A stretch of 60,902 nucleotides of DNA from contig JANXCX010000003.1 in NCBI GenBank assembly GCA_025059535.1, positions 1 through 60,902 on the forward strand, written 5' to 3'. Position numbers and translations under genes: made by a program. Each line of letters starts with the position of its first letter. Positions within the stretch are counted from its first letter, which is position 1. This DNA comes from Bacteroidia bacterium. GTDB lineage: Bacteria > Bacteroidota > Bacteroidia > SpSt-205. Positions 1-60,902 of this stretch are shown piece after piece. Under the pieces are notes generated by a model. It had not been told where the DNA came from, did not search any database, and saw only the letters and a program-made list of their open reading frames with translations.

Positions 1-1
1 G

Positions 2-709
2 CAGGTAGCCGAGCGGCTCCGCAGCGCCTGCGAAGCCGAAAACTTCTTCTATATCTTCAAAGCCTCCTATCGTAAGGCTAATCGTACGCGCCTCTCGGCC
101 TTTCAGGGAATTGGGGATGCAGCAGCTCTGGAAATCCTCGGCCGCATACGCCAGGACTTTGGCCTACCTGTCCTAACCGATGTCCATGAAACGAGTGAAG
201 TGCCAGCTGCAGCCGCCGTAGTCGATGTACTCCAAATCCCCGCTTTTTTAGCCCGGCAAACGGCCCTCTTGATAGCCGCAGGCCATACAGGGAAAGTAGT
301 GAATATAAAAAAGGGCCAATTTATGAGTGCGCAGGCCCTCCTCTTTGCCGCAGAAAAGGTAAGCGCCACAGGGAATAGGCGCATATTTCTCACGGAGCGG
401 GGGAACTTTTTTGGCTATGAGGACTTAGTAGTGGATTTTCGGAATATTCCGCGGCTGCGGGCGGGGGGGTATCCGGTCCTTATGGATGCGACGCATGCCG
501 TCCAGCGCCCTAATTCCGCCGCTGGCTATACTAAGGGGGCCCGCGAGTATGTGGCCCTTTATGCGCGGCTGGGCGTAGTAGCAGGTGCCGATGGAGTCTT
601 TTTGGAGGTCCATCCTACTCCAGCAGCTTCCCCCAGTGATGCGGAGACCATGCTTTCGCTAGAGGAAGCGGAAGCCCTTCTACGAGACCTTAGTCAGCTT
701 TATCCCTAA
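2..709 (+). CDS. kdsA: 3-deoxy-D-manno-octulosonate 8-phosphate synthase (KdsA), 5' truncated by the window edge
   Basis: KdsA condenses phosphoenolpyruvate with D-arabinose 5-phosphate to give Kdo-8-phosphate, the first committed step to the Kdo sugar of LPS inner core; it is cytosolic. The frame is open from base 2, so the N-terminus lies outside the window and 235 residues remain. Family motifs are clear: FKASYRKANRTR near the start, the LTDVHE stretch, IPAFLARQT, NIKKGQF (substrate-binding lysines), TERGNFFGYEDLVVD and the DATHAVQRP segment near the C-terminus. The TAA stop shares one base with the ATG of the next gene (TAATG), so translational coupling is likely. Identity is secure; the missing N-terminal part, perhaps 30-40 residues, cannot be judged. 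Confidence 0.95.
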   Translation, partial: QVAERLRSACEAENFFYIFKASYRKANRTRLSAFQGIGDAAALEILGRIRQDFGLPVLTDVHETSEVPAAAAVVDVLQIPAFLARQTALLIAAGHTGKVVNIKKGQFMSAQALLFAAEKVSATGNRRIFLTERGNFFGYEDLVVDFRNIPRLRAGGYPVLMDATHAVQRPNSAAGYTKGAREYVALYARLGVVAGADGVFLEVHPTPAASPSDAETMLSLEEAEALLRDLSQLYP

Positions 710-1758
710 TGCGTAGCGGACTCTGCCTGAAGGCTTTCTGGAGTCTGCCAGGAGCAGAAGAGCTAGAGCGGGCAGGGCAGAATTGGCAAGTGAGAGGGAA
801 GTGGCCAGTTTATGCGCTCTCCGAAGGCGGCACGACTTGGGGCTTACTCTCGGCTTTGGTGGAGCGCCATGCTGAGGAACTAAGCGCCTTAGCGCCGCAG
901 GCCGTAGTTATCGGCTCGGCGCGAGGGGAAATGACCACCCTTTTCCAGGCCTACGAGGCCTGGCAATCGGCCGAAAGTCCATCCCCTACCCTTTCGCCCG
1001 AAACTTCCTTGGGTACCCTGGCAAGCCGCCTAGCGCGCCGCTTGGGCATTCAAGGGCCAGCATGGACAGTGAGCCAAACCTGCCTCAGCGGCCTTGTAGC
1101 CTTATACCAAGCCGCCCTTCTGATTAGAGCGGGCGTAGCCCAGCGGGTACTTTTTGGAGCGGTAGAAGCGCCCCTTCACCCCTTCTTTATAGAAACTATG
1201 GCGGCCTTGCGGATTTATAGCCATCAGAGCGATTTTCCTTTTGTGCGGCCGCTGAGCGGGACGAATACTTTTGCTTTAGGCGAAGCGGTGGCTTTGGGTG
1301 TTTTAGCCGAAGGCACCGAAGGCCCTTTCAGGGTGGAGGCTATTCAGCTGACCACCGCTCCACCGAGGGAAGGTCTAGCCTTTCCCGCTGTGGACGCTGA
1401 AGCTTTAGCCGCTTTCTTAAGAGAATTTAGTACTGCGCCAGACATGGTTTTTCTGCATGCTCCTGGGACGCGCCAGGGCGATGCTGCGGAATGGCAGGCC
1501 GTTTGTTCAGCATGGGGCGAGGTACCCGCCTGCGCGCCCAAGGCCTTTTTTGGGCACAGCTTAGGGGCTTCCCCCTTAGTATCGCTAGGCTTAGCCTGTG
1601 CTTTTCTCCGTCAGCGGCGTTGGGTGACGAGCTTGCCTTTTTCCAATAGCCCTACGCAGTGGCGGCGAGCCATAGTCTTGGCTTTGGGCTATGGCGGAGC
1701 AATGGGGGCTGTAGAGCTCAGCTATGCGCCTTCAGGAACGGATTCAGCGCACGCTTGA
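709..1758 (+). CDS. Beta-ketoacyl-ACP synthase-like thiolase-fold protein
   Basis: This is a condensing enzyme of the FabF/FabB (KAS I/II) type. At 349 residues it is shorter than the usual 410 or so, but the catalytic set is intact: nucleophile Cys125 in SQTCLSG, His250 in HAPGTRQGD (equivalent to HGTGT), Lys278 and His283 in PKAFFGHSLGA. A glycine-rich end, ALGYGGAMGAVEL, matches the usual GFGG loop. It follows kdsA with a TAATG junction and overlaps the BioF-like gene by 35 bases, so the three are co-transcribed. From that partner I infer that it makes or extends an acyl chain that the PLP enzyme then uses, possibly the pimeloyl precursor of biotin, but the substrate cannot be read from the sequence. 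A separate role in a specialised lipid is the alternative. Confidence 0.8.
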   Translation: MRSGLCLKAFWSLPGAEELERAGQNWQVRGKWPVYALSEGGTTWGLLSALVERHAEELSALAPQAVVIGSARGEMTTLFQAYEAWQSAESPSPTLSPETSLGTLASRLARRLGIQGPAWTVSQTCLSGLVALYQAALLIRAGVAQRVLFGAVEAPLHPFFIETMAALRIYSHQSDFPFVRPLSGTNTFALGEAVALGVLAEGTEGPFRVEAIQLTTAPPREGLAFPAVDAEALAAFLREFSTAPDMVFLHAPGTRQGDAAEWQAVCSAWGEVPACAPKAFFGHSLGASPLVSLGLACAFLRQRRWVTSLPFSNSPTQWRRAIVLALGYGGAMGAVELSYAPSGTDSAHA

Positions 1759-2782
1759 TACGCTACCCCATAGGGGCTTCTGGCTTCCACCTTCAGATTC
1801 CCCTGACTTCAGTACGAATGACTACCTCGGCCTTAATCGGGACGGGATTATTCGGCAGATTTTACAGGCGGTGCCGGCGGAGTGGCTGCGCGGGGGTAGC
1901 GCCTCCCGCTACTTAGGCGGCGAAGCTCCACCCTTTGCCGCCTTAGAGGCTCTCGTCCGCACCTTATGGGGACCTCAGGAAGAAGCCCTTTTATACCCAA
2001 GCGGGCTCGTGGCTAATCTTACCTTTTGGAGCGTAATACCCCAACGAGGCGATACGATAGTGTATGATAAACGGGTGCACGCTTCTATTCGGCAGGGGGT
2101 GCGACTCAGCGAAGCGACCAGCTGGGGCTTTCCCCATCAGAACTGGGAAGAGGCTGAAAGGCTTATACGCCGAGCTTCGGGGGAGATTTTCGTAGCAGTG
2201 GAATCGCTTTACTCTATGGAAGGTACAAGCCCTTTGGTTGAGGCCCTGAGCTACTTTCACACGCGTTATGGCTGCCATATTGTGGTAGATGAGGCCCATA
2301 CTACGTTTATCCTGCCGCAGGGCGCCAGCTGGTCTGAAAGGGTAGGGCTTAGGCCGCTGGCGCGTCTTTTTACTTTTGGTAAGGCGGTCGGCCTAGTGGG
2401 GGCCGTGTGGGTAGGTCCCTGGTGGCTTATAGAGCTTTTGCGCCGGAAAGGATGGGGCGGCATTTATACTACAGCCCTTCCGCCTTTTTTGGCTTGGGCG
2501 GTGGGGGAGGTCCTGCGCCGTTCAGCCGAGTGGGAGAGCCGCCGCCAGCGCCTATGGCAGCTGATAGGCTGGACGCGTCAGTACCTCGCCGCGCATGGTT
2601 ATACTTATCAGGGGCTTGAGGGGCCGATTGCGCTGCTGTCGGACGCACACCCTCTCCCCCTCAAGAGGCTTTATCCGCCTACCGTACTACAGCCAGCCTA
2701 TCGCCTAAGTCTTCATGCCTTCAATACCGAAGCTGAAATCCAGGCCCTCTTCCCTCTGGCCCATTCTACCCCTTCTGAGTAA
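1724..2782 (+). CDS. BioF-like PLP-dependent alpha-oxoamine synthase (8-amino-7-oxononanoate synthase family)
   Basis: This fold-type I PLP enzyme of the alpha-oxoamine synthase family (BioF, Kbl, SPT, HemA) condenses an amino acid with an acyl-CoA or acyl-ACP. Visible motifs are TNDYLGL near residue 31, GGSASRYLGG near 57 (acyl-donor loop), His119 in KRVHAS (stacks on PLP), Asp189 and His192 in VVDEAHTTF, and the PLP lysine Lys220 in LFTFGKAVG. It has 352 residues, slightly shorter than E. coli BioF (384). Its first 35 bases overlap the end of the ketoacyl synthase gene, so coupled expression is expected. The more canonical family member at 9627-10826 looks like Kbl, which leaves this one for biotin or another amino-ketone; BioF is the best guess. 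Confidence 0.75.
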   Translation: MRLQERIQRTLDTLPHRGFWLPPSDSPDFSTNDYLGLNRDGIIRQILQAVPAEWLRGGSASRYLGGEAPPFAALEALVRTLWGPQEEALLYPSGLVANLTFWSVIPQRGDTIVYDKRVHASIRQGVRLSEATSWGFPHQNWEEAERLIRRASGEIFVAVESLYSMEGTSPLVEALSYFHTRYGCHIVVDEAHTTFILPQGASWSERVGLRPLARLFTFGKAVGLVGAVWVGPWWLIELLRRKGWGGIYTTALPPFLAWAVGEVLRRSAEWESRRQRLWQLIGWTRQYLAAHGYTYQGLEGPIALLSDAHPLPLKRLYPPTVLQPAYRLSLHAFNTEAEIQALFPLAHSTPSE

Positions 2783-2931
2783 AATTTTGCCGCTCTCTTA
2801 GTAACCGGCTAGGTACGGCCTGAGGGCAGTGGAGTAGAATTCTGCCCCTAGCAGAGTTAGGGAATACATCCTTCTGTAAGCCGTTGCCTTTTTCGGGTTA
2901 GCAAAGGGGGGCATAGGGGGCATATTTGGCT

Positions 2932-2939
2932 TACCTTTG
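2932..2939 (+). promoter_or_regulatory. Bacteroidota -7 promoter element for lepB
   Basis: The sequence TACCTTTG matches TAnnTTTG exactly and ends 4 bases before the GTG chosen as the lepB start. Transcription from it would begin at or next to the start codon. No clear -33 TTTG is visible upstream. Confidence 0.7.
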
Positions 2940-2943
2940 TGCG

Positions 2944-4047
2944 GTGGCGGAAAAAGCGCCTTCAGTACGCCGGCGCTGGTGGCGTGAGCTGATTATAGCT
3001 CTGGCAGTCATTCTCTTCCTGCGCACCTTTATAGTAGAGGCCTTTCTTATCCCCACGAGCTCTATGGAGAAAACCCTTTTGGCCTGGGATCTCGTCTTTG
3101 TGAGCAAGCTTCATTATGGGCCGCGACTGCCAATGGTGCCCCTAGCTATTCCGTTTATTCACAATCGTATCCCTTTCACTGGGATTCCCTCGTATTTGGA
3201 TTGGGTTGTTTTTCCGTATGTGCGGCTGCCTGGCTTCAAGCCTATTCAGCGAGGCGACATTATAGTCTTCAACTATCCTGCCGATGATGTGATGCCAAAC
3301 AGCCCCGAGCTGGGTCCCGTACAAATTCCAAGCCTAAAGGAAAACTATGTCAAGCGGTGCGTAGGCCTTCCCGGCGACACGATACAAATACGCGCCGGCG
3401 AGCTGTATGTAAATGGCCGACTGGCCTATGTGCCGCGCTATCTGCAGGAACGTTATCGGGCGGTTACACAGGGCGAACCCCTTACCTATCGGGTGCTGCG
3501 CCCTTTTGGATTCCGCCCGCCAGGAAGTTCCAACCTGAATTGGAGTATGCGGGATGCCCGTACCTACCTGCTGGACATGACGCGCGAGACGGCGCGCGCA
3601 TTTCAGCAAAACTTCGCCTCCATCTTAGATACCTTTCATAGAGAGATAGACTCGGCAGGACACTTTATGCCGCTTGTTTATCCTCAGGATACAAACTTTC
3701 GTTGGAACTTAGACTATTGGGGGCCTTTCTATCTACCTCGGCGAGGGGATAAAATTCAGCTCAACTATTATACCCTAGCGCTTTACCGGCGGCTCATAGA
3801 GGGGTATGAAGGCCATAATGTGCAGGTAGTGGGCGGGCAGATATACATAGATGGGGAACCCCGGACAGAATATACCTTCCAGCAGAATTACTACTTTGCT
3901 ATGGGCGATAATCGCTATAACTCGCTGGACGGACGCTTTTGGGGGCCTGTGCCAGAGGATCACATTATAGGCAAGCCGATTTTCGTCCTACTTTCTATTG
4001 AGGATTGGAAGCCGCGATGGGACCGGTTTCTGCGAGCCGTACAATAG
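2944..4047 (+). CDS. lepB: Signal peptidase I (LepB), long Bacteroidota form
   Basis: Membrane-bound S26 peptidase that removes signal peptides from exported proteins. The GTG at 2944 is chosen because the -7 promoter box ends 4 bases before it; the frame stays open upstream to a TTG at 2926, but that codon lies before the box. From this start the order is a basic stretch VRRRWWR, a membrane helix (about residues 16-33), box B with nucleophile Ser40 in IPTSSMEK, box D with the general-base lysine Lys137 in YVKRCVGLPGD, and box E MGDNRYNSLDGRFWG near the C-terminus. Its 367 residues exceed the E. coli enzyme because roughly 150 residues rich in aromatic residues lie between boxes D and E, as in many Bacteroidota. 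The 3' end overlaps purL by 31 bases. Confidence 0.95.
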   Translation: MAEKAPSVRRRWWRELIIALAVILFLRTFIVEAFLIPTSSMEKTLLAWDLVFVSKLHYGPRLPMVPLAIPFIHNRIPFTGIPSYLDWVVFPYVRLPGFKPIQRGDIIVFNYPADDVMPNSPELGPVQIPSLKENYVKRCVGLPGDTIQIRAGELYVNGRLAYVPRYLQERYRAVTQGEPLTYRVLRPFGFRPPGSSNLNWSMRDARTYLLDMTRETARAFQQNFASILDTFHREIDSAGHFMPLVYPQDTNFRWNLDYWGPFYLPRRGDKIQLNYYTLALYRRLIEGYEGHNVQVVGGQIYIDGEPRTEYTFQQNYYFAMGDNRYNSLDGRFWGPVPEDHIIGKPIFVLLSIEDWKPRWDRFLRAVQ

Positions 4048-6284
4048 CCCAGAGAGCGGGGCTTTCTGAGGCAGAGTATGAGCGCATCCTAAATCTTCTG
4101 GGCCGAGAGCCCACAGAGGTGGAAGTCTGGATTTTTTCCGCTCTTTGGAGCGAGCACTGTAGCTATAAAAGTTCTCTGCTTCATTTGCGGCGTCTACCGC
4201 GCCGTGGGCGGTGCACCCTCCGCATGGCGGGAGAGGAGAACGCCGGTCTGCTGGATATTGGAGAGGGATGGGCTGTAGCCTTCAAGGTAGAATCCCATAA
4301 TCATCCTAGTGCCGTTGCCCCTTACCAAGGCGCCGCCACGGGCGTAGGGGGTATCCATAGGGATATACTGGCTGTAGGGGCCCGCCCTATTGCGGCTTTG
4401 GACTCGCTTCACTTTGGCTATCCTATAGATGCCAGTACTCGTGCGCTGCTGGAGGGAGTGGTACGAGGTATAGCGGATTATGGAAATGCCTTAGGTGTGC
4501 CTACTATTGGCGGAGAGACCTACTTTGCGCCTGCGTATAAAGGTAAGCCTATCGTAAATGTGTTGAGTGTGGGGCTTGTGCCGAAGGATAGGATAGTGAG
4601 TGCTCGGGCCCAAGGCATAGGTAATCGGGTCTTATACCTTGGTGCGCCTACGGGGCCTGATGGGGTAGGGGGGGCTGCTTTCGCCTCCGAAGTTCTAGAG
4701 CACGCAGACAAACCCTCGCTGGCTGTGATTCAAGTAGGGAATCCGTTTCGGGAAAAGCTTTTGCTGGAAGCCATAGGAGAGATGGTGGCAGAGGGTCTGA
4801 TTGTAGGGATGCAGGATATGGGCGCAGCGGGGCTTGCGAGTTCTACCGCCGAGACGGCTGCGCGTGGGGGGGTAGGTATGCGCATCTGGCTAGACAAAGT
4901 GCCGCTCCGAGGAGGGGTGCATACACCTCAGGAAATTCTCCTTTCAGAGTCGCAGGAGCGTATGCTCCTTATAGCGACGCCCGAAGCTATACCCGCCCTT
5001 CAGCGTATCGCTCAGAAGTGGGAGCTCCTTTTAGTGGATATTGGCGAAGTTACCGACACTCAGGAGGTGGAATACTGGTGGCGGGGCCATAAGGTAGCGG
5101 CTTTGCCCCCTAAGCTCCTTTTAGCCGGCGAAGGCGCACCCCTGTATGACTGGCCTAAAGAGCCCCCAACCTACCTGCGGGAAATCGCCGCCTTCTCTAG
5201 TACTGAGGTACCCGATATCCGATCAGTGGCCGAACTTGAGGGCGCTCTAGAGCGACTTCTGGTCCATCCAGATCTGGGAAGTAAGGCGTGGATTTATCGG
5301 CAGTACGATAGGATGGTAGGGGGTTGTACCATAGGCAGTGCTGGCGAGCTACCCGCCGCGGCGCCATTGATTCGTCTCCCTTACACTAATCGGGCATTAG
5401 CCGTTAGCCTGGACGGTAATCCCTGGTGGGTGGAAGCCTCTCCGCGAATTGGTACAGCCTTAGCCGTAGCGGAGGCAGCTCGGCAGGTAGCCTGTACGGG
5501 AGCCGTACCTTTAGGCGTCACCAATTGCCTGAACTTTGGCAGTCCTCAGAATCCCTCTGTCTACTGGCAATTTGTAGAGGCGGTAGAGGGGCTGAGGGAG
5601 GCCTGCGAGGCTTTAGACCTGCCCGTTACGGGCGGCAACGTGAGCTTTTATAATGAGGATGCAGAAGGTGCTATTCTCCCAACACCGGTTATAGGGATAG
5701 TGGGGCTCTTGGAGGAGGCCCTTCAGCGGTGGGTGCCTATGGCCTTGCCTAAGTGTGCGGCTCGCCTGTATCTCGTCGGTAGCCCAGCGAGCCTGGCGGA
5801 GCCCTCCTTAGGGGCTAGCCATTACCTTCGGGAAGTGCGGGGGATAAGGTATGCCCCCCCGCCGCGGCTAGATTTAGCGGCGGAGCGGCGCCTGATCCAG
5901 CTGCTACCGACCTTAGCGGCTCAGGGCCTGCTTTTAGCGGCTCAGGATGTGTCAGACGGCGGCCTACTTCTGAGCCTTCTGGAAATGGCTCTCGCGGGGA
6001 CAAGCGGCTTTGTAGCGATTCAACCCGAAGGTGTGCGTACTGATGCCTTCTGGTTTGGAGAGGATGGCGGGCGAGTCATAGTGGCTGTGGCGCCCAATCA
6101 AGCCCAAAAGCTGGAACGTCAGGTAGCTGAAGCTGGCCTCTCAGCCGTAGCCTTAGGCGAGGTAGTGCCAGGAGGGGGATATGGAATTCTCCATACCCCT
6201 TATGGAATAGCGCGGCTTGACCTTTTACGCCTGCGGGCTAAATACGCCAGCTGTTTAGAGACCCACTTGGTTTTGGCTACTTAG
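4017..6284 (+). CDS. purL: Phosphoribosylformylglycinamidine synthase subunit PurL
   Basis: PurL performs the fourth step of purine synthesis, converting FGAR to FGAM with ATP and ammonia supplied by a PurQ/PurS complex. At 755 residues this is the small, multi-subunit type and not the 1300-residue fused enzyme. Motifs include ILGREPTEVEVWIFSALWSE followed by HCSYKSS, VESHNHPSAV, the GGETYFAP segment, the QDMGAAGLASS loop, and in the second half TNCLNFGSPQ, TGGNVSFYNE and AAQDVSDGGLL. ATG 4017 is preferred because translation from it matches the family N-terminus; a TTG at 4005 is the alternative. It lies inside the end of lepB (31-base overlap). Its own 3' end overlaps rdgB tail to tail by 30 bases. 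No purQ or purS is in this window. Confidence 0.96.
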   Translation: MGPVSASRTIAQRAGLSEAEYERILNLLGREPTEVEVWIFSALWSEHCSYKSSLLHLRRLPRRGRCTLRMAGEENAGLLDIGEGWAVAFKVESHNHPSAVAPYQGAATGVGGIHRDILAVGARPIAALDSLHFGYPIDASTRALLEGVVRGIADYGNALGVPTIGGETYFAPAYKGKPIVNVLSVGLVPKDRIVSARAQGIGNRVLYLGAPTGPDGVGGAAFASEVLEHADKPSLAVIQVGNPFREKLLLEAIGEMVAEGLIVGMQDMGAAGLASSTAETAARGGVGMRIWLDKVPLRGGVHTPQEILLSESQERMLLIATPEAIPALQRIAQKWELLLVDIGEVTDTQEVEYWWRGHKVAALPPKLLLAGEGAPLYDWPKEPPTYLREIAAFSSTEVPDIRSVAELEGALERLLVHPDLGSKAWIYRQYDRMVGGCTIGSAGELPAAAPLIRLPYTNRALAVSLDGNPWWVEASPRIGTALAVAEAARQVACTGAVPLGVTNCLNFGSPQNPSVYWQFVEAVEGLREACEALDLPVTGGNVSFYNEDAEGAILPTPVIGIVGLLEEALQRWVPMALPKCAARLYLVGSPASLAEPSLGASHYLREVRGIRYAPPPRLDLAAERRLIQLLPTLAAQGLLLAAQDVSDGGLLLSLLEMALAGTSGFVAIQPEGVRTDAFWFGEDGGRVIVAVAPNQAQKLERQVAEAGLSAVALGEVVPGGGYGILHTPYGIARLDLLRLRAKYASCLETHLVLAT

Positions 6285-6821
6285 CCATACCAGCCACTTT
6301 CGGAGAGCCTGCGCCCGATGCGAATGCTGGACTTTCCAGGCCTGGCCGAGTTCCGCTACCGTGCGCTGCTCCTTAGCGGGAATAAATATGGGGTCATACC
6401 CAAAGCCCTCTGTTCCCCGCCGTTCCCGGCTAAGCCTACCTTCCCATAAACCGTGGAAAAAGTAGTACGTCTCCTCGCTGAAATAGGCCACTACTACGGC
6501 GGCGAAATAGGCGTAAAGTTCTGCCTCGGGGGGAAGCTCTTGGAGGAGCCGTTCGGGACCGCCGTAGCGGGCGGACTGCACGCCGGGCTTGCCTCCAAGA
6601 GCTGGTACGAATAACCCGCTATCCTCGGCTAGCACGGGATAGGCGACATACGGCCTATAGAATCGGGCTTTGGCTAAGGCATTTCCATAGAGGGTAGGCT
6701 CATGCTCTTCAGCCGCGGGAAGTCCAGGCGGAAGGGGGAGTAGGCGAACGGCTGAACCTACTATTTGCTGGGCTTCAGTGAGTTTGTGCGGATTCTGGGT
6801 AGCGAGGATCCAGGTGGTCAT
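6255..6821 (-). CDS. rdgB: Non-canonical purine NTP pyrophosphatase (RdgB/HAM1 family)
   Basis: This housecleaning enzyme hydrolyses dITP, ITP and XTP to monophosphates, which keeps deaminated purines out of nucleic acids. It has 188 residues, normal for the family. The signature is complete: ATQNPHKLTEA at the N-terminus (nucleotide and metal site), LAEDSGL at about residue 65 (catalytic Asp/Glu), GTEGFGYDPIF near 143 and SHRAQALRK near the C-terminus. Its start overlaps the upstream VOC gene by 4 bases, and it is the last gene of an operon headed by the subtilase. The 3' end runs antisense into purL for 30 bases, so two purine-related genes face each other with overlapping tails. Confidence 0.93.
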   Translation of the reverse strand: MTTWILATQNPHKLTEAQQIVGSAVRLLPLPPGLPAAEEHEPTLYGNALAKARFYRPYVAYPVLAEDSGLFVPALGGKPGVQSARYGGPERLLQELPPEAELYAYFAAVVVAYFSEETYYFFHGLWEGRLSRERRGTEGFGYDPIFIPAKEQRTVAELGQAWKVQHSHRAQALRKWLVWLSSQNQVGL

Positions 6822-7243
6822 TCGGGCCAGATGCCGGGTTCAGTAATTTCTATGCTATGGCCGTCTGGGTCGCGAAAGTAAAAGGAGCGGCGCCCTAAGC
6901 GCCAGGCAGCCTCATGCTCTATAGGGAGCGAGTGAGCCAAAAGGTAGGCTTTCCACTGCTCATACGCCTCGGTGGAGGGAGCCTCAAAGGCGATATGCTG
7001 CACGCCACAGGCCCCGTGCGCAGGTAGCGTAGGATTGCGCTCAGAAAATTCCCGAACAAAGCATAAGAGCATCGTGGGGCCTAGACGGAAGAAAGCAAAC
7101 TGACCGGGCACTTCCGCAATGCAAGTCAGACCTAATATGCCTTCATAAAAAGCTCGGGTGCGAGCGGTATCTTGAATATATAGGCACGTTTCTTTGATAT
7201 GGCTAAGGGAGGGCGGCGACGAGTTCGGCATACCGACCTTCAT
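6818..7243 (-). CDS. VOC (glyoxalase/bleomycin-resistance) superfamily protein
   Basis: A 141-residue protein with the paired beta-alpha-beta-beta-beta modules of the vicinal oxygen chelate fold. The first module carries HIKETCLYIQDTARTRAFYE and GLTCIAEVPGQ; the second carries GVQHIAFEAPSTEAYEQW and ends in SFYFRDPDGHSIEITEPG. Candidate metal ligands are the first-strand His, the His of GVQHIAF and the Glu of HSIEITEP. Members act as glyoxalases, dioxygenases, epimerases or antibiotic-binding proteins, and nothing here selects among them. The gene overlaps M48 upstream by 41 bases and rdgB downstream by 4, so it is part of the operon. ATG 7231 is an equally plausible, shorter start. Confidence 0.75.
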   Translation of the reverse strand: MKVGMPNSSPPSLSHIKETCLYIQDTARTRAFYEGILGLTCIAEVPGQFAFFRLGPTMLLCFVREFSERNPTLPAHGACGVQHIAFEAPSTEAYEQWKAYLLAHSLPIEHEAAWRLGRRSFYFRDPDGHSIEITEPGIWPE

Positions 7244-7997
7244 AGAGCTGGTTCCCCCGGCAGCCTAGCTCGCGAGCTTTATTGCGGATGTTATTTACCC
7301 TTTCGCCGGGGTCTGGATGAGTGCTGAGGAAAGCGGGTATGCGCGGGCCGCCTTCTTGGGTGATATACTCAAAAAAGTAGGCGGCGCCGTCAGCTGGGTA
7401 TTCGGTAGGGCAGAGGTAAATGACGGAGTGGGCATCGGCGTCCCGCTCGTGGTCGCGGCTGAAACTAAGAAGAAGAAGGTTGGCGGCGATCTGGCCAATG
7501 AGGCCCGGATTACCGCCCGTGAGGAGGTTCAGAAGGGTTTGGACGCCGTAGGCTTGGGTAAGGAGCTGAGAGACATGGCGCCGGTCGGCATGGGCCATCT
7601 CGTGGCCCAGTACGCCCATAAGCTGAGCTTCATTGCGTAGGTACTTGATAATCCCCGTATAGATGTAAATATAACCGCCCGGGGCGCAGAAGGCGTTTTG
7701 GATGGTATCGTTGTGGATGATTCGGAGGCGCCAGGGGAAGCGGTCTGCGTATTGCAGCTTGCCTGTAGCTAAGAGGGCATTTCGCATACGGTAGAGGTGC
7801 GCATAGGCCGTAGCGTAGCGCGCTGAATCCAATATGGGATATTCCTGCGGCTTAGATTCAATCTCAGCGGCGACCTGAGCCCCCAGCTTGAGGTCGTCCT
7901 CTACGGTGAAAAGGTTAAACCATGGCTCGTCTTTCTTCCGGCGGCAGGTAGTTAGGAAAAAGGCTAGCAAAGCCAGCCAGATATCAGGCCTCTTCAT
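7203..7997 (-). CDS. M48-family zinc metallopeptidase, probable lipoprotein
   Basis: A 264-residue BepA/LoiP-like peptidase, the class that handles outer-membrane protein quality control in the periplasm. The N-terminus MKRPDIWLALLAFFLTTC looks like a lipoprotein signal with Cys18 as the acylated residue. The zinc site is GVLGHEMAHADRRH (HExxH) plus the downstream SRDHERDADAHS, whose Glu is the third ligand. The NAFCAPGGYIYIYTG segment before it is the usual M48C substrate-strand motif. The C-terminus STHPDPGERVNNIR matches the family. It overlaps the subtilase gene by 4 bases (ATGA type) and the VOC gene by 41. The position behind a secreted protease fits a periplasmic role, but the specific substrate is unknown. 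Confidence 0.9.
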   Translation of the reverse strand: MKRPDIWLALLAFFLTTCRRKKDEPWFNLFTVEDDLKLGAQVAAEIESKPQEYPILDSARYATAYAHLYRMRNALLATGKLQYADRFPWRLRIIHNDTIQNAFCAPGGYIYIYTGIIKYLRNEAQLMGVLGHEMAHADRRHVSQLLTQAYGVQTLLNLLTGGNPGLIGQIAANLLLLSFSRDHERDADAHSVIYLCPTEYPADGAAYFFEYITQEGGPRIPAFLSTHPDPGERVNNIRNKARELGCRGNQLYEGRYAELVAALP

Positions 7998-9589
7998 AGT
8001 TTCACAAAGATAGCTTTATAGGAGGCTTTACTTGGTCGGGAGAGGAGTTCTAAGAGGTAAGGGCCTGGGGAAAGGCTATCAATGGGCAGACGCATTTCTG
8101 TAAGGCCGCGGTAGAGCCCTGAATAAACTTGATTACCTTTTGTGTCGTAAATCGTAAGGTCATAGAAGGCCAAAGTGGTATCAAGGAGAAAAAGGGTAAG
8201 GTAGTCGCTAGCGGGGTTAGGATAAAGCTGTAGCTGAGGGGCTAGGTTAGGGTTGTGGAGGCGAGTAAGATGGGCGAAAGCACGCTCGGCGTTGGGCAGG
8301 CCATAGCCATAGATAGTGTCGGGGTTATGGTAGCGGTCGGCCGAGCGGATAATCGCCTCTCGGATTTCCCAATTACGTGCGTGAGGCATCGCCTGCCACA
8401 GACAGGCCGCTAAAGCGCTAATAAGGGGAGCCGAGAAAGAGGTCCCCGCACTGTATTGCACGGTGCCGTTGAGGCCTAGAATTTGGGTGCCCCAGCCTAG
8501 GGCTACTACATCGGGCTTTATGCGTCTATCCGCTGAAGGTCCGCGCGAGGAGAAGGGGGTAATTTCCCCATTTGGGTTGATAGCTCCTACTCCTAAAATA
8601 CTGTCGGCATCAGAAGGCGCCGTAATGTAATGCCAGGGGGAGTTCCCTTCGTTACCGGCCGAGGCTACTACCAAAATGCCTTTTTGAGTGGCTATGCGAG
8701 CCGCTTGGGTAGAGATAGCCGTGCGTCCGTTCATGTCGCGGTAGGTATAGTTTTCCGCTGGGTCGTCAAAGGTGCTATAGCCAAGAGAACTCTGGATGAT
8801 ATGAACGCCATGGGAGTCAGCCCACTCGGCTGCTTCCGCCCAGTTCCATTCTTCTAAGCGTGTCTCCGAAAGGGCATTTTCGGTGCGTGCTAAAAGCACA
8901 CTTACGTGGGGCGCACCGCCGACGTAGCCTGTACTTTGCGGATCGTAGGCTACGATGACAGAGGCTACGTGAGTGCCGTGGGCGTTATCTTCAAAAATAG
9001 ACTGATTGCGCTCCACAAAATCTCGCCCGCCTAAATAGCGATTTTCTCTGAAAATGTGCTCAAAGGCGCGCATTTGATCAAAGTAGGGAAAGCCCGCATC
9101 AAAAATGGCCATGCGGATGCCCCGTCCCGTATAACCCCGCTGATGGAGAAAGGGCAGTTTGAGCTGGTCTAATTGGAAAGCATTTATGACCGAAGCCGAC
9201 GGAGTAGGGGAAGCTTTGCTCTGGAGGGCTGGTAAGGAGGAAGGCGAGATAGGTTTAGGAGCAGGACAGAAATACTCTACACAGGCTACGCCGGGTAAAG
9301 ACCACAGAAGCTGAGGCGTGGAGGTCTCTACGAGAGCCGCATTTAGCCAGCGGGCAGTCCCATATACGCGACCTACTCTACCAAGACCCTCTACCCAAGC
9401 CGGCGGTATGGGGAGGTCGCGCCCATCAATGGGCACACCTTGTAGGCAACGACGCGCTATAGCGGCAGGACTTAGATACCGCTCAGGAAAAGGCAGAAGG
9501 GAGTCAGGCTTAGGCTGGAAATGCACGAGGTATAGAGCCGACTGCGCCCACCCCCCTACGGGTATCAACCAGCTCCACAGGGACCGCAT
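7994..9589 (-). CDS. Secreted subtilisin-like serine protease (S8) with type IX secretion sorting domain
   Basis: A 531-residue exported protease. The signal peptide MRSLWSWLIPVGGWAQS is followed by a propeptide-like region to about residue 135, then the S8 catalytic domain with Asp164 (AIFDAG), His204 (NAHGTHVASV), oxyanion Asn313 (SAGNEG) and Ser384 (AGTSFSAP). The last 75 or so residues begin QLYPNPASDYLTL and end in a beta-rich segment, the classic Por/type A C-terminal domain read by the type IX secretion system, so the protein should reach the cell surface or medium. It heads an operon with M48, VOC and rdgB, and starts 5 bases from a consensus promoter that is divergent with kbl. Confidence 0.93.
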   Translation of the reverse strand: MRSLWSWLIPVGGWAQSALYLVHFQPKPDSLLPFPERYLSPAAIARRCLQGVPIDGRDLPIPPAWVEGLGRVGRVYGTARWLNAALVETSTPQLLWSLPGVACVEYFCPAPKPISPSSLPALQSKASPTPSASVINAFQLDQLKLPFLHQRGYTGRGIRMAIFDAGFPYFDQMRAFEHIFRENRYLGGRDFVERNQSIFEDNAHGTHVASVIVAYDPQSTGYVGGAPHVSVLLARTENALSETRLEEWNWAEAAEWADSHGVHIIQSSLGYSTFDDPAENYTYRDMNGRTAISTQAARIATQKGILVVASAGNEGNSPWHYITAPSDADSILGVGAINPNGEITPFSSRGPSADRRIKPDVVALGWGTQILGLNGTVQYSAGTSFSAPLISALAACLWQAMPHARNWEIREAIIRSADRYHNPDTIYGYGLPNAERAFAHLTRLHNPNLAPQLQLYPNPASDYLTLFLLDTTLAFYDLTIYDTKGNQVYSGLYRGLTEMRLPIDSLSPGPYLLELLSRPSKASYKAIFVKL

Positions 9590-9594
9590 CTTCG

Positions 9595-9602
9595 CAAAAA
9601 TA
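9595..9602 (-). promoter_or_regulatory. -7 promoter element for the subtilase operon
   Basis: Read on the minus strand this is TATTTTTG, an exact TAnnTTTG match, with 5 bases to the ATG at 9589. It sits back to back with the kbl element in a 37-base divergent intergenic region. Confidence 0.7.
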
Positions 9603-9614
9603 TAATAAACTGCC

Positions 9615-9622
9615 TATTTTTG
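9615..9622 (+). promoter_or_regulatory. -7 promoter element for kbl
   Basis: TATTTTTG, an exact TAnnTTTG match, ends 4 bases before the kbl ATG, which predicts a leaderless mRNA. It is 12 bases from the opposing element of the subtilase operon. Confidence 0.7.
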
Positions 9623-9626
9623 CTCT

Positions 9627-10826
9627 ATGGCTTTTGGGCTTATCCAATGGGCTGAGGCGCAGCTAGCTGAGATTCGGGACAGCGGCCTATACAAAAAGGA
9701 GCGAGTTATTGATTCGCCGCAGGGCGTGGAGATTACCCTAGCGGATGGCCGGCGGGTCCTTAATTTTTGTGCCAATAACTACTTGGGTTTGGCTTCTCAC
9801 CCGCGTGTGGTAGCGGCGGCGCACCATGCTCTAGAGCGATGGGGCTATGGCATGGCTTCGGTGCGCTTCATCTGTGGCACTCAAACGCCCCATAAGGCTC
9901 TGGAGCGTGCCATCGCCGATTTCCTGCACTGTGAAGACGCGATTCTTTATGCGGCCTGCTTTGACGCCAATGGAGGCGTCTTTGAGCCCTTTTTTGGGCC
10001 CGAGGATGCCATTTTTTCGGATGAACTCAATCACGCCAGCCTAATAGATGGCATCCGTCTTACAAAAGCGCGGCGGCTGGTTTATCGCCACTGTGATGTA
10101 GAGGACTTAGAGCACAAGATCATAGAAACAGGGTCTGTACGCTTTCGGGCTATTGTTACGGATGGGGTTTTCTCCATGGATGGGGATTATGCCCCTTTGC
10201 CCGAACTTATGCGTCTTGCCGAGCAGTATGATGCCCTGCTTATCGTGGATGACTCGCATGCGACAGGCTTCGTGGGCCCGACGGGTCGAGGTACGCCGGA
10301 ACGGTTCGGTATTTTAGGCGCCCAGCGTCTCCTCATTACTGGTACGCTAGGCAAAGCCTTAGGGGGGGCTATGGGCGGCTTTGTAGCGGGTGCGGCGCCG
10401 CTTATAGAGCTATTGCGCCAACGCTCACGCCCCTACCTTTTTTCTAACTCCCTCTCGCCGGTAGTTGCCGCTACGGCGGCCGAGATTTTCTCCTGGCTGG
10501 CTGATACCACAGAACTGCGCGACCGACTTGAGCAAAATACGCGGCAGTTCCGAGAAGGCCTTAGCCGAGCGGGCTTTCAGATAAAACCCGGCGACCATCC
10601 TATTGTGCCCATTATGCTCTATGATGCGGTTCTGACTCAGGAAATGGCAGAAGCGTTGTTAGAAGAAGGTATTTATGTGGTGGGCTTTTCTTACCCCGTG
10701 GTGCCGCGTGGCCAAGCGCGCATTCGGGTGCAGCTTAGCGCGGCCCATACGGCTGAGCACATTGCCCAAGCGCTTGCGGCCTTTGAAAAGGTAGGCGCGC
10801 GCTTAGGGGTTTTGGCCAAGTTTTAG
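9627..10826 (+). CDS. kbl: Glycine C-acetyltransferase (2-amino-3-ketobutyrate CoA ligase)
   Basis: A PLP enzyme that cleaves 2-amino-3-ketobutyrate with CoA to glycine and acetyl-CoA, the second step of threonine breakdown. The 399-residue length equals the family norm. Features are the N-terminal RVLNFCANNYLGLASHP, the GMASVRFICGTQTPHK loop, AACFDANGGVFE, SDELNHASLIDGIRL with its PLP-stacking His, IVDDSHATGFVGPTGRGTPE, and the Schiff-base lysine in ITGTLGKALGGAMGG. The fit to Kbl is better than to BioF, and a separate BioF-like gene exists at 1724-2782. No tdh is adjacent, so serine/threonine flux or serine palmitoyltransferase-like use cannot be excluded. Its 3' end overlaps the ThiF-like gene by 24 bases tail to tail. 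Confidence 0.9.
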   Translation: MAFGLIQWAEAQLAEIRDSGLYKKERVIDSPQGVEITLADGRRVLNFCANNYLGLASHPRVVAAAHHALERWGYGMASVRFICGTQTPHKALERAIADFLHCEDAILYAACFDANGGVFEPFFGPEDAIFSDELNHASLIDGIRLTKARRLVYRHCDVEDLEHKIIETGSVRFRAIVTDGVFSMDGDYAPLPELMRLAEQYDALLIVDDSHATGFVGPTGRGTPERFGILGAQRLLITGTLGKALGGAMGGFVAGAAPLIELLRQRSRPYLFSNSLSPVVAATAAEIFSWLADTTELRDRLEQNTRQFREGLSRAGFQIKPGDHPIVPIMLYDAVLTQEMAEALLEEGIYVVGFSYPVVPRGQARIRVQLSAAHTAEHIAQALAAFEKVGARLGVLAKF

Positions 10827-11783
10827 ACTAATCTGCTGCACCCCGCCACGCAGACTAAATATATCCGTGCGTCCCGTTTGGCGGCGCAGCGCATAGGCAA
10901 TTTGCCGGCTGCGCTCCCCCTGCTCACATACTATAATCACTGGCTGGGACGGGAGTTTCCACTGGGCCCAACTATACCAGGGGAGGCGCTGGGCAGGTAT
11001 GGGAAGGGGAGAAAGGGGATTTTCGCGCAGATCTATCCACTGGGCGGTGGGAAAGGCCTGCGTAGCTTCCCAGGAAAGCTCTAATGGAGCGACTGGCTCA
11101 GCTGCCTCTAAGGCAAAGCTCTGCATAAGGCCGCGCAGCAGGTCTAAACGGAAGAGAATATTGACGGGTGCTAGGGCGGGCTGAGCTAAGTATTGCGCCG
11201 CTAAGGCCGCTTGAAGGGCCCCTACCGCTCCCGGAAGGGCCCCTAAAACGCCGCCTACGCTACAGCTAGGGCCGCCCTCTTCTGCGCCGAAAAATTCCCT
11301 GTACTGCACCCCGACGAGTAGAGCGGCTTGCCCCTCTCCCTGATATACGGCTCCATATACCCAAGGCTTTTGGCAGACAGCAGCCGCTTCATCCAGCGCT
11401 AGGCGGCTTGCAAGGTTGTCGGTGCCATCTATCCAGACGCTGGCGGCTTTGCCATAGGTTTCTAAAAAAACCCTGTCGGCCCATACAGCGTGGGTTTCTA
11501 TCTCCAAGTCGGCGCGCAAGCGGCGAAGGTGAGCGGCCAAGACTTCTACCTTAGGCTTACCTAAATCGGCTTCTGTATAGAGAGGTTGGCGGTGCAGATT
11601 TACCTCGGCTACCGTGTCTGGGTCGACTAAGATGAGCTTACCGATTCCCATGGCGGCTAAGTAGAGCGCCGCTGGTTGCCCAAGGCCTCCTACGCCTACC
11701 ACTAAAGCCGTGCTAGCACCTAATTTTTCCTGGCTCCAGCCTGGGAGGTGCTGCTGCGGTTCATAGCGCAAATTAGTTGCCAT
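10803..11783 (-). CDS. ThiF/MoeB-like adenylyltransferase with C-terminal rhodanese domain
   Basis: An E1-like enzyme that adenylates the C-terminal glycine of a ubiquitin-fold sulfur carrier (ThiS, MoaD or similar), with a rhodanese module to load sulfur. The N-terminal Rossmann part shows VVGVGGLGQPAALYLAAMG at about residue 28 and LVDPDTVAEVNLHRQ, IDGTDNLASRLALDE downstream. The tail from about 235 is rhodanese-like with the active loop VCEQGERSRQIAYALR. The zinc cysteine pairs usual in MoeB/ThiF are absent: where CxxC is expected there is QYREFFG, and only one Cys remains in GPSCSVGGVLGALPG. It overlaps the gene before it by 10 bases. Which sulfur carrier it serves is unclear, as none is encoded nearby. 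Confidence 0.82.
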   Translation of the reverse strand: MATNLRYEPQQHLPGWSQEKLGASTALVVGVGGLGQPAALYLAAMGIGKLILVDPDTVAEVNLHRQPLYTEADLGKPKVEVLAAHLRRLRADLEIETHAVWADRVFLETYGKAASVWIDGTDNLASRLALDEAAAVCQKPWVYGAVYQGEGQAALLVGVQYREFFGAEEGGPSCSVGGVLGALPGAVGALQAALAAQYLAQPALAPVNILFRLDLLRGLMQSFALEAAEPVAPLELSWEATQAFPTAQWIDLRENPLSPLPIPAQRLPWYSWAQWKLPSQPVIIVCEQGERSRQIAYALRRQTGRTDIFSLRGGVQQISLKLGQNP

Positions 11784-13443
11784 AGCGTAAGCGTATTTCG
11801 CCCTTTTCGTATTCCCAGAGACGGAAGCGGTAGCGTTCGCATTGAGGAGGGAGGAGATAGGTATTCAGGAGGCCGGGCATTTCTTTGCGGGGTAGGGGAG
11901 CATAGGGGGTGTGAGCGTTACTGAGAGTGGCTATCCAAAGCGCTGCGTCATACCCTTGCGCATGGTAAAGTGTGGCGGGCTGAGCAAAAAGCTGGCGCAC
12001 ACGCTGATTTAGGCTTCGCCAGGCTGCGCTATCAGGCAGAAATACCTGCGGTATCCAAATCCGAAGGCGACGGTAGTCCTTGAAGTAAGTGTATTGGAAA
12101 TCGTTCCAAGTAGCCGTACCAATTATGAGCGGAGGGAGAGAGTCCCTTCCTAGCTTGTGGAGCAGGAAGCCCAGCAAGTCTTCTCGGTTGCAGGCGAGCG
12201 CATACCAGGCAAGCCCTTGAAGGGAGTCTTTGAGGGTAGTCCAGCGCTGGGTTAGCTCTTTGAGGTCGGAGGGCAGAGGGTAAAGAGGACAGGGCCGAAC
12301 CTGCCTAAACCCCTCGGCAAAAGCTACCGCCTGAGGGTCGGAGGCGTCGTAAAGGCAGACACCTAACCCATTTTCTTCAAATTCCTTTCGGAGTTGCGTG
12401 CCTATGAATTGACCCTGACACTCCGCTGGAGGAAGCAGCGGAAAAGTATAGGGGTACTTAGGGTAAGCGGTGTTGATGGGCACGGCCTGCCAGATTCCTT
12501 TGCGCGCACAGAAACTGCTAAGGGTCTGGTTGAGGCTCCAAGAAACCTCCCCTATGAGGATGTGGGGCGGGCGGGTTTCCCACTGTAGGAGGATTTCCTG
12601 AAGGCGGAGCGGATTGCGCTCGCTATCCTCTACGCGCACTTCCCAGACGCGGTAGGGCGAGCGTGCCTCCCGAAGGCCCAGCTCAAATCCCTGCCAGAAT
12701 TCTAAAAAGGGTGATGGTTTCTCTTGATGGGCTAAGAAAGGCATTAGAAGGGCTACGCGGAGGGTTTCGGGGGAAAGGGTATCTGCTAGAGCGGCCCAGC
12801 TCCAAGGTAGGTGTGTCCCCTCGCCGCAGCGATAGCGGATTTCTTTTTCCTTTAGGGGCCAAAGCTCCCAGTAGCACCCCTGCCGAAGCCAATACAAAAG
12901 GGCGGGCAAGAAGTAGGCTTGAAGGAGCGGGTGACCCTCGTCGGCATAGGTCCATAAGAAACCCAGGTCGGCCTCATAATAGGCGAAATGAGTCAGGCGA
13001 TAGGCTGCTTCCGTGCGTAGAGCTGGGGGTGTGTGAGGGCTCTCTAAAAGGTCGCGCAGGAGGAAGAGCGCCTCTTTGCAGGTAGAGCGCTTTTTGAGCA
13101 GTAAGTCGGCGCGCCAGTAGGTGGCTTCGCGCCCTAAGGGCGAATGCGGTGTGTATTGCGAGAGACGGTACCAATGGCTCAGGGCTTCATTTTCACGCCC
13201 GCCGCGGGCAGCTAAATAGCCCTGTAGAAGCAGACTTTCCCAGCGCACGAGGCTATCAGGATTTTCTTGGAGTTTTTGGAGCTGCCGCTGGGCATTTAGG
13301 GTAAGGCCGCGCTGAATAGCCTGATATACGGGGGCCAAGGGAGTAGAGGGCGTCTGTGCCCAAGCGCCCCAGCCCACTCCCAGGCAGAAGAGAGCTACGC
13401 TATTCCCACTCAATCGTAGCGGGCGGCTTAGTAGAGATATCAT
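11773..13443 (-). CDS. Periplasmic-binding-protein-like protein with N-terminal TPR-like region (LpoA/LivK-like)
   Basis: A 556-residue exported protein. The N-terminus (about residues 1-30) ends in VGWGAWAQT, a signal peptide of the type seen across this window. Residues 35-190 are helical and repeat-like (QRQLQKLQENPDSLVRWESL, LGREATYWRADLLL), resembling TPR units. From about 235 (LRVALLMPFLAHQ) there is a type I periplasmic-binding fold with ILIGEVSW, GVCLYDASDPQAVAFAEGF and a late LYHAQGYDAALWIA segment. The same two-part plan occurs in E. coli LpoA, which activates PBP1A, and in orphan LivK-like proteins of Bacteroidota. No transporter genes are adjacent, so a ligand sensor or cell-wall cofactor is as likely as nutrient uptake. 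The start overlaps guaA by 44 bases. Confidence 0.7.
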   Translation of the reverse strand: MISLLSRPLRLSGNSVALFCLGVGWGAWAQTPSTPLAPVYQAIQRGLTLNAQRQLQKLQENPDSLVRWESLLLQGYLAARGGRENEALSHWYRLSQYTPHSPLGREATYWRADLLLKKRSTCKEALFLLRDLLESPHTPPALRTEAAYRLTHFAYYEADLGFLWTYADEGHPLLQAYFLPALLYWLRQGCYWELWPLKEKEIRYRCGEGTHLPWSWAALADTLSPETLRVALLMPFLAHQEKPSPFLEFWQGFELGLREARSPYRVWEVRVEDSERNPLRLQEILLQWETRPPHILIGEVSWSLNQTLSSFCARKGIWQAVPINTAYPKYPYTFPLLPPAECQGQFIGTQLRKEFEENGLGVCLYDASDPQAVAFAEGFRQVRPCPLYPLPSDLKELTQRWTTLKDSLQGLAWYALACNREDLLGFLLHKLGRDSLPPLIIGTATWNDFQYTYFKDYRRLRIWIPQVFLPDSAAWRSLNQRVRQLFAQPATLYHAQGYDAALWIATLSNAHTPYAPLPRKEMPGLLNTYLLPPQCERYRFRLWEYEKGEIRLRYGN

Positions 13444-14914
13444 ACACCACCCGACTCACATCAGGCACCTCAGCTAAGATGCGTTGCGCAGCCTCTTCTA
13501 AGAGCTCGGGAGGCAAGGCTACAGGGGTAGCGGTCATGCCGTCTGTGCTCTGGACGGCTCGTAGGGCTATTACCTCGCCATAAAGCCGCTGGTCCCCGCC
13601 CACTCCCACGCTACGCAGAGGAAGAAGTACGGCGAAAGCCTGCCACGTGCGGTTATACCAGCCATGCCGATGAAGGGTTTCTAAAAAGATGGCATCGGCT
13701 TGGCGCAGGCGCTCCACACGGGCAGGAGTGATAGAGCCTAGAATCCGCACTGCCAACCCAGGCCCCGGAAAAGGATGGCGCTGGAGAAACCCTTCTGGTA
13801 GGCCCAAGGCACGCCCTATAGCACGAACCTCATCCTTGAAAAGAAGGCGCAACGGTTCTACCAGCGTAAGCCCCAGCCGATCGGGCAAGCCCCCTACGTT
13901 GTGATGAGACTTGATGCGGGCCGCTACTTCCGTGCCACTTTCTACTACATCAGGGTAGATAGTGCCCTGCACTAAGTAACGCACGGAGCCGAGGCGCTGG
14001 GCCGTTTCTTCAAAAACCTGAATGAATAGGCGTCCGATAATTTGACGTTTGGCTTCGGGGTCTGTAATACCTTCTAAGGCTGTGTAAAAAAGATGGCGGG
14101 CATCTACAAGTTGGACAGGGAGGCCGACAGCCTCATAGGCGTTTAGGACTTCTTCGGTCTCACCCTGGCGCAGTAGGCCTGTATCCACGAAAATCCCCTG
14201 AAATCGCTCACCGATAGCGCGATAGGCTAAGATGGCAGCTACCGTAGAGTCAATGCCACCTGAAAGGGCACCTACCGCTCGGTCTGACGGCATTTGCCTT
14301 CGAAGCTCTTCTAAGAGAGTGGGTATTTGGTCCTCAGGCTTCCAACTGCCAGAGAACCCACAAATGCCCTGAAGAAAATTTTGGAGGAGCCTGGTACCGA
14401 TTTCCGTGTGGGTTACCTCCGGGTGAAATTGGACGGCGTAAAGCTGTTCAGAGGGCACTTCGTAGGCGGCTATAGGTATGGTGCGGGTGCGGGCTGTGGG
14501 TATGGCGTTGGGGGGTAGGTGAGTGATGGTATCGCTATGGCTCATCCATACCCGACTGTGGAGGGGTAGGCCCTGCCAGAGGGGGGAAGTAGGCCAAAGC
14601 ACCTCTAGCTCCGCTGGGCCAAATTCACGCGCATGGCTTTCTTGCACAAGGCCGCCGTTGTGTGCGGCTAACCATTGCGCACTGTAGCAGATAGCCAAAA
14701 TAGGTCGTTGCCCTACCCAGGCCGTGGGCAGGGCCGGTCCCGTAGAAACGGAAGCATGACTTCCTGAAAATATAACTCCCTTGACGTAAGAAGGCAACTC
14801 AGGGCCTACTTGCGGCCACGGTATAAGCTCGGCATATACGCCAAGTTCCCGAGCCCGCCGTACAATAAGTAAGCTATACTGCGAGCCAAAATCTATAACC
14901 CACAGGCGTTCCAC
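13400..14914 (-). CDS. guaA: GMP synthase (glutamine-hydrolysing)
   Basis: Converts XMP to GMP with ATP and glutamine. At 504 residues it holds a class I amidotransferase domain (catalytic Cys in LAICYSAQWLA, His and Glu in AVQFHPEVTHTE), an ATP-pyrophosphatase domain with the P-loop ALSGGIDSTVAA, and the dimerisation domain with KSHHNVGGLP, HPFPGPGLAVRILG and the terminal TTIEWE-like end PPATIEWE. The start is a GTG whose G is shared with the TAG stop of sodB (TAGTG), so translation is probably coupled. The 3' end overlaps the next gene by 44 bases. The amidotransferase loop is CYSAQ where most family members have CYGMQ, a mild deviation around an intact cysteine. Confidence 0.97.
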   Translation of the reverse strand: MERLWVIDFGSQYSLLIVRRARELGVYAELIPWPQVGPELPSYVKGVIFSGSHASVSTGPALPTAWVGQRPILAICYSAQWLAAHNGGLVQESHAREFGPAELEVLWPTSPLWQGLPLHSRVWMSHSDTITHLPPNAIPTARTRTIPIAAYEVPSEQLYAVQFHPEVTHTEIGTRLLQNFLQGICGFSGSWKPEDQIPTLLEELRRQMPSDRAVGALSGGIDSTVAAILAYRAIGERFQGIFVDTGLLRQGETEEVLNAYEAVGLPVQLVDARHLFYTALEGITDPEAKRQIIGRLFIQVFEETAQRLGSVRYLVQGTIYPDVVESGTEVAARIKSHHNVGGLPDRLGLTLVEPLRLLFKDEVRAIGRALGLPEGFLQRHPFPGPGLAVRILGSITPARVERLRQADAIFLETLHRHGWYNRTWQAFAVLLPLRSVGVGGDQRLYGEVIALRAVQSTDGMTATPVALPPELLEEAAQRILAEVPDVSRVVYDISTKPPATIEWE

Positions 14915-15540
14915 TACCCGCCTCGTGCGGTTCGGAAGTGCTTATCGGCCTGTTCCCAATTCACTACGTTCCACCAGGCCTTTATATAATCGGCCCGGCG
15001 GTTTTGATAGCGCAGGTAGTAGGCGTGCTCCCATACGTCTAAGCCTAAGATGGGGCGTCCTTTGAATTCGCTGAGGTCCATAAGCGGGTTGTCTTGATTG
15101 GGGGTAGAGCCGATTTCCAGTTTGCCTTCCTTCCAGACGAGCCAGGCCCAGCCAGAGCCGAAGCGGCCTAAAGCCGCGGCCGTGAATTTTTCCTGAAAGG
15201 CCTCAAAGCTGCCGAAGGTGCTCTGGATAGCCTCAGCGAGCGCTCCCACAGGTCGTCCGGGGCTTTTAGGCGTCATAAGCGGCCAGAAAAAGCTGTGATT
15301 CCAGTGGCCACCACCATTATTGCGCACCGCCGTGCGAATATCCTCGGGTAGCCGCGTGATATTAGCCAAAATCTCCTCAAACGGCTTAGCGGCCCAATCG
15401 GGATATTTTTCCAAGGCCGCCTTGAGGTTATTGAGGTAGGTGCCGTGGTGCTTCTGATGGTGTATTTCCATCGTCATTTTGTCTATATGGGGCTCTAAGG
15501 CATCGTAAGGATAGGGAAGCTCGGGTAGGACGAACTCCAT
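14914..15540 (-). CDS. sodB: Superoxide dismutase, Fe/Mn family
   Basis: Dismutates superoxide to oxygen and peroxide in the cytoplasm. The 208 residues contain all four metal ligands: His27 in [15 protein letters not shown], the second His in [13 protein letters not shown], and Asp and His in [14 protein letters not shown]. Fe versus Mn use cannot be settled from sequence; [11 protein letters not shown] followed by a glycine/serine-rich region is typical of both. It is the first gene of an operon with guaA, the binding-protein-like gene and the ThiF-like gene. A consensus -7 box ends 4 bases before the ATG, so the mRNA is expected to be leaderless. Confidence 0.96.
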
Positions 15541-15544
15541 GGGT

Positions 15545-15552
15545 CAAAGGTA
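15545..15552 (-). promoter_or_regulatory. -7 promoter element for the sodB-guaA operon
   Basis: The minus strand reads TACCTTTG, an exact TAnnTTTG match, and 4 bases separate it from the sodB ATG. Confidence 0.7.
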
Positions 15553-15567
15553 CAATAAAGAAAGGTA

Positions 15568-16938
15568 TCAGGGTGGGCAAAATAGACGGGTTTGCCAGTC
15601 TTCTATGGTTAGCAGGTAGAGCACAGGAGGGCCCGAAGGAAGCGGGAGAGTTAGGTGCGGTCCATAGGTGTAGCCCTCGGCCAGTAGGCGGCCTGCGGTA
15701 TCCAGTAGGCGCCAGCGGCGGCCTATATAAGGGGCTGGGAGCTCTAAATACAGACTCCCTGCAGAGCAAAAAGCTCGGGGTGTGGAATAGGAAGAGGGCG
15801 ATCTTAGGAAAGTGCTGAGGTTGAGGGTGAAAGTGGTTTCGGCGGTACATCCGCGCGCGTCCCGCACAACTACCCGGTAGGTACCCGGTCCAAGGTTAGT
15901 AGGGTTAGGGCCAGTAAAGCCATGGCTCCAGGTGTATTGATAGGGCGGCTGCCCCCCTTGGACGCTGAGGCTAATGTTGCCGCCAGTGGGATTCTCCGGA
16001 GTAGGGGGAGAAACCTGGGCAGAGAGGGAAAGGCGCAAGTACGCGCAGGTGATGAGGTAGGTTACAGAGGGCAGCCCCGCTAGCGTGTCCATAAAGCGCG
16101 TAGGACAGCTGTCCTTAAGGTAAGCCTCTAAAAAAGGCCGTAAAATCTGAAGGGTAAGAGCCTGCTGCTGGGCGCGCGTGAGCGTGACGGTGGAGCCGGC
16201 GCTATTTTCACCGAAGTCGCAGGCTGCGTCAGGATTAGCAAAGTAGCAGTGGCCCCCCCCTGTGAGGCTGACATAAGCCTTACAAGCAGCGGCGAGATTA
16301 TTATAAATAGGTAGCTGGTGCTGGCTGGGGGGCGTTACGCTATCTCCCGAACCTGCTATAATGAGGGTAGGCAGGGTTACCTGCGCAGCTGCCTGAATGG
16401 CGGAAGGGTGAGTGTTAGCGGCCGCTAAGCCTACTACGCAGTGCGCACCAGAGAAGTTAGCGGCGGCTAAGATGGCGCAGCCGCCCCCCATAGAGTGTCC
16501 CATCAGCGCAAGGCGCGGATAAATACGGCCATAAAAAGGGCTGGAAGGATTCTGCCCTTCGGCTAAAAGGCGCTCGCCTACTAATCGCAGGTCTAAAGCA
16601 AAGTCCCTATGGCTGGGAGAGAAACCGCTCTCCGTACGGGGGAGGGCCACTATATACCCCGCCGGCACCAGCTGCTCCCACAGATTCTGGTAAGCGGACC
16701 AAGGCATGAGAAATCCATGACCAATAACCACTACAGGAAAAGCGCCGGACTGAATGGGCGTATTGTCCCCACTTTGGGCGGCTGGATAGTAGATCTCGGT
16801 TTGAATTTGCCTGCCTGGCCCACCGCCCGACCCAAATCCACCGCTGCGCGTGGGATCATTAAAGACGAAGGTACGATGGCCTATTTGGGCAAAGGCGATG
16901 AAGCCTGGGAAGGAAACCAGCCTAAAAAATTGCCGCAT
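15568..16938 (-). CDS. Secreted alpha/beta hydrolase, PETase/dienelactone-hydrolase-like, with SprB-like repeat and C-terminal sorting region
   Basis: A 456-residue exported hydrolase. The signal peptide ends near residue 18 (FIAFAQ). The catalytic domain (about 45-275) has nucleophile Ser149 in LMGHSMGGGCA, Asp199 in AGSGDSVTPP and His230 in TGGGHCYF. The order SSPFYGRI / GHSMGGG / VTLPTLII / QLPIYNN / GGGH parallels bacterial polyester hydrolases, and the Asp-His spacing of 31 equals that of the Ideonella PETase. Residues 310-372 form a SprB-like repeat (GGQPPYQYTWSHG, LGPGTYRVVVRDARGCTAE), and the end resembles a type IX secretion domain although it stops in RLFCPP. Substrate is not known: a lipase, esterase or PAF-acetylhydrolase role is possible. 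Transcribed alone, divergent from the M1-barrel gene. Confidence 0.85.
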   Translation of the reverse strand: MRQFFRLVSFPGFIAFAQIGHRTFVFNDPTRSGGFGSGGGPGRQIQTEIYYPAAQSGDNTPIQSGAFPVVVIGHGFLMPWSAYQNLWEQLVPAGYIVALPRTESGFSPSHRDFALDLRLVGERLLAEGQNPSSPFYGRIYPRLALMGHSMGGGCAILAAANFSGAHCVVGLAAANTHPSAIQAAAQVTLPTLIIAGSGDSVTPPSQHQLPIYNNLAAACKAYVSLTGGGHCYFANPDAACDFGENSAGSTVTLTRAQQQALTLQILRPFLEAYLKDSCPTRFMDTLAGLPSVTYLITCAYLRLSLSAQVSPPTPENPTGGNISLSVQGGQPPYQYTWSHGFTGPNPTNLGPGTYRVVVRDARGCTAETTFTLNLSTFLRSPSSYSTPRAFCSAGSLYLELPAPYIGRRWRLLDTAGRLLAEGYTYGPHLTLPLPSGPPVLYLLTIEDWQTRLFCPP

Positions 16939-16986
16939 AGGATTTCGTCTAACAAAAAGTTCAAGTTCGATCCCTTGGCCTATATT

Positions 16987-16994
16987 TACCTTTG
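16987..16994 (+). promoter_or_regulatory. -7 promoter element for the M1-barrel gene
   Basis: TACCTTTG matches TAnnTTTG exactly and ends 6 bases before the ATG at 17001. It argues against the in-frame TTG at 16992, which lies inside the box. Confidence 0.7.
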
Positions 16995-17000
16995 GGCGGC

Positions 17001-20000
17001 ATGAGCAACGGATGGAGCTGGGTTGCTATTAGCCTGAGCTTCTGGGTCTGGGCGCAGCGGCCATACTTCCAGCAGCGCGTAGAGTACTGGATTAAGGTAC
17101 AACTGGATGCCCAGCAGCATTTTCTAAGGGGGCATATCCGCTTCGTATATCGCAATAACAGTCCTGATACCCTCCCGGGGCTTTATATCCATCTATGGCC
17201 CAATGCTTACAGTCGTCGGGGCACAGCTCTAGATAAGCAGCAGCGCGCCAGGGGCGAGAGCCGCTTCTTTTTTGCCCGTAAAAATGAGCGGGGCTACATA
17301 GACAGTTTAGACTTTCAGGTAGATGGTGTAGCAGTACGACCTCTACCGGCTTGGCGTGGGCCTAAACCGGCTGAAGGCCATCCCCCCTACCTTCTCAAAA
17401 AGGCGCCCGACGTAGTATGGCTCCCTTTTCCTAAGCCGCTTCCGCCTGGTGGGCACCTGACCGTAGAGACTCCTTTTCGGGTAAAACTTCCGCTGGTTTT
17501 CTCCCGATTGGGTCATCAAGGCGTTGAATATGCGATCACCCAGTGGTATCCTAAGCCGGCGGTGTATGATGCCCGCGGATGGCACCCGCTCCCCTACTTA
17601 GACCAAGGGGAGTTTTACAGCGAGTGGGGCCGGTATGAGGTGGAAATCACCGTGCCGCAGAATTTTGTCGTGGCGGCTTCGGGCCTTTTGCAGACGCCCG
17701 AGGAATGGCTCTGGCTGCGCCAGCGAGAGCTAGAAACCCGTCAGTGGATAGCCCAGCAGCCCGACACGCCGGCCGCTGAAGAAAAAGTGCGCCGATTTTT
17801 AATAGCGAGCTTTAGGCTTAGTGCGGGTAAAGCTACCCTTCCGCCGAATGCCCCCAGCTGGGCGCGCGACGATGCGCCTGCCCCTACCTACAAAACGCTG
17901 AGATTTACTCAGGACAGCATCCATGATTTTGCCTGGTTTGCCGATCCACGCTACGCTATACTGAGCGACAGTACCGAAATAGCCCCCGGTAGATGGGTCC
18001 GCTGCGTAGCGGTGTTTCGGCTGGAGGATTATCGGTCTTGGCAGTATGCCCCTTCTTATATCGCTGAAGCGCTGCGGTCGCTTAGTGATTGGGTCGGGCC
18101 CTATCCGTATGCGCATGCCACAGCCGTGGAAGGTCCCTTGGCCGCCGGGGGCGGGATGGAGTATCCAATGATCACGGTTATCAGTCCCATACAGGATACT
18201 AGCCAACTGCGGCGGGTGGTCGTGCATGAGGTGGGGCACAACTGGTTTCAAGGTCTGCTGGGCTCTAACGAACGGCTCCACCCTTGGCAAGATGAAGGCC
18301 TCAATAGCTATTACGAGCGGCGGATTATGCAGGGGGACCCTACCTTCATGGGGGAGAGTGAGGTAATACGGCCTATCGGTCCGGCGCGCTACACCAGCCT
18401 ACCCATAGAGATGCTCTTCTACCATCATCTCAATGCCGATGTGGCACCTGGAGCCTCCAGCTACCACTTCGGCCTTGTATCGTATGGATTAGGGGCGTAT
18501 AATAAGACAGCCTACCTTTTGCGGTCGCTGGTGCTTGCGGTAGGGGTGGAGCGGTGGGATGCCGCCATGCGTACCTATTTTCAGCGGTGGGCTTTTCGCC
18601 ATCCGTATCCCGAAGATTGGGCGGAAAGTTTGACCTCCCAAGGCCTGCCAGGCCAAGCTATGCTGCGCCTTTTGCGTACAGACCGAGAGCCTGACCTGCG
18701 CCTGCGATTTCGTCGCCTTTCCGACTCCCTCTACCAAGTACGTCTAGAGGAACCCACGCAGCTTTTGCCCCGTCCCTTTCGGGTAGAAGCCGTAGCAATA
18801 GAACGCCCAGGCTGGATAGCCGAACGCTACACGCTGCCTTTGGACAGTACGCTTGAGCTTTCCCTACCTCCTTCAACTCATCTTTTTGTAGTCAATCCCC
18901 AGCTTCTCATTTACGAGCGGCGCGTAGCGAATAATTTCTTCTACACGCGCCGCTGGCTACCCGGATGGCGGCGTCTCAAGTGGGGCATTGTGAGACCGCT
19001 GGTACCCCTTTACCTCTATCAGTACAGCTTAGGCCTACTCCCGGCTTTTGGCTACAACTATCGGGATGGCCTTATGGCAGGGGCTCTGCTGTACGGCGGG
19101 CTCTTTCCTAAGCGCACTTTGGAGTTTCACTTACTACCCTTGTACAGTTTTCTCCAGCCAACGCTGCGCGGAAGTGCGGGTCTTACGCTGCGCGCCTTTC
19201 CGGCTGATGGGCGGTTACATCTTATTGAAATGCGGCTGCGCACGTCCAATTTTGCGGGGCTGTGGCGGGTGAAAGCGGCGGTAGAAGGCTTCTTGCGGCG
19301 TAGCCCTGAGGCGCTCATAGGCTGGCGGCAGGTAGTACGCTTGCGCAGCTATCATCTCGCCTTTCAATCACCCGAAAGGCCCAGCTACACTTGGGAAAAC
19401 GGTGGGCGGCCCGCCTATGTAGCGCTGGATTGGGAAGGACGCCGGGAAGAAGCCATTACCACGCTCTTCGTGATGGGCTCCGTAGGGCACGACCTACGAG
19501 GGAGTTTTCGCACCGAAGGGGAGCTTAGGGCTTTCCACCGCTTCCGGCACTGGCATATTTGGACCCGCCTCTATGGCGGCTGGATAAGTGCCGACCGCAC
19601 GGATTACCTTCTTTTTCGACCTACGGGCTACGATCCTTTTGGCGAGTATGTATTACTGGATCGCTTCCGCGAAGGGGGCGGGGTTATCCGCCGGCAGTTT
19701 CCCGAAACGCAAGGGGGTTGGCGTGCGCCGGCCGATACCCTCCGAACCTCAGCCCTCTTAGCGGTAAATCTAGAATTTTCCTTGCCCCGCTGGCGCTCTA
19801 TTGTGCTTCGGACCGATGCGGGCTACTTGCCCCAGAGGCGCCGTACCTATTGGGGCATAAGCCTAGGGCTGCCCGTATATCGCTTTCGGGATAGAATCTT
19901 AGTCGGGGGGTACTTTCCGCTACTAGGCACAACCTTTGAGGGCGAGAGGCCAAAGACGCTCGGGGCAGTAATGGAGCGCTTCGTGTGGCAGATAGAGGTG

Positions 20001-20033
20001 CCCTTGGATCTGCGTTGGGCTATACCTTGGTAG
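17001..20033 (+). CDS. M1-family metallopeptidase fused to a probable outer-membrane beta-barrel
   Basis: A 1010-residue protein starting at ATG 17001 with signal peptide MSNGWSWVAISLSFWVWAQR. Residues about 20-290 form the beta-rich M1 N-terminal domain. The zinc site is VVVHEVGHNWFQG (His409, Glu410, His413) followed by WQDEGLNSYYERR, which supplies the third ligand. The segment AAGGGMEYPMITV is the exopeptidase GxMEN equivalent. After about residue 640 the sequence turns into alternating aromatic strands (LYLYQYSLGLLPAFGYNY, LRLRTSNFAG-like runs, SFRTEGELRAFHRFRHWHIW), ending in a strand with terminal Trp, which looks like a transmembrane barrel. I infer a surface-anchored peptidase; the barrel call rests on pattern only. 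Transcribed from its own promoter. Confidence 0.85.
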   Translation: MSNGWSWVAISLSFWVWAQRPYFQQRVEYWIKVQLDAQQHFLRGHIRFVYRNNSPDTLPGLYIHLWPNAYSRRGTALDKQQRARGESRFFFARKNERGYIDSLDFQVDGVAVRPLPAWRGPKPAEGHPPYLLKKAPDVVWLPFPKPLPPGGHLTVETPFRVKLPLVFSRLGHQGVEYAITQWYPKPAVYDARGWHPLPYLDQGEFYSEWGRYEVEITVPQNFVVAASGLLQTPEEWLWLRQRELETRQWIAQQPDTPAAEEKVRRFLIASFRLSAGKATLPPNAPSWARDDAPAPTYKTLRFTQDSIHDFAWFADPRYAILSDSTEIAPGRWVRCVAVFRLEDYRSWQYAPSYIAEALRSLSDWVGPYPYAHATAVEGPLAAGGGMEYPMITVISPIQDTSQLRRVVVHEVGHNWFQGLLGSNERLHPWQDEGLNSYYERRIMQGDPTFMGESEVIRPIGPARYTSLPIEMLFYHHLNADVAPGASSYHFGLVSYGLGAYNKTAYLLRSLVLAVGVERWDAAMRTYFQRWAFRHPYPEDWAESLTSQGLPGQAMLRLLRTDREPDLRLRFRRLSDSLYQVRLEEPTQLLPRPFRVEAVAIERPGWIAERYTLPLDSTLELSLPPSTHLFVVNPQLLIYERRVANNFFYTRRWLPGWRRLKWGIVRPLVPLYLYQYSLGLLPAFGYNYRDGLMAGALLYGGLFPKRTLEFHLLPLYSFLQPTLRGSAGLTLRAFPADGRLHLIEMRLRTSNFAGLWRVKAAVEGFLRRSPEALIGWRQVVRLRSYHLAFQSPERPSYTWENGGRPAYVALDWEGRREEAITTLFVMGSVGHDLRGSFRTEGELRAFHRFRHWHIWTRLYGGWISADRTDYLLFRPTGYDPFGEYVLLDRFREGGGVIRRQFPETQGGWRAPADTLRTSALLAVNLEFSLPRWRSIVLRTDAGYLPQRRRTYWGISLGLPVYRFRDRILVGGYFPLLGTTFEGERPKTLGAVMERFVWQIEVPLDLRWAIPW

Positions 20034-20048
20034 GGCCCGCGGACCGTT

Positions 20049-20056
20049 ATTTTTTG
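20049..20056 (+). promoter_or_regulatory. -7 promoter element for the flavin monooxygenase operon
   Basis: TATTTTTG, an exact TAnnTTTG match. It is 24 bases from the ATG at 20081, one of the few promoters here that leaves a leader, and that leader is filled by a tandem repeat. Confidence 0.6.
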
Positions 20057-20058
20057 TA

Positions 20059-20079
20059 TTTTAACCTAATTTTAACCTA
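20059..20079 (+). repeat. Tandem direct repeat in the monooxygenase leader, possible operator
   Basis: TTTTAACCTA occurs twice, at 20059-20068 and 20070-20079, one helical turn apart (11-base period), filling the space between the -7 element and the ATG. The placement over the expected transcription start suits a repressor site, but no regulator is known. Confidence 0.5.
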
Positions 20080-20080
20080 C

Positions 20081-21391
20081 ATGTACGACCTACTTATTGT
20101 AGGGGCTGGCCCTTCGGGCTTAGCCACCTTGCGCCGAGCTAAGGAAGCTGGCCTCAGTGCTCTGGCATTTGAAAAGCGCCATGATGTGGGCGGCCTCTGG
20201 CTATATGAAGACGATCCGGAAGGCCACTCCAGCGCCTACAAAACCCTCACTATGATTACCTCCAAGGCCTGTTCGCACTTTGAGGATTTTCCCTTTCCCG
20301 CTGAATGGCCCGACTACCTACCTTATTACTTAGCGCAAACTTACCTGCGACGCTACGCCGAGCATTTTGGGCTACTTAGCGCTATCCACTTTGAGGAAGC
20401 GGTAGTTTCGGCTCGTCCGACGCCGGAGGGATGGGAAGTTACTACCTCCCGAGGCGAAGCCTATTATGGCCGTTACCTCGTGGCGGCTTCAGGCCATCAC
20501 TGGAAGCCGCTCCTGCCCGAGTATCCAGGGCGCTTTACGGGTGAGACGTTCCACTCGCACGCCTACAAAAATCCCCTTCAACTGGCGGGCCGACGCGTGC
20601 TGGTGGTAGGCGCAGGCAATTCGGGGGCCGATATTGCCGTAGATGCCGTACGCGTGGCCCATTCGGTGGATATGTCCCTGCGACGCGGCTATTATATCCT
20701 ACCCAAATTCGCCTTCTTCGGGCTGCCTACCGATGAGCTGTACCGCCGTCTCTTAGCGCCTCTGCCGAAGCCCTTGCGGCGCTTCTTCTCCTATCTAACT
20801 CTACGCCTTATAGTAGGTCCGCTGCGTCGCTATGGTATGCCCGAGCCCGACCACCCGCTTTTCTACACGCATCCGCTTATGAATAGCGAGCTACTCTACC
20901 ACTTGCGTCATGGCAAGGTGCGCCTGCGGCCAGGGATTGCTCGCTTAGAGGGGAATAAAGTGTACTTCACGGACGGCTCAAGCGGGGAGTACGATACGCT
21001 AGTGTGGGCCACGGGGTATGAGGTAGATTTTCCCTACCTTCCCGCCGACCTCGTGCCTAAAGGAGAGCGAGCCCACCGCCTTTACCTCAATATCTTTCAC
21101 TTAGATGCGCCGCGCCTCTTTTTCGTGGGACTTATCCAGCCAAATGGGTGCATCTGGAACTTAGCGGAGAAGCAAGCCGCCCTCATTATGCGCTACATCC
21201 ACGGCAGCTATAAGCTCCCTGCCGATGTGGAAGCCCAAAACCAGCGCTACTGGGAGATGCATAAGCAGCGGTTTGCCAGCAGCTCCCGCCACATCTGGGA
21301 AGTAGAATGGTACGAGTATGCGGGGATTTTAGACCGCCTGATAGCTCGGCATCCGCTCCCGGTGGCCACCCCTTCTTCAGCGTATGCCTAA
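20081..21391 (+). CDS. Flavin-containing monooxygenase (class B)
   Basis: A 436-residue FAD/NADPH monooxygenase that oxygenates nucleophilic N or S atoms, or ketones if it acts as a Baeyer-Villiger type. The N-terminal FAD site is IVGAGPSGLATLRRA, the fingerprint FTGETFHSHAYKN fits FxGxxxHxxxY of true FMOs, the NADPH Rossmann is VLVVGAGNSGADIAVDA, and the ATGYEVDFPYL motif follows near residue 310. ATG 20081 is chosen over the upstream TTG at 19985 because it opens directly on the FAD motif and lies after the promoter. It overlaps the SDR gene by 8 bases, so a two-gene operon is likely. The natural substrate is unknown. Confidence 0.88.
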   Translation: MYDLLIVGAGPSGLATLRRAKEAGLSALAFEKRHDVGGLWLYEDDPEGHSSAYKTLTMITSKACSHFEDFPFPAEWPDYLPYYLAQTYLRRYAEHFGLLSAIHFEEAVVSARPTPEGWEVTTSRGEAYYGRYLVAASGHHWKPLLPEYPGRFTGETFHSHAYKNPLQLAGRRVLVVGAGNSGADIAVDAVRVAHSVDMSLRRGYYILPKFAFFGLPTDELYRRLLAPLPKPLRRFFSYLTLRLIVGPLRRYGMPEPDHPLFYTHPLMNSELLYHLRHGKVRLRPGIARLEGNKVYFTDGSSGEYDTLVWATGYEVDFPYLPADLVPKGERAHRLYLNIFHLDAPRLFFVGLIQPNGCIWNLAEKQAALIMRYIHGSYKLPADVEAQNQRYWEMHKQRFASSSRHIWEVEWYEYAGILDRLIARHPLPVATPSSAYA

Positions 21392-22196
21392 GGTACTGCT
21401 TACGGGGGCGGCTGGGGGCATCGGGGTAGCTACCGCCCGTCGCCTCTGGGAAAAAGGCTTCCAACTCGTACTTACCGATCTGAGCCTAGGTACCCTTGAG
21501 CGAGCCTTTCCTGAGGTGCCTTCTGGCTCAAGTCGGGAACTTCTAGATGTACAAAGTCTTGAAAATTGGCAGGAAATAGCTGAGCGCCACCCTGATACCG
21601 AAATCGTTATTCAGCTGGCAGGAGTGATGCGGGTGGGAAAGTTCATAGAGCAGCCCTTAGACGTTTGGCATCTCCAGCAAGGGGTTAATCTTACGGGTCT
21701 GGTGTATGGGGCATGGGTATTTGGGCGGCGGTTTGCGGAGCGAGGGCATGGACACCTCATCCATGTGGCTTCGCTGGCCGGGATAGCCCCCGTGCCAGGG
21801 ATTACGGCCTACACCGCTACTAAATTTGGCGTGCGAGGGTTCAGCTTAGCGCTGGATTTAGAGCTGCGGCCTCACGGGGTGCCCGTAACGGTTATTTGCC
21901 CAGGTCCTGTGGCTACCCCGCTTATCTGGAATGAACTCCCCAAACCAGAGAGCGTTTATACCCTTGCGGCGGGAGGGCTTCTAAAGCCGGAAACGGTGGC
22001 GCGGGCCATTGAGCGGGCTATTCGGTATCGTCCGCGCGAGATCGCTTTACCTGCCTATAAGGCATGGGCGGCTCGGCTGGTGGGGGCTTTTCCCCGCCTC
22101 CTTCCTTGGGCTGTGCGGCTCTTTACAAAAGGTGCTGCCCGGCGCCGGGCTAAATTCCTCCGGGCTCACCCTATGCCGTCCCCGTCCATGACCTAA
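21384..22196 (+). CDS. Short-chain dehydrogenase/reductase (SDR)
   Basis: A 270-residue classical SDR with the cofactor motif LLTGAAGGIGVATARRL, an Asp after the second strand (VLTDLS, suggesting NAD preference), AGVMRVG, the catalytic serine in IHVASLAGIAP and the YTATKFGVRGFS (YxxxK) site. It starts 8 bases inside the end of the monooxygenase gene, which suggests that the two act on the same compound, for example alcohol/ketone conversion before or after oxygenation; this is inference only. The 3' end runs 26 bases into the oppositely oriented phosphoglucosamine mutase gene. Confidence 0.88.
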   Translation: MPKVLLTGAAGGIGVATARRLWEKGFQLVLTDLSLGTLERAFPEVPSGSSRELLDVQSLENWQEIAERHPDTEIVIQLAGVMRVGKFIEQPLDVWHLQQGVNLTGLVYGAWVFGRRFAERGHGHLIHVASLAGIAPVPGITAYTATKFGVRGFSLALDLELRPHGVPVTVICPGPVATPLIWNELPKPESVYTLAAGGLLKPETVARAIERAIRYRPREIALPAYKAWAARLVGAFPRLLPWAVRLFTKGAARRRAKFLRAHPMPSPSMT

Positions 22197-23550
22197 GGCG
22201 CTCCATCCATTCGGCGGCCAAGGCCTCTGCTTCCTCCACGGTAGGGGCCTCTACAATAAGTCGCAGCAGCGGCTCAGTGCCCGAAGGACGAATATGAATC
22301 CACCTATTTTTCCAGCTTACCTTGCATCCATCCTCCCAATTCAGCTCGCCGCCGCCCGCATACGCCTGTACCTTTTCCCAAAAGTCCTGGGGTAGGGTCC
22401 CAGAAAGAGGTAGACGCGCTTTTATCATGTGGAACTTAGGGTAGCGATTCCGAAGTGCCTGCATATCTCCGCCGAAGCGGCACAGGTGCGATAGGAAAAG
22501 CGCTACGCCTACAAGCGCATCGCGGCCATAATGCAAAGCTGGCCAGATAATCCCGCCGTTCCCTTCGCCGCCTATGACGGCGCCTACGGCGCGCATTTTT
22601 TGTACTACGTGGTACTCGCCTACAGGGCTTTCGTAGAAGGGGGCATTATGCTGCGCGGCTACCCAGCGTACGGCGGCCGTAGTGGAGAGATTCGCTACTA
22701 CAGGCCCAGGCTGATGGCCCAGCACATAGTCGGCTACGGCCACCAGCGTGTATTCTTCTCCGAATGGCGTTCCATCAGGCATAAGGAAAGCCACGCGATC
22801 CCCATCAGGGTCCGTGGCTATCCCTAAATGAGCCCCCTTTTGACGTACTTCTTGTGCCAGCTGCGTAAGATTCTCAGGGAGTGGCTCGGGTGGGTGGGCA
22901 AAGCGCCCATCAGGAGTGCCATTGAGCACGGTAATTTTGGCGACGCCCAGGGCCTCCAGAAGGAGGGGTAAAGCGATGGCACCGCCGCTATTGATGCCGT
23001 CCACTACCACTTGCAACCCACACTGGGCGATACGACGCCGCTCCACTAAAGGGTGCTGCAGAAGCCGCTCTACATGATAGGCTAAAAGAGAAGGGGGTTC
23101 TTCTGGTGGCGGAGGCGCATCCGTTGCGGGAAATCGGAGTTTGGCGCGATGGGTGGCGATTTCCTGAAGGGTCTCGGGGGGGAGGAATTCGCCCCTTTCA
23201 TCCAGAAACTTGAGGGCGTTCCAGCCAGCGGGGTTGTGTGAGGCGGTAATCATGAGAGCGCCGGCAGCCCCTAAAAAGGGAACGCCCATAGCTAGGGTAG
23301 GGGTAGTTACGAGCCCTGCCTCCCATACTTTGTGGCCGAGGGCGCGTAGAGTATGAATGGCTATCGGCTGAAGCACTGAGCCGCTGGGGCGGCTATCCCG
23401 GCCTACTAGTACGGCCGTCGGGCCATACCTTTCCCGTAGCCATTGCCCCCAGGCCCCTACCCACTGGACTACTTCTAAAGGCGTAAGGTTTTCGCCCGGA
23501 GAGCCTTCTACGGTGCCTCTTAGGCCGGAAGCGGATAGGATAAGGGGCAT
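22171..23550 (-). CDS. glmM: Phosphoglucosamine mutase (GlmM-like phosphohexomutase)
   Basis: An alpha-D-phosphohexomutase of 459 residues. The order is N-terminal LSASGLRGTVEG, active-site phosphoserine in MITASHNPAGWN, the metal loop TDPDGDRVAF, the sugar loop GGEGNGGIIWP and the phosphate loop IHIRPSGTEPLLRL. The ASGLRGT start and GEGNGG loop match GlmM proteins of Bacteroidota, which interconvert glucosamine 6- and 1-phosphate on the way to UDP-GlcNAc. A phosphomannomutase activity is the main alternative. It starts 18 bases after the M23 stop on the same strand and has its own near-consensus -7 element. The tail overlaps the SDR gene by 26 bases. Confidence 0.87.
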   Translation of the reverse strand: MPLILSASGLRGTVEGSPGENLTPLEVVQWVGAWGQWLRERYGPTAVLVGRDSRPSGSVLQPIAIHTLRALGHKVWEAGLVTTPTLAMGVPFLGAAGALMITASHNPAGWNALKFLDERGEFLPPETLQEIATHRAKLRFPATDAPPPPEEPPSLLAYHVERLLQHPLVERRRIAQCGLQVVVDGINSGGAIALPLLLEALGVAKITVLNGTPDGRFAHPPEPLPENLTQLAQEVRQKGAHLGIATDPDGDRVAFLMPDGTPFGEEYTLVAVADYVLGHQPGPVVANLSTTAAVRWVAAQHNAPFYESPVGEYHVVQKMRAVGAVIGGEGNGGIIWPALHYGRDALVGVALFLSHLCRFGGDMQALRNRYPKFHMIKARLPLSGTLPQDFWEKVQAYAGGGELNWEDGCKVSWKNRWIHIRPSGTEPLLRLIVEAPTVEEAEALAAEWMERLRSWTGTA

Positions 23551-23554
23551 AGGG

Positions 23555-23562
23555 CGAAGTTA
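23555..23562 (-). promoter_or_regulatory. Near-consensus -7 promoter element for glmM
   Basis: The minus strand reads TAACTTCG, which matches TAnnTTTG at all but one fixed base. It ends 4 bases before the ATG, the same spacing as the perfect examples in this window. Confidence 0.4.
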
Positions 23563-23568
23563 GCGGCC

Positions 23569-25347
23569 TTAGAAATGCACGAGCCGCTGGGTTCTATTAC
23601 CCACTCGGTCGCTTGCCTCAATCCAAAAACGCCGTCCCTCTTTGACTGGAAGGTATAAGATGGCCTGTGGCTCGTAGTATTCGGGAAAGAGCTTTCGCTT
23701 TTCACTGCGCACTTGGATCGTGTGGGCCGCCACGCCGCTGCCTAAATCCTGGATAGCGACAAGGTAAAAAGGGCCTGCACGTTTCAGGGGACGTATGGTG
23801 GGTGGGACGGTATCCTCATACATCACATAAGCCCCGGCCGTGGTGAAAGGGATATGCCAGACGTCACCATAGCGGCGGGCTTCGGTGATGGGACTCCACG
23901 TGCCTCCATTCCAAGGGCGTAGGAGTGGGTAGGCTTGGGGCCGGCCGGCCACCCGCCAGCGCAGGGAAGCTGGAAACCGAAGTGGCACATAAGGATCCCC
24001 TAAAAGCCAGCCGGGGCCGTAGGGCGTCTCTAAAGGTATGGCCCGAAAGTAGAGGGTATCGCCTATATTTCCCTCAAAGAAGTAAAGCTGGCATTCGGGG
24101 CTCAAAGTCAAGGTATCCCTGCAGCCTGGGCGGAGGTAGGCCCGCAGGTAGGTGGGCCTACCCCTGCCGCTCTCGTCGTAGAGCGTGTCGGGAAGTTGTC
24201 CCCCCAGGGGTAGAGGCGTCTCCGGACGTACTATCGCCCCCCAAGGTAAGCGCAAAGGCCGATTGGCCAGGAGGAGACCATCTTCTATGCTCCAGAGGCT
24301 TTTAGGATCAAGCGGCCGACGCGGGGCTAAGGATTCTTTGGGCTTATCCCCTCTTAGGGTCAGGCGTATTTGAGCCGTATTGCCCCCAAAGTCTTGAGCC
24401 TCTAAAACTACCGTAACTAAGCTGTCAGGCGGTATGAGGAGAATGCCTTTCCCTTGGGTCCAAGGCACGGTAGCTTGGGGGGGAAGCTCATACAGCCGAG
24501 CCAGGCCGACGCGGTATATCTGCTGGAAAGGATAATCCCTGTACCAGCGGAGGAAGCGGTGCCAGTCAAAATCCAGGGTTTCCCAGCGGGCTTGGAAGAG
24601 CACGAGGCCCTTTGTGTCTTTCAGAGTTAGGCGGGCAAGGCCTAACCAGGCGCTAGTGGGGGCTTGCCTGTCTGCGGCGCTGCATTCTAAACCAATGGCC
24701 CCCCCTACTCGCAGGGTCTCGCGACAGACATACAAGCGCTGAGAAGCCTGACACCGAAGCTGAAAGAAAGAAAGCAAGCGCAAGCCCCCCCACCCTTCTA
24801 TGTGGCTACTAGGGGTAAGGGCGCGCACGGCTAAGCGGAGAAACACAGGGGGTATGGTGTCCCTGAGGGGTGGTAAATATAGCAGCGGGCAAAGGGGTTT
24901 CTGGTCTTTTGTGCGTACTTCGAAGTGCAGGTGCGGTCCAAAGGAGTAGCCCGAATTCCCAGCCCACCCCAGCGTTTCGCCGGGGGCTACAGGCCATTCC
25001 CCTGGTTTGAGATACTTCTCTACTTCAAACCTCTGGGCTTGGGTCTGTAAGGACTCTACTAAGGCTTCGCCGCGCGGCGCAAAATGGGATAGATGGCCAT
25101 ATACCGTGGTATAGCCTTCAGGATGGGATACGTACAGCACTTTTCCAAATCCTTTATGGCTTACTCGGATGCGGGACACATAGCCTTTGCCTGCGGCTAA
25201 AACGGGCACGGTGCCGAGCCTTTCGCCTACACCAAGGTCTATACCAGTGTGGAATAGCTCCCCGCGCACTTCGCCGTAACTGCCTGTAAGTGTGATGGGC
25301 CCAGGTAACGGCCACAAAAACTGGAGGGCAATCCACGCCCCAATCAC
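23569..25347 (-). CDS. M23-family (LytM/NlpD-like) peptidoglycan peptidase
   Basis: A 592-residue exported zinc peptidase. GTG 25347 is chosen because it overlaps the tonB stop as GTGA and opens on a signal-like stretch MIGAWIALQFLWPLPG; an upstream ATG at 25416 would add residues antisense to nothing useful but inside tonB. The M23 domain comes first: GELFHTGIDLG supplies His and Asp, and GYSFGPHLHFEVRT supplies the catalytic and ligand histidines. After it there is an unusually long (about 430 residues) beta-rich region of unknown fold with Trp/Arg-rich strands. The intact zinc residues suggest real endopeptidase activity. It follows tonB directly and so belongs to the exbB-exbD-tonB transcript. 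Confidence 0.88.
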   Translation of the reverse strand: MIGAWIALQFLWPLPGPITLTGSYGEVRGELFHTGIDLGVGERLGTVPVLAAGKGYVSRIRVSHKGFGKVLYVSHPEGYTTVYGHLSHFAPRGEALVESLQTQAQRFEVEKYLKPGEWPVAPGETLGWAGNSGYSFGPHLHFEVRTKDQKPLCPLLYLPPLRDTIPPVFLRLAVRALTPSSHIEGWGGLRLLSFFQLRCQASQRLYVCRETLRVGGAIGLECSAADRQAPTSAWLGLARLTLKDTKGLVLFQARWETLDFDWHRFLRWYRDYPFQQIYRVGLARLYELPPQATVPWTQGKGILLIPPDSLVTVVLEAQDFGGNTAQIRLTLRGDKPKESLAPRRPLDPKSLWSIEDGLLLANRPLRLPWGAIVRPETPLPLGGQLPDTLYDESGRGRPTYLRAYLRPGCRDTLTLSPECQLYFFEGNIGDTLYFRAIPLETPYGPGWLLGDPYVPLRFPASLRWRVAGRPQAYPLLRPWNGGTWSPITEARRYGDVWHIPFTTAGAYVMYEDTVPPTIRPLKRAGPFYLVAIQDLGSGVAAHTIQVRSEKRKLFPEYYEPQAILYLPVKEGRRFWIEASDRVGNRTQRLVHF

Positions 25348-26057
25348 CGTAGGCGAAACCGAATAAAAACGGTAAGCCGCTGAATTTGATTGGTAGTGAT
25401 TGGGGTGAAGCGCCACTGAAGGATGGCCTCTTCGCCGGCGCGCTTGAGTTCAGGGGGGGCCTGAAGGTCTAAGGCGCGCGCCGTGGCTACCCGCCCATCG
25501 GGCTGAATAAACAGCTCAAACTTGATACGGGCCTCGCGCTGGACTTGGTATTTGGGAAGTACGAAATGGATAAGCTGGCGATTTTCGCTGCCGGCATCCC
25601 CTTCGCCAAATTCTATCAGGCCTCCGCCCATTTCGGTGGCGCTTTTTTGGAGGCTGCCCCCGGGACGGAAAATTTCCACTTCTTCGGTGGTATCCTCTTC
25701 CGCTTCGGTTTCCTGGGGGGCATCTTCGACGGCTTGCGGTTCGGGAGGGGTAGGCTTAGGCGAAGGGGAGCTAACCTTAGACGGCTCTTGTACGGGAGAA
25801 GGCTCTGGGGTGGTAATCACAGGCTCCGACGAAGTAGGCTCAGGAGAGGGTGCACGGGCTACCTTCGGACCTAAATTAGCCCCAAAATCTATCCTTCCCA
25901 CCACGATGTAGGGATTTTCATCGGGCGGCGGGATGGTGCTGCGCACTATTACCCAGAAGTAGGCCAGGAGGATAAGAAGAATAAGCAGGAAAATAGTGAT
26001 CGTAAGGCTTGTGCGGCGGGCTTCTAGTTCGTCTTCCAGGTAGGAGGAGGCCTTCAT
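25344..26057 (-). CDS. tonB: TonB-family energy-transducing protein
   Basis: A 237-residue TonB-like protein. After a cytoplasmic start MKASSYLEDELEARR comes one membrane helix (about residues 17-38), then a Pro/Ser/Glu-rich periplasmic spacer (PSPEPTSSEPVITTPEPSP-like runs, about 70-125), then an acidic stretch, and a C-terminal domain about 160-237 with KFELFIQPDGRVATARAL and AILQWRFTP, as in TonB/TolA-type domains. It couples proton-motive force from ExbBD to outer-membrane receptors. It starts with an ATGA overlap of exbD and ends with a GTGA overlap of the M23 gene. A TonB-dependent receptor lies 4 kb away at 30405-33320. Confidence 0.88.
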   Translation of the reverse strand: MKASSYLEDELEARRTSLTITIFLLILLILLAYFWVIVRSTIPPPDENPYIVVGRIDFGANLGPKVARAPSPEPTSSEPVITTPEPSPVQEPSKVSSPSPKPTPPEPQAVEDAPQETEAEEDTTEEVEIFRPGGSLQKSATEMGGGLIEFGEGDAGSENRQLIHFVLPKYQVQREARIKFELFIQPDGRVATARALDLQAPPELKRAGEEAILQWRFTPITTNQIQRLTVFIRFRLR

Positions 26058-26452
26058 GGGCGGCGCGTGGCTAAAACGACACTGCCCCGATATTCGGCGA
26101 TTAGGGAGATGGCGTAAGCCACCTCATCCATAGTTACGCTACGGTCCACCCGAAGGGTTATCGTGCGCGCAGCGGGATCCCGAGCCTGGCGTAAGGCCGC
26201 CTGAATGTACCCCTCTAAGCGCTCTTTGGGGATGCGTTGATTGTCCCAGTACCACTCGCGCTGAGCCGTAATCGTAATGCTGTGCTGCCCAGGCGAGGGT
26301 TGGAGCGAACGCCCTTGAGGTAGATTTACCTGTACGCCAGCCTGATTGACAAAGCTGGCCGTAAGCATAAAGTAGATAAGCAGAAGGAATACCATATCGG
26401 CTATGCTGGCCAGGGCGAATTCGGATTGGGGCTGAAGCCGTCGGCGGAACAT
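26054..26452 (-). CDS. exbD: Biopolymer transport protein ExbD/TolR
   Basis: 132 residues with the usual plan: a short cytoplasmic N-terminus MFRRRLQPQSEFALASIADM, one membrane helix (about residues 20-38) carrying the proton-path Asp in SIADMVFLLLIYFML, and a periplasmic domain containing NLPQGRS and ITLRVDRSVTMDEVA. It forms the proton channel with ExbB and energises TonB (or acts as TolR). The start is 3 bases after exbB and the end overlaps tonB by 4, so the set is one tight operon. Confidence 0.93.
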   Translation of the reverse strand: MFRRRLQPQSEFALASIADMVFLLLIYFMLTASFVNQAGVQVNLPQGRSLQPSPGQHSITITAQREWYWDNQRIPKERLEGYIQAALRQARDPAARTITLRVDRSVTMDEVAYAISLIAEYRGSVVLATRRP

Positions 26453-26455
26453 AGG

Positions 26456-27133
26456 CTAACGCACGGGTTCTTGAAGAACGTCTAGAAAGGCGGTGCTAGC
26501 CCCCTCCATCTTGAGAATAAAGCTCTGAATGCGGTTGACGAGGAAGTTATAGGCGAATTGCATCGGAATCGCTACGATGAGCCCAGCGGCTGTCGTGATC
26601 ATAGCTTCGTAGATGCCATCCGCTAAGGCGGCTGGATTTACATTCCCCTGGAGCTGGGCAATTTTCATAAAGGCTTGGATAAGGCCCGTTACTGTGCCTA
26701 AAAAGCCCACCATCGGCGAGAGGGCGGCGATCGTGGCTAAGTAGGGGATATTTTTTTCCAGTTGAAGGATTTCTAGGTTGCCTTGATTTTGGACGGCGGC
26801 GGCGATATCGGGCAGGGGCGAGCCTAACCGGCTAATCCCTTTCCCTACCATACGAGCGAAAGGCGTGGGGTTAGCTGCACAGAGGGCTTCCGCACGTTGG
26901 ACATCGCCTTTTCGGATGGCGTTTTTGACTTGCTCCATAAAGGTCGCAGGGTCCTTGTCGTACTTCGCAATCAAGAGAAAGCGCTCAAGGAAAATGTAAA
27001 CACCGATGGCGAAGAGAATGATTAGTACGGCCATGCTCCAACCACCCATTAGGATGAAATCTAGCAGGGTAAGCTCTACGGGCTGGGCGGGAGTAGGAGA
27101 GGGGGTTTCGGGAAGCGTCTGCAACCAGACCAT
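26456..27133 (-). CDS. exbB: MotA/TolQ/ExbB proton-channel family protein
   Basis: A 225-residue protein with three membrane helices: about 27-48 (FILMGGWSMAVLIILFAIGV), then a cytoplasmic loop with RKGDVQRAEALCA, then two helices around ATIAALSPMVGFLGTVTGL and AMITTAAGLIVAIPMQFAYN, the signature pair of the family. ATG 27133 is used; an earlier TTG at 27139 lies inside the promoter box. With ExbD it powers TonB. The box ends only 3 bases before the ATG, so the exact start may be slightly downstream (TTG 27124). The amidase gene ends 11 bases upstream on the same strand, so some read-through from it is likely too. Confidence 0.92.
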   Translation of the reverse strand: MVWLQTLPETPSPTPAQPVELTLLDFILMGGWSMAVLIILFAIGVYIFLERFLLIAKYDKDPATFMEQVKNAIRKGDVQRAEALCAANPTPFARMVGKGISRLGSPLPDIAAAVQNQGNLEILQLEKNIPYLATIAALSPMVGFLGTVTGLIQAFMKIAQLQGNVNPAALADGIYEAMITTAAGLIVAIPMQFAYNFLVNRIQSFILKMEGASTAFLDVLQEPVR

Positions 27134-27136
27134 ACC

Positions 27137-27144
27137 CAAAGGTA
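27137..27144 (-). promoter_or_regulatory. -7 promoter element for exbB-exbD-tonB
   Basis: The minus strand reads TACCTTTG, an exact TAnnTTTG match. It ends 3 bases before the exbB ATG and lies just after the amidase stop, which suggests that exbB has its own promoter inside a longer transcript. Confidence 0.65.
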
Positions 27145-27149
27145 CGCGC

Positions 27150-27905
27150 TCATTCCTGCCCTGAGGCCACGTAGGCGCGTAGGGCTTGATAAAGGGCTTG
27201 GGCTATGCGCTGCTGCCCATTCTCGGAGGCTAAATACTGCTCTTCCTGGGGATGGGTAATGAAACCAATTTCACAGAGTACCGCTGGCATACTTGTGCGC
27301 CAGAGTACAAGGAAGCCCGCTTGTTTGACGCCGCGACTGGGCCGCTGCGTAACCTCTACCAGCGCATCCTCAATTCGGCGCGCAAGCCGCAGGCTCTGCC
27401 GAAGGTAAGCATGCTGAACGAGAGAAAAGATGATATACGCTTCTTCCGAATTAGGATCAAAGCCTTCGTAAGTGTGCTGGTACCCTTCTTCTAAGAGGAT
27501 GGCGGAATTTTCCCGCATTACTACGGAGAGGTTTTCGGTTGTTTTGTGCTCGCCTAAGGCATAGGTTTCGGAGCCGTGAGCCTCTTTTTTGGGGTTAGCG
27601 TTGCAATGGATGCTGAGGAAAAGGTCTGCATGCAGCTTGTTGGCGGTATCGGCGCGACGGGAAAGCTCCACAAAGACGTCCGAGTCGCGCGTAAGGACTA
27701 CGCGAAAGTGGGGGTCGCGGCGTAGAAGTTCGGCCAGCTTAAGGGCCACCCCAAGCGTAATGTACTTCTCCTTGGTGTGCCGGCCGCTTGCCCCCGGGTC
27801 TTTACCTCCATGACCAGGATCTACAACGACTAATACGGGCCGCAGCGGTCGTACAGAAGTAGCGCACAGGGCAAGTAGTAGCCAAACCCATCTACCTTTG
27901 CCCAT
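27150..27905 (-). CDS. N-acetylmuramoyl-L-alanine amidase (AmiA/AmiC type)
   Basis: A 251-residue amidase_3 protein that cuts the bond between muramic acid and the peptide stem, usually at division sites. ATG 27905 gives a short signal MGKGRWVWLLLALCATS; a TTG at 27917 is also in frame. Zinc ligands and catalytic residues are visible in VVVDPGHGGKDPGASG (His), the Glu of RRADTANKLHADLF upstream helix region, SIHCNANP (His) and the C-terminal Glu in PAVLCEIGFITHPQE. No LysM or AMIN domain is present, so targeting must come from elsewhere. It starts 7 bases from the divergent LptD gene and leads into the exbB operon, with an M23 peptidase further down. Confidence 0.92.
   Translation of the reverse strand: MGKGRWVWLLLALCATSVRPLRPVLVVVDPGHGGKDPGASGRHTKEKYITLGVALKLAELLRRDPHFRVVLTRDSDVFVELSRRADTANKLHADLFLSIHCNANPKKEAHGSETYALGEHKTTENLSVVMRENSAILLEEGYQHTYEGFDPNSEEAYIIFSLVQHAYLRQSLRLARRIEDALVEVTQRPSRGVKQAGFLVLWRTSMPAVLCEIGFITHPQEEQYLASENGQQRIAQALYQALRAYVASGQE
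27893..27900 (+). promoter_or_regulatory. -7 promoter element for the lptD-like gene
   Basis: TACCTTTG, an exact TAnnTTTG match, ends 11 bases before the ATG at 27912. It lies inside the 5' end of the divergent amidase gene. Confidence 0.6.
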
Positions 27906-27911
27906 ACGCTC

Positions 27912-30383
27912 ATGCAAATATGCAAAACTGGCGTTTTTGTATTAGCGCTGGCATGGGCGCAGTTAGGGGTGCCGCCTCGGCGCGATACCCTTCCCTCAGC
28001 TTTGAAGAAAAAGCTGGTAGAGGCTGCGCCCCTGCGGGATACGCTGGAATACGCCGCCACAGACTCTATAGTTTTTGATCTGCCTCGGCGAGAGGCGCGT
28101 CTCTATCGGCAGGCGCGGCTGGGTAAGCGCAGCTTTCGCTTAGAGAGTGGTCTGATCCTCCTCTCCTATACCAGCGGCTGGCTCTACGCCTGTCCCTACG
28201 CAGTAGGAGATAGCCTGCGCGAATATCCCGTGCTCTACAATTTAGGCGAGCGCTATGAGGCGGATAGCCTACGGTATCATCTCCAACAGCGGCGCGGGCA
28301 GCTTTTCGGGCTGCGCCAGCAGCTCACGGAGGAGGTCTTGGCGGGACGCGCCGTTCAGCTCAATCCCGACACGACTTTCTACGCAGCCGATGCCTACTAT
28401 ACTACCTGTACGGCGCGACCGCCGCACTTCTATATTGCGGCGGGACGCCTCAAGGTGTATAAAGAGCGCATCATTAGCGGTCCCCTCTACGCTGTGGTAG
28501 CGGATGTGCCCCTGCCTATTTTTGCGCCTTTTGGCTACTTTCCTCTACTCAGCCGGCGCTCCTCTGGGCTGATCCTCCCAATCATCGGTGAAGCGGCCGA
28601 TAGGGGCTTTTTTCTGCGCGGCTTAGGATACTACTGGGCTATAAGCCCCTACGCCGATGCGCGCCTGGAATTAGACCTCTTTACGCGAGGGGGCTTTCGT
28701 TCGGAACTTCTCTGGACCTATCGCCGCCGCTACTGGTACGATGGGCTCTTTTCGGTTCAGTACGCTTATTTGAGCTTCAATGAGCCCGGCGACCCAGATT
28801 ATCAGGTGCAGCGGCTGACTTTTGTGCGCTGGCAGCACCGCCAGACCCTTTCTCCTACGGCTTCCCTCAGCGCTAATGTCCAGGCGGGCTCTTCAGCCTT
28901 CCTTGCCCGCCAGAGCTACAGCGCTACGGAATTCCTCTCCACGAACCTTCAATCCAGTATTGCCTTGCAAAAAAACTTTCCTAATAGCCCTTGGCAGCTT
29001 ACGGTAGCCGCGGGGCATACTCAGAATCTTATTCAGCGGCTTTGGAGCATTCAGCTCCCAGTAGTGGCCCTGTATCAGAATCGCACTTTTCCCTTTCAGC
29101 GGCGGCAAGGTGTAGGGCGGCGGCGCTGGTATGAGCTTATCGGCGTAACCTATCGGTTAGATGCGCAGGGGGCTGTGCAGCTGCCCGAAAGTCTCCTTAG
29201 CCTGGCGGTCTTACAGGATACCTTCCGCTGGGGGGCGCGCCAGAGCTTACAAATAGCCGCCGGCTACACCCTCTTCCGCTACTTCCAGTTAGCTCCAGCC
29301 CTTACCTATAATGAATACCTTTACAGCGAGTGGCGCCGCTATACCTTAGATCCAGCGAGGGACAGCGTAGTAGCCCAACGCATAGTACGGCCGCGGACGG
29401 CGCGCGATTTTTCTGGTAGTGTTACCCTTTCTACCCGGCTATACGGTATTCTGCAAGTAGGTGGCCCGCGTCAAATAGCGGTACGCCATACCCTTATTCC
29501 TTCGGTAGGTTTCCAATGGCGCCCCGACTTTGGGGCGGCCTGGTGGGGATACTACCAGTACCTTTCCGTACGGGGGCAGCCCCAGCGGTTTGACCCCTTT
29601 GTAGGGAGCTTCTACGGCAGCCCTCCTTTAGGCACCCAAGCCGCCCTCTCCCTCACCCTAAATAACCTCCTAGAGGCCCGCTACAAAAACCCCCAAGACC
29701 CCAAAAGCCGAAAATACAAGTACCTTACGCTGCTAGACAACTTTGGGGCCTCCGCCAGCTATAACCTTGCCGCCGATAGCTTTGCGCTTTCCCCTATTGC
29801 CCTCTTTGCTCGCACTAACCTTCTAGGTAGCCTACTCAATCTGAATTACACGGCTACGCTGGACCCCTACGTGTATGACAGTTTGGGCCGGCGGCGCCCG
29901 ATCTATTACTGGCGTCTATATCGGGGCCTCGGTACAATCGCTCAAATGAACTGGGCTATAGCGATGGTCCTGCGGCCCCGTACTTCGCCACCCTCTACCG
30001 ACGTAAAGGAAGAAACCTTCGTCTTTTTCAACCTTCCCTGGCGTCTGGATATCAGCTATAACCTTGTAGGGGTGCGCCACTATCATCCTGACTCCGTGCG
30101 ATACAAGTGGATACAAACCCTAGGCTTTTCAGGCGAGGTTAACCTCACGCGCTTTTGGCGGATTCAGGTAAGCTCAGGCTTTGATTTTAGCCAGAAGCGT
30201 CTGGCCTTCACCACCATCAATATTTATCGGGACTTGCACTGCTGGGAAATGAGCCTCAATTGGATTCCCTTTGGGCCTCGGCAGAGCTACTTTTTTACGC
30301 TCTCTGCTCGGGCACCTAAACTGCAGGATTTGCGCCTTACCAAGCGACGAGATTGGCAGGACCGATTTGTACGCGGATTGTGA
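27912..30383 (+). CDS. lptD: LPS-assembly outer-membrane protein LptD-like
   Basis: An 823-residue outer-membrane protein. After signal peptide MQICKTGVFVLALAWAQLG comes an N-terminal OstA/LptA-like beta-jellyroll (about 45-235) containing YEADSLRYHLQQRRGQLFG, DTTFYAADAYYTTC and PHFYIAAGRLKVY, then a large barrel with many aromatic strands (FAPFGYFPLLSRRSSGLILP, RGFFLRGLGYYWAISPY). That order is typical of LptD in Bacteroidota, which inserts LPS at the outer leaflet with LptE. LptE is encoded at 38711-39211, and kdsA for the Kdo core at the left end. It may lead into the TonB-dependent receptor gene 21 bases downstream. Confidence 0.85.
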   Translation: MQICKTGVFVLALAWAQLGVPPRRDTLPSALKKKLVEAAPLRDTLEYAATDSIVFDLPRREARLYRQARLGKRSFRLESGLILLSYTSGWLYACPYAVGDSLREYPVLYNLGERYEADSLRYHLQQRRGQLFGLRQQLTEEVLAGRAVQLNPDTTFYAADAYYTTCTARPPHFYIAAGRLKVYKERIISGPLYAVVADVPLPIFAPFGYFPLLSRRSSGLILPIIGEAADRGFFLRGLGYYWAISPYADARLELDLFTRGGFRSELLWTYRRRYWYDGLFSVQYAYLSFNEPGDPDYQVQRLTFVRWQHRQTLSPTASLSANVQAGSSAFLARQSYSATEFLSTNLQSSIALQKNFPNSPWQLTVAAGHTQNLIQRLWSIQLPVVALYQNRTFPFQRRQGVGRRRWYELIGVTYRLDAQGAVQLPESLLSLAVLQDTFRWGARQSLQIAAGYTLFRYFQLAPALTYNEYLYSEWRRYTLDPARDSVVAQRIVRPRTARDFSGSVTLSTRLYGILQVGGPRQIAVRHTLIPSVGFQWRPDFGAAWWGYYQYLSVRGQPQRFDPFVGSFYGSPPLGTQAALSLTLNNLLEARYKNPQDPKSRKYKYLTLLDNFGASASYNLAADSFALSPIALFARTNLLGSLLNLNYTATLDPYVYDSLGRRRPIYYWRLYRGLGTIAQMNWAIAMVLRPRTSPPSTDVKEETFVFFNLPWRLDISYNLVGVRHYHPDSVRYKWIQTLGFSGEVNLTRFWRIQVSSGFDFSQKRLAFTTINIYRDLHCWEMSLNWIPFGPRQSYFFTLSARAPKLQDLRLTKRRDWQDRFVRGL

Positions 30384-30388
30384 AAGAA

Positions 30389-30396
30389 TAATTTTC
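30389..30396 (+). promoter_or_regulatory. Near-consensus -7 promoter element for the TonB-dependent receptor
   Basis: TAATTTTC matches TAnnTTTG except for the last base and ends 8 bases before the ATG at 30405. Weak support; read-through from lptD is the alternative. Confidence 0.35.
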
Positions 30397-30404
30397 TTCG
30401 CAGT

Positions 30405-33320
30405 ATGCGCTTTCTGTATTGGCTGGGGCCAGTAGGCGCATTATGGGCGCAGATGCTTACGGGTACTGTCTATGATGCGGCTACCGGGGAGCCTCTGCCA
30501 GGCGCTACCGTGCGCGTCCAAGGTACTAACCTCGGCGCCCTCACTAATGAACAAGGCAATTTCTCCATAAAAATAACCCAAAAGCTCCCAGTTTTTCTAA
30601 TCGTCTCCTATGTAGGTTATGACACGGCTAAGGTCTTAGTTTCCGCTTTCAAACCCTTGCGGATACCTCTGGGAGAAAGAGAGGTGCTCCAGCAAACCGT
30701 GGAAATTGTGGACATTCGGGTCAGCCAAAAGCAGCAGGAGTCGCCGCTTACCATAGAAACAATGGATGCCTTAGCGGTCAAAGAAAGCCCTTCTCCTGAC
30801 TTCTACGAAAACCTAGCGAATCTCAAAGGCGTAGATATTACCACGGCCAGCTTAGGCTTCAAGATTATCAATACACGCGGCTTCAATAGCACGCGGCCAG
30901 TACGCACCCTTCAGATTGTAGATGGCATGGATAATCAGGCGCCAGGACTAAATTTTTCCTTAGGAAATTTCGTAGGGGCTTCGGAACTGGATATTCAATC
31001 CGTGGAGCTAGTGGTAGGGGCTCAATCAGCCCTCTACGGCCCAAACGCCTTCAATGGCGTGATCCTCATGCACCTCAAAGACCCCTTTCTGCATCCCGGG
31101 ACCTCGGTAAGCTTCAAGGTAGGGAATAGAAATCTGGTAGAGATGGCCTTTCGCACGGTACATGTGCTTGGCGCAGCGGAGCGCTTCGCCTTCAAGTTAA
31201 GCGGCAGTTTCATGCAGGCGGAGGACTGGCCAGCCGATAATAAAGCTCCTACCGCTCAGTCCCTCGTAGGTCCAGATAACCCCGGCGGCTACGACGCCGT
31301 AAACCGCTATGGGGACGAAAATCCCGACCCTCGCGCCAATAACTACGACGCTTCCGCCTATAGCCGATACTTCTTCCCTGGCCTAGGAATTTACCATCGC
31401 ACGGGGTATTGGGAACGAGAACTGGTGGATTATACCGTCAAAAGCATCAAGCTCTCGGGCGGCTTGTACTATAAACTCACCCCTGACCTCCGGGCCGAAT
31501 ATGCGGCTAATTTCGGCACGGGTACTACCGTCTATCAAGGGGATAACCGCTACAGCGTACGCGATATCCTATTCTTCCAGCACAAGCTGGAATTTCGGGG
31601 CAAAGACTTTTACCTACGGGCCTATCATACGACAGAGGATGCGGGTAAGTCCTACGATATTGTGTTTACGGCTCTCCTCCTTCAGAGCTATGCGAAACCC
31701 TCTGTTCGCTGGAGCTTGGATTACCAGCGGGCCTTTATACCCTACTCAAATATCCTGCGAAATGACCCCGATTTCCCCAGAACATTTGTGAATAATCCAA
31801 ATTTTGATGCCCAGTATCAGTACGTTTTGAATAAGTATCGGGATTCTTTGTGGGTATGGCACCAGCGGGCGCGAGCCTTTGCAGATGGGCCCGGAGGGGG
31901 ACTGGGGTGCGATACCTGCCGCGCACGGCTGGAACCAGGCACCCCTGAATTCAACGAAGTCTTCCAGCGCATTATCTCAAATCCCAGCTTTTTACTTGGC
32001 GGCAGCCGATTTGTGGATAACTCCTCCCTTATCCATTTTCAGGGCGGGCATGAATGGAAAATAAACCCTCATATTACCTTGCACTGGGGCGCTAATTACC
32101 GCAAGTACTTCCCGCGCTCGTACGGGACTATTTTCTCCGATACGCTGATAGACCCGAATAATCCTACCCTGGGCTATCGCCGGATTACGCTATACGAGTG
32201 GGGGGCGTTTTTTCACTTAGAGACGCGCTGGCTGGAGGGCGATAGGCTGCGTATAGGGGTAGCAGGTCGAGCTGATGCCCAGCAAAACTTTGTTCGTGAG
32301 CGCAACATTTTAGACCGCTTCTCCTTGGAAAAGCTCCGCCGGGCTGTAGCCGGTAATTTCATCTATTCGCCAGCGGTGATGATTACCTATGACCTGCGCC
32401 GTTTTCATACACTCCGGCTAGCCTATACTTCGGCTCTACGCTACCCCACCCTCCAAGACCAGTATCTCTACTACAACGTAGGGCGCGCTATCCTCAAAGG
32501 CAACCCCGACGGAATGGGGGGGATCATTCCTTTAGAAAACCTTTACGACTTTTTAGCCACGGGCGACACCCTCAAGCTGAGGCCAATTTTTGTACCAGGC
32601 GTGCGTCCTGAGCGCCTGCGCACCTTAGAAATTGGCTATAAGGGGATTTGGAAAGAGCGACTTTTTATAGATGCCGGTTACTTCTTCAGCTGGTACTGGA
32701 ACTTTTTAGGGTTTCGGCTAGTTTCTACGGTGCCTGATCTTACCACTAATCAGCCCGTACAGATATACCGCCTTTCGGCGAATGCCTCGGATATAGTTAC
32801 CACACAGGGCTTTGCGTTGGGCATTTATTATTACTTTGCCAAAAAGTATGCTTTTTCCGCTAGTTACACTTGGGCTGTGCTCAATAAGGGCGGAAGCTGG
32901 ATGAATGATGTGGCTAATGCAATTAACCGCCTAATAGGTCGGACCTTGCTGCGTCCAATTCCGCCGCATTCGGATCCTATTATACCGGCCTTCAATACGC
33001 CACCCCATAAGTATAACTTGGGCCTTAGCGCGCGCGATCTGGTAGTGCGGGTCGGCAACCGAGAGATTCGGTATTTAGGCTTCAATGTTACCTGGCGGTG
33101 GGTACACGGATTCTGGTTTGAGGGTTCGCCGCAATTTACGGGGTATGTGCCCTCGTATGGCACCTTAGATGCCCAGGTAAGCTGGCGTCCGGCTGCTACA
33201 CCTGAGATTACCTATAAAGTGGGCGGTACAAATCTTTTAGGTCGGCGTTTCTTTCAAGCCTATGGCGCGCCCTTCATAGGTCGCATGGTGTATGCGGGGG
33301 TCTGGATAGAGCTTTTCTGA
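30405..33320 (+). CDS. TonB-dependent outer-membrane receptor with carboxypeptidase-regulatory-like N-domain
   Basis: A 971-residue receptor. The signal peptide MRFLYWLGPVGALWAQ is followed by a CarboxypepD_reg-like domain (about 17-90; LTGTVYDAATGEPLPGATV and VSYVGYDTAKV), a plug domain (about 105-215; IETMDALAVKESPSPDFYEN, the TRGFNSTRPVRTLQIVDGMD stretch, SVELVVGAQSALYGPNAFNG) and a 22-strand-type barrel that ends in an aromatic strand, VYAGVWIELF. No SusD partner is adjacent, so it is a general TonB receptor and not a clear SusC glycan importer. The ligand is unknown; siderophore, vitamin or peptide are all possible. TonB/ExbBD are encoded nearby at 25344-27133. Confidence 0.92.
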   Translation: MRFLYWLGPVGALWAQMLTGTVYDAATGEPLPGATVRVQGTNLGALTNEQGNFSIKITQKLPVFLIVSYVGYDTAKVLVSAFKPLRIPLGEREVLQQTVEIVDIRVSQKQQESPLTIETMDALAVKESPSPDFYENLANLKGVDITTASLGFKIINTRGFNSTRPVRTLQIVDGMDNQAPGLNFSLGNFVGASELDIQSVELVVGAQSALYGPNAFNGVILMHLKDPFLHPGTSVSFKVGNRNLVEMAFRTVHVLGAAERFAFKLSGSFMQAEDWPADNKAPTAQSLVGPDNPGGYDAVNRYGDENPDPRANNYDASAYSRYFFPGLGIYHRTGYWERELVDYTVKSIKLSGGLYYKLTPDLRAEYAANFGTGTTVYQGDNRYSVRDILFFQHKLEFRGKDFYLRAYHTTEDAGKSYDIVFTALLLQSYAKPSVRWSLDYQRAFIPYSNILRNDPDFPRTFVNNPNFDAQYQYVLNKYRDSLWVWHQRARAFADGPGGGLGCDTCRARLEPGTPEFNEVFQRIISNPSFLLGGSRFVDNSSLIHFQGGHEWKINPHITLHWGANYRKYFPRSYGTIFSDTLIDPNNPTLGYRRITLYEWGAFFHLETRWLEGDRLRIGVAGRADAQQNFVRERNILDRFSLEKLRRAVAGNFIYSPAVMITYDLRRFHTLRLAYTSALRYPTLQDQYLYYNVGRAILKGNPDGMGGIIPLENLYDFLATGDTLKLRPIFVPGVRPERLRTLEIGYKGIWKERLFIDAGYFFSWYWNFLGFRLVSTVPDLTTNQPVQIYRLSANASDIVTTQGFALGIYYYFAKKYAFSASYTWAVLNKGGSWMNDVANAINRLIGRTLLRPIPPHSDPIIPAFNTPPHKYNLGLSARDLVVRVGNREIRYLGFNVTWRWVHGFWFEGSPQFTGYVPSYGTLDAQVSWRPAATPEITYKVGGTNLLGRRFFQAYGAPFIGRMVYAGVWIELF

Positions 33321-33361
33321 GCCTTCCTACCTTTCTTTGCAGGGATTAAAGCTCGGGACTC

Positions 33362-33913
33362 ATGGAATTTCTGCAGACGTGGGATGAGCGGCTTCTTTTA
33401 TGGCTAAATCAGGCGGGTACGCCGAAATGGGATGCATTTATGTGGTATGTTACCCAGACATGGGTTTGGGTGCCGCTTTTTGTGGGCTTAGGGATTTGGC
33501 TATTTAGACGCTACAGAAGGCGCATGTGGAAGCCTTTACTTAGCGTTCTGGTTAGCATAGGGCTTACAGACGGGCTTACGGGGCGGGTGCTAAAGCCCTG
33601 GATAGCTCGTCGGCGACCTTCCCATCAAGCAGCCCTTCAGTCTAGCCTGCGTATAGTTCGTGGGTACCGCGGGGGCCTTTATGGATTTCCTTCTAGTCAT
33701 GCTGCCAATAGCGCCGCCCTGCTAAGCGCCCTCTGGGTATGGTGGCGCTACCCTTTACTCCTTCCTATAGGGCTTGGGTGGGTAGTGCTCCACAGTTGCA
33801 GCCGAATCTACTTAGGCGTCCATTATCCTAGCGATATTTTGGCGGGATGGCTAATAGGTGCTAGCTTGGGCTATCTCGTAAGCCGCTTATTCCTAAGGTT
33901 TGTATGGGTCTAA
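33362..33913 (+). CDS. PAP2-family membrane phosphatase
   Basis: 183 residues with about five membrane helices. The three phosphatase motifs are in order: KPWIARRRP (KxxxxxxRP) near residue 79, YGFPSSHAANSAA (PSGH-like, here PSSH) near 109, and SRIYLGVHYPSDILAGW (SRxxxxxHxxxD) near 142. Such enzymes remove phosphate from undecaprenyl diphosphate, phosphatidate or lipid A; the family alone does not tell which. It overlaps the TerC gene by 10 bases. Upstream TACCTTTCTTTG resembles the -7 promoter but is not a clean match. Confidence 0.9.
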   Translation: MEFLQTWDERLLLWLNQAGTPKWDAFMWYVTQTWVWVPLFVGLGIWLFRRYRRRMWKPLLSVLVSIGLTDGLTGRVLKPWIARRRPSHQAALQSSLRIVRGYRGGLYGFPSSHAANSAALLSALWVWWRYPLLLPIGLGWVVLHSCSRIYLGVHYPSDILAGWLIGASLGYLVSRLFLRFVWV

Positions 33914-34824
33914 TGCGATACTGGATACTGGGAGGCTTCATAATCCTAGTGGGGGTCTACCTGCTATTAGACCTTGGGGTATTTCACCGAAAAGTACGCA
34001 CCCTTACCTTTCGTCAGGCTGTCTGGCAGTCGCTTATGATTGTAGCTATTGCGCTGGGCTTTGGGGCATTTGTACTAACCCAAAAGGGTACAGATGCGGC
34101 TTTAGAGTACTACTCCGCCTACTTCATGGAGTATGCCCTGTCCATGGATAATATATTCGTTATACTGCTCATCTTTCGGTATTTCTCCATAGAACCGCCC
34201 TATTACCATCGCGTGCTCTTTTGGGGTGTGTTAGGGGCTATGCTCATGCGGGGCATATTTATATTCGCCGGCGTATTTCTAATTCGTCGGTTTGAGTGGC
34301 TACTTTATATTTTTGGCCTATTTCTTATATGGGCTGGGGTGCGCAATCTTTTAGACTCTCAGAAGGAAGCGCCTGACCTAAGTAAAAACCTACTGCTGCG
34401 GTTCCTTAGCCGCCATCTTCAGATTACTACGGCCCCCCACGAGGGGAAGTTCATTTTAGTGCGTCATGGACGTCGCTTCTTTACCCTTTTAGCTTTGGCC
34501 CTTCTTGCGGTGGAGATTTCGGATCTACTATTTGCGGTAGATTCCATTCCTGCGGCCTTTGGGATTACCCGCGATGAGGAAATCCTTTTTAGCTCTAATA
34601 TTCTGGCAGTTATGGGCTTGCGTTCTATGTTCTTTCTTTTGGCTGCTGTGGTAGAGCGCTTCTGGGCTTTGGAATACGGGATTTCAATTGTGCTTATTGG
34701 GATTGGTCTCAAAATGTTTCAAGGCTTTCTGGACTTTCACATCAGCCCGGCGGCCTCGCTCGCTTTTATTTTAGGCATGCTGGGGGGAAGTATTTTAGTT
34801 TCGTTGGCTTTTCCACGCAAGTAG
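33904..34824 (+). CDS. TerC/Alx-family integral membrane protein
   Basis: 306 residues and about nine membrane helices with the family core motif YALSMDNIFVILLIFRYF (Asp in the membrane) and VEISDLLFAVDSIPAAFG (two more acidic residues, with S-I-P-A-A-F-G-I). TerC-like proteins are thought to move metal ions such as manganese or calcium during protein export, and some members relate to tellurite resistance or pH response (Alx). The start at 33904 overlaps PAP2 by 10 bases; the second ATG (33913) is a possible alternative. It sits in a three-gene operon with PAP2 and a hydrolase, and the reason for the grouping is not clear. Confidence 0.92.
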   Translation: MGLMRYWILGGFIILVGVYLLLDLGVFHRKVRTLTFRQAVWQSLMIVAIALGFGAFVLTQKGTDAALEYYSAYFMEYALSMDNIFVILLIFRYFSIEPPYYHRVLFWGVLGAMLMRGIFIFAGVFLIRRFEWLLYIFGLFLIWAGVRNLLDSQKEAPDLSKNLLLRFLSRHLQITTAPHEGKFILVRHGRRFFTLLALALLAVEISDLLFAVDSIPAAFGITRDEEILFSSNILAVMGLRSMFFLLAAVVERFWALEYGISIVLIGIGLKMFQGFLDFHISPAASLAFILGMLGGSILVSLAFPRK

Positions 34825-34828
34825 AACT

Positions 34829-35656
34829 ATGGCGCGCCTTCTGCCGCATAAGCGTTTGGGGGTAAAGGGCCCATGGCTAGTGCTCATCCATGGGTATATG
34901 GTGAATGGGGGTATGTTCATGCCTGTAGAAGGCGCTTTAGCCCAGCACTACCGGCTTATTATTCCTGATCTGCGTGGGTATGGGGGGGCTTGGAACTGGG
35001 AGGGACCTTATACGCTGAGTCAGCGGGCAGAAGATGTGATGGCGCTGATTTCGGCGCTAACTGAAGGTGAGCCCGTGTGGGTTTTAGGCTACTCTATGGG
35101 CGGAGTGGTAGCGCAGCTTTTGGCCACTCGCTATCCCGAACGGCTGGGTGGGCTTATTCTGGCCTGCACTTTTGCGTATAAGCCAGGTACGAGTTGGGAA
35201 CAGTGGCAAGGGCGTCTTTTGGGACGCGTACTGCGTTTGGTTTCGCCGGCCTCTATAGCTAATCTAATCTATCCTCAGGCTTTTGGGAGCGAGACCTTCC
35301 CGGTAGAGGTAGTTGAGTGGTACCGCAAAGCCCTCCTATCTACGCGGTTGGAGGTGCTTTTAGCCGACGCCGAAGAGATATTCCGCTATGATGGGCGTTC
35401 TCTCCTGCCTTCTATTCGGCATCCTACCTTAGTGATAGGAGGCACAGCAGATTTTATTGTGCCCGCCTATCACAGTCAGCAGATTAGCCAACTCATACCG
35501 CAGGCGCAGCTTATTCTTTACAAGGGCGCTACACATGCGCTTATTTTTACGCATCGGCGGCCTTTTGTGAGGGATGTACATCGGTTTATTCTATCGGCGG
35601 TTCATACACCTGCAGTACCCAATCCGCACTCCGCCCCGTCTCAATCTCCTCAATAA
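34829..35656 (+). CDS. Alpha/beta-fold hydrolase
   Basis: 275 residues, cytosolic by appearance. It has the HG oxyanion region LVLIHGYMVNGGMF near residue 18, nucleophile elbow VLGYSMGGVVAQLLA near 88, an Asp in VIGGTADFIVP and His in YKGATHALIF, which completes a Ser-Asp-His triad. Relatives include esterases, haloperoxidases and lactonases, and the substrate is open. The start lies 4 bases after terC. The C-terminal 24 codons overlap the opposite-strand DUF4294 gene (71 bases), and the last residues, PNPHSAPSQSPQ, look like read-through tail. Confidence 0.85.
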   Translation: MARLLPHKRLGVKGPWLVLIHGYMVNGGMFMPVEGALAQHYRLIIPDLRGYGGAWNWEGPYTLSQRAEDVMALISALTEGEPVWVLGYSMGGVVAQLLATRYPERLGGLILACTFAYKPGTSWEQWQGRLLGRVLRLVSPASIANLIYPQAFGSETFPVEVVEWYRKALLSTRLEVLLADAEEIFRYDGRSLLPSIRHPTLVIGGTADFIVPAYHSQQISQLIPQAQLILYKGATHALIFTHRRPFVRDVHRFILSAVHTPAVPNPHSAPSQSPQ

Positions 35657-36209
35657 TCGCTTCTATAAGCGGCTCTTGGGCGGGGTCATAAGTGAGCTTG
35701 AGGTTAGAGCCATAAAGGCGCGCCGTAAGCTGCCAGAAAGTAGCCTGCAAAAGGCCAGTATAATCTTGTATCAAGCTGTAGGCGTCAATTCCCGTCTCGC
35801 GATGGATAAGCTTGATAAGGAGTAGGCCTTGGGTTACGGTCATTTCGCGGAAAATAGGTTCATAGCGGTCAAAGAGCTCGCGCCGCAGGCGCCGCGCATA
35901 TTTTTTGAAGTCGCGGCGACTTAAGCGGGCTCTTTCATTATCTACTTCGCGCACGATGCGTGCGGCTTCCTTAGCCAAGGGATAGACTAAATATACGTTT
36001 TGCCGCAGCCGCTGGAAGGCGCGCCATTGTTTGCGGGTTTCTGCGATGCGTTCGGCTGGCGGGGCCTGTGCAATAATTTCCACAGGCTCCATGACATAAA
36101 TGGGAATACTGTCAGGGCCTAGGAGGAGACGACGCTGGGCTGAGGCCCAAAGGGGCAAGAAATAGAGAAAAGTTTTTCCTACCTTTGCCCAAATATGGCC
36201 CTGGCGCAT
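35586..36209 (-). CDS. DUF4294-family exported protein
   Basis: A 207-residue protein that matches the Bacteroidota DUF4294 family in its DSIPIYVMEPVEI opening, the helical YPLAKEAARIVREVDNERA segment, TVTQGLLLIKLIHRETG and the end AEPLIEAIIEEIETGRS-like. ATG 36209 is preferred because it gives a signal-like stretch FLYFLPLWASAQ; an ORF reading further upstream is unsupported. Function is unknown; the family has no enzyme motif that I recognise. It is divergent from miaB, and the two coding starts overlap by 15 bases (36195-36209). Its 3' end overlaps the hydrolase gene for 71 bases. Confidence 0.75.
   Translation of the reverse strand: MRQGHIWAKVGKTFLYFLPLWASAQRRLLLGPDSIPIYVMEPVEIIAQAPPAERIAETRKQWRAFQRLRQNVYLVYPLAKEAARIVREVDNERARLSRRDFKKYARRLRRELFDRYEPIFREMTVTQGLLLIKLIHRETGIDAYSLIQDYTGLLQATFWQLTARLYGSNLKLTYDPAQEPLIEAIIEEIETGRSADWVLQVYEPPIE
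36180..36187 (+). promoter_or_regulatory. -7 promoter element for the miaB operon
   Basis: TACCTTTG, an exact TAnnTTTG match, ends 7 bases before the miaB ATG at 36195 and lies inside the 5' end of the divergent DUF4294 gene. Confidence 0.65.
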
Positions 36210-37577
36210 GAACGGGTATTTGGGCAGCGGAGCGGGGCAAGGGGAGAGCCAGCGCCGTATAAAGCCTACATAGAAACCTACGGCTGCCAAATGAACTTTG
36301 CCGACAGCGAATTGGTCGCGCGCATTTTGCACAGCATAGGCTATGGCTTTACTTCGCAGCCGGAGGAGGCCGACCTGGTGCTTCTCAATACCTGTGCTAT
36401 CCGGGAGCACGCTGAAGAAAAAATATGGCAGCGCTTAAAATACTTCCACTCGCTCAAACGTCGGCGTCCGCATTTAGTAGTGGGGGTATTGGGGTGTATG
36501 GCGGAGCGTCTGCGTCAGAAGCTTTTGGCCGAAGCGCCCGTGGTGGACCTAATAGCAGGACCCGACTCCTACCGACATTTGCCCCAGCTGCTGCGCCAAG
36601 TGGAAGGCGGCCATAAAGCCATCCATGTCCTTCTCTCGCGTGAAGAGACCTACGCCGATATTGCCCCTTTGCGCGTTTCTCCCCATAAAGTAAATGCCTA
36701 TATTTCCATTATGCGGGGTTGTAATAATATGTGCTCTTTTTGCATTGTGCCCTTTACGCGCGGGCGGGAGCGCAGCCGACCTTGGACTACCATCGTGGAA
36801 GAAGCTAAATCCCTCGCCGAAGAAGGCTACAAGGAGATAGTGCTACTCGGCCAGAATGTAGATTCTTATCGCGATGGGGCGGTGGATTTTGCGCAGCTTT
36901 TGGCGCGTGTAGCGGAGGCGGTACCCGAGGTCTGGATACGCTTTGCTACCTCCCATCCTAAGGATATGCGCGACGAGGTGCTGGAAACCATCGCCCGTTA
37001 TCCTAACCTGACGCCCTATATTCACCTGCCTGTGCAGTCGGGTAGCGACACGGTACTGGCGCGCATGAATAGGGGCTACACCGCGCAGTGGTATCTGCAG
37101 CGTATAGAGGCGATACGCCGGTACTTACCAAAAGCGGTCATCTCTACGGACATTATTGTAGGCTTTTGCGGTGAGACTGAAGAAGAGTTCAGGGAAACTT
37201 TGGCCCTTATGGAAGCGGTGGAGTTTGATGCGGTGTATCAGTTCATGTATTCGGAGCGGCCGGGCACCTTAGCCGCGCGGCGCTACAAGGACGATGTGCC
37301 GCCCGCCGAGAAAAAAGCCCGTTTGGAACAAGTAATTCAACTTGCCCAAACCCTGAGTCTGAAACGGCATCGCGCCCAGGTAGGTTCTGTCCAAGAGGTA
37401 CTCTTAGAACGGCCAGCCCGTAAAAATCCTGCGGATCTAGCGGGACGTACCTTTTCAGGCTATCCCGTGGTAGTGCGGGACGCCGCAGAGAAGTATAAGC
37501 TGGGCACTAAAATACCGGTTCATGTCACCTCGGCTACACCAGCTACGCTTATAGGCTATGTGGCAAATGATAACTGA
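36195..37577 (+). CDS. miaB: tRNA-2-methylthio-N6-dimethylallyladenosine synthase
   Basis: A radical SAM methylthiotransferase that adds the methylthio group at A37 of tRNAs reading UNN codons. The 460 residues carry the three cysteines of the N-terminal UPF0004 cluster (YIETYGCQMNFAD, LLNTCAIREHA, GVLGCMAERL), the radical SAM motif SIMRGCNNMCSFCIVPFTRG (CxxxCxxC), and a C-terminal TRAM domain (GSVQEVLLERPARK). The substrate tRNA-Leu(CAA), which reads UUG, is encoded at 45884-45967 in this same window. It opens an operon with the activator, lptE, the TPR protein and comF; the next gene overlaps it by 20 bases. Confidence 0.95.
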   Translation: MALAHERVFGQRSGARGEPAPYKAYIETYGCQMNFADSELVARILHSIGYGFTSQPEEADLVLLNTCAIREHAEEKIWQRLKYFHSLKRRRPHLVVGVLGCMAERLRQKLLAEAPVVDLIAGPDSYRHLPQLLRQVEGGHKAIHVLLSREETYADIAPLRVSPHKVNAYISIMRGCNNMCSFCIVPFTRGRERSRPWTTIVEEAKSLAEEGYKEIVLLGQNVDSYRDGAVDFAQLLARVAEAVPEVWIRFATSHPKDMRDEVLETIARYPNLTPYIHLPVQSGSDTVLARMNRGYTAQWYLQRIEAIRRYLPKAVISTDIIVGFCGETEEEFRETLALMEAVEFDAVYQFMYSERPGTLAARRYKDDVPPAEKKARLEQVIQLAQTLSLKRHRAQVGSVQEVLLERPARKNPADLAGRTFSGYPVVVRDAAEKYKLGTKIPVHVTSATPATLIGYVANDN

Positions 37578-38742
37578 GACGCCGCGCGAGGTGGCGCGCC
37601 GCTTCCGTCTAATTGGCGAAGATCCCCTCCTATTGGAAGCCGTAGAGATAGCTATGCGGGTCGCCCCTACCGACGTGCCTGTACTAATTCTGGGCGAAAA
37701 TGGCACAGGAAAAGAAATTTTTGCTCATATTCTGCATCAGCTGAGCCGCCGGCGCGATAAGCCCTTGCTGGCCATAAACTGTGGGGCTATACCGGAAGGC
37801 ACCATAGATTCTGAGCTCTTTGGCCATGAGAAAGGGGCTTTTACCTCCGCCTACGAGAGTCGTAAGGGTTACTTTGAAGTGGCTAATGGCGGGTCGCTCT
37901 TTCTGGACGAGATAGGCGAGATGCCCTTAGGCACGCAAGCCCGCCTGCTGCGTGTCTTAGAGACGGGCGAGTTTCTGCGGGTAGGCAGCAGTAAGATTCA
38001 GAAAACGGATGTACGCGTTATTGCCGCAACCAACAGAAACCTCGTCCAGCTTATTCAGCAGGGCAAATTCCGGGAGGACCTTTATTATCGGCTTAATACG
38101 ATTACGCTTCACATACCGCCTTTGCGGGAGCGGGGGCAGGATATAGAGCGGCTTTTTGATTTTTTTGCCGAGGAGTTTGCCCGGCAGTATAAGGTAGAAC
38201 CGGTGGAGCTAGAGCCAGATGCGGTACGCCTGCTTTATGAGTATCCCTGGCCGGGGAATGTCCGGGAGCTTCGTCACTTGGTAGAGCGGATTACGGTTAT
38301 AGAAGGGGGGCGGCGCCTCAGTCGGGCCCAGCTGGAGCGCCATCTGCCGGCGCGCGAAACGCGCCTCCCCATGCGGTATGTACCACCTTCGTCCGCTACT
38401 TCCTCTGGGATAGGGGCTGAGTCTTCTCCGGGCCTTTACGCCCAATTGGCTAATTTGGAGCATCGCCTTATTCAGCTTAGCGAAGGCATGAATATGATTC
38501 AGGAGCTTCTGCGGGAGATAGGGGCACGACTTATGGCTAGTGAAGTGCCGCGCCTCCCCGCGCCAGCCTCAGCCCCCTCGGATTTGAATTTGGAAAACAA
38601 CGAACAGCGCCTCATTCAAGAAGCCCTTCAGCGTGCGGGCGGCAATAGAAAATTAGCCGCGCGCCTACTGGATATCTCGGAGCGTACGCTGTATCGTAAA
38701 ATGGAGCGCTATGGCCTTCGTCAGACGGTGCGTTCCAGTTAG
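37558..38742 (+). CDS. Sigma-54-interacting transcriptional activator without receiver domain
   Basis: A 394-residue bacterial enhancer-binding protein. The AAA+ core begins almost at once: Walker A LILGENGTGKEIF near residue 47, the sigma-54 contact loop HEKGAFTSAYESRKG (GAFTSA in place of the common GAFTGA), Walker B GGSLFLDEIGEMPLG, sensor ATNRN and arginine finger REDLYYRLNTI. A linker follows (about 260-350), then a Fis-type helix-turn-helix near the end (GGNRKLAARLLDISERTLYR). There is no response-regulator or sensory domain, so it is either constitutive or controlled in trans. GAFTSA versions downstream of miaB are common in Bacteroidota. It overlaps miaB by 20 bases and lptE by 32; its target promoters are unknown. 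Confidence 0.9.
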   Translation: MWQMITETPREVARRFRLIGEDPLLLEAVEIAMRVAPTDVPVLILGENGTGKEIFAHILHQLSRRRDKPLLAINCGAIPEGTIDSELFGHEKGAFTSAYESRKGYFEVANGGSLFLDEIGEMPLGTQARLLRVLETGEFLRVGSSKIQKTDVRVIAATNRNLVQLIQQGKFREDLYYRLNTITLHIPPLRERGQDIERLFDFFAEEFARQYKVEPVELEPDAVRLLYEYPWPGNVRELRHLVERITVIEGGRRLSRAQLERHLPARETRLPMRYVPPSSATSSGIGAESSPGLYAQLANLEHRLIQLSEGMNMIQELLREIGARLMASEVPRLPAPASAPSDLNLENNEQRLIQEALQRAGGNRKLAARLLDISERTLYRKMERYGLRQTVRSS

Positions 38743-39211
38743 TTTAGCCCTTTTACTAAGTGCTTGCAGTTACTCTTTCCGCAGCGGGGCCCTTCCTGCG
38801 GATGTGCGTACTATCACTATCTTACCCCTCACGAACGAAGCCCCCTTAGTAGTGCCTACCCTCACACAAACCCTAGCGGAGGCTCTCCGCCAAAAGTTTA
38901 TTACGCAGTCCCCGCTTGTGCTGGTGACCGCTCAGGGCGATCTGATTCTCCAGGGCCGAATCGTTGAATTCAAACTTGCTCCCATCGCTATCCAAGGCAC
39001 GCAACAGGCTGCCCAAAATCGTCTCAGCCTCGTTCTTCATGTGCGCTGTACCAGCCTACGGTATCCAGAAATCTCTTGGGAGCAAAGCTTTATGAACTTT
39101 GCGGATTTTCCCGCGGGGCAGGCCTTGGCCCAAGTTCAAGAGGTTCTGCTGGCAGATCTCTGCGATAGGATTGCTCAAGATGTGGTGAATAAGACACTTT
39201 CCCTCTGGTAG
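38711..39211 (+). CDS. lptE: LptE-like LPS-assembly lipoprotein
   Basis: 166 residues. The lipoprotein signal MAFVRRCVPVSLALLLSAC ends in a Cys followed by SYSF, the family start for LptE (YsFrg-like). Then come TITILPLTNEAPLVVP, the TLTQTLAEALRQKFI helix and GDLILQGRIVEF, typical of the LptE fold. It partners LptD (27912-30383) at the outer membrane. It begins 32 bases inside the end of the activator gene, and its TAG shares a base with the GTG of the next gene (TAGTG), as in sodB-guaA. Confidence 0.82.
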   Translation: MAFVRRCVPVSLALLLSACSYSFRSGALPADVRTITILPLTNEAPLVVPTLTQTLAEALRQKFITQSPLVLVTAQGDLILQGRIVEFKLAPIAIQGTQQAAQNRLSLVLHVRCTSLRYPEISWEQSFMNFADFPAGQALAQVQEVLLADLCDRIAQDVVNKTLSLW

Positions 39212-40908
39212 TGCGTATGAATTGGCCTAAGCTATATCTACAGATGCGTATGGGGCTGGAGCTGACTGAGGCTAATCGGGGGCTGGTGGAAAGCGCGGTG
39301 AGCAAATATCCCTTTTTTGCGATGGGTCGGATGATGCTGGCTAAGGTGGCGACGAAGCTGGGAGATGCGCAGGCTCAGCCCCTGCGGTTTTTGGCCTCTC
39401 TATATGCCCCTTCACGGTCCCATTATGCGTTTTTTCTGGAGGAGAAGCTCCGACCTAAAGTTACCCCACCCCCTCGCCTGCAAGGCCCTACGGGACGCGA
39501 AGCTGAGACACCCTCCACCTCTACAAAGAGTCCCAGTGAGGAATCGCCCGCCAGTCCAGAGGAACCTAATGGAGGGGCAATGGCCTACTCCTCGGCCTTT
39601 TGGCCGCCGTTTCAAGGGTGGCTTGCCGCCCGCCTGACGCTTTATAAAAACCTTTCCACGCGGCTTTTTGAGCAGCTAGCTTTCCCCCCTCCTATTCCTT
39701 CTCTTCCTTCTTCCGAGGCGGCGCTCTCGTCAAGGGTAGAGGCCGTTCAATCCTGGCCATTAGGCCCTCCTGAAGGGGCAAGCGAAGCAAAAGTAAAAGA
39801 ACATGCCAAAGACGTTCAAGCCCTTCCTACGGCGTTTGAAGAAATAGATAGACCTCTTCCCAAGGCCGTTGAGCCCTCCCCATTGCAGCGTCTATTGATT
39901 TTGCCCTCACCGGCTTTATGGCTTCTTCAATTTGAACTGCCTTTAGCTAAAGCGCGCTCTACCCAGGCTCCATCAAGTGATGCATTGACCTCATCCGATA
40001 CCCCTGTGATCCCTTTAGCAGAGCCCGTGCTCCCTCCTCCCGCTGAGAAACCACCTGAAACTACCCCCATGCCTGATTTGCCCGCCTCTTCGTTTGCTTC
40101 TTCAGCGGAGGTAGAGGGTTCTGCCCCGCTGACAGAACCTTCCACCTTGGCTTCACCTCCTGGGGAAGCAGGGGCGCTCTCCTTCTTCCATAGAGCCTAC
40201 CAGCCTTTAGAGGACCCTAAAGCGTCTATTCACTTACCCACCCATACGCTCCCGAAAGAGTCTGAGGCGCCTAAGCCCGATAAGGAGGGTGTATTGTTTG
40301 TAAGCGAGTCGCCTATCCGTACGCTTACCGTACCCTTTGATATAGATATTTCGGCTTCTATCCATCTGCCTATACCTGAGCCGGAAGAGGAGCCTTCCCG
40401 CCCCCTTGCTTCTACCACTTTGTCCTCTCCAGAGGTGCCTTCGTCTCCTTCTTCCGTCTCTGTTCCCAAAAAGTGGCAATCCTTCCTCCAAGAGTTTCAG
40501 GGGCAGTCTTTTCTCTCAGAGGCGGGTCCCAGCCCTGTTTCTAAAGAGCTGGAAAATCTTCGGCGGGAATTTATTCGTAAGCTTTTGGCCCAGCGCATTA
40601 TTCAGCCAGTATTTTCGGAAAAGGAGAATCGTTCAAACCTTATAGATCAGCTCATTGAGCGACTTCAGTCGTTTCCTAAATCCCCGCCGGTGGAGCGTGA
40701 GTTGGGTGAGCTGACGGTGCCAGTGTGGGAGGCGCCAGCGGCCGAACCTAAAGCCTATACTGAGACCATGGCGCAGCTTTATTGGCGGCAAGGCGATGCG
40801 GCGCGCGCCATTCAGGTGTATGAACGCCTTATAGAGCGTCATCCCGAGAAGGCGGATTTCTATCGGGCGCAGATTGCGCGCATTAGGGCGGGTGATCCGC
40901 CGCCCTGA
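39211..40908 (+). CDS. Proline-rich TPR-like protein of the miaB-lptE cluster, function unknown
   Basis: 565 residues, GTG start at 39211 (ATG 39217 is the alternative). Three parts are visible: an N-terminal helical segment to about 80 (MNWPKLYLQMRMGLELTEAN, VSKYPFFAMGRMMLAKVATK), a Pro/Ser/Glu-rich low-complexity linker of about 390 residues, and a C-terminal TPR unit (about 515-560; MAQLYWRQGDAARAIQVYER, ERHPEKADFYRAQIARI). The linker lacks charge pattern or motifs I recognise. Similar hypothetical TPR proteins follow lptE in many Bacteroidota, which suggests an envelope-related scaffold, but I cannot name a function. There is no signal peptide, so it appears cytoplasmic. Confidence 0.75.
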   Translation: MRMNWPKLYLQMRMGLELTEANRGLVESAVSKYPFFAMGRMMLAKVATKLGDAQAQPLRFLASLYAPSRSHYAFFLEEKLRPKVTPPPRLQGPTGREAETPSTSTKSPSEESPASPEEPNGGAMAYSSAFWPPFQGWLAARLTLYKNLSTRLFEQLAFPPPIPSLPSSEAALSSRVEAVQSWPLGPPEGASEAKVKEHAKDVQALPTAFEEIDRPLPKAVEPSPLQRLLILPSPALWLLQFELPLAKARSTQAPSSDALTSSDTPVIPLAEPVLPPPAEKPPETTPMPDLPASSFASSAEVEGSAPLTEPSTLASPPGEAGALSFFHRAYQPLEDPKASIHLPTHTLPKESEAPKPDKEGVLFVSESPIRTLTVPFDIDISASIHLPIPEPEEEPSRPLASTTLSSPEVPSSPSSVSVPKKWQSFLQEFQGQSFLSEAGPSPVSKELENLRREFIRKLLAQRIIQPVFSEKENRSNLIDQLIERLQSFPKSPPVERELGELTVPVWEAPAAEPKAYTETMAQLYWRQGDAARAIQVYERLIERHPEKADFYRAQIARIRAGDPPP

Positions 40909-40917
40909 GGAAGTCCC

Positions 40918-41583
40918 ATGTGGGACTGGGTTTTTCCCCGCTTGTGCGGCGCGTGCGGACGGCCTCTCCTAAAGGGTGAGCGCGGGGCCTGTCTATCCTG
41001 CCTGTTGGCGCTGCCGCAAACATACTTTTGGAACCACCCGCATAGAAATCCAGCTTACTATCGCTTGGCCCCTCATGTGCCGCAATTAGCGGGGGCCTTT
41101 AGCGGCTTTTGGTATGCCCCAGGCAGTCCCCTACGCGAATGGGTGCATATGGCTAAATACCAAGGCCGCCCTCACCTTTTGTATGAAGCGGCTCGTTTCC
41201 TGGCTTATTTGGCCCAGCAGGCCCTACCGCTCAGCGAATTGAAAGGTCTTTTGCCTATCCCTATACCCCCTCAGCGTTTGCGCCAAAGAGGCTATAATCA
41301 GGCTGAGTGGGTGGCGCGCGGCCTTCATGACGCATGGAAGATACCTATTCTTAGCGGATACTGGCAGCGGCGCGCTGGCGGGGTATCCCAGCTGTACAAG
41401 GTCCGTACCCAACGCTGGACCACTCTTCAGGGGGAATTTGTATGTCAGCGGCCTATCCCCTCCCCCGTAGTGGTCGTAGATGATGTGCTGACTACGGGAG
41501 CGACTTTAGCGGCGGCGATTGCTGCCCTGCCCGCTTCAGTGCGGGTGTGGGTAGTTACCGTAGGGATCACCCGTCCGCGCTGA
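40918..41583 (+). CDS. comF: ComF-family amidophosphoribosyltransferase-like protein
   Basis: 221 residues. The N-terminus has a four-cysteine zinc-finger pattern (LCGACGRPL, then ACLSCLL) and the C-terminus a phosphoribosyltransferase domain with PIPIPPQRLRQRGYNQAEWV and the PRPP loop VVVVDDVLTTGATLAAA. ComF proteins are needed for DNA uptake in competence or for related DNA transactions; here no other competence gene is near. It follows the TPR gene by 9 bases and ends the miaB operon. The last 17 bases overlap tamB tail to tail. Confidence 0.9.
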   Translation: MWDWVFPRLCGACGRPLLKGERGACLSCLLALPQTYFWNHPHRNPAYYRLAPHVPQLAGAFSGFWYAPGSPLREWVHMAKYQGRPHLLYEAARFLAYLAQQALPLSELKGLLPIPIPPQRLRQRGYNQAEWVARGLHDAWKIPILSGYWQRRAGGVSQLYKVRTQRWTTLQGEFVCQRPIPSPVVVVDDVLTTGATLAAAIAALPASVRVWVVTVGITRPR

Positions 41584-44500
41584 CGAGAGGGCGTCGTCGG
41601 CGGCGCTCGGGTAGAAAGAACCCTTTTCGTAAGCGGATACCGGCGCCTTGGCTGGTGGCTCCGACCGCCCCCCATAGGAAAGTCTGCCGGCTGAACCCCT
41701 CCACTTCCAGTTGCCAGTCTGTGGGCTGGCTAAAACGGCGCGGTAAAAGGCGATAGCGCGCCGAGAGGTTACCTAAAGTAGGATTATTGCTGCCAGGCCC
41801 TACCAGTATCCCATCCCGCTCTAGGGTAAGCCGCTGGCCCAAGTTAAGACGCAGCTGGGCCAGCAATTCGTTCCGCTGTCCTACACTAAATGATACCCCT
41901 ACTTCATTGCCCAGCGTCTGCCCTACCCAACCCGCTAATTGCGCTGAAAGAAACTCGGCCAGCGTAGAACTTACCCCCGAGCGTACCTGCCGGGAACCAA
42001 AGCCTTGCTCCATGGGTACAAAAGTGCCCAGCATCATAAGGGCAAATACCTGCCTATTGCGCTCCTGCTCGTCGTTCCTAAGCCGCTGTAGAAACAGATT
42101 GACGAGGGGCGTGGCGCTGCCGCCCAGCGAGGGAATATCAATTGCAAAGTTCATAAGAGGTGCTAATAGGGTGCCCCGCACAAAGACGCGCAGTTCCACA
42201 GGAACGGTTTGGAGAAAGGCGGTGTCAATCTGTTGAAGGTTTGTAGAGGCGCGATAAAGGGCTGTGAGGTGAAGCCGACCGCTGTAAAGATCCCCATCCC
42301 AGCTGATGGTACCCCCAGGCTCTAGTACTAATCTCTTGGAAGCCACGCCTTGGAGATTAATGCGGTACTCGCCGCCCTGGATTTCATACGAGCCAGCTAG
42401 AGTGATTTTACCTTCCCTATCTATGCCCAAGAAGAGGTCGGCCGAACCTTGCGCCGCTATCTCATCGCCCGTACGCTCGTCAAAAATGACCCTAAACTGG
42501 GTACGCGGCACCGAGGTGATATGAAGGTGAAGGTCTAGGCCAGTAGGGGCCCTAACCTGCGGGAGGCTCTCGGGCTGAGTAGGCCCTACGAATCGCACAT
42601 GCTGCGCACTACCGCCCCGCTGGTAGGTGTGTAAGGGCATGTGCAGTTCGGTGCCTTCGCCAAATCGCACATACCCTTCCAGTTGCGGGGTATGCCAGAC
42701 GCCTTTGATTCGGAGGGAGCCCTCTTCTAATTCGGCGCGTCCATACAGATAGGTGTCCGAAGAAGGCGAAATAGCTGCTAAAAGGAAGCGAGGATCTGTA
42801 ATCTGTATTTCTAAATTTAGGTAGGGCTCAAAGCCCTCTTGTAAAATAATGCTGCCATTTACATGAGCCCGGTGAAGTTGACTCTCTCGCAGTTCTAAAC
42901 TTCGGAATATTATGCTATCATTGCGTAAAAGGAGAAAGCCTTCCAGTGCATATACCATGCGGGTGAAAGGTAGGTAAAAGCTAAGATTATCGCAAAGGAT
43001 TTCGCCTCGCACATGAGGCCTTGTCGGCTTCCCTGATACGACCAAATAGCGTGATTGAAAGCTGCCGCGCAAATTGAGCATATGTTCGCTTAGAAAAGGG
43101 CTAAGCCAGCGTGCTGGTAGGTAAAACTTGCGCAGCTCTACATACATAGGTGCGGCGGTGTCCTGCCAGTTATACTGCCCGCGAAAGTTAAAGTAAGTAT
43201 TATTGGGCTCTTGGACAGCTCCCTGAAATTGCAGCGCATTTTCGGCGAGTTTCCCTGTAACGCGGATGGGTGGGTAAGCAAAGCCGGCGTAGTGCAGCGC
43301 CTCTATATCTACCCAAAAGCTAGCTTCCTCTTTGCCTTCCCATCCTAAAGAGAGACGGCCTTCTAAAGGCACCTCCTTACCTAAGCTAGTTAGGACGGGG
43401 CCGATGGGTAGCTGATAGACTTTTAGAGCAAGCCCTTCTGGGCCCTGCCTAAATCCTAGGCTACTTTCGCGGCTCTGAGCCTCTAAGAGAGAAGCTATGG
43501 GTTGGCCTTGACTAATATCAAGCTCTATCATGCTACCTTGGCGAAAGCTCCACAACTGATGTCCTAAGTAGAAATGCGAACGCAGAGTATCTAAATGAAT
43601 GTGCAAGATAGGGCTTGACCCGTGGCGCGCCCAGCTCAGGGCTAAGAAAAAGGTATCCTGCATCGCCCCTATGATGCTGTAAAGGCTTAAGAGGCCTGAT
43701 TGAGAGGTGGATTGACTTTGGAGCAAAAGCGGGCGCCACTGAAGGTAAGTAAAACCCTCTTGGGCTTCAGCATGAATGTAGAGGGAGTCCGCGTACTTTC
43801 GTAGCATTAGCCTGCTGTGGGCTATGTAAAGGTCCTGCCACTTTAGGGTATCCCAGCTTAAGGCACAATCCGCATGCGCTTCATCCAGCTCTATACAGCC
43901 TAAAGCTCCCTTCAATTCTACTTGGGCGGGCAGGCCTGCCAGCCAAAGCCAAACGGGATTATCCAGCGAAAGCTCACCCGAAAGGCGCCAGTTAGGGGCT
44001 CCTAAGGTAAGCGGGAAAATACCGTCGGTTTGCCAAATTTCCCAACGCCGCCCCCAGTTTTGGAGGCCTTCCAGCCAGTCGCCTTCGCTCTGCAAAGCTA
44101 AGCTAAGCCCTGGTCCCCGTAGGCGGTAATAGCAGCCATTCTGAAGGTAAAGCTCCACCTGGCTCAGAAAGTAGGTGTGGTTCTCGCGAATCCAGGTGAG
44201 GTTGGGAAGAATAAGGTTGGCCCACCCGTTAGTCCAGGGGAGGCCAGCGCCGCTCAGGATAAAGGTGCCTGTGCAGGTGCCGGCAGCCCCCCAGAGTTCC
44301 GCCCTTAGCCCGTCAAACCATCCGCTGCCATGATAAAAGCTACCCTCGTGAAGGGGTAGGCGCCCGCTATAGAAAAACGTACCGTAAGGCGTTTCGGCTT
44401 GCCAAGTACCCTGAGCGCTACCGGCTTCAAGAGTAAGGTGGCCGGCTATTTGGACTTGGCCCCCTCGGGGCAAGCGGCCGTGTAGTTCAGCTTGTAGGAA

Positions 44501-45910
44501 GCCTTTAAGCTGGGCTAGGTCAAAGCCTTTGGCCTCTAAATGCGCTTGCCCCCATAGCTCACTTAGGGGTAAGTTGAGCCCCCACTGGGGGGCCTCCCAA
44601 TTCCTAAAGCTTACGCTCAGGAGGTAAGTCCAGTCATCGGTTTTCTGAAGCTTGCCCGTAGCCTGAAGCTCTGGAGTGTATGCTATAAAGGTGTATTGCT
44701 GCTGGTGTAGCCACCCTGCATGTTCAGCCTGAAGCCTGAGTGGCCGATGAGTATTTATGCCTTTAGGGAGGCCGATCAGCGGCAAAGTCCGGTAGATATT
44801 CACCCAAGACACGAAGGCGTCATGCAGCCGCACCTGCCAGTGCATCTTTTCCGGGCGAGCGTAATGGACAATCTCCCCTTCAGCTATTAGGTATTCGCGC
44901 GCATCCAATTCAATGCGGAGCCGCGTGGCCTTTATGCGATAAAGGTCGCCTGTAGCCTGCAGGTCTATGGTCCATTGACTCTGAAGGGGAAGGGCCGTCC
45001 CAGCGAAAGCTGCTACATCGGCCCAGCCCAAAGTACCCCACAAATGGGCTTGAAAGAATTTAGTTTCGGTATTATGGAAAAGCTTGTCTAAGCCTTCGTG
45101 GGTAAAGAGGCCTCTGCCGTGAAGCTCACTGTGCGGTAGGCGAACATGCAGGTAGGGGATGAGAGTCTTATTGGGGAAGGCCCTCAGCACTAGGCTAATA
45201 TGGTGGATAGGTAGGCCAGCGTAGGCCTCCTTGCCAGTGAGTTTATGGATGGCGGCCCATACCTTGCCTTGGCTACTTACTTCAACGCTACCTTCTAAAA
45301 AAAGGCTATCTAGCCATAGGTCGGCGTAATTGAGGTAGCCAGCCGCATGGGTAAAGGGATAGGACGTGGAATCCACCCACCGAAAAGTGCCATTTTTCAG
45401 GGCGAGGCGTCGTAAGCTGAGCCACCACTGCTTTGGCCCTTCCGTGGAAGCGGAGGTATCCTTAGGAAAAAGGCGGTCTATATTTGTGAGGCCGCTGTGG
45501 CGCTCTTTATAGATGAATACGCTGGGGGCTTCTAGAGCTAGGCAGGATAGGGGAAAGTACTGGCGCCCATTCCAGAAGCCCTCCCAAAAGGCATAAGGCA
45601 CCCATTGCAGCCGCACGGAGCGGGCTCGCATAAAAGGTTGGCAGGCTCGGTCGTAAAGGATAAAATGCTCTATTTCCACCTCCGCTAGGCCGCGCAGGCG
45701 TAAAGCCCCTAGTTCCACCTCAGTTTGAAGAGTCTCACTAAGTACTGTAACAAGAAGCCTACGCAGGGTCGCCTGACCAGAAGGGGTAGCCAAAATAAGC
45801 TGAAGCCCGATCACCCCTACTCCCCCAAGGGCCGATAGGGTAAGAAGAAGATAGGCGAACCAGCGGCTCGTGCGTTTAGCTCGTGCCCAGAGCCGGACTC
45901 GAACCGGCAC
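41567..45910 (-). CDS. tamB: TamB/AsmA-like translocation and assembly module protein; start codon uncertain and inside tRNA-Leu
   Basis: About 1450 residues. The N-terminal membrane anchor WFAYLLLTLSALGGVGVIG is followed by AsmA-type repeats of beta strands for more than 1000 residues and a C-terminal DUF490 domain (about 1180 onward) with LMMLGTFVPMEQGFG, SAQLAGWVGQTLGNEVGVSF and LRLNLGQRLTLERDGI. TamB spans the periplasm and helps outer-membrane proteins or lipids to reach the outer membrane. The open frame runs through tRNA-Leu: no ATG, GTG or TTG exists between the tRNA 3' end (45884) and the anchor. In-frame options inside the tRNA are GTG 45910 (given here) and ATG 45961; GTG 45814 would cut the anchor in half. 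Confidence 0.82.
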   Translation of the reverse strand: MPVRVRLWARAKRTSRWFAYLLLTLSALGGVGVIGLQLILATPSGQATLRRLLVTVLSETLQTEVELGALRLRGLAEVEIEHFILYDRACQPFMRARSVRLQWVPYAFWEGFWNGRQYFPLSCLALEAPSVFIYKERHSGLTNIDRLFPKDTSASTEGPKQWWLSLRRLALKNGTFRWVDSTSYPFTHAAGYLNYADLWLDSLFLEGSVEVSSQGKVWAAIHKLTGKEAYAGLPIHHISLVLRAFPNKTLIPYLHVRLPHSELHGRGLFTHEGLDKLFHNTETKFFQAHLWGTLGWADVAAFAGTALPLQSQWTIDLQATGDLYRIKATRLRIELDAREYLIAEGEIVHYARPEKMHWQVRLHDAFVSWVNIYRTLPLIGLPKGINTHRPLRLQAEHAGWLHQQQYTFIAYTPELQATGKLQKTDDWTYLLSVSFRNWEAPQWGLNLPLSELWGQAHLEAKGFDLAQLKGFLQAELHGRLPRGGQVQIAGHLTLEAGSAQGTWQAETPYGTFFYSGRLPLHEGSFYHGSGWFDGLRAELWGAAGTCTGTFILSGAGLPWTNGWANLILPNLTWIRENHTYFLSQVELYLQNGCYYRLRGPGLSLALQSEGDWLEGLQNWGRRWEIWQTDGIFPLTLGAPNWRLSGELSLDNPVWLWLAGLPAQVELKGALGCIELDEAHADCALSWDTLKWQDLYIAHSRLMLRKYADSLYIHAEAQEGFTYLQWRPLLLQSQSTSQSGLLSLYSIIGAMQDTFFLALSWARHGSSPILHIHLDTLRSHFYLGHQLWSFRQGSMIELDISQGQPIASLLEAQSRESSLGFRQGPEGLALKVYQLPIGPVLTSLGKEVPLEGRLSLGWEGKEEASFWVDIEALHYAGFAYPPIRVTGKLAENALQFQGAVQEPNNTYFNFRGQYNWQDTAAPMYVELRKFYLPARWLSPFLSEHMLNLRGSFQSRYLVVSGKPTRPHVRGEILCDNLSFYLPFTRMVYALEGFLLLRNDSIIFRSLELRESQLHRAHVNGSIILQEGFEPYLNLEIQITDPRFLLAAISPSSDTYLYGRAELEEGSLRIKGVWHTPQLEGYVRFGEGTELHMPLHTYQRGGSAQHVRFVGPTQPESLPQVRAPTGLDLHLHITSVPRTQFRVIFDERTGDEIAAQGSADLFLGIDREGKITLAGSYEIQGGEYRINLQGVASKRLVLEPGGTISWDGDLYSGRLHLTALYRASTNLQQIDTAFLQTVPVELRVFVRGTLLAPLMNFAIDIPSLGGSATPLVNLFLQRLRNDEQERNRQVFALMMLGTFVPMEQGFGSRQVRSGVSSTLAEFLSAQLAGWVGQTLGNEVGVSFSVGQRNELLAQLRLNLGQRLTLERDGILVGPGSNNPTLGNLSARYRLLPRRFSQPTDWQLEVEGFSRQTFLWGAVGATSQGAGIRLRKGFFLPERRRRRPLVSADG

Positions 45911-45967
45911 GGAGTTGCCTCCACCAGTTTTTGAGACTGGCGCGTCTACCTGTTCCGCCATCTGGGC
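45884..45967 (-). tRNA. tRNA-Leu (anticodon CAA)
   Basis: 84 bases, class II. The acceptor stem is GCCCAGA/TCTGGGC, the anticodon stem CCAGT/ACTGG encloses loop CTCAAAA with anticodon CAA, a variable arm follows, and the T-arm has the loop GTTCGAGTC. The discriminator is A and CCA is not encoded. The promoter box ends 6 bases before the 5' end. Its 3' half is in frame with tamB. Confidence 0.95.
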
Positions 45968-45973
45968 TTTCTA

Positions 45974-45981
45974 CAAAGGTA
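45974..45981 (-). promoter_or_regulatory. -7 promoter element for tRNA-Leu / tamB
   Basis: The minus strand reads TACCTTTG, an exact TAnnTTTG match, 6 bases before the tRNA 5' end. The predicted transcription start is therefore at the tRNA and 5' maturation is nearly unnecessary. Confidence 0.65.
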
Positions 45982-45986
45982 GAAAT

Positions 45987-45994
45987 TATGTTTG
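45987..45994 (+). promoter_or_regulatory. -7 promoter element for ccmE
   Basis: TATGTTTG, an exact TAnnTTTG match, ends 9 bases before the ATG at 46004. It is 5 bases from the opposing tRNA-Leu element, a back-to-back pair. Confidence 0.6.
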
Positions 45995-46003
45995 CAAATT
46001 GAT

Positions 46004-46372
46004 ATGCGGCTTTTAGTGGGCGCAGTAGCGGTGGGCTTGCTGCTCGCTTTCCTCGTGCTGCGGCTCGGGGAGGAAGTAACGATTTATACGGACTTTCGCA
46101 CGGCTCAAACTAATCCGCATCGCACCTATCATGTCATAGCTCAATGGGTACAACGGGAGGCCAGCCGATATGATCCACAGGAGGATGCTTTTTGGTTTTG
46201 GGCCCAGGATAGCTTGGGTACAATTGTGCGCGTACGCTATCCCGACCCGAAGCCCGTCAACTTTGAAGTTGCCCAAAAAGTCGTACTTATCGGGCATTAT
46301 GCGGATAGCCTATTCTTAGCTGAAAAGATTCTTATGAAGTGTCCTTCTAAGTATAAGGCGGAGGGGCGGTGA
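46004..46372 (+). CDS. ccmE: CcmE-like cytochrome c maturation haem chaperone, CxxxY form
   Basis: A 122-residue membrane-anchored OB-fold protein. One N-terminal helix (residues 3-20, LLVGAVAVGLLLAFLVL) is followed by EVTIYTDFRTAQ, QREASRYDPQED, RVRYPDPKPVNFEVAQKVVLIG and the C-terminal motif KILMKCPSKYKAEG. The ILMKCPSKY end is that of Bacteroidota CcmE proteins, in which the covalent haem ligand is Cys113 in a CxxxY motif (Tyr117) in place of the proteobacterial HxxxY. ATG 46004 is used; a TTG at 45992 lies in the promoter. No other ccm gene is adjacent, so the rest of the system, if present, is elsewhere. Confidence 0.8.
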   Translation: MRLLVGAVAVGLLLAFLVLRLGEEVTIYTDFRTAQTNPHRTYHVIAQWVQREASRYDPQEDAFWFWAQDSLGTIVRVRYPDPKPVNFEVAQKVVLIGHYADSLFLAEKILMKCPSKYKAEGR

Positions 46373-46402
46373 GGCGGGGTGGCCCTCTGGCTTAGAAGGA
46401 CT

Positions 46403-46678
46403 CTATTCAATCCTAAAACCTTCCTCGTCGCGCAAAGGCAGGTCATGCTGCACTTCTACCCTTTCTACGCGGGCTGCGGGGGAGCCGCGGTGGGCCCACT
46501 GGACGAAGCGTTCCAGATCCTCGACGGGACCTTGCACCTCAGCTGTAACGGAGCCATCTAATTCATTTCGCACTAGCCCTGTAAGGCCTAAAGCCTGCGC
46601 CGTCATTTGGGCGTATTTGCGAAAGAAAACCCCCTGCACCTTACCAAAGACCCGAACGCGCCAGCGGGCCTTTGTCAT
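46403..46678 (-). CDS. acyP: Acylphosphatase
   Basis: A 91-residue enzyme that hydrolyses acyl phosphates such as carbamoyl and 1,3-bisphosphoglycerate phosphates. The family signature is complete: VFGKVQGVFFRKYAQ with catalytic Arg, and GLTGLVRNELDGSVTAEVQG with catalytic Asn. Length is standard. The gene is 9 bases after the thiolase stop on the same strand, and its 3' end faces ccmE across 30 bases, which leaves little room for a terminator. Confidence 0.93.
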   Translation of the reverse strand: MTKARWRVRVFGKVQGVFFRKYAQMTAQALGLTGLVRNELDGSVTAEVQGPVEDLERFVQWAHRGSPAARVERVEVQHDLPLRDEEGFRIE

Positions 46679-46687
46679 AAAAGAACC

Positions 46688-47866
46688 TTAGTTTAGGCGC
46701 TCGAAGATGCCGGCTATGCCTTGGCCGCCTCCCACGCAGGCCGTTACTAAGCCATATTTCTGATTGCGTCGCCGCAGTTCATTTAGGATTTGTACGGTGA
46801 GCTTAGCGCCCGTGCAGCCGAGTGGATGGCCTAACGCAATGGCCCCCCCGTTGACATTTACCTTATCCAGTGGCAGCTCGGCTAGCTTAATTACGGCGAG
46901 TGATTGAGCGGCGAAGGCTTCATTTAGCTCAATAAGGTCTATATCGGCTAAGGAGAGCCCAGCGCGCCGTAGAGCCTTTGGTATGGCCTCCACAGGGCCT
47001 ATCCCCATAAGACGCGGCTCTACGCCAGCTACTGCATAGCCGCGCAGTACAGCTAAGGGCTTAAGGCTATGCCGCTTAAGGAAAGCCTCACTTACAACTA
47101 AAACAAACGCTGCGCCATCCGAGGTTTGGGAAGCGTTACCGGCCGTTACCTGGCCGTTGGCGGCAAAAACCGGCTTGAGCTTTGCTAAGGCTTCCAAGCT
47201 GGTATCCGCTCGTGGCCCCTCATCGGTATCGTGAATGAAGCGGCGCACCTGTCTTTTGCCATTTTCTACAATTACTTCTTCTACTTCAAGCGGGACGATT
47301 TCCTCACGGAATTTGCCAGCGGCTATAGCGGCGAGCGCATTCTGGTGCGAGCGTAAGGCAAAAGCATCTGCCTCCTCTCGCGTAATCTGGTACGTACGGC
47401 CTACCTCCTCGGCGGTCATGCCCATATTATAGTACCAGTCGGGTGCGTGCAGGGCGTAGTTGTAGTTGGGAGCGATCTTGAAGCCACCCATAGGCACTAG
47501 GGACATCGTCTCAGTCCCTCCCGCTATAATCGCCTCTGCATCACCCGTGCGGATTTTAGAAACAGCCATGGCTATGGCTTCTAGACCCGAGGCACAGTAG
47601 CGATTGATAGTAACGGCGGGCACTTCTTTACCTAGGGCCTTTAGGGCGATGTAGCGGGCCATATTGAGCCCTTGCTCAGCTTCGGGTATAGCATTGCCGC
47701 AGATAAGGTCATCTATCTCTTGGCTGAAATTTATTTGGGGAAAGTCAGCGCGCAGCCTCTCAATCACCGCTACAGCCATGTCGTCGGGTCGTACGGTTCG
47801 TAACCTACCGCGTGGCGCCTTTCCTACCGCCGTGCGATAACCAGCTACTATGTAGGCTTCCTGCAT
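46688..47866 (-). CDS. Acetyl-CoA C-acyltransferase (thiolase, FadA-like)
   Basis: 392 residues of the thiolase I/II fold. The acylated Cys is in [15 protein letters not shown] (about residue 88), the catalytic His in [16 protein letters not shown] (about residue 347), and the second Cys in [11 protein letters not shown] (about residue 377). [10 protein letters not shown] is the fatty-acid-type loop typical of FadA. It cleaves 3-ketoacyl-CoA in beta-oxidation or runs in reverse for acetoacetyl-CoA synthesis. No fadB or acyl-CoA dehydrogenase is next to it. A consensus promoter box ends 4 bases before the ATG, so it is expressed on its own or with acyP. Confidence 0.92.
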
Positions 47867-47870
47867 AGAG

Positions 47871-47878
47871 CAAAAATA
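47871..47878 (-). promoter_or_regulatory. -7 promoter element for the thiolase gene
   Basis: The minus strand reads TATTTTTG, an exact TAnnTTTG match, 4 bases before the thiolase ATG and immediately after the stop of the AlbA_2 gene. Confidence 0.68.
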
Positions 47879-47880
47879 GT

Positions 47881-48564
47881 TTATCTGGGGGGTTGACGCA
47901 GGACTTGTGGGGGAAGGCTGGTAGGGTCGGCTAAATAAAACCGCTCTGTATCCGGGAGAATCTCTAGCCGCAGGACACCGATGAGGGTGTATTTAATAAG
48001 GATGCGTTCGGCTTTCCAGCCTTCTTTAGGGCCCAGGAGCTGGCGGAAGGTGGCAGCTTCAATGAAAGGGTGATTCTGGAGATAGCTGAAAAGCTGGGCT
48101 TCGGCTTGACGGAAAAGTATGCGCTGAGGCCGCTGCGCCGCTAGCCAGAGCCGCTCTAAAAGCCGGCCTGCCAAACGCGTCTTATCTCCTACGCGCACAT
48201 AGGCCCGCCGAATCCCCCCCTCCTCCAGCACGTACACGGGCCGCTTATCGGGGTGCGCTACTACCTGAATTTCCAGCACATACTTGTCCTCGCAGTTATA
48301 CACTAAGCTTTCAAAGGGAATAGGCGGAGAGAGGTAGCGCTGGACCGCTAATTCTACCATGTAAAATTCCTGTTCGGGGTCTATGCCAGCGATGCGTCCA
48401 TTATCTTTTACGCCGATAAGGAGGCTTCCGCCCGCCGTATTGGCGAAAGCTGAGAGAGTTCGGGCGATCTTGCGGGCACTTTCTATGCGCTGCTTGAAAT
48501 CTAGGTGCAACCCTTCCCCTTCCGCAATGCGGCTCAGAAGGGAAAGCAGCGCCCGCCCTTCCAT
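47881..48564 (-). CDS. AlbA_2 (divergent AAA-4) domain protein
   Basis: 227 residues. Residues about 18-115 form the AlbA_2 domain with EGEGLHLDFKQRIES, ARTLSAFANTAGGSLLIGV, KDNGRIAGIDPEQEFY and VLEIQVVAHPDKRPVYV. The C-terminal part (about 145-227) looks like a small winged-helix region (AEAQLFSYLQNHPFIEAATF). The family is called a putative nucleic-acid-binding or transcriptional regulator; members lack a real Walker site. It could regulate neighbouring genes or have a phage or nucleotide role. No partner gene points to a defence system. Confidence 0.8.
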   Translation of the reverse strand: MEGRALLSLLSRIAEGEGLHLDFKQRIESARKIARTLSAFANTAGGSLLIGVKDNGRIAGIDPEQEFYMVELAVQRYLSPPIPFESLVYNCEDKYVLEIQVVAHPDKRPVYVLEEGGIRRAYVRVGDKTRLAGRLLERLWLAAQRPQRILFRQAEAQLFSYLQNHPFIEAATFRQLLGPKEGWKAERILIKYTLIGVLRLEILPDTERFYLADPTSLPPQVLRQPPR

Positions 48565-48641
48565 TGTAGTTTAGCAAAATAATAAACTTGCGTCTAAAGT
48601 TCCCCACCTATGGCACGGAGGTTTTAGCGTATTTTGGAGGG

Positions 48642-49223
48642 GTGCATCATTTGGGGCATTTGTTTTTGGCGGAGGGGCCGCCTGCCTTCCAGTTTGGGGC
48701 CTTTATAGCCGATGGGGTGCGGGGAAGCTTTTTGGATAGTTTGCCCTCCTTGGTGAAAGAGGGGGTGCGTTTTCATCGGTGGGTAGATTGGCAGACCGAT
48801 CGGCACCCCGCCTTTCAGGCGGCGCGCCGCCTTTTACGCCCATTAGCCGGTCGGTACGCCGGCCTTTTGGTGGATTTCTGGCTGGATGTGGTTTTAGGGG
48901 AAAACTGGGCGCACTTCTCACCCAATCAGCCTTTTGAAGCGTTTGAGCAGCACTTTATTCAGAAAGTTCTTTTACCTCATCGGTTATGGGCGCCTCCCAG
49001 CTGGCAGGATTTCCTCCAGCGTCTGGTAGAGCAGCACCTTCTGCGTCAGTTTGCCCAGTACGAGAGCATGTTGCAGCACATAGAGCATTTTATCAGGCGT
49101 CGCCGCCTCCCTCTCTCACCCGAGCAGGTGCGCACCGAACTAAGGCGGTATCAGGCCCCTTTAGCCGAAATCCTACAGACATTTTGGACGGATGCCCTAG
49201 CCTGGCGTCGTACCGCCGCCTAA
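48642..49223 (+). CDS. Acyl-carrier-protein phosphodiesterase (AcpH)-like protein
   Basis: 193 residues starting at GTG 48642, which gives the AcpH-like opening MHHLGHLFLAEG and FIADGVRGSF (the metal-binding Asp). The downstream GVRFHRWVDWQTDRHPAF fits the HD-type site of AcpH, and LLVDFWLDVVLGENW follows. AcpH removes the phosphopantetheine arm from ACP. The frame stays open upstream to 48588, but that part has no homology signal and no start of the usual kind; a TATTTTGG sequence just before the GTG is close to a -7 element. It is 9 bases off the divergent AlbA_2 gene's upstream region and stands alone. Confidence 0.7.
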   Translation: MHHLGHLFLAEGPPAFQFGAFIADGVRGSFLDSLPSLVKEGVRFHRWVDWQTDRHPAFQAARRLLRPLAGRYAGLLVDFWLDVVLGENWAHFSPNQPFEAFEQHFIQKVLLPHRLWAPPSWQDFLQRLVEQHLLRQFAQYESMLQHIEHFIRRRRLPLSPEQVRTELRRYQAPLAEILQTFWTDALAWRRTAA

Positions 49224-49229
49224 ATCGCT

Positions 49230-49237
49230 TATCTTTG
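49230..49237 (+). promoter_or_regulatory. -7 promoter element for the LOG-mltG operon
   Basis: TATCTTTG, an exact TAnnTTTG match, ends 7 bases before the ATG at 49245 and begins just after the stop of the AcpH-like gene. Confidence 0.65.
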
Positions 49238-49244
49238 CTTAGGC

Positions 49245-49964
49245 ATGATACCCCCAACTAATAGGCTGCCTAAGAATATCCTAAACAAAACCCGTGATCT
49301 ACGTGAAAAAAGAGCTACGGATACCTGGCAGATATTCCGAATTATGGCTGAATTCGTAGAGGGGTTTGAGACACTTTCTCGTATAGGACCGTGCGTTTCT
49401 ATTTTTGGCTCAGCTCGCAGTAAGCCTGGCTCGCCGCACTACGAACTAGGCGTGGAGGTCGCCAAAGCCTTAGTGGAAAATGGCTACGGCATCATAACGG
49501 GGGGTGGTCCAGGGATTATGGAAGCCGCCAACAAAGGCGCCAAGCTCTTAGGTGGCCATTCCGTAGGCCTTAATATCATCCTGCCCTACGAGCAGCACCC
49601 AAACCCCTACGTGGACGAAAATCTCCTCATAAACTTTGACTACTTTTTCGTGCGCAAGGTGATGTTTGTAAAATATGCTCAGGCCTTCGTGGTATTACCA
49701 GGGGGATTTGGAACGATGGACGAGCTCTTTGAGGCCCTGACGCTTATTCAGACGCGGAAGATAGAACGGTTTCCCGTTGTGATGGTAGATAGCGCCTACT
49801 GGCGAGGGCTCGTTGAATGGATGCACCGAACGATTATGGAAGAGTGGAACTACATCTCTCCCCAAGACCTGTTTCTTTTTGCGGTCGTCGATACCCCCCA
49901 AGAGGTGGTAGAAACAATCAATACCTTCTATCGCCAGCGCTCAGAGCAATTTCTCTTAGGCTAA
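49245..49964 (+). CDS. LOG-family protein (TIGR00730), nucleoside 5'-monophosphate phosphoribohydrolase type
   Basis: A 239-residue member of the LOG (lonely guy) family. The Rossmann opening VSIFGSARSKPGSPHYELG is followed by GYGIITGGGPGIMEAANKGA and the signature PGGFGTMDELFEALTLIQT (PGGxGTxxE, with the Arg/Glu catalytic pair). Enzymes of this family release free bases from nucleoside monophosphates; in plants and some bacteria this yields cytokinins, but in most bacteria the role is general nucleotide housekeeping. An N-terminal extension of about 50 residues is present. It leads a five-gene operon ending in YihY. Confidence 0.9.
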   Translation: MIPPTNRLPKNILNKTRDLREKRATDTWQIFRIMAEFVEGFETLSRIGPCVSIFGSARSKPGSPHYELGVEVAKALVENGYGIITGGGPGIMEAANKGAKLLGGHSVGLNIILPYEQHPNPYVDENLLINFDYFFVRKVMFVKYAQAFVVLPGGFGTMDELFEALTLIQTRKIERFPVVMVDSAYWRGLVEWMHRTIMEEWNYISPQDLFLFAVVDTPQEVVETINTFYRQRSEQFLLG

Positions 49965-50540
49965 GTGATCGGCTGGGTGCTCCGACGTGCCGCTGAGCTA
50001 TTGGGAGGGTTGATAGTCTGGGTAGGTCTATGGATAGTTCTTCTGCGTTGGGTGCCTTTGCCACCTGTAGGCTATGGGCTAGACTTACTGAGTGGGCGCG
50101 CCCCCCAGTGGGGCTGGGTAGGCGATAAAGCGGCCCTGCAGCGATTTCAGCGATTTTGGGAAGCATGGGAAGAGATAGAAGCTGTGCCCGCGAGGGAAGC
50201 GGTTTCTTTGGGCCAACGGGCCGCTGAAGCCTACTTCTATCCACCTACCCTTCAGAATAAGTCTGGTAGTCACCTGATAGGTGCGCTGGTGACTTATGTA
50301 TGGGGAACGGAGCGGCTGTGGGTGATATACCTTAATTCACTTGCCTTTTCAAAAGGGGTTTATGGCGTGGGGGCTGCGGCCGAACGGTTCTTTGAGAAGC
50401 CTCTCCACGCCCTAAATTCGGAAGAGCTTTCGGAGCTAGTGGTGCGGCGGCGGACGGGGTACTGGGGTTCGCCACTGCCCCTATCCCTTCATCTAGCTCA
50501 GAAACGGCTCCAACGGCGGCTCGCTGGCTATGACTCGTAG
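49965..50540 (+). CDS. Degenerate GT51 (MtgA-like) transglycosylase-related protein, catalytic glutamates missing
   Basis: 191 residues, GTG start directly after the TAA of the LOG gene. A membrane helix (about 8-30) is followed by a soluble region that matches the second half of monofunctional transglycosylase MtgA: RLWVIYLNSLAFSKGVYGVG and AAAERFFEKPLHALNSEEL align with the conserved IL-x-x-YLN and GVxGVxxAAxxYF blocks. Motif 1 (the catalytic Glu of EDxxFxxHxG) and motif 2 (GxSTIxQQ) are absent, and some 30 residues around them are missing. It is therefore very unlikely to polymerise lipid II. It overlaps mltG by 11 bases, so the two are made together; a regulatory pseudoenzyme is my inference. 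Confidence 0.7.
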   Translation: MIGWVLRRAAELLGGLIVWVGLWIVLLRWVPLPPVGYGLDLLSGRAPQWGWVGDKAALQRFQRFWEAWEEIEAVPAREAVSLGQRAAEAYFYPPTLQNKSGSHLIGALVTYVWGTERLWVIYLNSLAFSKGVYGVGAAAERFFEKPLHALNSEELSELVVRRRTGYWGSPLPLSLHLAQKRLQRRLAGYDS

Positions 50541-51564
50541 AAAATTACACCTGAGATTGAACCGAAAGAAGACTGGGTGGATAGCTGCTTCTTTCCTTGG
50601 CTTGGCTGGGATAGGGAGCTTCGCTCTTCTACAGCTTACGGCTAAGCTCTCCCTCAGCAAGGTGGAGAAGGTTTGGCTGCCCTTAGCGACCGCCGCACGG
50701 TGCGATACCCAAGCCAAGGTAGCGACCTTTTTCCCCTTTTACACCCTCTGGCACTGGCTGGTACGATATAAGGATTTAGCTCCGGGTTACTACGAACTTA
50801 CCCCTCAGATGTCTGCGCTGGAGGCTTGGCTGCGCTTGCATCAGGGCCGCCAGACGCCCTTGCGCCTCTATCTACCCCCTCAGCGCAGTCCGGGCCATTT
50901 GGCCCGTTTTCTAGGTACGCATCTGGCCTATGATTCGGCTCAGTGGGCCCTTACCTTCGCCTCTTACCCTTGGGAAAAGCTGGGCCTAAACGCTTATACC
51001 TGGCTGGCTATTTTCTTACCCGACGTGTACGAGGTGTATTGGACTATTTCGCCTGTGCGCTTTATTGAGCGCATGAAGGAGAACTACGATCGCTTTTGGA
51101 ATGCAGCCCGCCGGCAAGCCGCAGCTGCCTTAGGTTTTACGCCCATTGAAGTAATTACCCTGGCCTCTATTTTAGAATACGAAACCTGCCGACACGACGA
51201 AAAGCCCCTTATTGCAGGGGTCTACCTGAACCGCCTGCGGCTGGGAATGCCTCTCCAAGCCGATCCTACTGTGATTTATGCCTTAGGCAACTTCAATATC
51301 ACCCGCGTTACGAAGCGTATGCTGGAAGTGGAATCCCCCTATAATACTTACCGTCGTCGTGGTCTTCCGCCCGGCCCTATTGGCACGCCGTCTTTAGAGA
51401 GTATAGAGGCGGTGCTACACTATAAGCCCAGCCGCTATCTCTACTTCTGTGCGCGCCCGGACGGCTCAGGCTACCATGACTTTTCGGCGACCTATCCCGA
51501 ACATCTGGTAAAGGCGCGCGCCTATCAGCGTTCGCTTAACCGATGGCTGGCCCAGAAGAGGTAG
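50530..51564 (+). CDS. mltG: Endolytic peptidoglycan transglycosylase MltG (YceG)
   Basis: 344 residues, type II membrane protein. A basic N-terminus (TRRKLHLRLNRKKTG) precedes one helix (about 16-37), then a LysM-like region (about 60-130; APGYYELTPQMSALEAW) and the YceG domain. Catalytic Glu lies in VITLASILEYETCRHDEK, followed by AGVYLNRLRLGMPLQADPTVIYALG, PYNTYRRRGLPPGPIGTPS and YHDFSATYPEHL, all diagnostic. MltG cuts nascent glycan strands and sets chain length. It starts inside the degenerate GT51 gene by 11 bases and ends 22 bases into the thioesterase. Confidence 0.95.
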   Translation: MTRRKLHLRLNRKKTGWIAASFLGLAGIGSFALLQLTAKLSLSKVEKVWLPLATAARCDTQAKVATFFPFYTLWHWLVRYKDLAPGYYELTPQMSALEAWLRLHQGRQTPLRLYLPPQRSPGHLARFLGTHLAYDSAQWALTFASYPWEKLGLNAYTWLAIFLPDVYEVYWTISPVRFIERMKENYDRFWNAARRQAAAALGFTPIEVITLASILEYETCRHDEKPLIAGVYLNRLRLGMPLQADPTVIYALGNFNITRVTKRMLEVESPYNTYRRRGLPPGPIGTPSLESIEAVLHYKPSRYLYFCARPDGSGYHDFSATYPEHLVKARAYQRSLNRWLAQKR

Positions 51565-51986
51565 AAAAGCCTTTTTGGGCGCAGCCCCATGAGGTGCGTC
51601 TGCGCGTGCGTTATGCCGAAACCGACCAGATGGGCGTAGTGTATTACGCCCATTATGCGGTCTACTGTGAAGTGGCTCGTACCGAATGGCTGCGCCGCTT
51701 CGGACTTACCTATGCGGAGATGGAACGCACAATGGGTATCCTCTTGCCAGTTCGCCACTTTCGGATTACTTACCACCGCCCCGCGCGCTATGATGATGAG
51801 CTACGACTGGAAACACGCCTATTAGCCCCCCCACAAACCCGCCTCCACTTCCACCACGCCATCTATCGCGCAACCGAACTACTGGCCGAAGCGGAGGTAG
51901 TTCTGGTATTTATTGACCGGCATAGCTGGCGGCCCTGCCGACCTCCCCAAGCCTTTTATGAAGCGCTGGCTTTGGCTAATTCTTAG
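51543..51986 (+). CDS. Acyl-CoA thioesterase (YbgC/4HBT family)
   Basis: 147 residues of the hotdog fold. The active-site segment VRYAETDQMGVVYYAHYAVY contains the Asp and His-like environment (here TDQMG-V-VYYAHY) of YbgC/FcbC thioesterases, and TEWLRRFGLTYAEMERTMGI continues the long central helix. Substrate may be a short acyl-CoA or acyl-ACP; the family does not settle it. The gene overlaps mltG by 22 bases and the YihY gene by 29, so it is inside the operon. Confidence 0.88.
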   Translation: MAGPEEVEKPFWAQPHEVRLRVRYAETDQMGVVYYAHYAVYCEVARTEWLRRFGLTYAEMERTMGILLPVRHFRITYHRPARYDDELRLETRLLAPPQTRLHFHHAIYRATELLAEAEVVLVFIDRHSWRPCRPPQAFYEALALANS

Positions 51987-52875
51987 GCTGGTCGGACATC
52001 TGGAATTGCCTGGCTTTTCGGGGGTACGCTTGGGTAGTGTGGCCTACCTTTTTTGGCGCAATATTACCCACCCAACCTTTACCTTGCGCGGGAGTGCCAT
52101 GGCTTTTAGTTTCTTTTTCGCGCTTTTTCCAGGCCTCCTCTTTGCCATGGCCCTTATCAGCTACCTGCCTTTTGAGCGGTTTGAAGCCCTTTTCCAGAAC
52201 CAGTTAGGCGCTGTGCTTCCACCGCCTGTCTATCAGCTCGTACATGATGTAGTATTTGAGGAGGTATATAGCCGCCGTAACTTCACCCTGCTTTCTACCT
52301 CCTTTTTGCTGGCGTTTTATTCGCTATGGCAGGGCATGCTAGCGATGCTGCGGGCTTTCTTTCATGAGGATCTTCCCCAGCCACCTTTTTGGCAGCTTTG
52401 GCTGCGGGCCTTAGGCCTAGTTTTCCTGCTTCTGCTTCTTGTAATAGCCAACCTTCTATTCACCTTTGTGTATCATCATCACCTGGCGTGGCTGTGGGCT
52501 AAGCTGCTGCACTCCCCCGTAGGGCCAGCTATCGCTATACTCCTGGGTACGGGAGAATTCCTTCTGCTTTTCCTTCTTGTGGCCTCAGCCATAGAAATTA
52601 TGTATCGGGCTGCTTTGCCGCGCCGCAGTCTGCCTTATTGGATCTCACCAGGGGCGCTATTAGCCACCTTTCTGCTAGGTGCTGCTATGAAGCTTCTCTC
52701 GTGGTATTTTTTAGCGGTGGCCAACTTTAGCCGATTCTACGGCAGTATTGCGGCAGTAATTGCGCTGATGGTGTGGTTTTATTGGCTTTCTATCGTGCTG
52801 CTGGTGGGCTTTGAGGTGAATTACAGCCTATATCGCTCCCGCCTTCTAGTGCAAGCCAAACACATGGCGGCCTAA
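51958..52875 (+). CDS. YihY/BrkB-family inner membrane protein
   Basis: 305 residues, six or so membrane helices. Typical stretches are GSAMAFSFFFALFPGLLFAM near residue 40, SFLLAFYSLWQGMLAMLRAF, and PGALLATFLLGAAMKLLSWY with the following FYGSIAAVIALMVWFYWLS and LLVGFEVNY near the end. The family is sometimes called ribonuclease BN, but those activity claims apply to another protein; function is unknown. ATG 51958 is preferred over the TTG at 51913 because it begins the hydrophobic region. It overlaps the thioesterase by 29 bases and is the last gene before the nuoG promoter. Confidence 0.88.
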   Translation: MKRWLWLILRLVGHLELPGFSGVRLGSVAYLFWRNITHPTFTLRGSAMAFSFFFALFPGLLFAMALISYLPFERFEALFQNQLGAVLPPPVYQLVHDVVFEEVYSRRNFTLLSTSFLLAFYSLWQGMLAMLRAFFHEDLPQPPFWQLWLRALGLVFLLLLLVIANLLFTFVYHHHLAWLWAKLLHSPVGPAIAILLGTGEFLLLFLLVASAIEIMYRAALPRRSLPYWISPGALLATFLLGAAMKLLSWYFLAVANFSRFYGSIAAVIALMVWFYWLSIVLLVGFEVNYSLYRSRLLVQAKHMAA

Positions 52876-52882
52876 AAAGCGT

Positions 52883-52890
52883 TATGTTTG
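52883..52890 (+). promoter_or_regulatory. -7 promoter element for nuoG
   Basis: TATGTTTG, an exact TAnnTTTG match, ends 4 bases before the nuoG ATG at 52895, so a leaderless message is predicted. Confidence 0.7.
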
Positions 52891-52894
52891 TTGC

Positions 52895-54622
52895 ATGCCG
52901 ACCATTTACATAGATGGCAAGCCCTTTGCGTACGAAAAGCCGGCCAAGCTCCTCCAATTCTGTCTGGAGCATGGCATAGAGATACCTTTTTTCTGCTACC
53001 ATCCGGCGTTAAGTATACCGGCCAATTGCCGCATGTGTCTCGTGGAGACCGGTCTGCCAGTGAAGGACAGGCAGACGGGCGAATATATACGGGAGGCCGA
53101 TGGCTCCCTCCGAATCGCCTGGGGACCTAAGCCTACGCCTTCCTGTACCACGGACCTTGTGCCTGATCTGCACGTGCGCACGCATCGTACCTCCGAAGTA
53201 GTGCGTCAAACCCAGCAGGCCATTTTGGAATTCCTCCTTATCAATCATCCGCTGGACTGCCCTATCTGCGATCAGGCTGGCGAGTGTCCCCTCCAAATAT
53301 GGACCTATAAGTATGGTCCGGAAGGCTCCCGCTTTGAGGAGCAAAAGGTACATAAGCCCAAGCGGATTCGCCTAGGGCCGCGGGTGATTCTGGATGCCGA
53401 GCGCTGTATCAATTGTACGCGCTGTGTGCGTTTCACGGAAGAAATCTCGGGCACGCGTCAGCTTACGATTATCCAGCGCGGCAATCAAAACTATCCTGCT
53501 ACGGCTAACGGACAGCCTTTTGATGACCCCTACTCGCTCAATACGGTAGATATCTGCCCTGTGGGCGCTCTTACCAGTGCCGCCCACCGGTTCAAAGCCC
53601 GTCCCTGGGAAATGAATTACAGCCCCACTATCTGTACAGGTTGCGCCCGTGGTTGCAACGCCTACGTGTGGGTGCGCGACAACCTTGTCATGCGCTTTAC
53701 CCCCCGTAAAAATTTAGCCATCAATCAGTATTGGCTCTGCGACGAAGGGCGATTGGATTACGAGAAGTACAACGAGGCCCGCGCGTCTGGGCTCAGGCGC
53801 CAAGGCGGGGTGCCTGTGGGGTGGGAAGAAGGTATCCAGGAGATAGCCCAACTCCTTCTTCAGCACACGGGACGTATCCTTTTCGTAGGCTCCGCCTATG
53901 CCAGCGTAGAGACGCTATACGTATTCCGGGAGTTTGCGCAGCGCTTTGCGCCCCAAGGTTCTCTCCTCTATGTGCCCCATATTCAACCGGGTTGGGGTGA
54001 TAACCTTTTACGTCGCGACGATCGCACCCCGAACGCCACAGGGGCCGAGGCGCTAGGCTTCCAGCCTATTTCGCTGGAAGAGCTGCAGGCTCGTCTTCAA
54101 ACAGGCCAATACACGCTGCTTTATTGGGTGGAGGATGATAAGGCCCTTGAAGAGCTTCTGCCGCACTTGCCGCCTGACCTTCCCGTAGTGGCTCACCTTT
54201 ACCAGCTTATTTCGGGCTTTGAGCGGCTTACGTGGGGCTTGCCCGCCGCCACGCACCTAGAGAGCTTTGGCACCTATATAAATTTCGCTGGGCAGGCACA
54301 GACGGTGGCGCCGGCCCGCCAGTGGCTGCAAATGACCCCTACGGACTGGTTTTATCTACCTAAAAGTCGTCTAGATGCGGCTGGCCAAGCCGTGGACCGC
54401 TGGCGCCATCCTCAGCATATTCCGGATTGCCTCCCTAGTTACCAGCTTCTTCTGCGCATCGCCGAGGCCGCCAAGGAAAGCCTCCGTCTGCCTCTGGAGC
54501 ACAAGCCCCTGTGGGAAAAGCTCAAAGCCACCCTGCCTTTCTTGGAAAGTGCTACCTATCCCAAACTCTTGCGCAAGGAGATTTTCCGCCATAATCAGCT
54601 TGAGTTTGCCTTATCCGTATGA
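52895..54622 (+). CDS. nuoG: NADH-quinone oxidoreductase subunit G (short form)
   Basis: 575 residues. Iron-sulfur sites in order are N1b ferredoxin-like 2Fe-2S (PFFCYHPALS, ANCRMCLVE, then TPSCTTD), N5 His-Cys3 (NHPLDCPICDQAGECPLQ), N4 (DAERCINCTRCVRF with DICPVGALTS) and N7 (TICTGCARGCNAYV with YWLCDEGR). After that, a molybdopterin-oxidoreductase-like remnant of about 300 residues remains, shorter than the 700-900 residue homologues and without a cofactor site. This subunit carries electrons from NuoE/F to the membrane arm. It has its own promoter and no other nuo gene lies in the window, so the complex I genes seem to be split. Confidence 0.92.
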   Translation: MPTIYIDGKPFAYEKPAKLLQFCLEHGIEIPFFCYHPALSIPANCRMCLVETGLPVKDRQTGEYIREADGSLRIAWGPKPTPSCTTDLVPDLHVRTHRTSEVVRQTQQAILEFLLINHPLDCPICDQAGECPLQIWTYKYGPEGSRFEEQKVHKPKRIRLGPRVILDAERCINCTRCVRFTEEISGTRQLTIIQRGNQNYPATANGQPFDDPYSLNTVDICPVGALTSAAHRFKARPWEMNYSPTICTGCARGCNAYVWVRDNLVMRFTPRKNLAINQYWLCDEGRLDYEKYNEARASGLRRQGGVPVGWEEGIQEIAQLLLQHTGRILFVGSAYASVETLYVFREFAQRFAPQGSLLYVPHIQPGWGDNLLRRDDRTPNATGAEALGFQPISLEELQARLQTGQYTLLYWVEDDKALEELLPHLPPDLPVVAHLYQLISGFERLTWGLPAATHLESFGTYINFAGQAQTVAPARQWLQMTPTDWFYLPKSRLDAAGQAVDRWRHPQHIPDCLPSYQLLLRIAEAAKESLRLPLEHKPLWEKLKATLPFLESATYPKLLRKEIFRHNQLEFALSV

Positions 54623-54766
54623 GGCTGCCTGAGAGGCTTTATTGAGGGTAGCAGGAGCCAGTTTTGAGCTCGAGACGAGGGCTTCTTAGTAAGTCATCCT
54701 GGGGTGTGTATAAAAGGGCTGGCAGGTTAGCCGCCTAAAGAACGAGAGAGTAAAACGAGCTGCGGC

Positions 54767-55363
54767 TCACGGAGGGGTAGGCGAGTGAAAACTTACCTTT
54801 TCCCAGCCCATTTCATGGCATAATCGGGATAGGAGTCGTTCCGCTTGGGCTTGGGCGGCCGCCTGGGGGAAATGCTGGCTGATACGCACTCTTAGCGTTT
54901 CCTGAGCTGCTGTGAGGAGCTCACGCAGTCGCTCCGCTTCCCCACTACGCCACCACTCTAGAAAAGAAAAGTCGGCCTCATACACTTGAATGCTCTGCGG
55001 GTCAATCCGTACCTGACATACATAGGGCGGGGGCAGGGCTAATTTCAGCGTGCGCTGGCGCCAGTCGGCTTCCTGGATGCGAATCTGGGCAAAATCCATA
55101 CAAATACGCGCTTCGCCCGTGAGGATGATAAGAAGGCGTGAGCGAGCCAATGGCAGATTATACCGCCATTCCCGTCGCACTACGTCGCGCACTTGATAGG
55201 CCAGCAGTTCTAATTGGCCTAAGGCCGTGAGGCGCTCCACTAGGAGAGTTTGTTCCTCCTTGCCTTCTTTCGCCTCCGCTGCCCTTTGCCGCCAGTAGGC
55301 TAAGCCTAAGCCGCCTGCAAGACCTAAGCCCAAAAAGAGCGTATAGTGAAGCAGTAAGCGCAA
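54767..55363 (-). CDS. DUF4230-family membrane-anchored protein
   Basis: 198 residues with an N-terminal membrane helix (about 5-23; HYTLFLGLGLAGGLGLAYW) and then a soluble region with SRLLIILTGEARICMDFAQI, LKLALPPPYVCQVRIDPQSI and a helical C-terminus that ends in MGWEKVSF. This resembles the DUF4230 family, which is widespread and of unknown function. It starts 4 bases downstream of the rplY stop, so it is the second coding gene of the tRNA-Arg/rplY transcript. The 144 bases beyond it toward nuoG hold no gene that I can see. Confidence 0.78.
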   Translation of the reverse strand: MRLLLHYTLFLGLGLAGGLGLAYWRQRAAEAKEGKEEQTLLVERLTALGQLELLAYQVRDVVRREWRYNLPLARSRLLIILTGEARICMDFAQIRIQEADWRQRTLKLALPPPYVCQVRIDPQSIQVYEADFSFLEWWRSGEAERLRELLTAAQETLRVRISQHFPQAAAQAQAERLLSRLCHEMGWEKVSFHSPTPP

Positions 55364-55367
55364 AGCT

Positions 55368-55928
55368 CTAGCTCTGAGTGCGTAGCGCGCGCGGCACTTC
55401 TACCCGTGCAATTCCCGTATCCGGCGAAGCCACAATCTCTAAGCCTGGTATATTGACTTTAGCTACGGTAAGAGTTTTGCCCAGCTTGAGGCTTGAAATG
55501 TCTATCTCCAGCGCGGGCGGGAGATCTTTGACTTTGCCGCGTACGCGCAGCCGCCGCACTAAAGGCACAAGTTTGCCGCCCATCTGAACTCCCTCCGCCA
55601 GACCTACCAGCTTGACGGGGAGAGGGATAGTTACCACATCCTCCAAATCGCATGCCATAAAATCCAAATGCAGTACATAGTCGTGGACAGGATGAAGCTG
55701 ATACTCGCGTAAAATGGCCGTGTAACTTTTCCCCTCTAAATGCAGTTCAAAGAAATAAACGTGGGGGGTGAATACCACTTTGCGTGCTTCATTTTCGGGG
55801 AGGAGAAAGGGGATGTTTAGGCCTTTTCCGTAGAGGCTACAGGGCACTTGGTGCTGGCGGCGGTAACGGCGCGCTTCGGCCGTGCCTACTTTCGTCCTTA
55901 TTACCCCTTCCAGAACATACCGCTGCAT
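55368..55928 (-). CDS. rplY: 50S ribosomal protein bL25 (Ctc form)
   Basis: 186 residues: an N-terminal L25 domain that binds 5S rRNA (about 1-92; RYRRQHQVPCSLYGKGLNIP, HLDFMACDLED) plus the C-terminal TL5/Ctc beta domain (KLVGLAEGVQMGGKLVPLVR, LPPALEIDISSLKLGKT). The ATG comes 2 bases after the 3' end of tRNA-Arg, so RNase Z cleavage would leave an almost leaderless mRNA. No separate promoter for it is visible, so tRNA and ribosomal protein should share one transcript. Confidence 0.93.
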   Translation of the reverse strand: MQRYVLEGVIRTKVGTAEARRYRRQHQVPCSLYGKGLNIPFLLPENEARKVVFTPHVYFFELHLEGKSYTAILREYQLHPVHDYVLHLDFMACDLEDVVTIPLPVKLVGLAEGVQMGGKLVPLVRRLRVRGKVKDLPPALEIDISSLKLGKTLTVAKVNIPGLEIVASPDTGIARVEVPRALRTQS

Positions 55929-55930
55929 AG

Positions 55931-56004
55931 CGCACCCGGGAGGACTCGAACCCCCAACCGCCAGATCCGAAGTCTGGTGCTCTATCCAATTGAGCTACGG
56001 GTGC
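55931..56004 (-). tRNA. tRNA-Arg (anticodon TCG)
   Basis: 74 bases. Acceptor stem GCACCCG/CGGGTGC, D-arm GCTCAATTGGATAGAGC, anticodon stem CCAGA/TCTGG with loop CTTCGGA giving TCG (reads CGA and, by wobble, others), T-arm GGGGGTTCGAGTCCTCC. Discriminator G; CCA is not encoded. The rplY start codon follows 2 bases after the 3' end. Confidence 0.95.
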
Positions 56005-56028
56005 AGAAGAAGCCACTCCAGGCCGAAA

Positions 56029-56036
56029 CAAAGATA
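56029..56036 (-). promoter_or_regulatory. -7 promoter element for tRNA-Arg / rplY
   Basis: The minus strand reads TATCTTTG, an exact TAnnTTTG match, 24 bases before the mature tRNA 5' end. A TTGATTG lies further upstream and could act as a weak -33 region. Confidence 0.6.
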
Positions 56037-56141
56037 AGCACAATCAAGAAGGGCAGCTCGGCACCTCTACCTAAGCTTTTGCCCTATTCAATCTGTGCGC
56101 GCCTCGGATGAAGGAACAATCCGTTGAGCTTGATAAGAGAC

Positions 56142-56495
56142 CTAGACTTTCAGATAGCGCAGGAGGAAGATTAGGAGAATAATCAGGCCTATAAGGGATA
56201 CAATCACATTTACAGGCCAAGGGGTCAGCCAAATTACTATGCTAATGGCTATAGCTATAATGGCTACAATTATGAGAAGGCGAATTAGCTCTTGGTCAGA
56301 CTGGAAGAGGCGCTTGACCGCTTGCCAGAATCGGGTAGTTTTGGTCCGGATGGTTTGCCAGAGAGACCGCTTCCCTTGTGGCCTACTAACTACTACAGAA
56401 GGCGGATTAAGAGGGGTAGAATAAGGGGGTGTAGCGCTTCCATACAGCGAGGCTATGCCTACAAGCCCCAGTAGGAATAACCTAATTAGGCGCAT
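56142..56495 (-). CDS. Small exported or membrane protein of unknown function
   Basis: 117 residues from ATG 56495, chosen because the consensus promoter box ends 7 bases before it; an upstream ATG at 56549 would translate the promoter. The N-terminus MRLIRLFLLGLVGIASLYGS is a signal-like helix, followed by a basic middle part (SLWQTIRTKTTRFWQAVKRL) and two closely spaced membrane helices near the C-terminus (LIIVAIIAIAISIVIWLTPW, then VSLIGLIILLIFLLRYL). I do not recognise a family. The arrangement suggests a small inner-membrane protein. Confidence 0.6.
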   Translation of the reverse strand: MRLIRLFLLGLVGIASLYGSATPPYSTPLNPPSVVVSRPQGKRSLWQTIRTKTTRFWQAVKRLFQSDQELIRLLIIVAIIAIAISIVIWLTPWPVNVIVSLIGLIILLIFLLRYLKV

Positions 56496-56502
56496 ATGGC
56501 CG

Positions 56503-56510
56503 CAAAGATA
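56503..56510 (-). promoter_or_regulatory. -7 promoter element for the small membrane protein gene
   Basis: The minus strand reads TATCTTTG, an exact TAnnTTTG match, 7 bases before the ATG at 56495. Confidence 0.65.
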
Positions 56511-56559
56511 AGGAAATCCACCCCTAACCCAAAAGCCAAACCACCCCACAGTTGCGTGG

Positions 56560-56567
56560 TACTTTTG
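56560..56567 (+). promoter_or_regulatory. -7 promoter element for the M1 aminopeptidase gene
   Basis: TACTTTTG, an exact TAnnTTTG match, ends 4 bases before the ATG at 56572. Confidence 0.7.
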
Positions 56568-56571
56568 CCCT

Positions 56572-58974
56572 ATGCGGGCTACTCTCGGTTGGCTCGGAAG
56601 CCTTTTTCTAAGCGCTCAGAGCTTTATCCCGCGTGAGCGGCAGGTAGATATGCAGCATTTGCGTCTTGTCGTACGTTTTGCGCCTGAGCGCGGGGTGGTA
56701 TATGGCTTGGCTACCTTTGTATTTCAGCCCTTACGCCCTAATCTTGAGACGCTAGCTCTGGACGCCGTCAAGCTGCAAATAGAGGAGGTGCGCTATCGGG
56801 ACCAGTCCATACCCTTTGATTATACTGGGGAGAAACTGATATTGAAGTTCCCCCGGCCGCTGGAAGAGAGCAAACTAGATTCGGTTAGTATTCGTTACAT
56901 GGCTAAGCCGCGCAAGGGGCTTTACTTTATCGGGTGGAATGACCCTACGGGTCGGGCGCGGCGGCAAATCTGGACGCAAGGCCAGGCCTACGACCACCGC
57001 TACTGGATTCCCTGTTACGACGACCCAAATGACAAGCTTATTACCGAAACGCTCATCACTTTTGATAGCCGCTACCAAGTCCTTTCCAATGGCACCCTAT
57101 TAGACACCCTGCGTAACCCTGACGGTAGCCTCACCTGGCACTACCGCATGCAGAAACCCCATAGTCTGTACCTACTTATGATAGCCATAGGGGAGTATGG
57201 CGTTGAACGTCGGACTACCCGACGCGGCCTGCCGCTCTGGCTTTACTACTATCCCGACCGCAAAGAGTGTTGCCTCGAGCCTACTTACCGCTACAGCGTG
57301 GAGATGGTGGAAAAGTTAGAAGCGGAGCTAGAAGTACCTTTTCCGTGGGAGAAGTATGCGCAGGTCCCCGTAGCCGACTATATCTACGGGGCTATGGAGA
57401 ATACCACCGCAACCATCTTCGGCGATTTCTTCCATGTGGATGAGCGGGCCTACTTGGATCGCAGCTATGTAGAGGTAAATGCGCATGAGCTGAGTCATCA
57501 GTGGTTTGGCAATTATGTAACGGCGCGGTCAGCCGCCCATATGTGGCTTCAGGAAGGTTTTGCCACCTACTACGCGCGCTGGCTTATGGGACAGCTTTTT
57601 GGCCCAGAGGTCTATGCCTGGGGGCGTCGTACCGAGCATAACATGGCCTTGGCCGCAGGCCGAAAAGATACTTTGGCTATCGTCCATCCCAATGCCGGCT
57701 ATGCTCGCATCTACCAAAAAGCCGCTGCGGTATTGGACATGATGCGCTACGTCTTTGGGGAAGCCGTCTTTAGGAAAGTCATTACTCACTACCTGCGTCA
57801 GCACCCGTATGGCCTAGTAGAAACGAATGATTTGTATCAAGCCTTTCAGGATGCCGCTGGCCTTAGTCCAGAATGGTTCTTTCGGCAGTGGCTCTATCGG
57901 GGCGGTGAGCCGCATTACCGCCTACGCTACCAGAGTATAGAACGGGGCGGTAAAGCCTATACGCAGATTTTCATTGAACAGATTCAAGATAGCAGCATAG
58001 GGCTTTTCCAAATGCCCATTAAGATAGCCGTGTATTATCGGGATGGTACGGCGGATACGGCGCGGGTGTGGATAGCGCGACCCCAAGAAGTGGTGGAAAT
58101 TTCCAATCCTGCTCGCAAGCCGATTGCATTTGTGCTCTTTGATGAGGGGGGCTACATTCTTAAGCAGGTTACCTTTGAAAAGGGAGTGGAAGAGCTTCTT
58201 TTGCAATTGGAGGGGGCGCCCGAGCTGCTGGATAGGTATGATGCGCTGATAGCCCTGCGGAATGTGCCAGTGGCGGCCAAGCGGGAAGCCCTTCTGCGCG
58301 CCTACAAGCGGGAGCGTTTCTGGGCCCTACGCGCGGAGATTGTAGCCCAGCTGACCCAGGATAGCCGTCTGCAAAGCTTTTTTCAAGAAGCCCTTCAAGA
58401 TCCGCACCCTCAGGTGCGCTTTGCCCTTCTGGCCCATCTGAATCCCCTTCCAGCCACCCTACGGCCGGCCTTAGAAAATTTACTCCGCGACTCTTCCTAT
58501 GTAGTACAGGCTTTAGCGTTGGAGCGGCTTAGCGAGGCCTTTCCGCGACGCGTGGGGGCCTACCTGCAGCTTACCGCTTCATCGGTTGGCTTAGTGGGCC
58601 GAAATGTAGAAGTGAAGCGGCTAGAGCTGGCGGCCGCACAAGGGGATAGTCGCGCCGTAGAGCGACTCGTGGATTTGGCTAGCCCTTCCTTTGAGTTTCG
58701 CACGCGCCAGAATGCCCTGCGCGCCTTTAAGGCCCTAAATATGCTGCCGCCTACCTTGCTACCTCACCTATTTGAGGCTCTCCTACACTTCAATAGTCGG
58801 CTTGCCGGCACTGCACGCGAGGTAGTTGAATATTGGCTTCAGCAGAAGCGCTTTCAGCAAACGCTGCGGGAATACTACGAGCGCATAAGTTGGTCGCCAG
58901 AACAAAAGGCTATTTTAGAGCCGCTTTTAGGCTATAAGCCACCGACATTTTACCAGCGCAGTAGCGGGTCGTGA
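56572..58974 (+). CDS. M1-family aminopeptidase with C-terminal HEAT-like repeats, exported
   Basis: 800 residues. The signal peptide MRATLGWLGSLFLSAQ precedes the M1 N-terminal beta domain (to about 250), the exopeptidase motif YIYGAMENTTA (GxMEN), the zinc site VNAHELSHQWFGN (HExxH) with WLQEGFATYYARW giving the third ligand. The C-terminal part from about 545 is helical with repeats (ALIALRNVPVAAKREALLRA; LQDPHPQVRFALLAHL; LLRDSSYVVQALALERL), typical of HEAT-like M1 tails. It should trim peptides in the periplasm or outside. Unlike the M1 gene at 17001-20033 it lacks a barrel. The promoter box is 4 bases before the ATG. Confidence 0.93.
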   Translation: MRATLGWLGSLFLSAQSFIPRERQVDMQHLRLVVRFAPERGVVYGLATFVFQPLRPNLETLALDAVKLQIEEVRYRDQSIPFDYTGEKLILKFPRPLEESKLDSVSIRYMAKPRKGLYFIGWNDPTGRARRQIWTQGQAYDHRYWIPCYDDPNDKLITETLITFDSRYQVLSNGTLLDTLRNPDGSLTWHYRMQKPHSLYLLMIAIGEYGVERRTTRRGLPLWLYYYPDRKECCLEPTYRYSVEMVEKLEAELEVPFPWEKYAQVPVADYIYGAMENTTATIFGDFFHVDERAYLDRSYVEVNAHELSHQWFGNYVTARSAAHMWLQEGFATYYARWLMGQLFGPEVYAWGRRTEHNMALAAGRKDTLAIVHPNAGYARIYQKAAAVLDMMRYVFGEAVFRKVITHYLRQHPYGLVETNDLYQAFQDAAGLSPEWFFRQWLYRGGEPHYRLRYQSIERGGKAYTQIFIEQIQDSSIGLFQMPIKIAVYYRDGTADTARVWIARPQEVVEISNPARKPIAFVLFDEGGYILKQVTFEKGVEELLLQLEGAPELLDRYDALIALRNVPVAAKREALLRAYKRERFWALRAEIVAQLTQDSRLQSFFQEALQDPHPQVRFALLAHLNPLPATLRPALENLLRDSSYVVQALALERLSEAFPRRVGAYLQLTASSVGLVGRNVEVKRLELAAAQGDSRAVERLVDLASPSFEFRTRQNALRAFKALNMLPPTLLPHLFEALLHFNSRLAGTAREVVEYWLQQKRFQQTLREYYERISWSPEQKAILEPLLGYKPPTFYQRSSGS

Positions 58975-58992
58975 AAGAGGGCCCTGCCTCTT
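58975..58992 (+). terminator. Short inverted repeat after the M1 aminopeptidase gene, possible terminator
   Basis: AAGAGG (58975-58980) and CCTCTT (58987-58992) can pair around a 6-base loop right after the stop codon; no long T-run follows, so it is weak. The 133-base convergent gap to 59107 holds nothing else I recognise. Confidence 0.3.
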
Positions 58993-59107
58993 ATCTACTG
59001 GCTTACTCGCCTGCCACCCTTTGGCACGCAGAAAGAAAACAAGCCAAAAGCACCAGCTGCCCCTCTGCGGGTGACTTTATCCGCTTACCCTTAGCGCCCC
59101 TGCTGCC

Positions 59108-60781
59108 CTAGTCGTATATATCCCACTGCACCCCGAAACCAAATACCCGCCCCGGCATGGGATACCAGGCAGTGAGAAAGTAGCCGTCTTGCCATAGCCC
59201 TTCCGTCGCATGCTCTAATTTGAGATACACTACTACCCGGCGAATGAAGATAGCTAGGAAAGGTTCTATCCAGAGTTGAGAGGGCTGTAAGGGGGTAGGA
59301 GATTGAGTGTAAAATAGGCCTAAAACGGGTTCGTAAAAAGGCGGGCGAAAGGGGCTAAAACCGCTTAGGCGCACCCCGACATGATAAATAGGCTCACGGC
59401 CCTTGAGCCTACCTCTGAGGAATACTTGAACCCACCCACTTGCCGCGGGTAGAAGCATGGGGTAAGTAGAAAGGTGCTGCAGTTGGAAGAAAGTAGCCAT
59501 ACCCAGAAAGCGATAGGCTAGGCCGCCTCGGAGGGTTAGGCCTACGGCTTGGCCTGACTGAGGACGCCAGTCTAACCATAAAGGAGCGTAGCGGGTGTAC
59601 CAGAGCCGCAGCTCTAAAGGAGGCAGCAGGCTATCCCGATGGGTGAGGTTGTAGGCTATCCAGACCGTGCCTAGGCGTTCATTGGTAGGGGGGTGGGTAG
59701 TATAAGCGGTCTGGTAAAAGAGCCAGGGTAGGTTTCGGCTAAGCCCCATAAAGCCTACTTGGGAAGGACCTAAGCTAAGTCGGCCTTCTAGCCAAGTGGC
59801 GGGTTCAGGAGCCGAATAGGAAAGCCAGCGCAGGTGGCCTAGACGTAGGTATAGAAGGCGGCTTTGCCAAGCGGCTTCTACTAAGAGGGCTGTGGCGCGC
59901 CAGGAGACAGAAGGCTGAAAAGCCTTTCCTCTGACAGCCTGCCAAGTGCAGCTTAGTTGGGCGTATTTTGAAAAGGTAGCACTGGCGCGCAGCGTATGCC
60001 GAAGCAGTAAAGCTCCCCACTCTACCTGGGTTGTATCTAAACCCAAGGGCGATTCCGCCCGGCGGGCGGGGAGGAAATAGGCCTGCAGCCGGTCTTCTTC
60101 TATTTTGCCTGTGCCCGTCAGGTGAAATGGGCCTATAGCTGCCCCACTGGCTACCTCAGCCGCTCTGTACCATCGGCGCCAGCTTCCCTGAGGGAAGCGC
60201 ACAGGCTGACTCTCTTTTTGAAAAGCCGTATAGGGCGAATCCTCATAAAGTACCCCTCCATTTATGCCGTCTTGCAGTTGATTCCAAGCCGCTTTAGCCT
60301 GAAGCCAGAAATGCTTTGGACGCAGGTAAAAGGTAGCCGCGGCGCCGTAGTGGTCCGTAAGCTGGCCGAAGTATTCCCCTTCGCGCAGGCGTCGCTGGTA
60401 GGCTAGGCTTAGGCCGCCTCGTTTTCGGAAGGTTTGGCCATGCCAGACCGAAAGGAGCTGGGTACGGCGGGTAGCCTGGTCAAATCGCACGCGCGAGAAA
60501 GGCCTAGAGGTCCAAAGGAGCGGTGCGGTGCGAAGCAAATAGGCCTCCTGAGAAGCAGGCACGAGAGGCGGTAGGTCCGTTTCATAAATGGGTAAGCCTT
60601 GCCACCATGCCCAGAAAGGCTTGAAGTAACTCAGCCGAAAATTCCATTGCGCGGCCGTATCCAAGGGATCATACCAAGGGATGTAAGAGGGATAGTACAA
60701 AATCCCCTCCCCTCCTGCCGTATCCGACAGCGTGGCCAGAAGGCGGGTGGGCTGCGCTAGAAGAGGCCCAAAAAGAACTAT
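59108..60781 (-). CDS. Putative outer-membrane porin (Bacteroidota type), start codon non-canonical
   Basis: About 557 residues with alternating aromatic and polar strands across the whole mature part (RGGLSLAYQRRLREGEYFG; KHFWLQAKAAWNQLQ; LELRLWYTRYAPLWLDW) ending in GFGVQWDIYD, as expected for a barrel. The stretch near the N-terminus, YDPLDTAAQWNFRLSYF, resembles the Bacteroidota putative porins. The frame continues upstream from the TTG at 60700 through a signal-like segment VLFGPLLAQPTRLL, but no ATG, GTG or TTG precedes it before an in-frame TGA. An ATA at 60781 overlaps the upstream TAA as TAATA and is my tentative start. A sequencing error that turned ATG to ATA would explain it equally well. 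Confidence 0.62.
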   Translation of the reverse strand: MVLFGPLLAQPTRLLATLSDTAGGEGILYYPSYIPWYDPLDTAAQWNFRLSYFKPFWAWWQGLPIYETDLPPLVPASQEAYLLRTAPLLWTSRPFSRVRFDQATRRTQLLSVWHGQTFRKRGGLSLAYQRRLREGEYFGQLTDHYGAAATFYLRPKHFWLQAKAAWNQLQDGINGGVLYEDSPYTAFQKESQPVRFPQGSWRRWYRAAEVASGAAIGPFHLTGTGKIEEDRLQAYFLPARRAESPLGLDTTQVEWGALLLRHTLRASATFSKYAQLSCTWQAVRGKAFQPSVSWRATALLVEAAWQSRLLYLRLGHLRWLSYSAPEPATWLEGRLSLGPSQVGFMGLSRNLPWLFYQTAYTTHPPTNERLGTVWIAYNLTHRDSLLPPLELRLWYTRYAPLWLDWRPQSGQAVGLTLRGGLAYRFLGMATFFQLQHLSTYPMLLPAASGWVQVFLRGRLKGREPIYHVGVRLSGFSPFRPPFYEPVLGLFYTQSPTPLQPSQLWIEPFLAIFIRRVVVYLKLEHATEGLWQDGYFLTAWYPMPGRVFGFGVQWDIYD

Positions 60782-60902
60782 TACAGCTCGGCTACAAGCT
60801 CGGTGAATATCCGGGTAAGTTTGGGTTCGGCTTCATTAGCGACGCGAATTATTTCTTCAAGGGAGACGGGCTTGAGGTTGTAGGGGTCGCCTATGTCGGT
60901 AA
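60781..60902 (-). CDS. C-terminal fragment of an unidentified protein, perhaps low-molecular-weight phosphatase-like
   Basis: Only the last 40 or so codons are in the window; the gene continues past its right edge. The visible peptide begins TDIGDPYNLKPVSLEE and ends TRIFTELVAEL. The DIGDPY stretch near the C-terminus vaguely recalls the DPY/DPF Asp loop of low-molecular-weight protein tyrosine phosphatases, but the match is too short to call. Its TAA abuts the porin start region, so the two are probably in one operon. Confidence 0.4.
   Translation of the reverse strand, partial: TDIGDPYNLKPVSLEEIIRVANEAEPKLTRIFTELVAEL

Follow-up and report, generated by a model that had tools for sequence, protein, structure and literature searches.

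In ten related hot-spring bacteria, tamB probably begins inside a tRNA-Leu(CAA) gene with which it would share a common promoter, each transcript then giving either the tRNA or TamB. If true, the start codon of a bacterial protein gene would here belong to a working tRNA, an arrangement kept through the divergence of a genus. The preliminary description of the window (the whole 60,902-nucleotide stretch of DNA analyzed here) had located tamB, the tRNA gene, and two possible starts, an ATG at 45961 and a GTG at 45910, and all of these coordinates were correct on recheck.

A reading frame open through tRNA-Leu(CAA)

The tRNA-Leu(CAA) gene occupies positions 45884 to 45967 on the reverse strand (ARAGORN; Rfam RF00005, 58.9 bits) and has a body of 84 nt up to the discriminator, the ARAGORN span (45883 to 45967, reverse strand) including one extra 3′ base relative to the Rfam model. 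CCA is not encoded, and the base 3′ of the discriminator is a C. The cloverleaf is the minimum free energy fold (−39 kcal/mol). In genomes G000 and G005, cloverleaf and CAA anticodon are present in what is the sole gene for that anticodon, no second Leu(CAA) gene being found among the leucine tRNAs of these two genomes. Judging by these sequence features, the gene appears to encode a working, apparently single-copy tRNA.

The tamB ORF lies on the same strand (41567 to 45961, 1,464 aa counted from the ATG at tRNA nucleotides 7 to 9) and is open through the tRNA, the complete tRNA gene thus being nested in sense at the 5′ end of a single ORF. The product carries the C-terminal TamB domain (Pfam PF04357, E = 1e-31, residues 1027 to 1445) and has homologues of similar length and 37 to 45% identity in nine relatives; in G000, TamB is single copy and full length. 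The sole in-frame ATG and GTG codons upstream of the TamB membrane anchor are both within the tRNA, namely, the ATG at nucleotides 7 to 9 (45959 to 45961, reverse strand; ATG7) and a GTG at nucleotides 58 to 60, in the T arm (45908 to 45910, reverse strand; GTG58). The first seven codons past the tRNA (45863 to 45883, reverse strand) specify the basic N-region RAKRTSR and include no ATG, GTG, or TTG. The best 19-residue hydropathy window places the hydrophobic anchor at 45794 to 45850 (reverse strand), i.e., codons 12 to 30 after the tRNA, and it is within this anchor that the first in-frame ATG, GTG, or TTG past the tRNA is encountered (GTG at 45814 to 45812, codon 24, 69 nt downstream).

A promoter −7 box of the Bacteroidota TAnnTTTG type (TACCTTTG, 45974 to 45981, reverse strand) ends 6 nt upstream of the tRNA, as had been described. 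Each of the 12 relatives has the box, 6 to 15 nt ahead of the tRNA (6 to 9 nt in 11 of them, 15 nt in G005), and a search for the TAnnTTTG box inside and 3′ of the tRNA found a conserved one only upstream. In Flavobacterium johnsoniae, the measured transcription start lies 4 to 5 nt past the box (PMC6847099); that of tRNA-Leu(CAA)/tamB is predicted at about 45969, which leaves 2 nt to the tRNA and 8 nt to ATG7. On the opposite strand, a divergent CcmE-domain gene (45968 to 46372, forward strand) has the intergenic stretch in common with the tRNA promoter and has its own box, TATGTTTG, 9 nt before its ATG.

The junction in related genomes

The junction was compared in the window, ten further species of the genus, and one species of a sister genus (G011), all represented by metagenome assemblies. 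In 10 of the 11 genus species, window counted (G000 to G006 and G008 to G010), the same tRNA lies upstream of tamB in the same frame, with both ATG7 and GTG58 in frame and no canonical start between the tRNA and the anchor. The claim that tamB has no usable canonical start outside the tRNA, made for the window, thus holds for the genus with one exception. The first ATG, GTG, or TTG after the tRNA is found at codons 12 to 41 in the ten species, deep in the anchor or, in several, beyond it (at or past the anchor end in G002 and G010); the N-terminal anchor itself is predicted by hydropathy in all ten. The genomes with the junction include the single-contig Bacteroidia bacterium KatS3mg025 and several SKW/SKYB/SKYG metagenome genomes. 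The tamB ORF is intact in nine of them (1,464 to 1,476 aa), and in the tenth (G001) it ends at the contig end.

The recurrence of this arrangement in 10 of 11 species despite strongly diverged sequence after the tRNA (nucleotide identity over the first 24 nt is down to 17%, with a median of 38%) points to more than chance. The distance from the tRNA to a conserved G[QR] is 37 or 38 codons, the one-codon length differences keeping the frame.

The codons abutting the tRNA look like the translated, positively charged N-region of the membrane anchor. Across the ten species, the seven codons that follow the tRNA specify 25 basic and no acidic residues out of 70, compared with 9.7% and 10.3% over the remainder of the protein (binomial P of about 4e-9 and 5e-4, respectively, values that assume independence of the species, which holds only in part); without the first codon, 18 of 60 residues are basic. 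The other two frames contain 6 and 3 stops over the post-tRNA stretch. A basic N-region directly after the tRNA means that the tamB start can be no farther downstream than the tRNA end.

The relatives were searched for an ordinary start past the tRNA; none is present in the ten species, and the two relatives that have one are those whose tamB does not share the tRNA frame. In the sister-genus species G011, the tRNA frame contains a TAG and a TTG lies 1 nt after the tRNA; in the remaining genus species, G007, an ATG lies 19 nt past it. Both appear to behave as natural controls, in which tamB has a start of its own where the frame link is absent. G007 is the weaker control because the frame of its tamB is shifted several times, probably through indel errors in long reads, and the gene is cut short at 802 aa (locus L024).

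A TamB scan of the genome collection returned no additional species with the junction, and a TamB tree computed for polarizing the trait was mostly unresolved, the minimum being two changes. The D-loop codon in the tRNA frame is CAG or TCG in the ten species and TAG only in G011; its use as a test between ATG7 and GTG58 was rejected, as the independent events are too few to count. In G012, from another family of the order, a thiolase-like gene comes 9 nt after tRNA-Leu(CAA) (L032:2781-2863). The window also has a thiolase gene, on the upstream side of the tRNA, and the two arrangements together hint at a local rearrangement.

Candidate start codons for tamB

In the reading that we favor, RNA polymerase would begin about 2 nt upstream of the tRNA, and a ribosome engaging the near-5′-terminal AUG (ATG7) after a leader of about 8 nt would read through the tRNA into the TamB anchor, its passage preventing the tRNA from folding. 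Where the tRNA folded first, RNase P and RNase Z would excise it and the downstream tamB RNA would be left without a start codon. As the folded tRNA is very stable, translation would have to win before folding. Both this kinetic competition and the production of TamB by such a route are our inference. The outcome of either tRNA or TamB follows from the sequence common to both together with known tRNA processing, and the logic of the earlier proposal, that a transcript can become the tRNA or a tamB mRNA but never both, is well supported by the architecture. tRNA-Leu(CAA) decodes UUG only, a codon that tRNA-Leu(UAA), also present, can usually decode as well; partial diversion of tRNA-Leu(CAA) into mRNA could hence be harmless, and this may be a reason why it tolerates the tamB overlap.

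The initiation style of the genus bears on which of the two codons in the tRNA is used. Among genus genes with a box, 34 of 54 have it 3 to 9 nt before the start, with a sharp peak at 4 nt, against 1 of 14 in the other Bacteroidota sampled (Fisher P = 2e-4). SD-like sequences are found at 6 of 50 window genes versus 10.5% at random, i.e., no enrichment. Leaderless translation looks like the default in this genus. A box peak exactly 4 nt before starts, seen in genus loci and in the window, would itself imply pervasive leaderless mRNAs in this order. For tamB, the gap between box and ATG7 is 12 to 15 nt (21 nt in G005) versus the genus peak of 4 nt, and the predicted leader before ATG7 is about 8 to 11 nt (about 17 nt in G005). 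Such a box position would make ATG7 a near-5′-terminal AUG, more in keeping with the initiation style of the genus than a GTG in a folded arm, and we regard ATG7 as the more probable start of the two. Both codons are ordinary tRNA-Leu features, and their presence is therefore no evidence of selection.

A start at GTG58, in the T arm of an uncleaved transcript, is a subvariant of the same reading that we consider unlikely. It would give a product beginning MPVRVRLWAR ahead of the anchor, with the variable arm, GGTGGAGG, as an SD-like sequence about 7 nt upstream. All ten species have GTG58 in frame, with GGAGG or GGGGG some 7 nt ahead of it, and it would provide the short basic N terminus typical for an anchor. 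However, Bacteroidia ribosomes make no use of SD sequences (PMC9976891), none are enriched in the window, and the codon would be buried in a folded arm with about 60 nt of leader ahead of it, a situation not shared by the other genes here.

Quite unlikely is translation of tamB from the RNase Z product, from a noncanonical start at or just past its 5′ end. Many tRNA neighbors in the genus start 1 to 3 nt after the discriminator, so that RNase Z cuts could yield usable leaderless mRNAs; ubiA in G000 and G006 has only noncanonical codons at its junction; and the first tamB codon, CNN, shares the tRNA frame, making the frame conservation compatible with such a start. That first codon is nevertheless inconsistent (CGA, CGG, CTG, CTA, or CAG), G002 and G004 have no ATT, ATC, ATA, CTG, or ACG before codon 14, and every other clear tRNA-adjacent gene uses ATG, GTG, or TTG. 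The ACG start suggested in the preliminary description did not stand, the codon not being conserved and two species lacking any near-cognate codon before codon 14.

A truncated TamB starting at a GTG, TTG, or ATG in or past the anchor is very unlikely: such codons are present in every species, but their positions are scattered between codons 12 and 41, those of G002 and G010 fall at the anchor end or beyond it, and the basic N-region upstream of them is conserved. Finally, a base error, pseudogene, or chimeric assembly, for which the metagenomic origin of all sequences and the several frameshifts in G007 tamB could be invoked, is scarcely credible and largely refuted by the identical junction in ten separate assemblies, KatS3mg025 included, and by the nine intact ORFs.

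That the tRNA/TamB choice is exploited as regulation of envelope biogenesis is speculation; this lineage, with its many gene starts at tRNA ends and its apparently leaderless translation, may do no more than tolerate the overlap.

Gene starts at tRNA ends and known systems

tRNAs were read locus by locus, covering all those found in G000 (43) and G005 (44) and 38 of G010. Where a same-strand ORF follows the tRNA, a start codon lies at most 11 nt from the discriminator in 17 of 26 (G000), 10 of 25 (G005), and 10 of 16 cases (G010), and in 6 of 11 in G012, from the same order; the corresponding figures in two other Bacteroidia families are 0 of 1 and 0 of 7, both small control numbers. dxr starts at a TTG 1 nt after tRNA-Val(CAC) in G000 and G005, with spacing and ORF length unchanged in G010, and further genes starting right after tRNAs are fbp, prs, ligA, tig (trigger factor), rplY (L25), and secE. 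For Dxr and FBPase, the alignments to the family models begin at the first residues, making their start calls credible. With so many housekeeping genes starting at tRNA ends, tamB would be the extreme of a continuum and not an isolated oddity. An RNase Z homologue was detected in 6/6 genomes tested, with scores below the curated NCBIfam cutoff.

In the window itself (55371 to 56004, reverse strand), tRNA-Arg(TCG) is followed by the ribosomal protein L25 gene, with its ATG 2 nt past the discriminator, as also in G005 and G010. A C follows the discriminator in 199 of 205 tRNA genes, other Bacteroidia families included, as if C74 alone were templated, CCA being generally not encoded. A ubiA homologue without a good canonical start directly follows tRNA-Gly(TCC) in G000 (L124:113-1231, C24) and G006 (L254:1419-1552, C32). 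In the former, no stop interrupts the frame across tRNA-Gly and tRNA-Tyr and the junction reads C|ATC; in the latter, a TGA inside the tRNA closes the frame, which begins with CTG at the junction. Noncanonical starts are possible for both, and unusual junction starts may thus exist in the genus.

More tentatively, and with somewhat more doubt than confidence, one may picture a thermophilic order in which translation is as a rule leaderless and tRNA genes act as 5′ leaders of housekeeping genes, with RNase Z making the 5′ ends of mRNAs (dxr, fbp, tig, rplY, and others) while, for tamB, with its start inside the tRNA, tRNA folding and TamB synthesis compete. Leaderless 5′ ends generated by promoters or by tRNA maturation would be a testable answer to how translation starts without SD sequences in some Bacteroidota. 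As annotation pipelines tend to avoid genes overlapping tRNAs, such genes elsewhere may be trimmed to wrong starts.

Transcription of a protein gene from an upstream tRNA promoter is familiar from the Escherichia coli thrU-tyrU-glyT-thrT-tufB operon, in which a spacer and an ordinary start lie in between; tamB has neither after its tRNA. Like leaderless genes in bacteria generally (PMC3160421; PMC3848588), genes here appear to start at or within a few nucleotides of the promoter-defined 5′ end and have no SD sequence. Unlike in the studied Bacteroidota, leaderless initiation is apparently the default, and in many cases the 3′ end of a tRNA would define the 5′ end; leaderless genes are otherwise rare in the phylum (1/37 Bacteroidetes/Chlorobi genomes [PMC3160421]; 5.5% of mRNAs in Flavobacterium psychrophilum [PMC9723704]; about 3.7% of 5′ UTRs shorter than 10 nt in Bacteroides thetaiotaomicron [PMC7366714]). 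In animal mitochondria (Armadillidium cox1, as cited in PMC8124441), tRNA and coding sequence likewise share nucleotides, with processing and translation as alternatives, but in an organelle genome with different processing and no bacterial start codon overlap.

The closest parallel is selC (tRNA-Sec), nested in the selB ORF of Alphaproteobacteria and described by its author as the first tRNA nested in a bacterial ORF (Mukai 2021, PMC8124441); a 5′-end case was not found in the open-access literature. In both systems, a whole tRNA gene lies in sense within a protein frame that the tRNA length preserves, the tRNA and the full protein are proposed as alternative products on the basis of bioinformatic prediction, and the overlap is conserved yet lost in some relatives, the losses for tamB (G007 and G011) being repaired by a separate start. 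The selC tRNA, however, lies at the 3′ end of its host frame, where it encodes a C-terminal extension, and its two products are functionally linked, whereas the tRNA of tamB lies at the 5′ end, would supply the start codon, and is an ordinary tRNA-Leu(CAA) with no obvious link to TamB.
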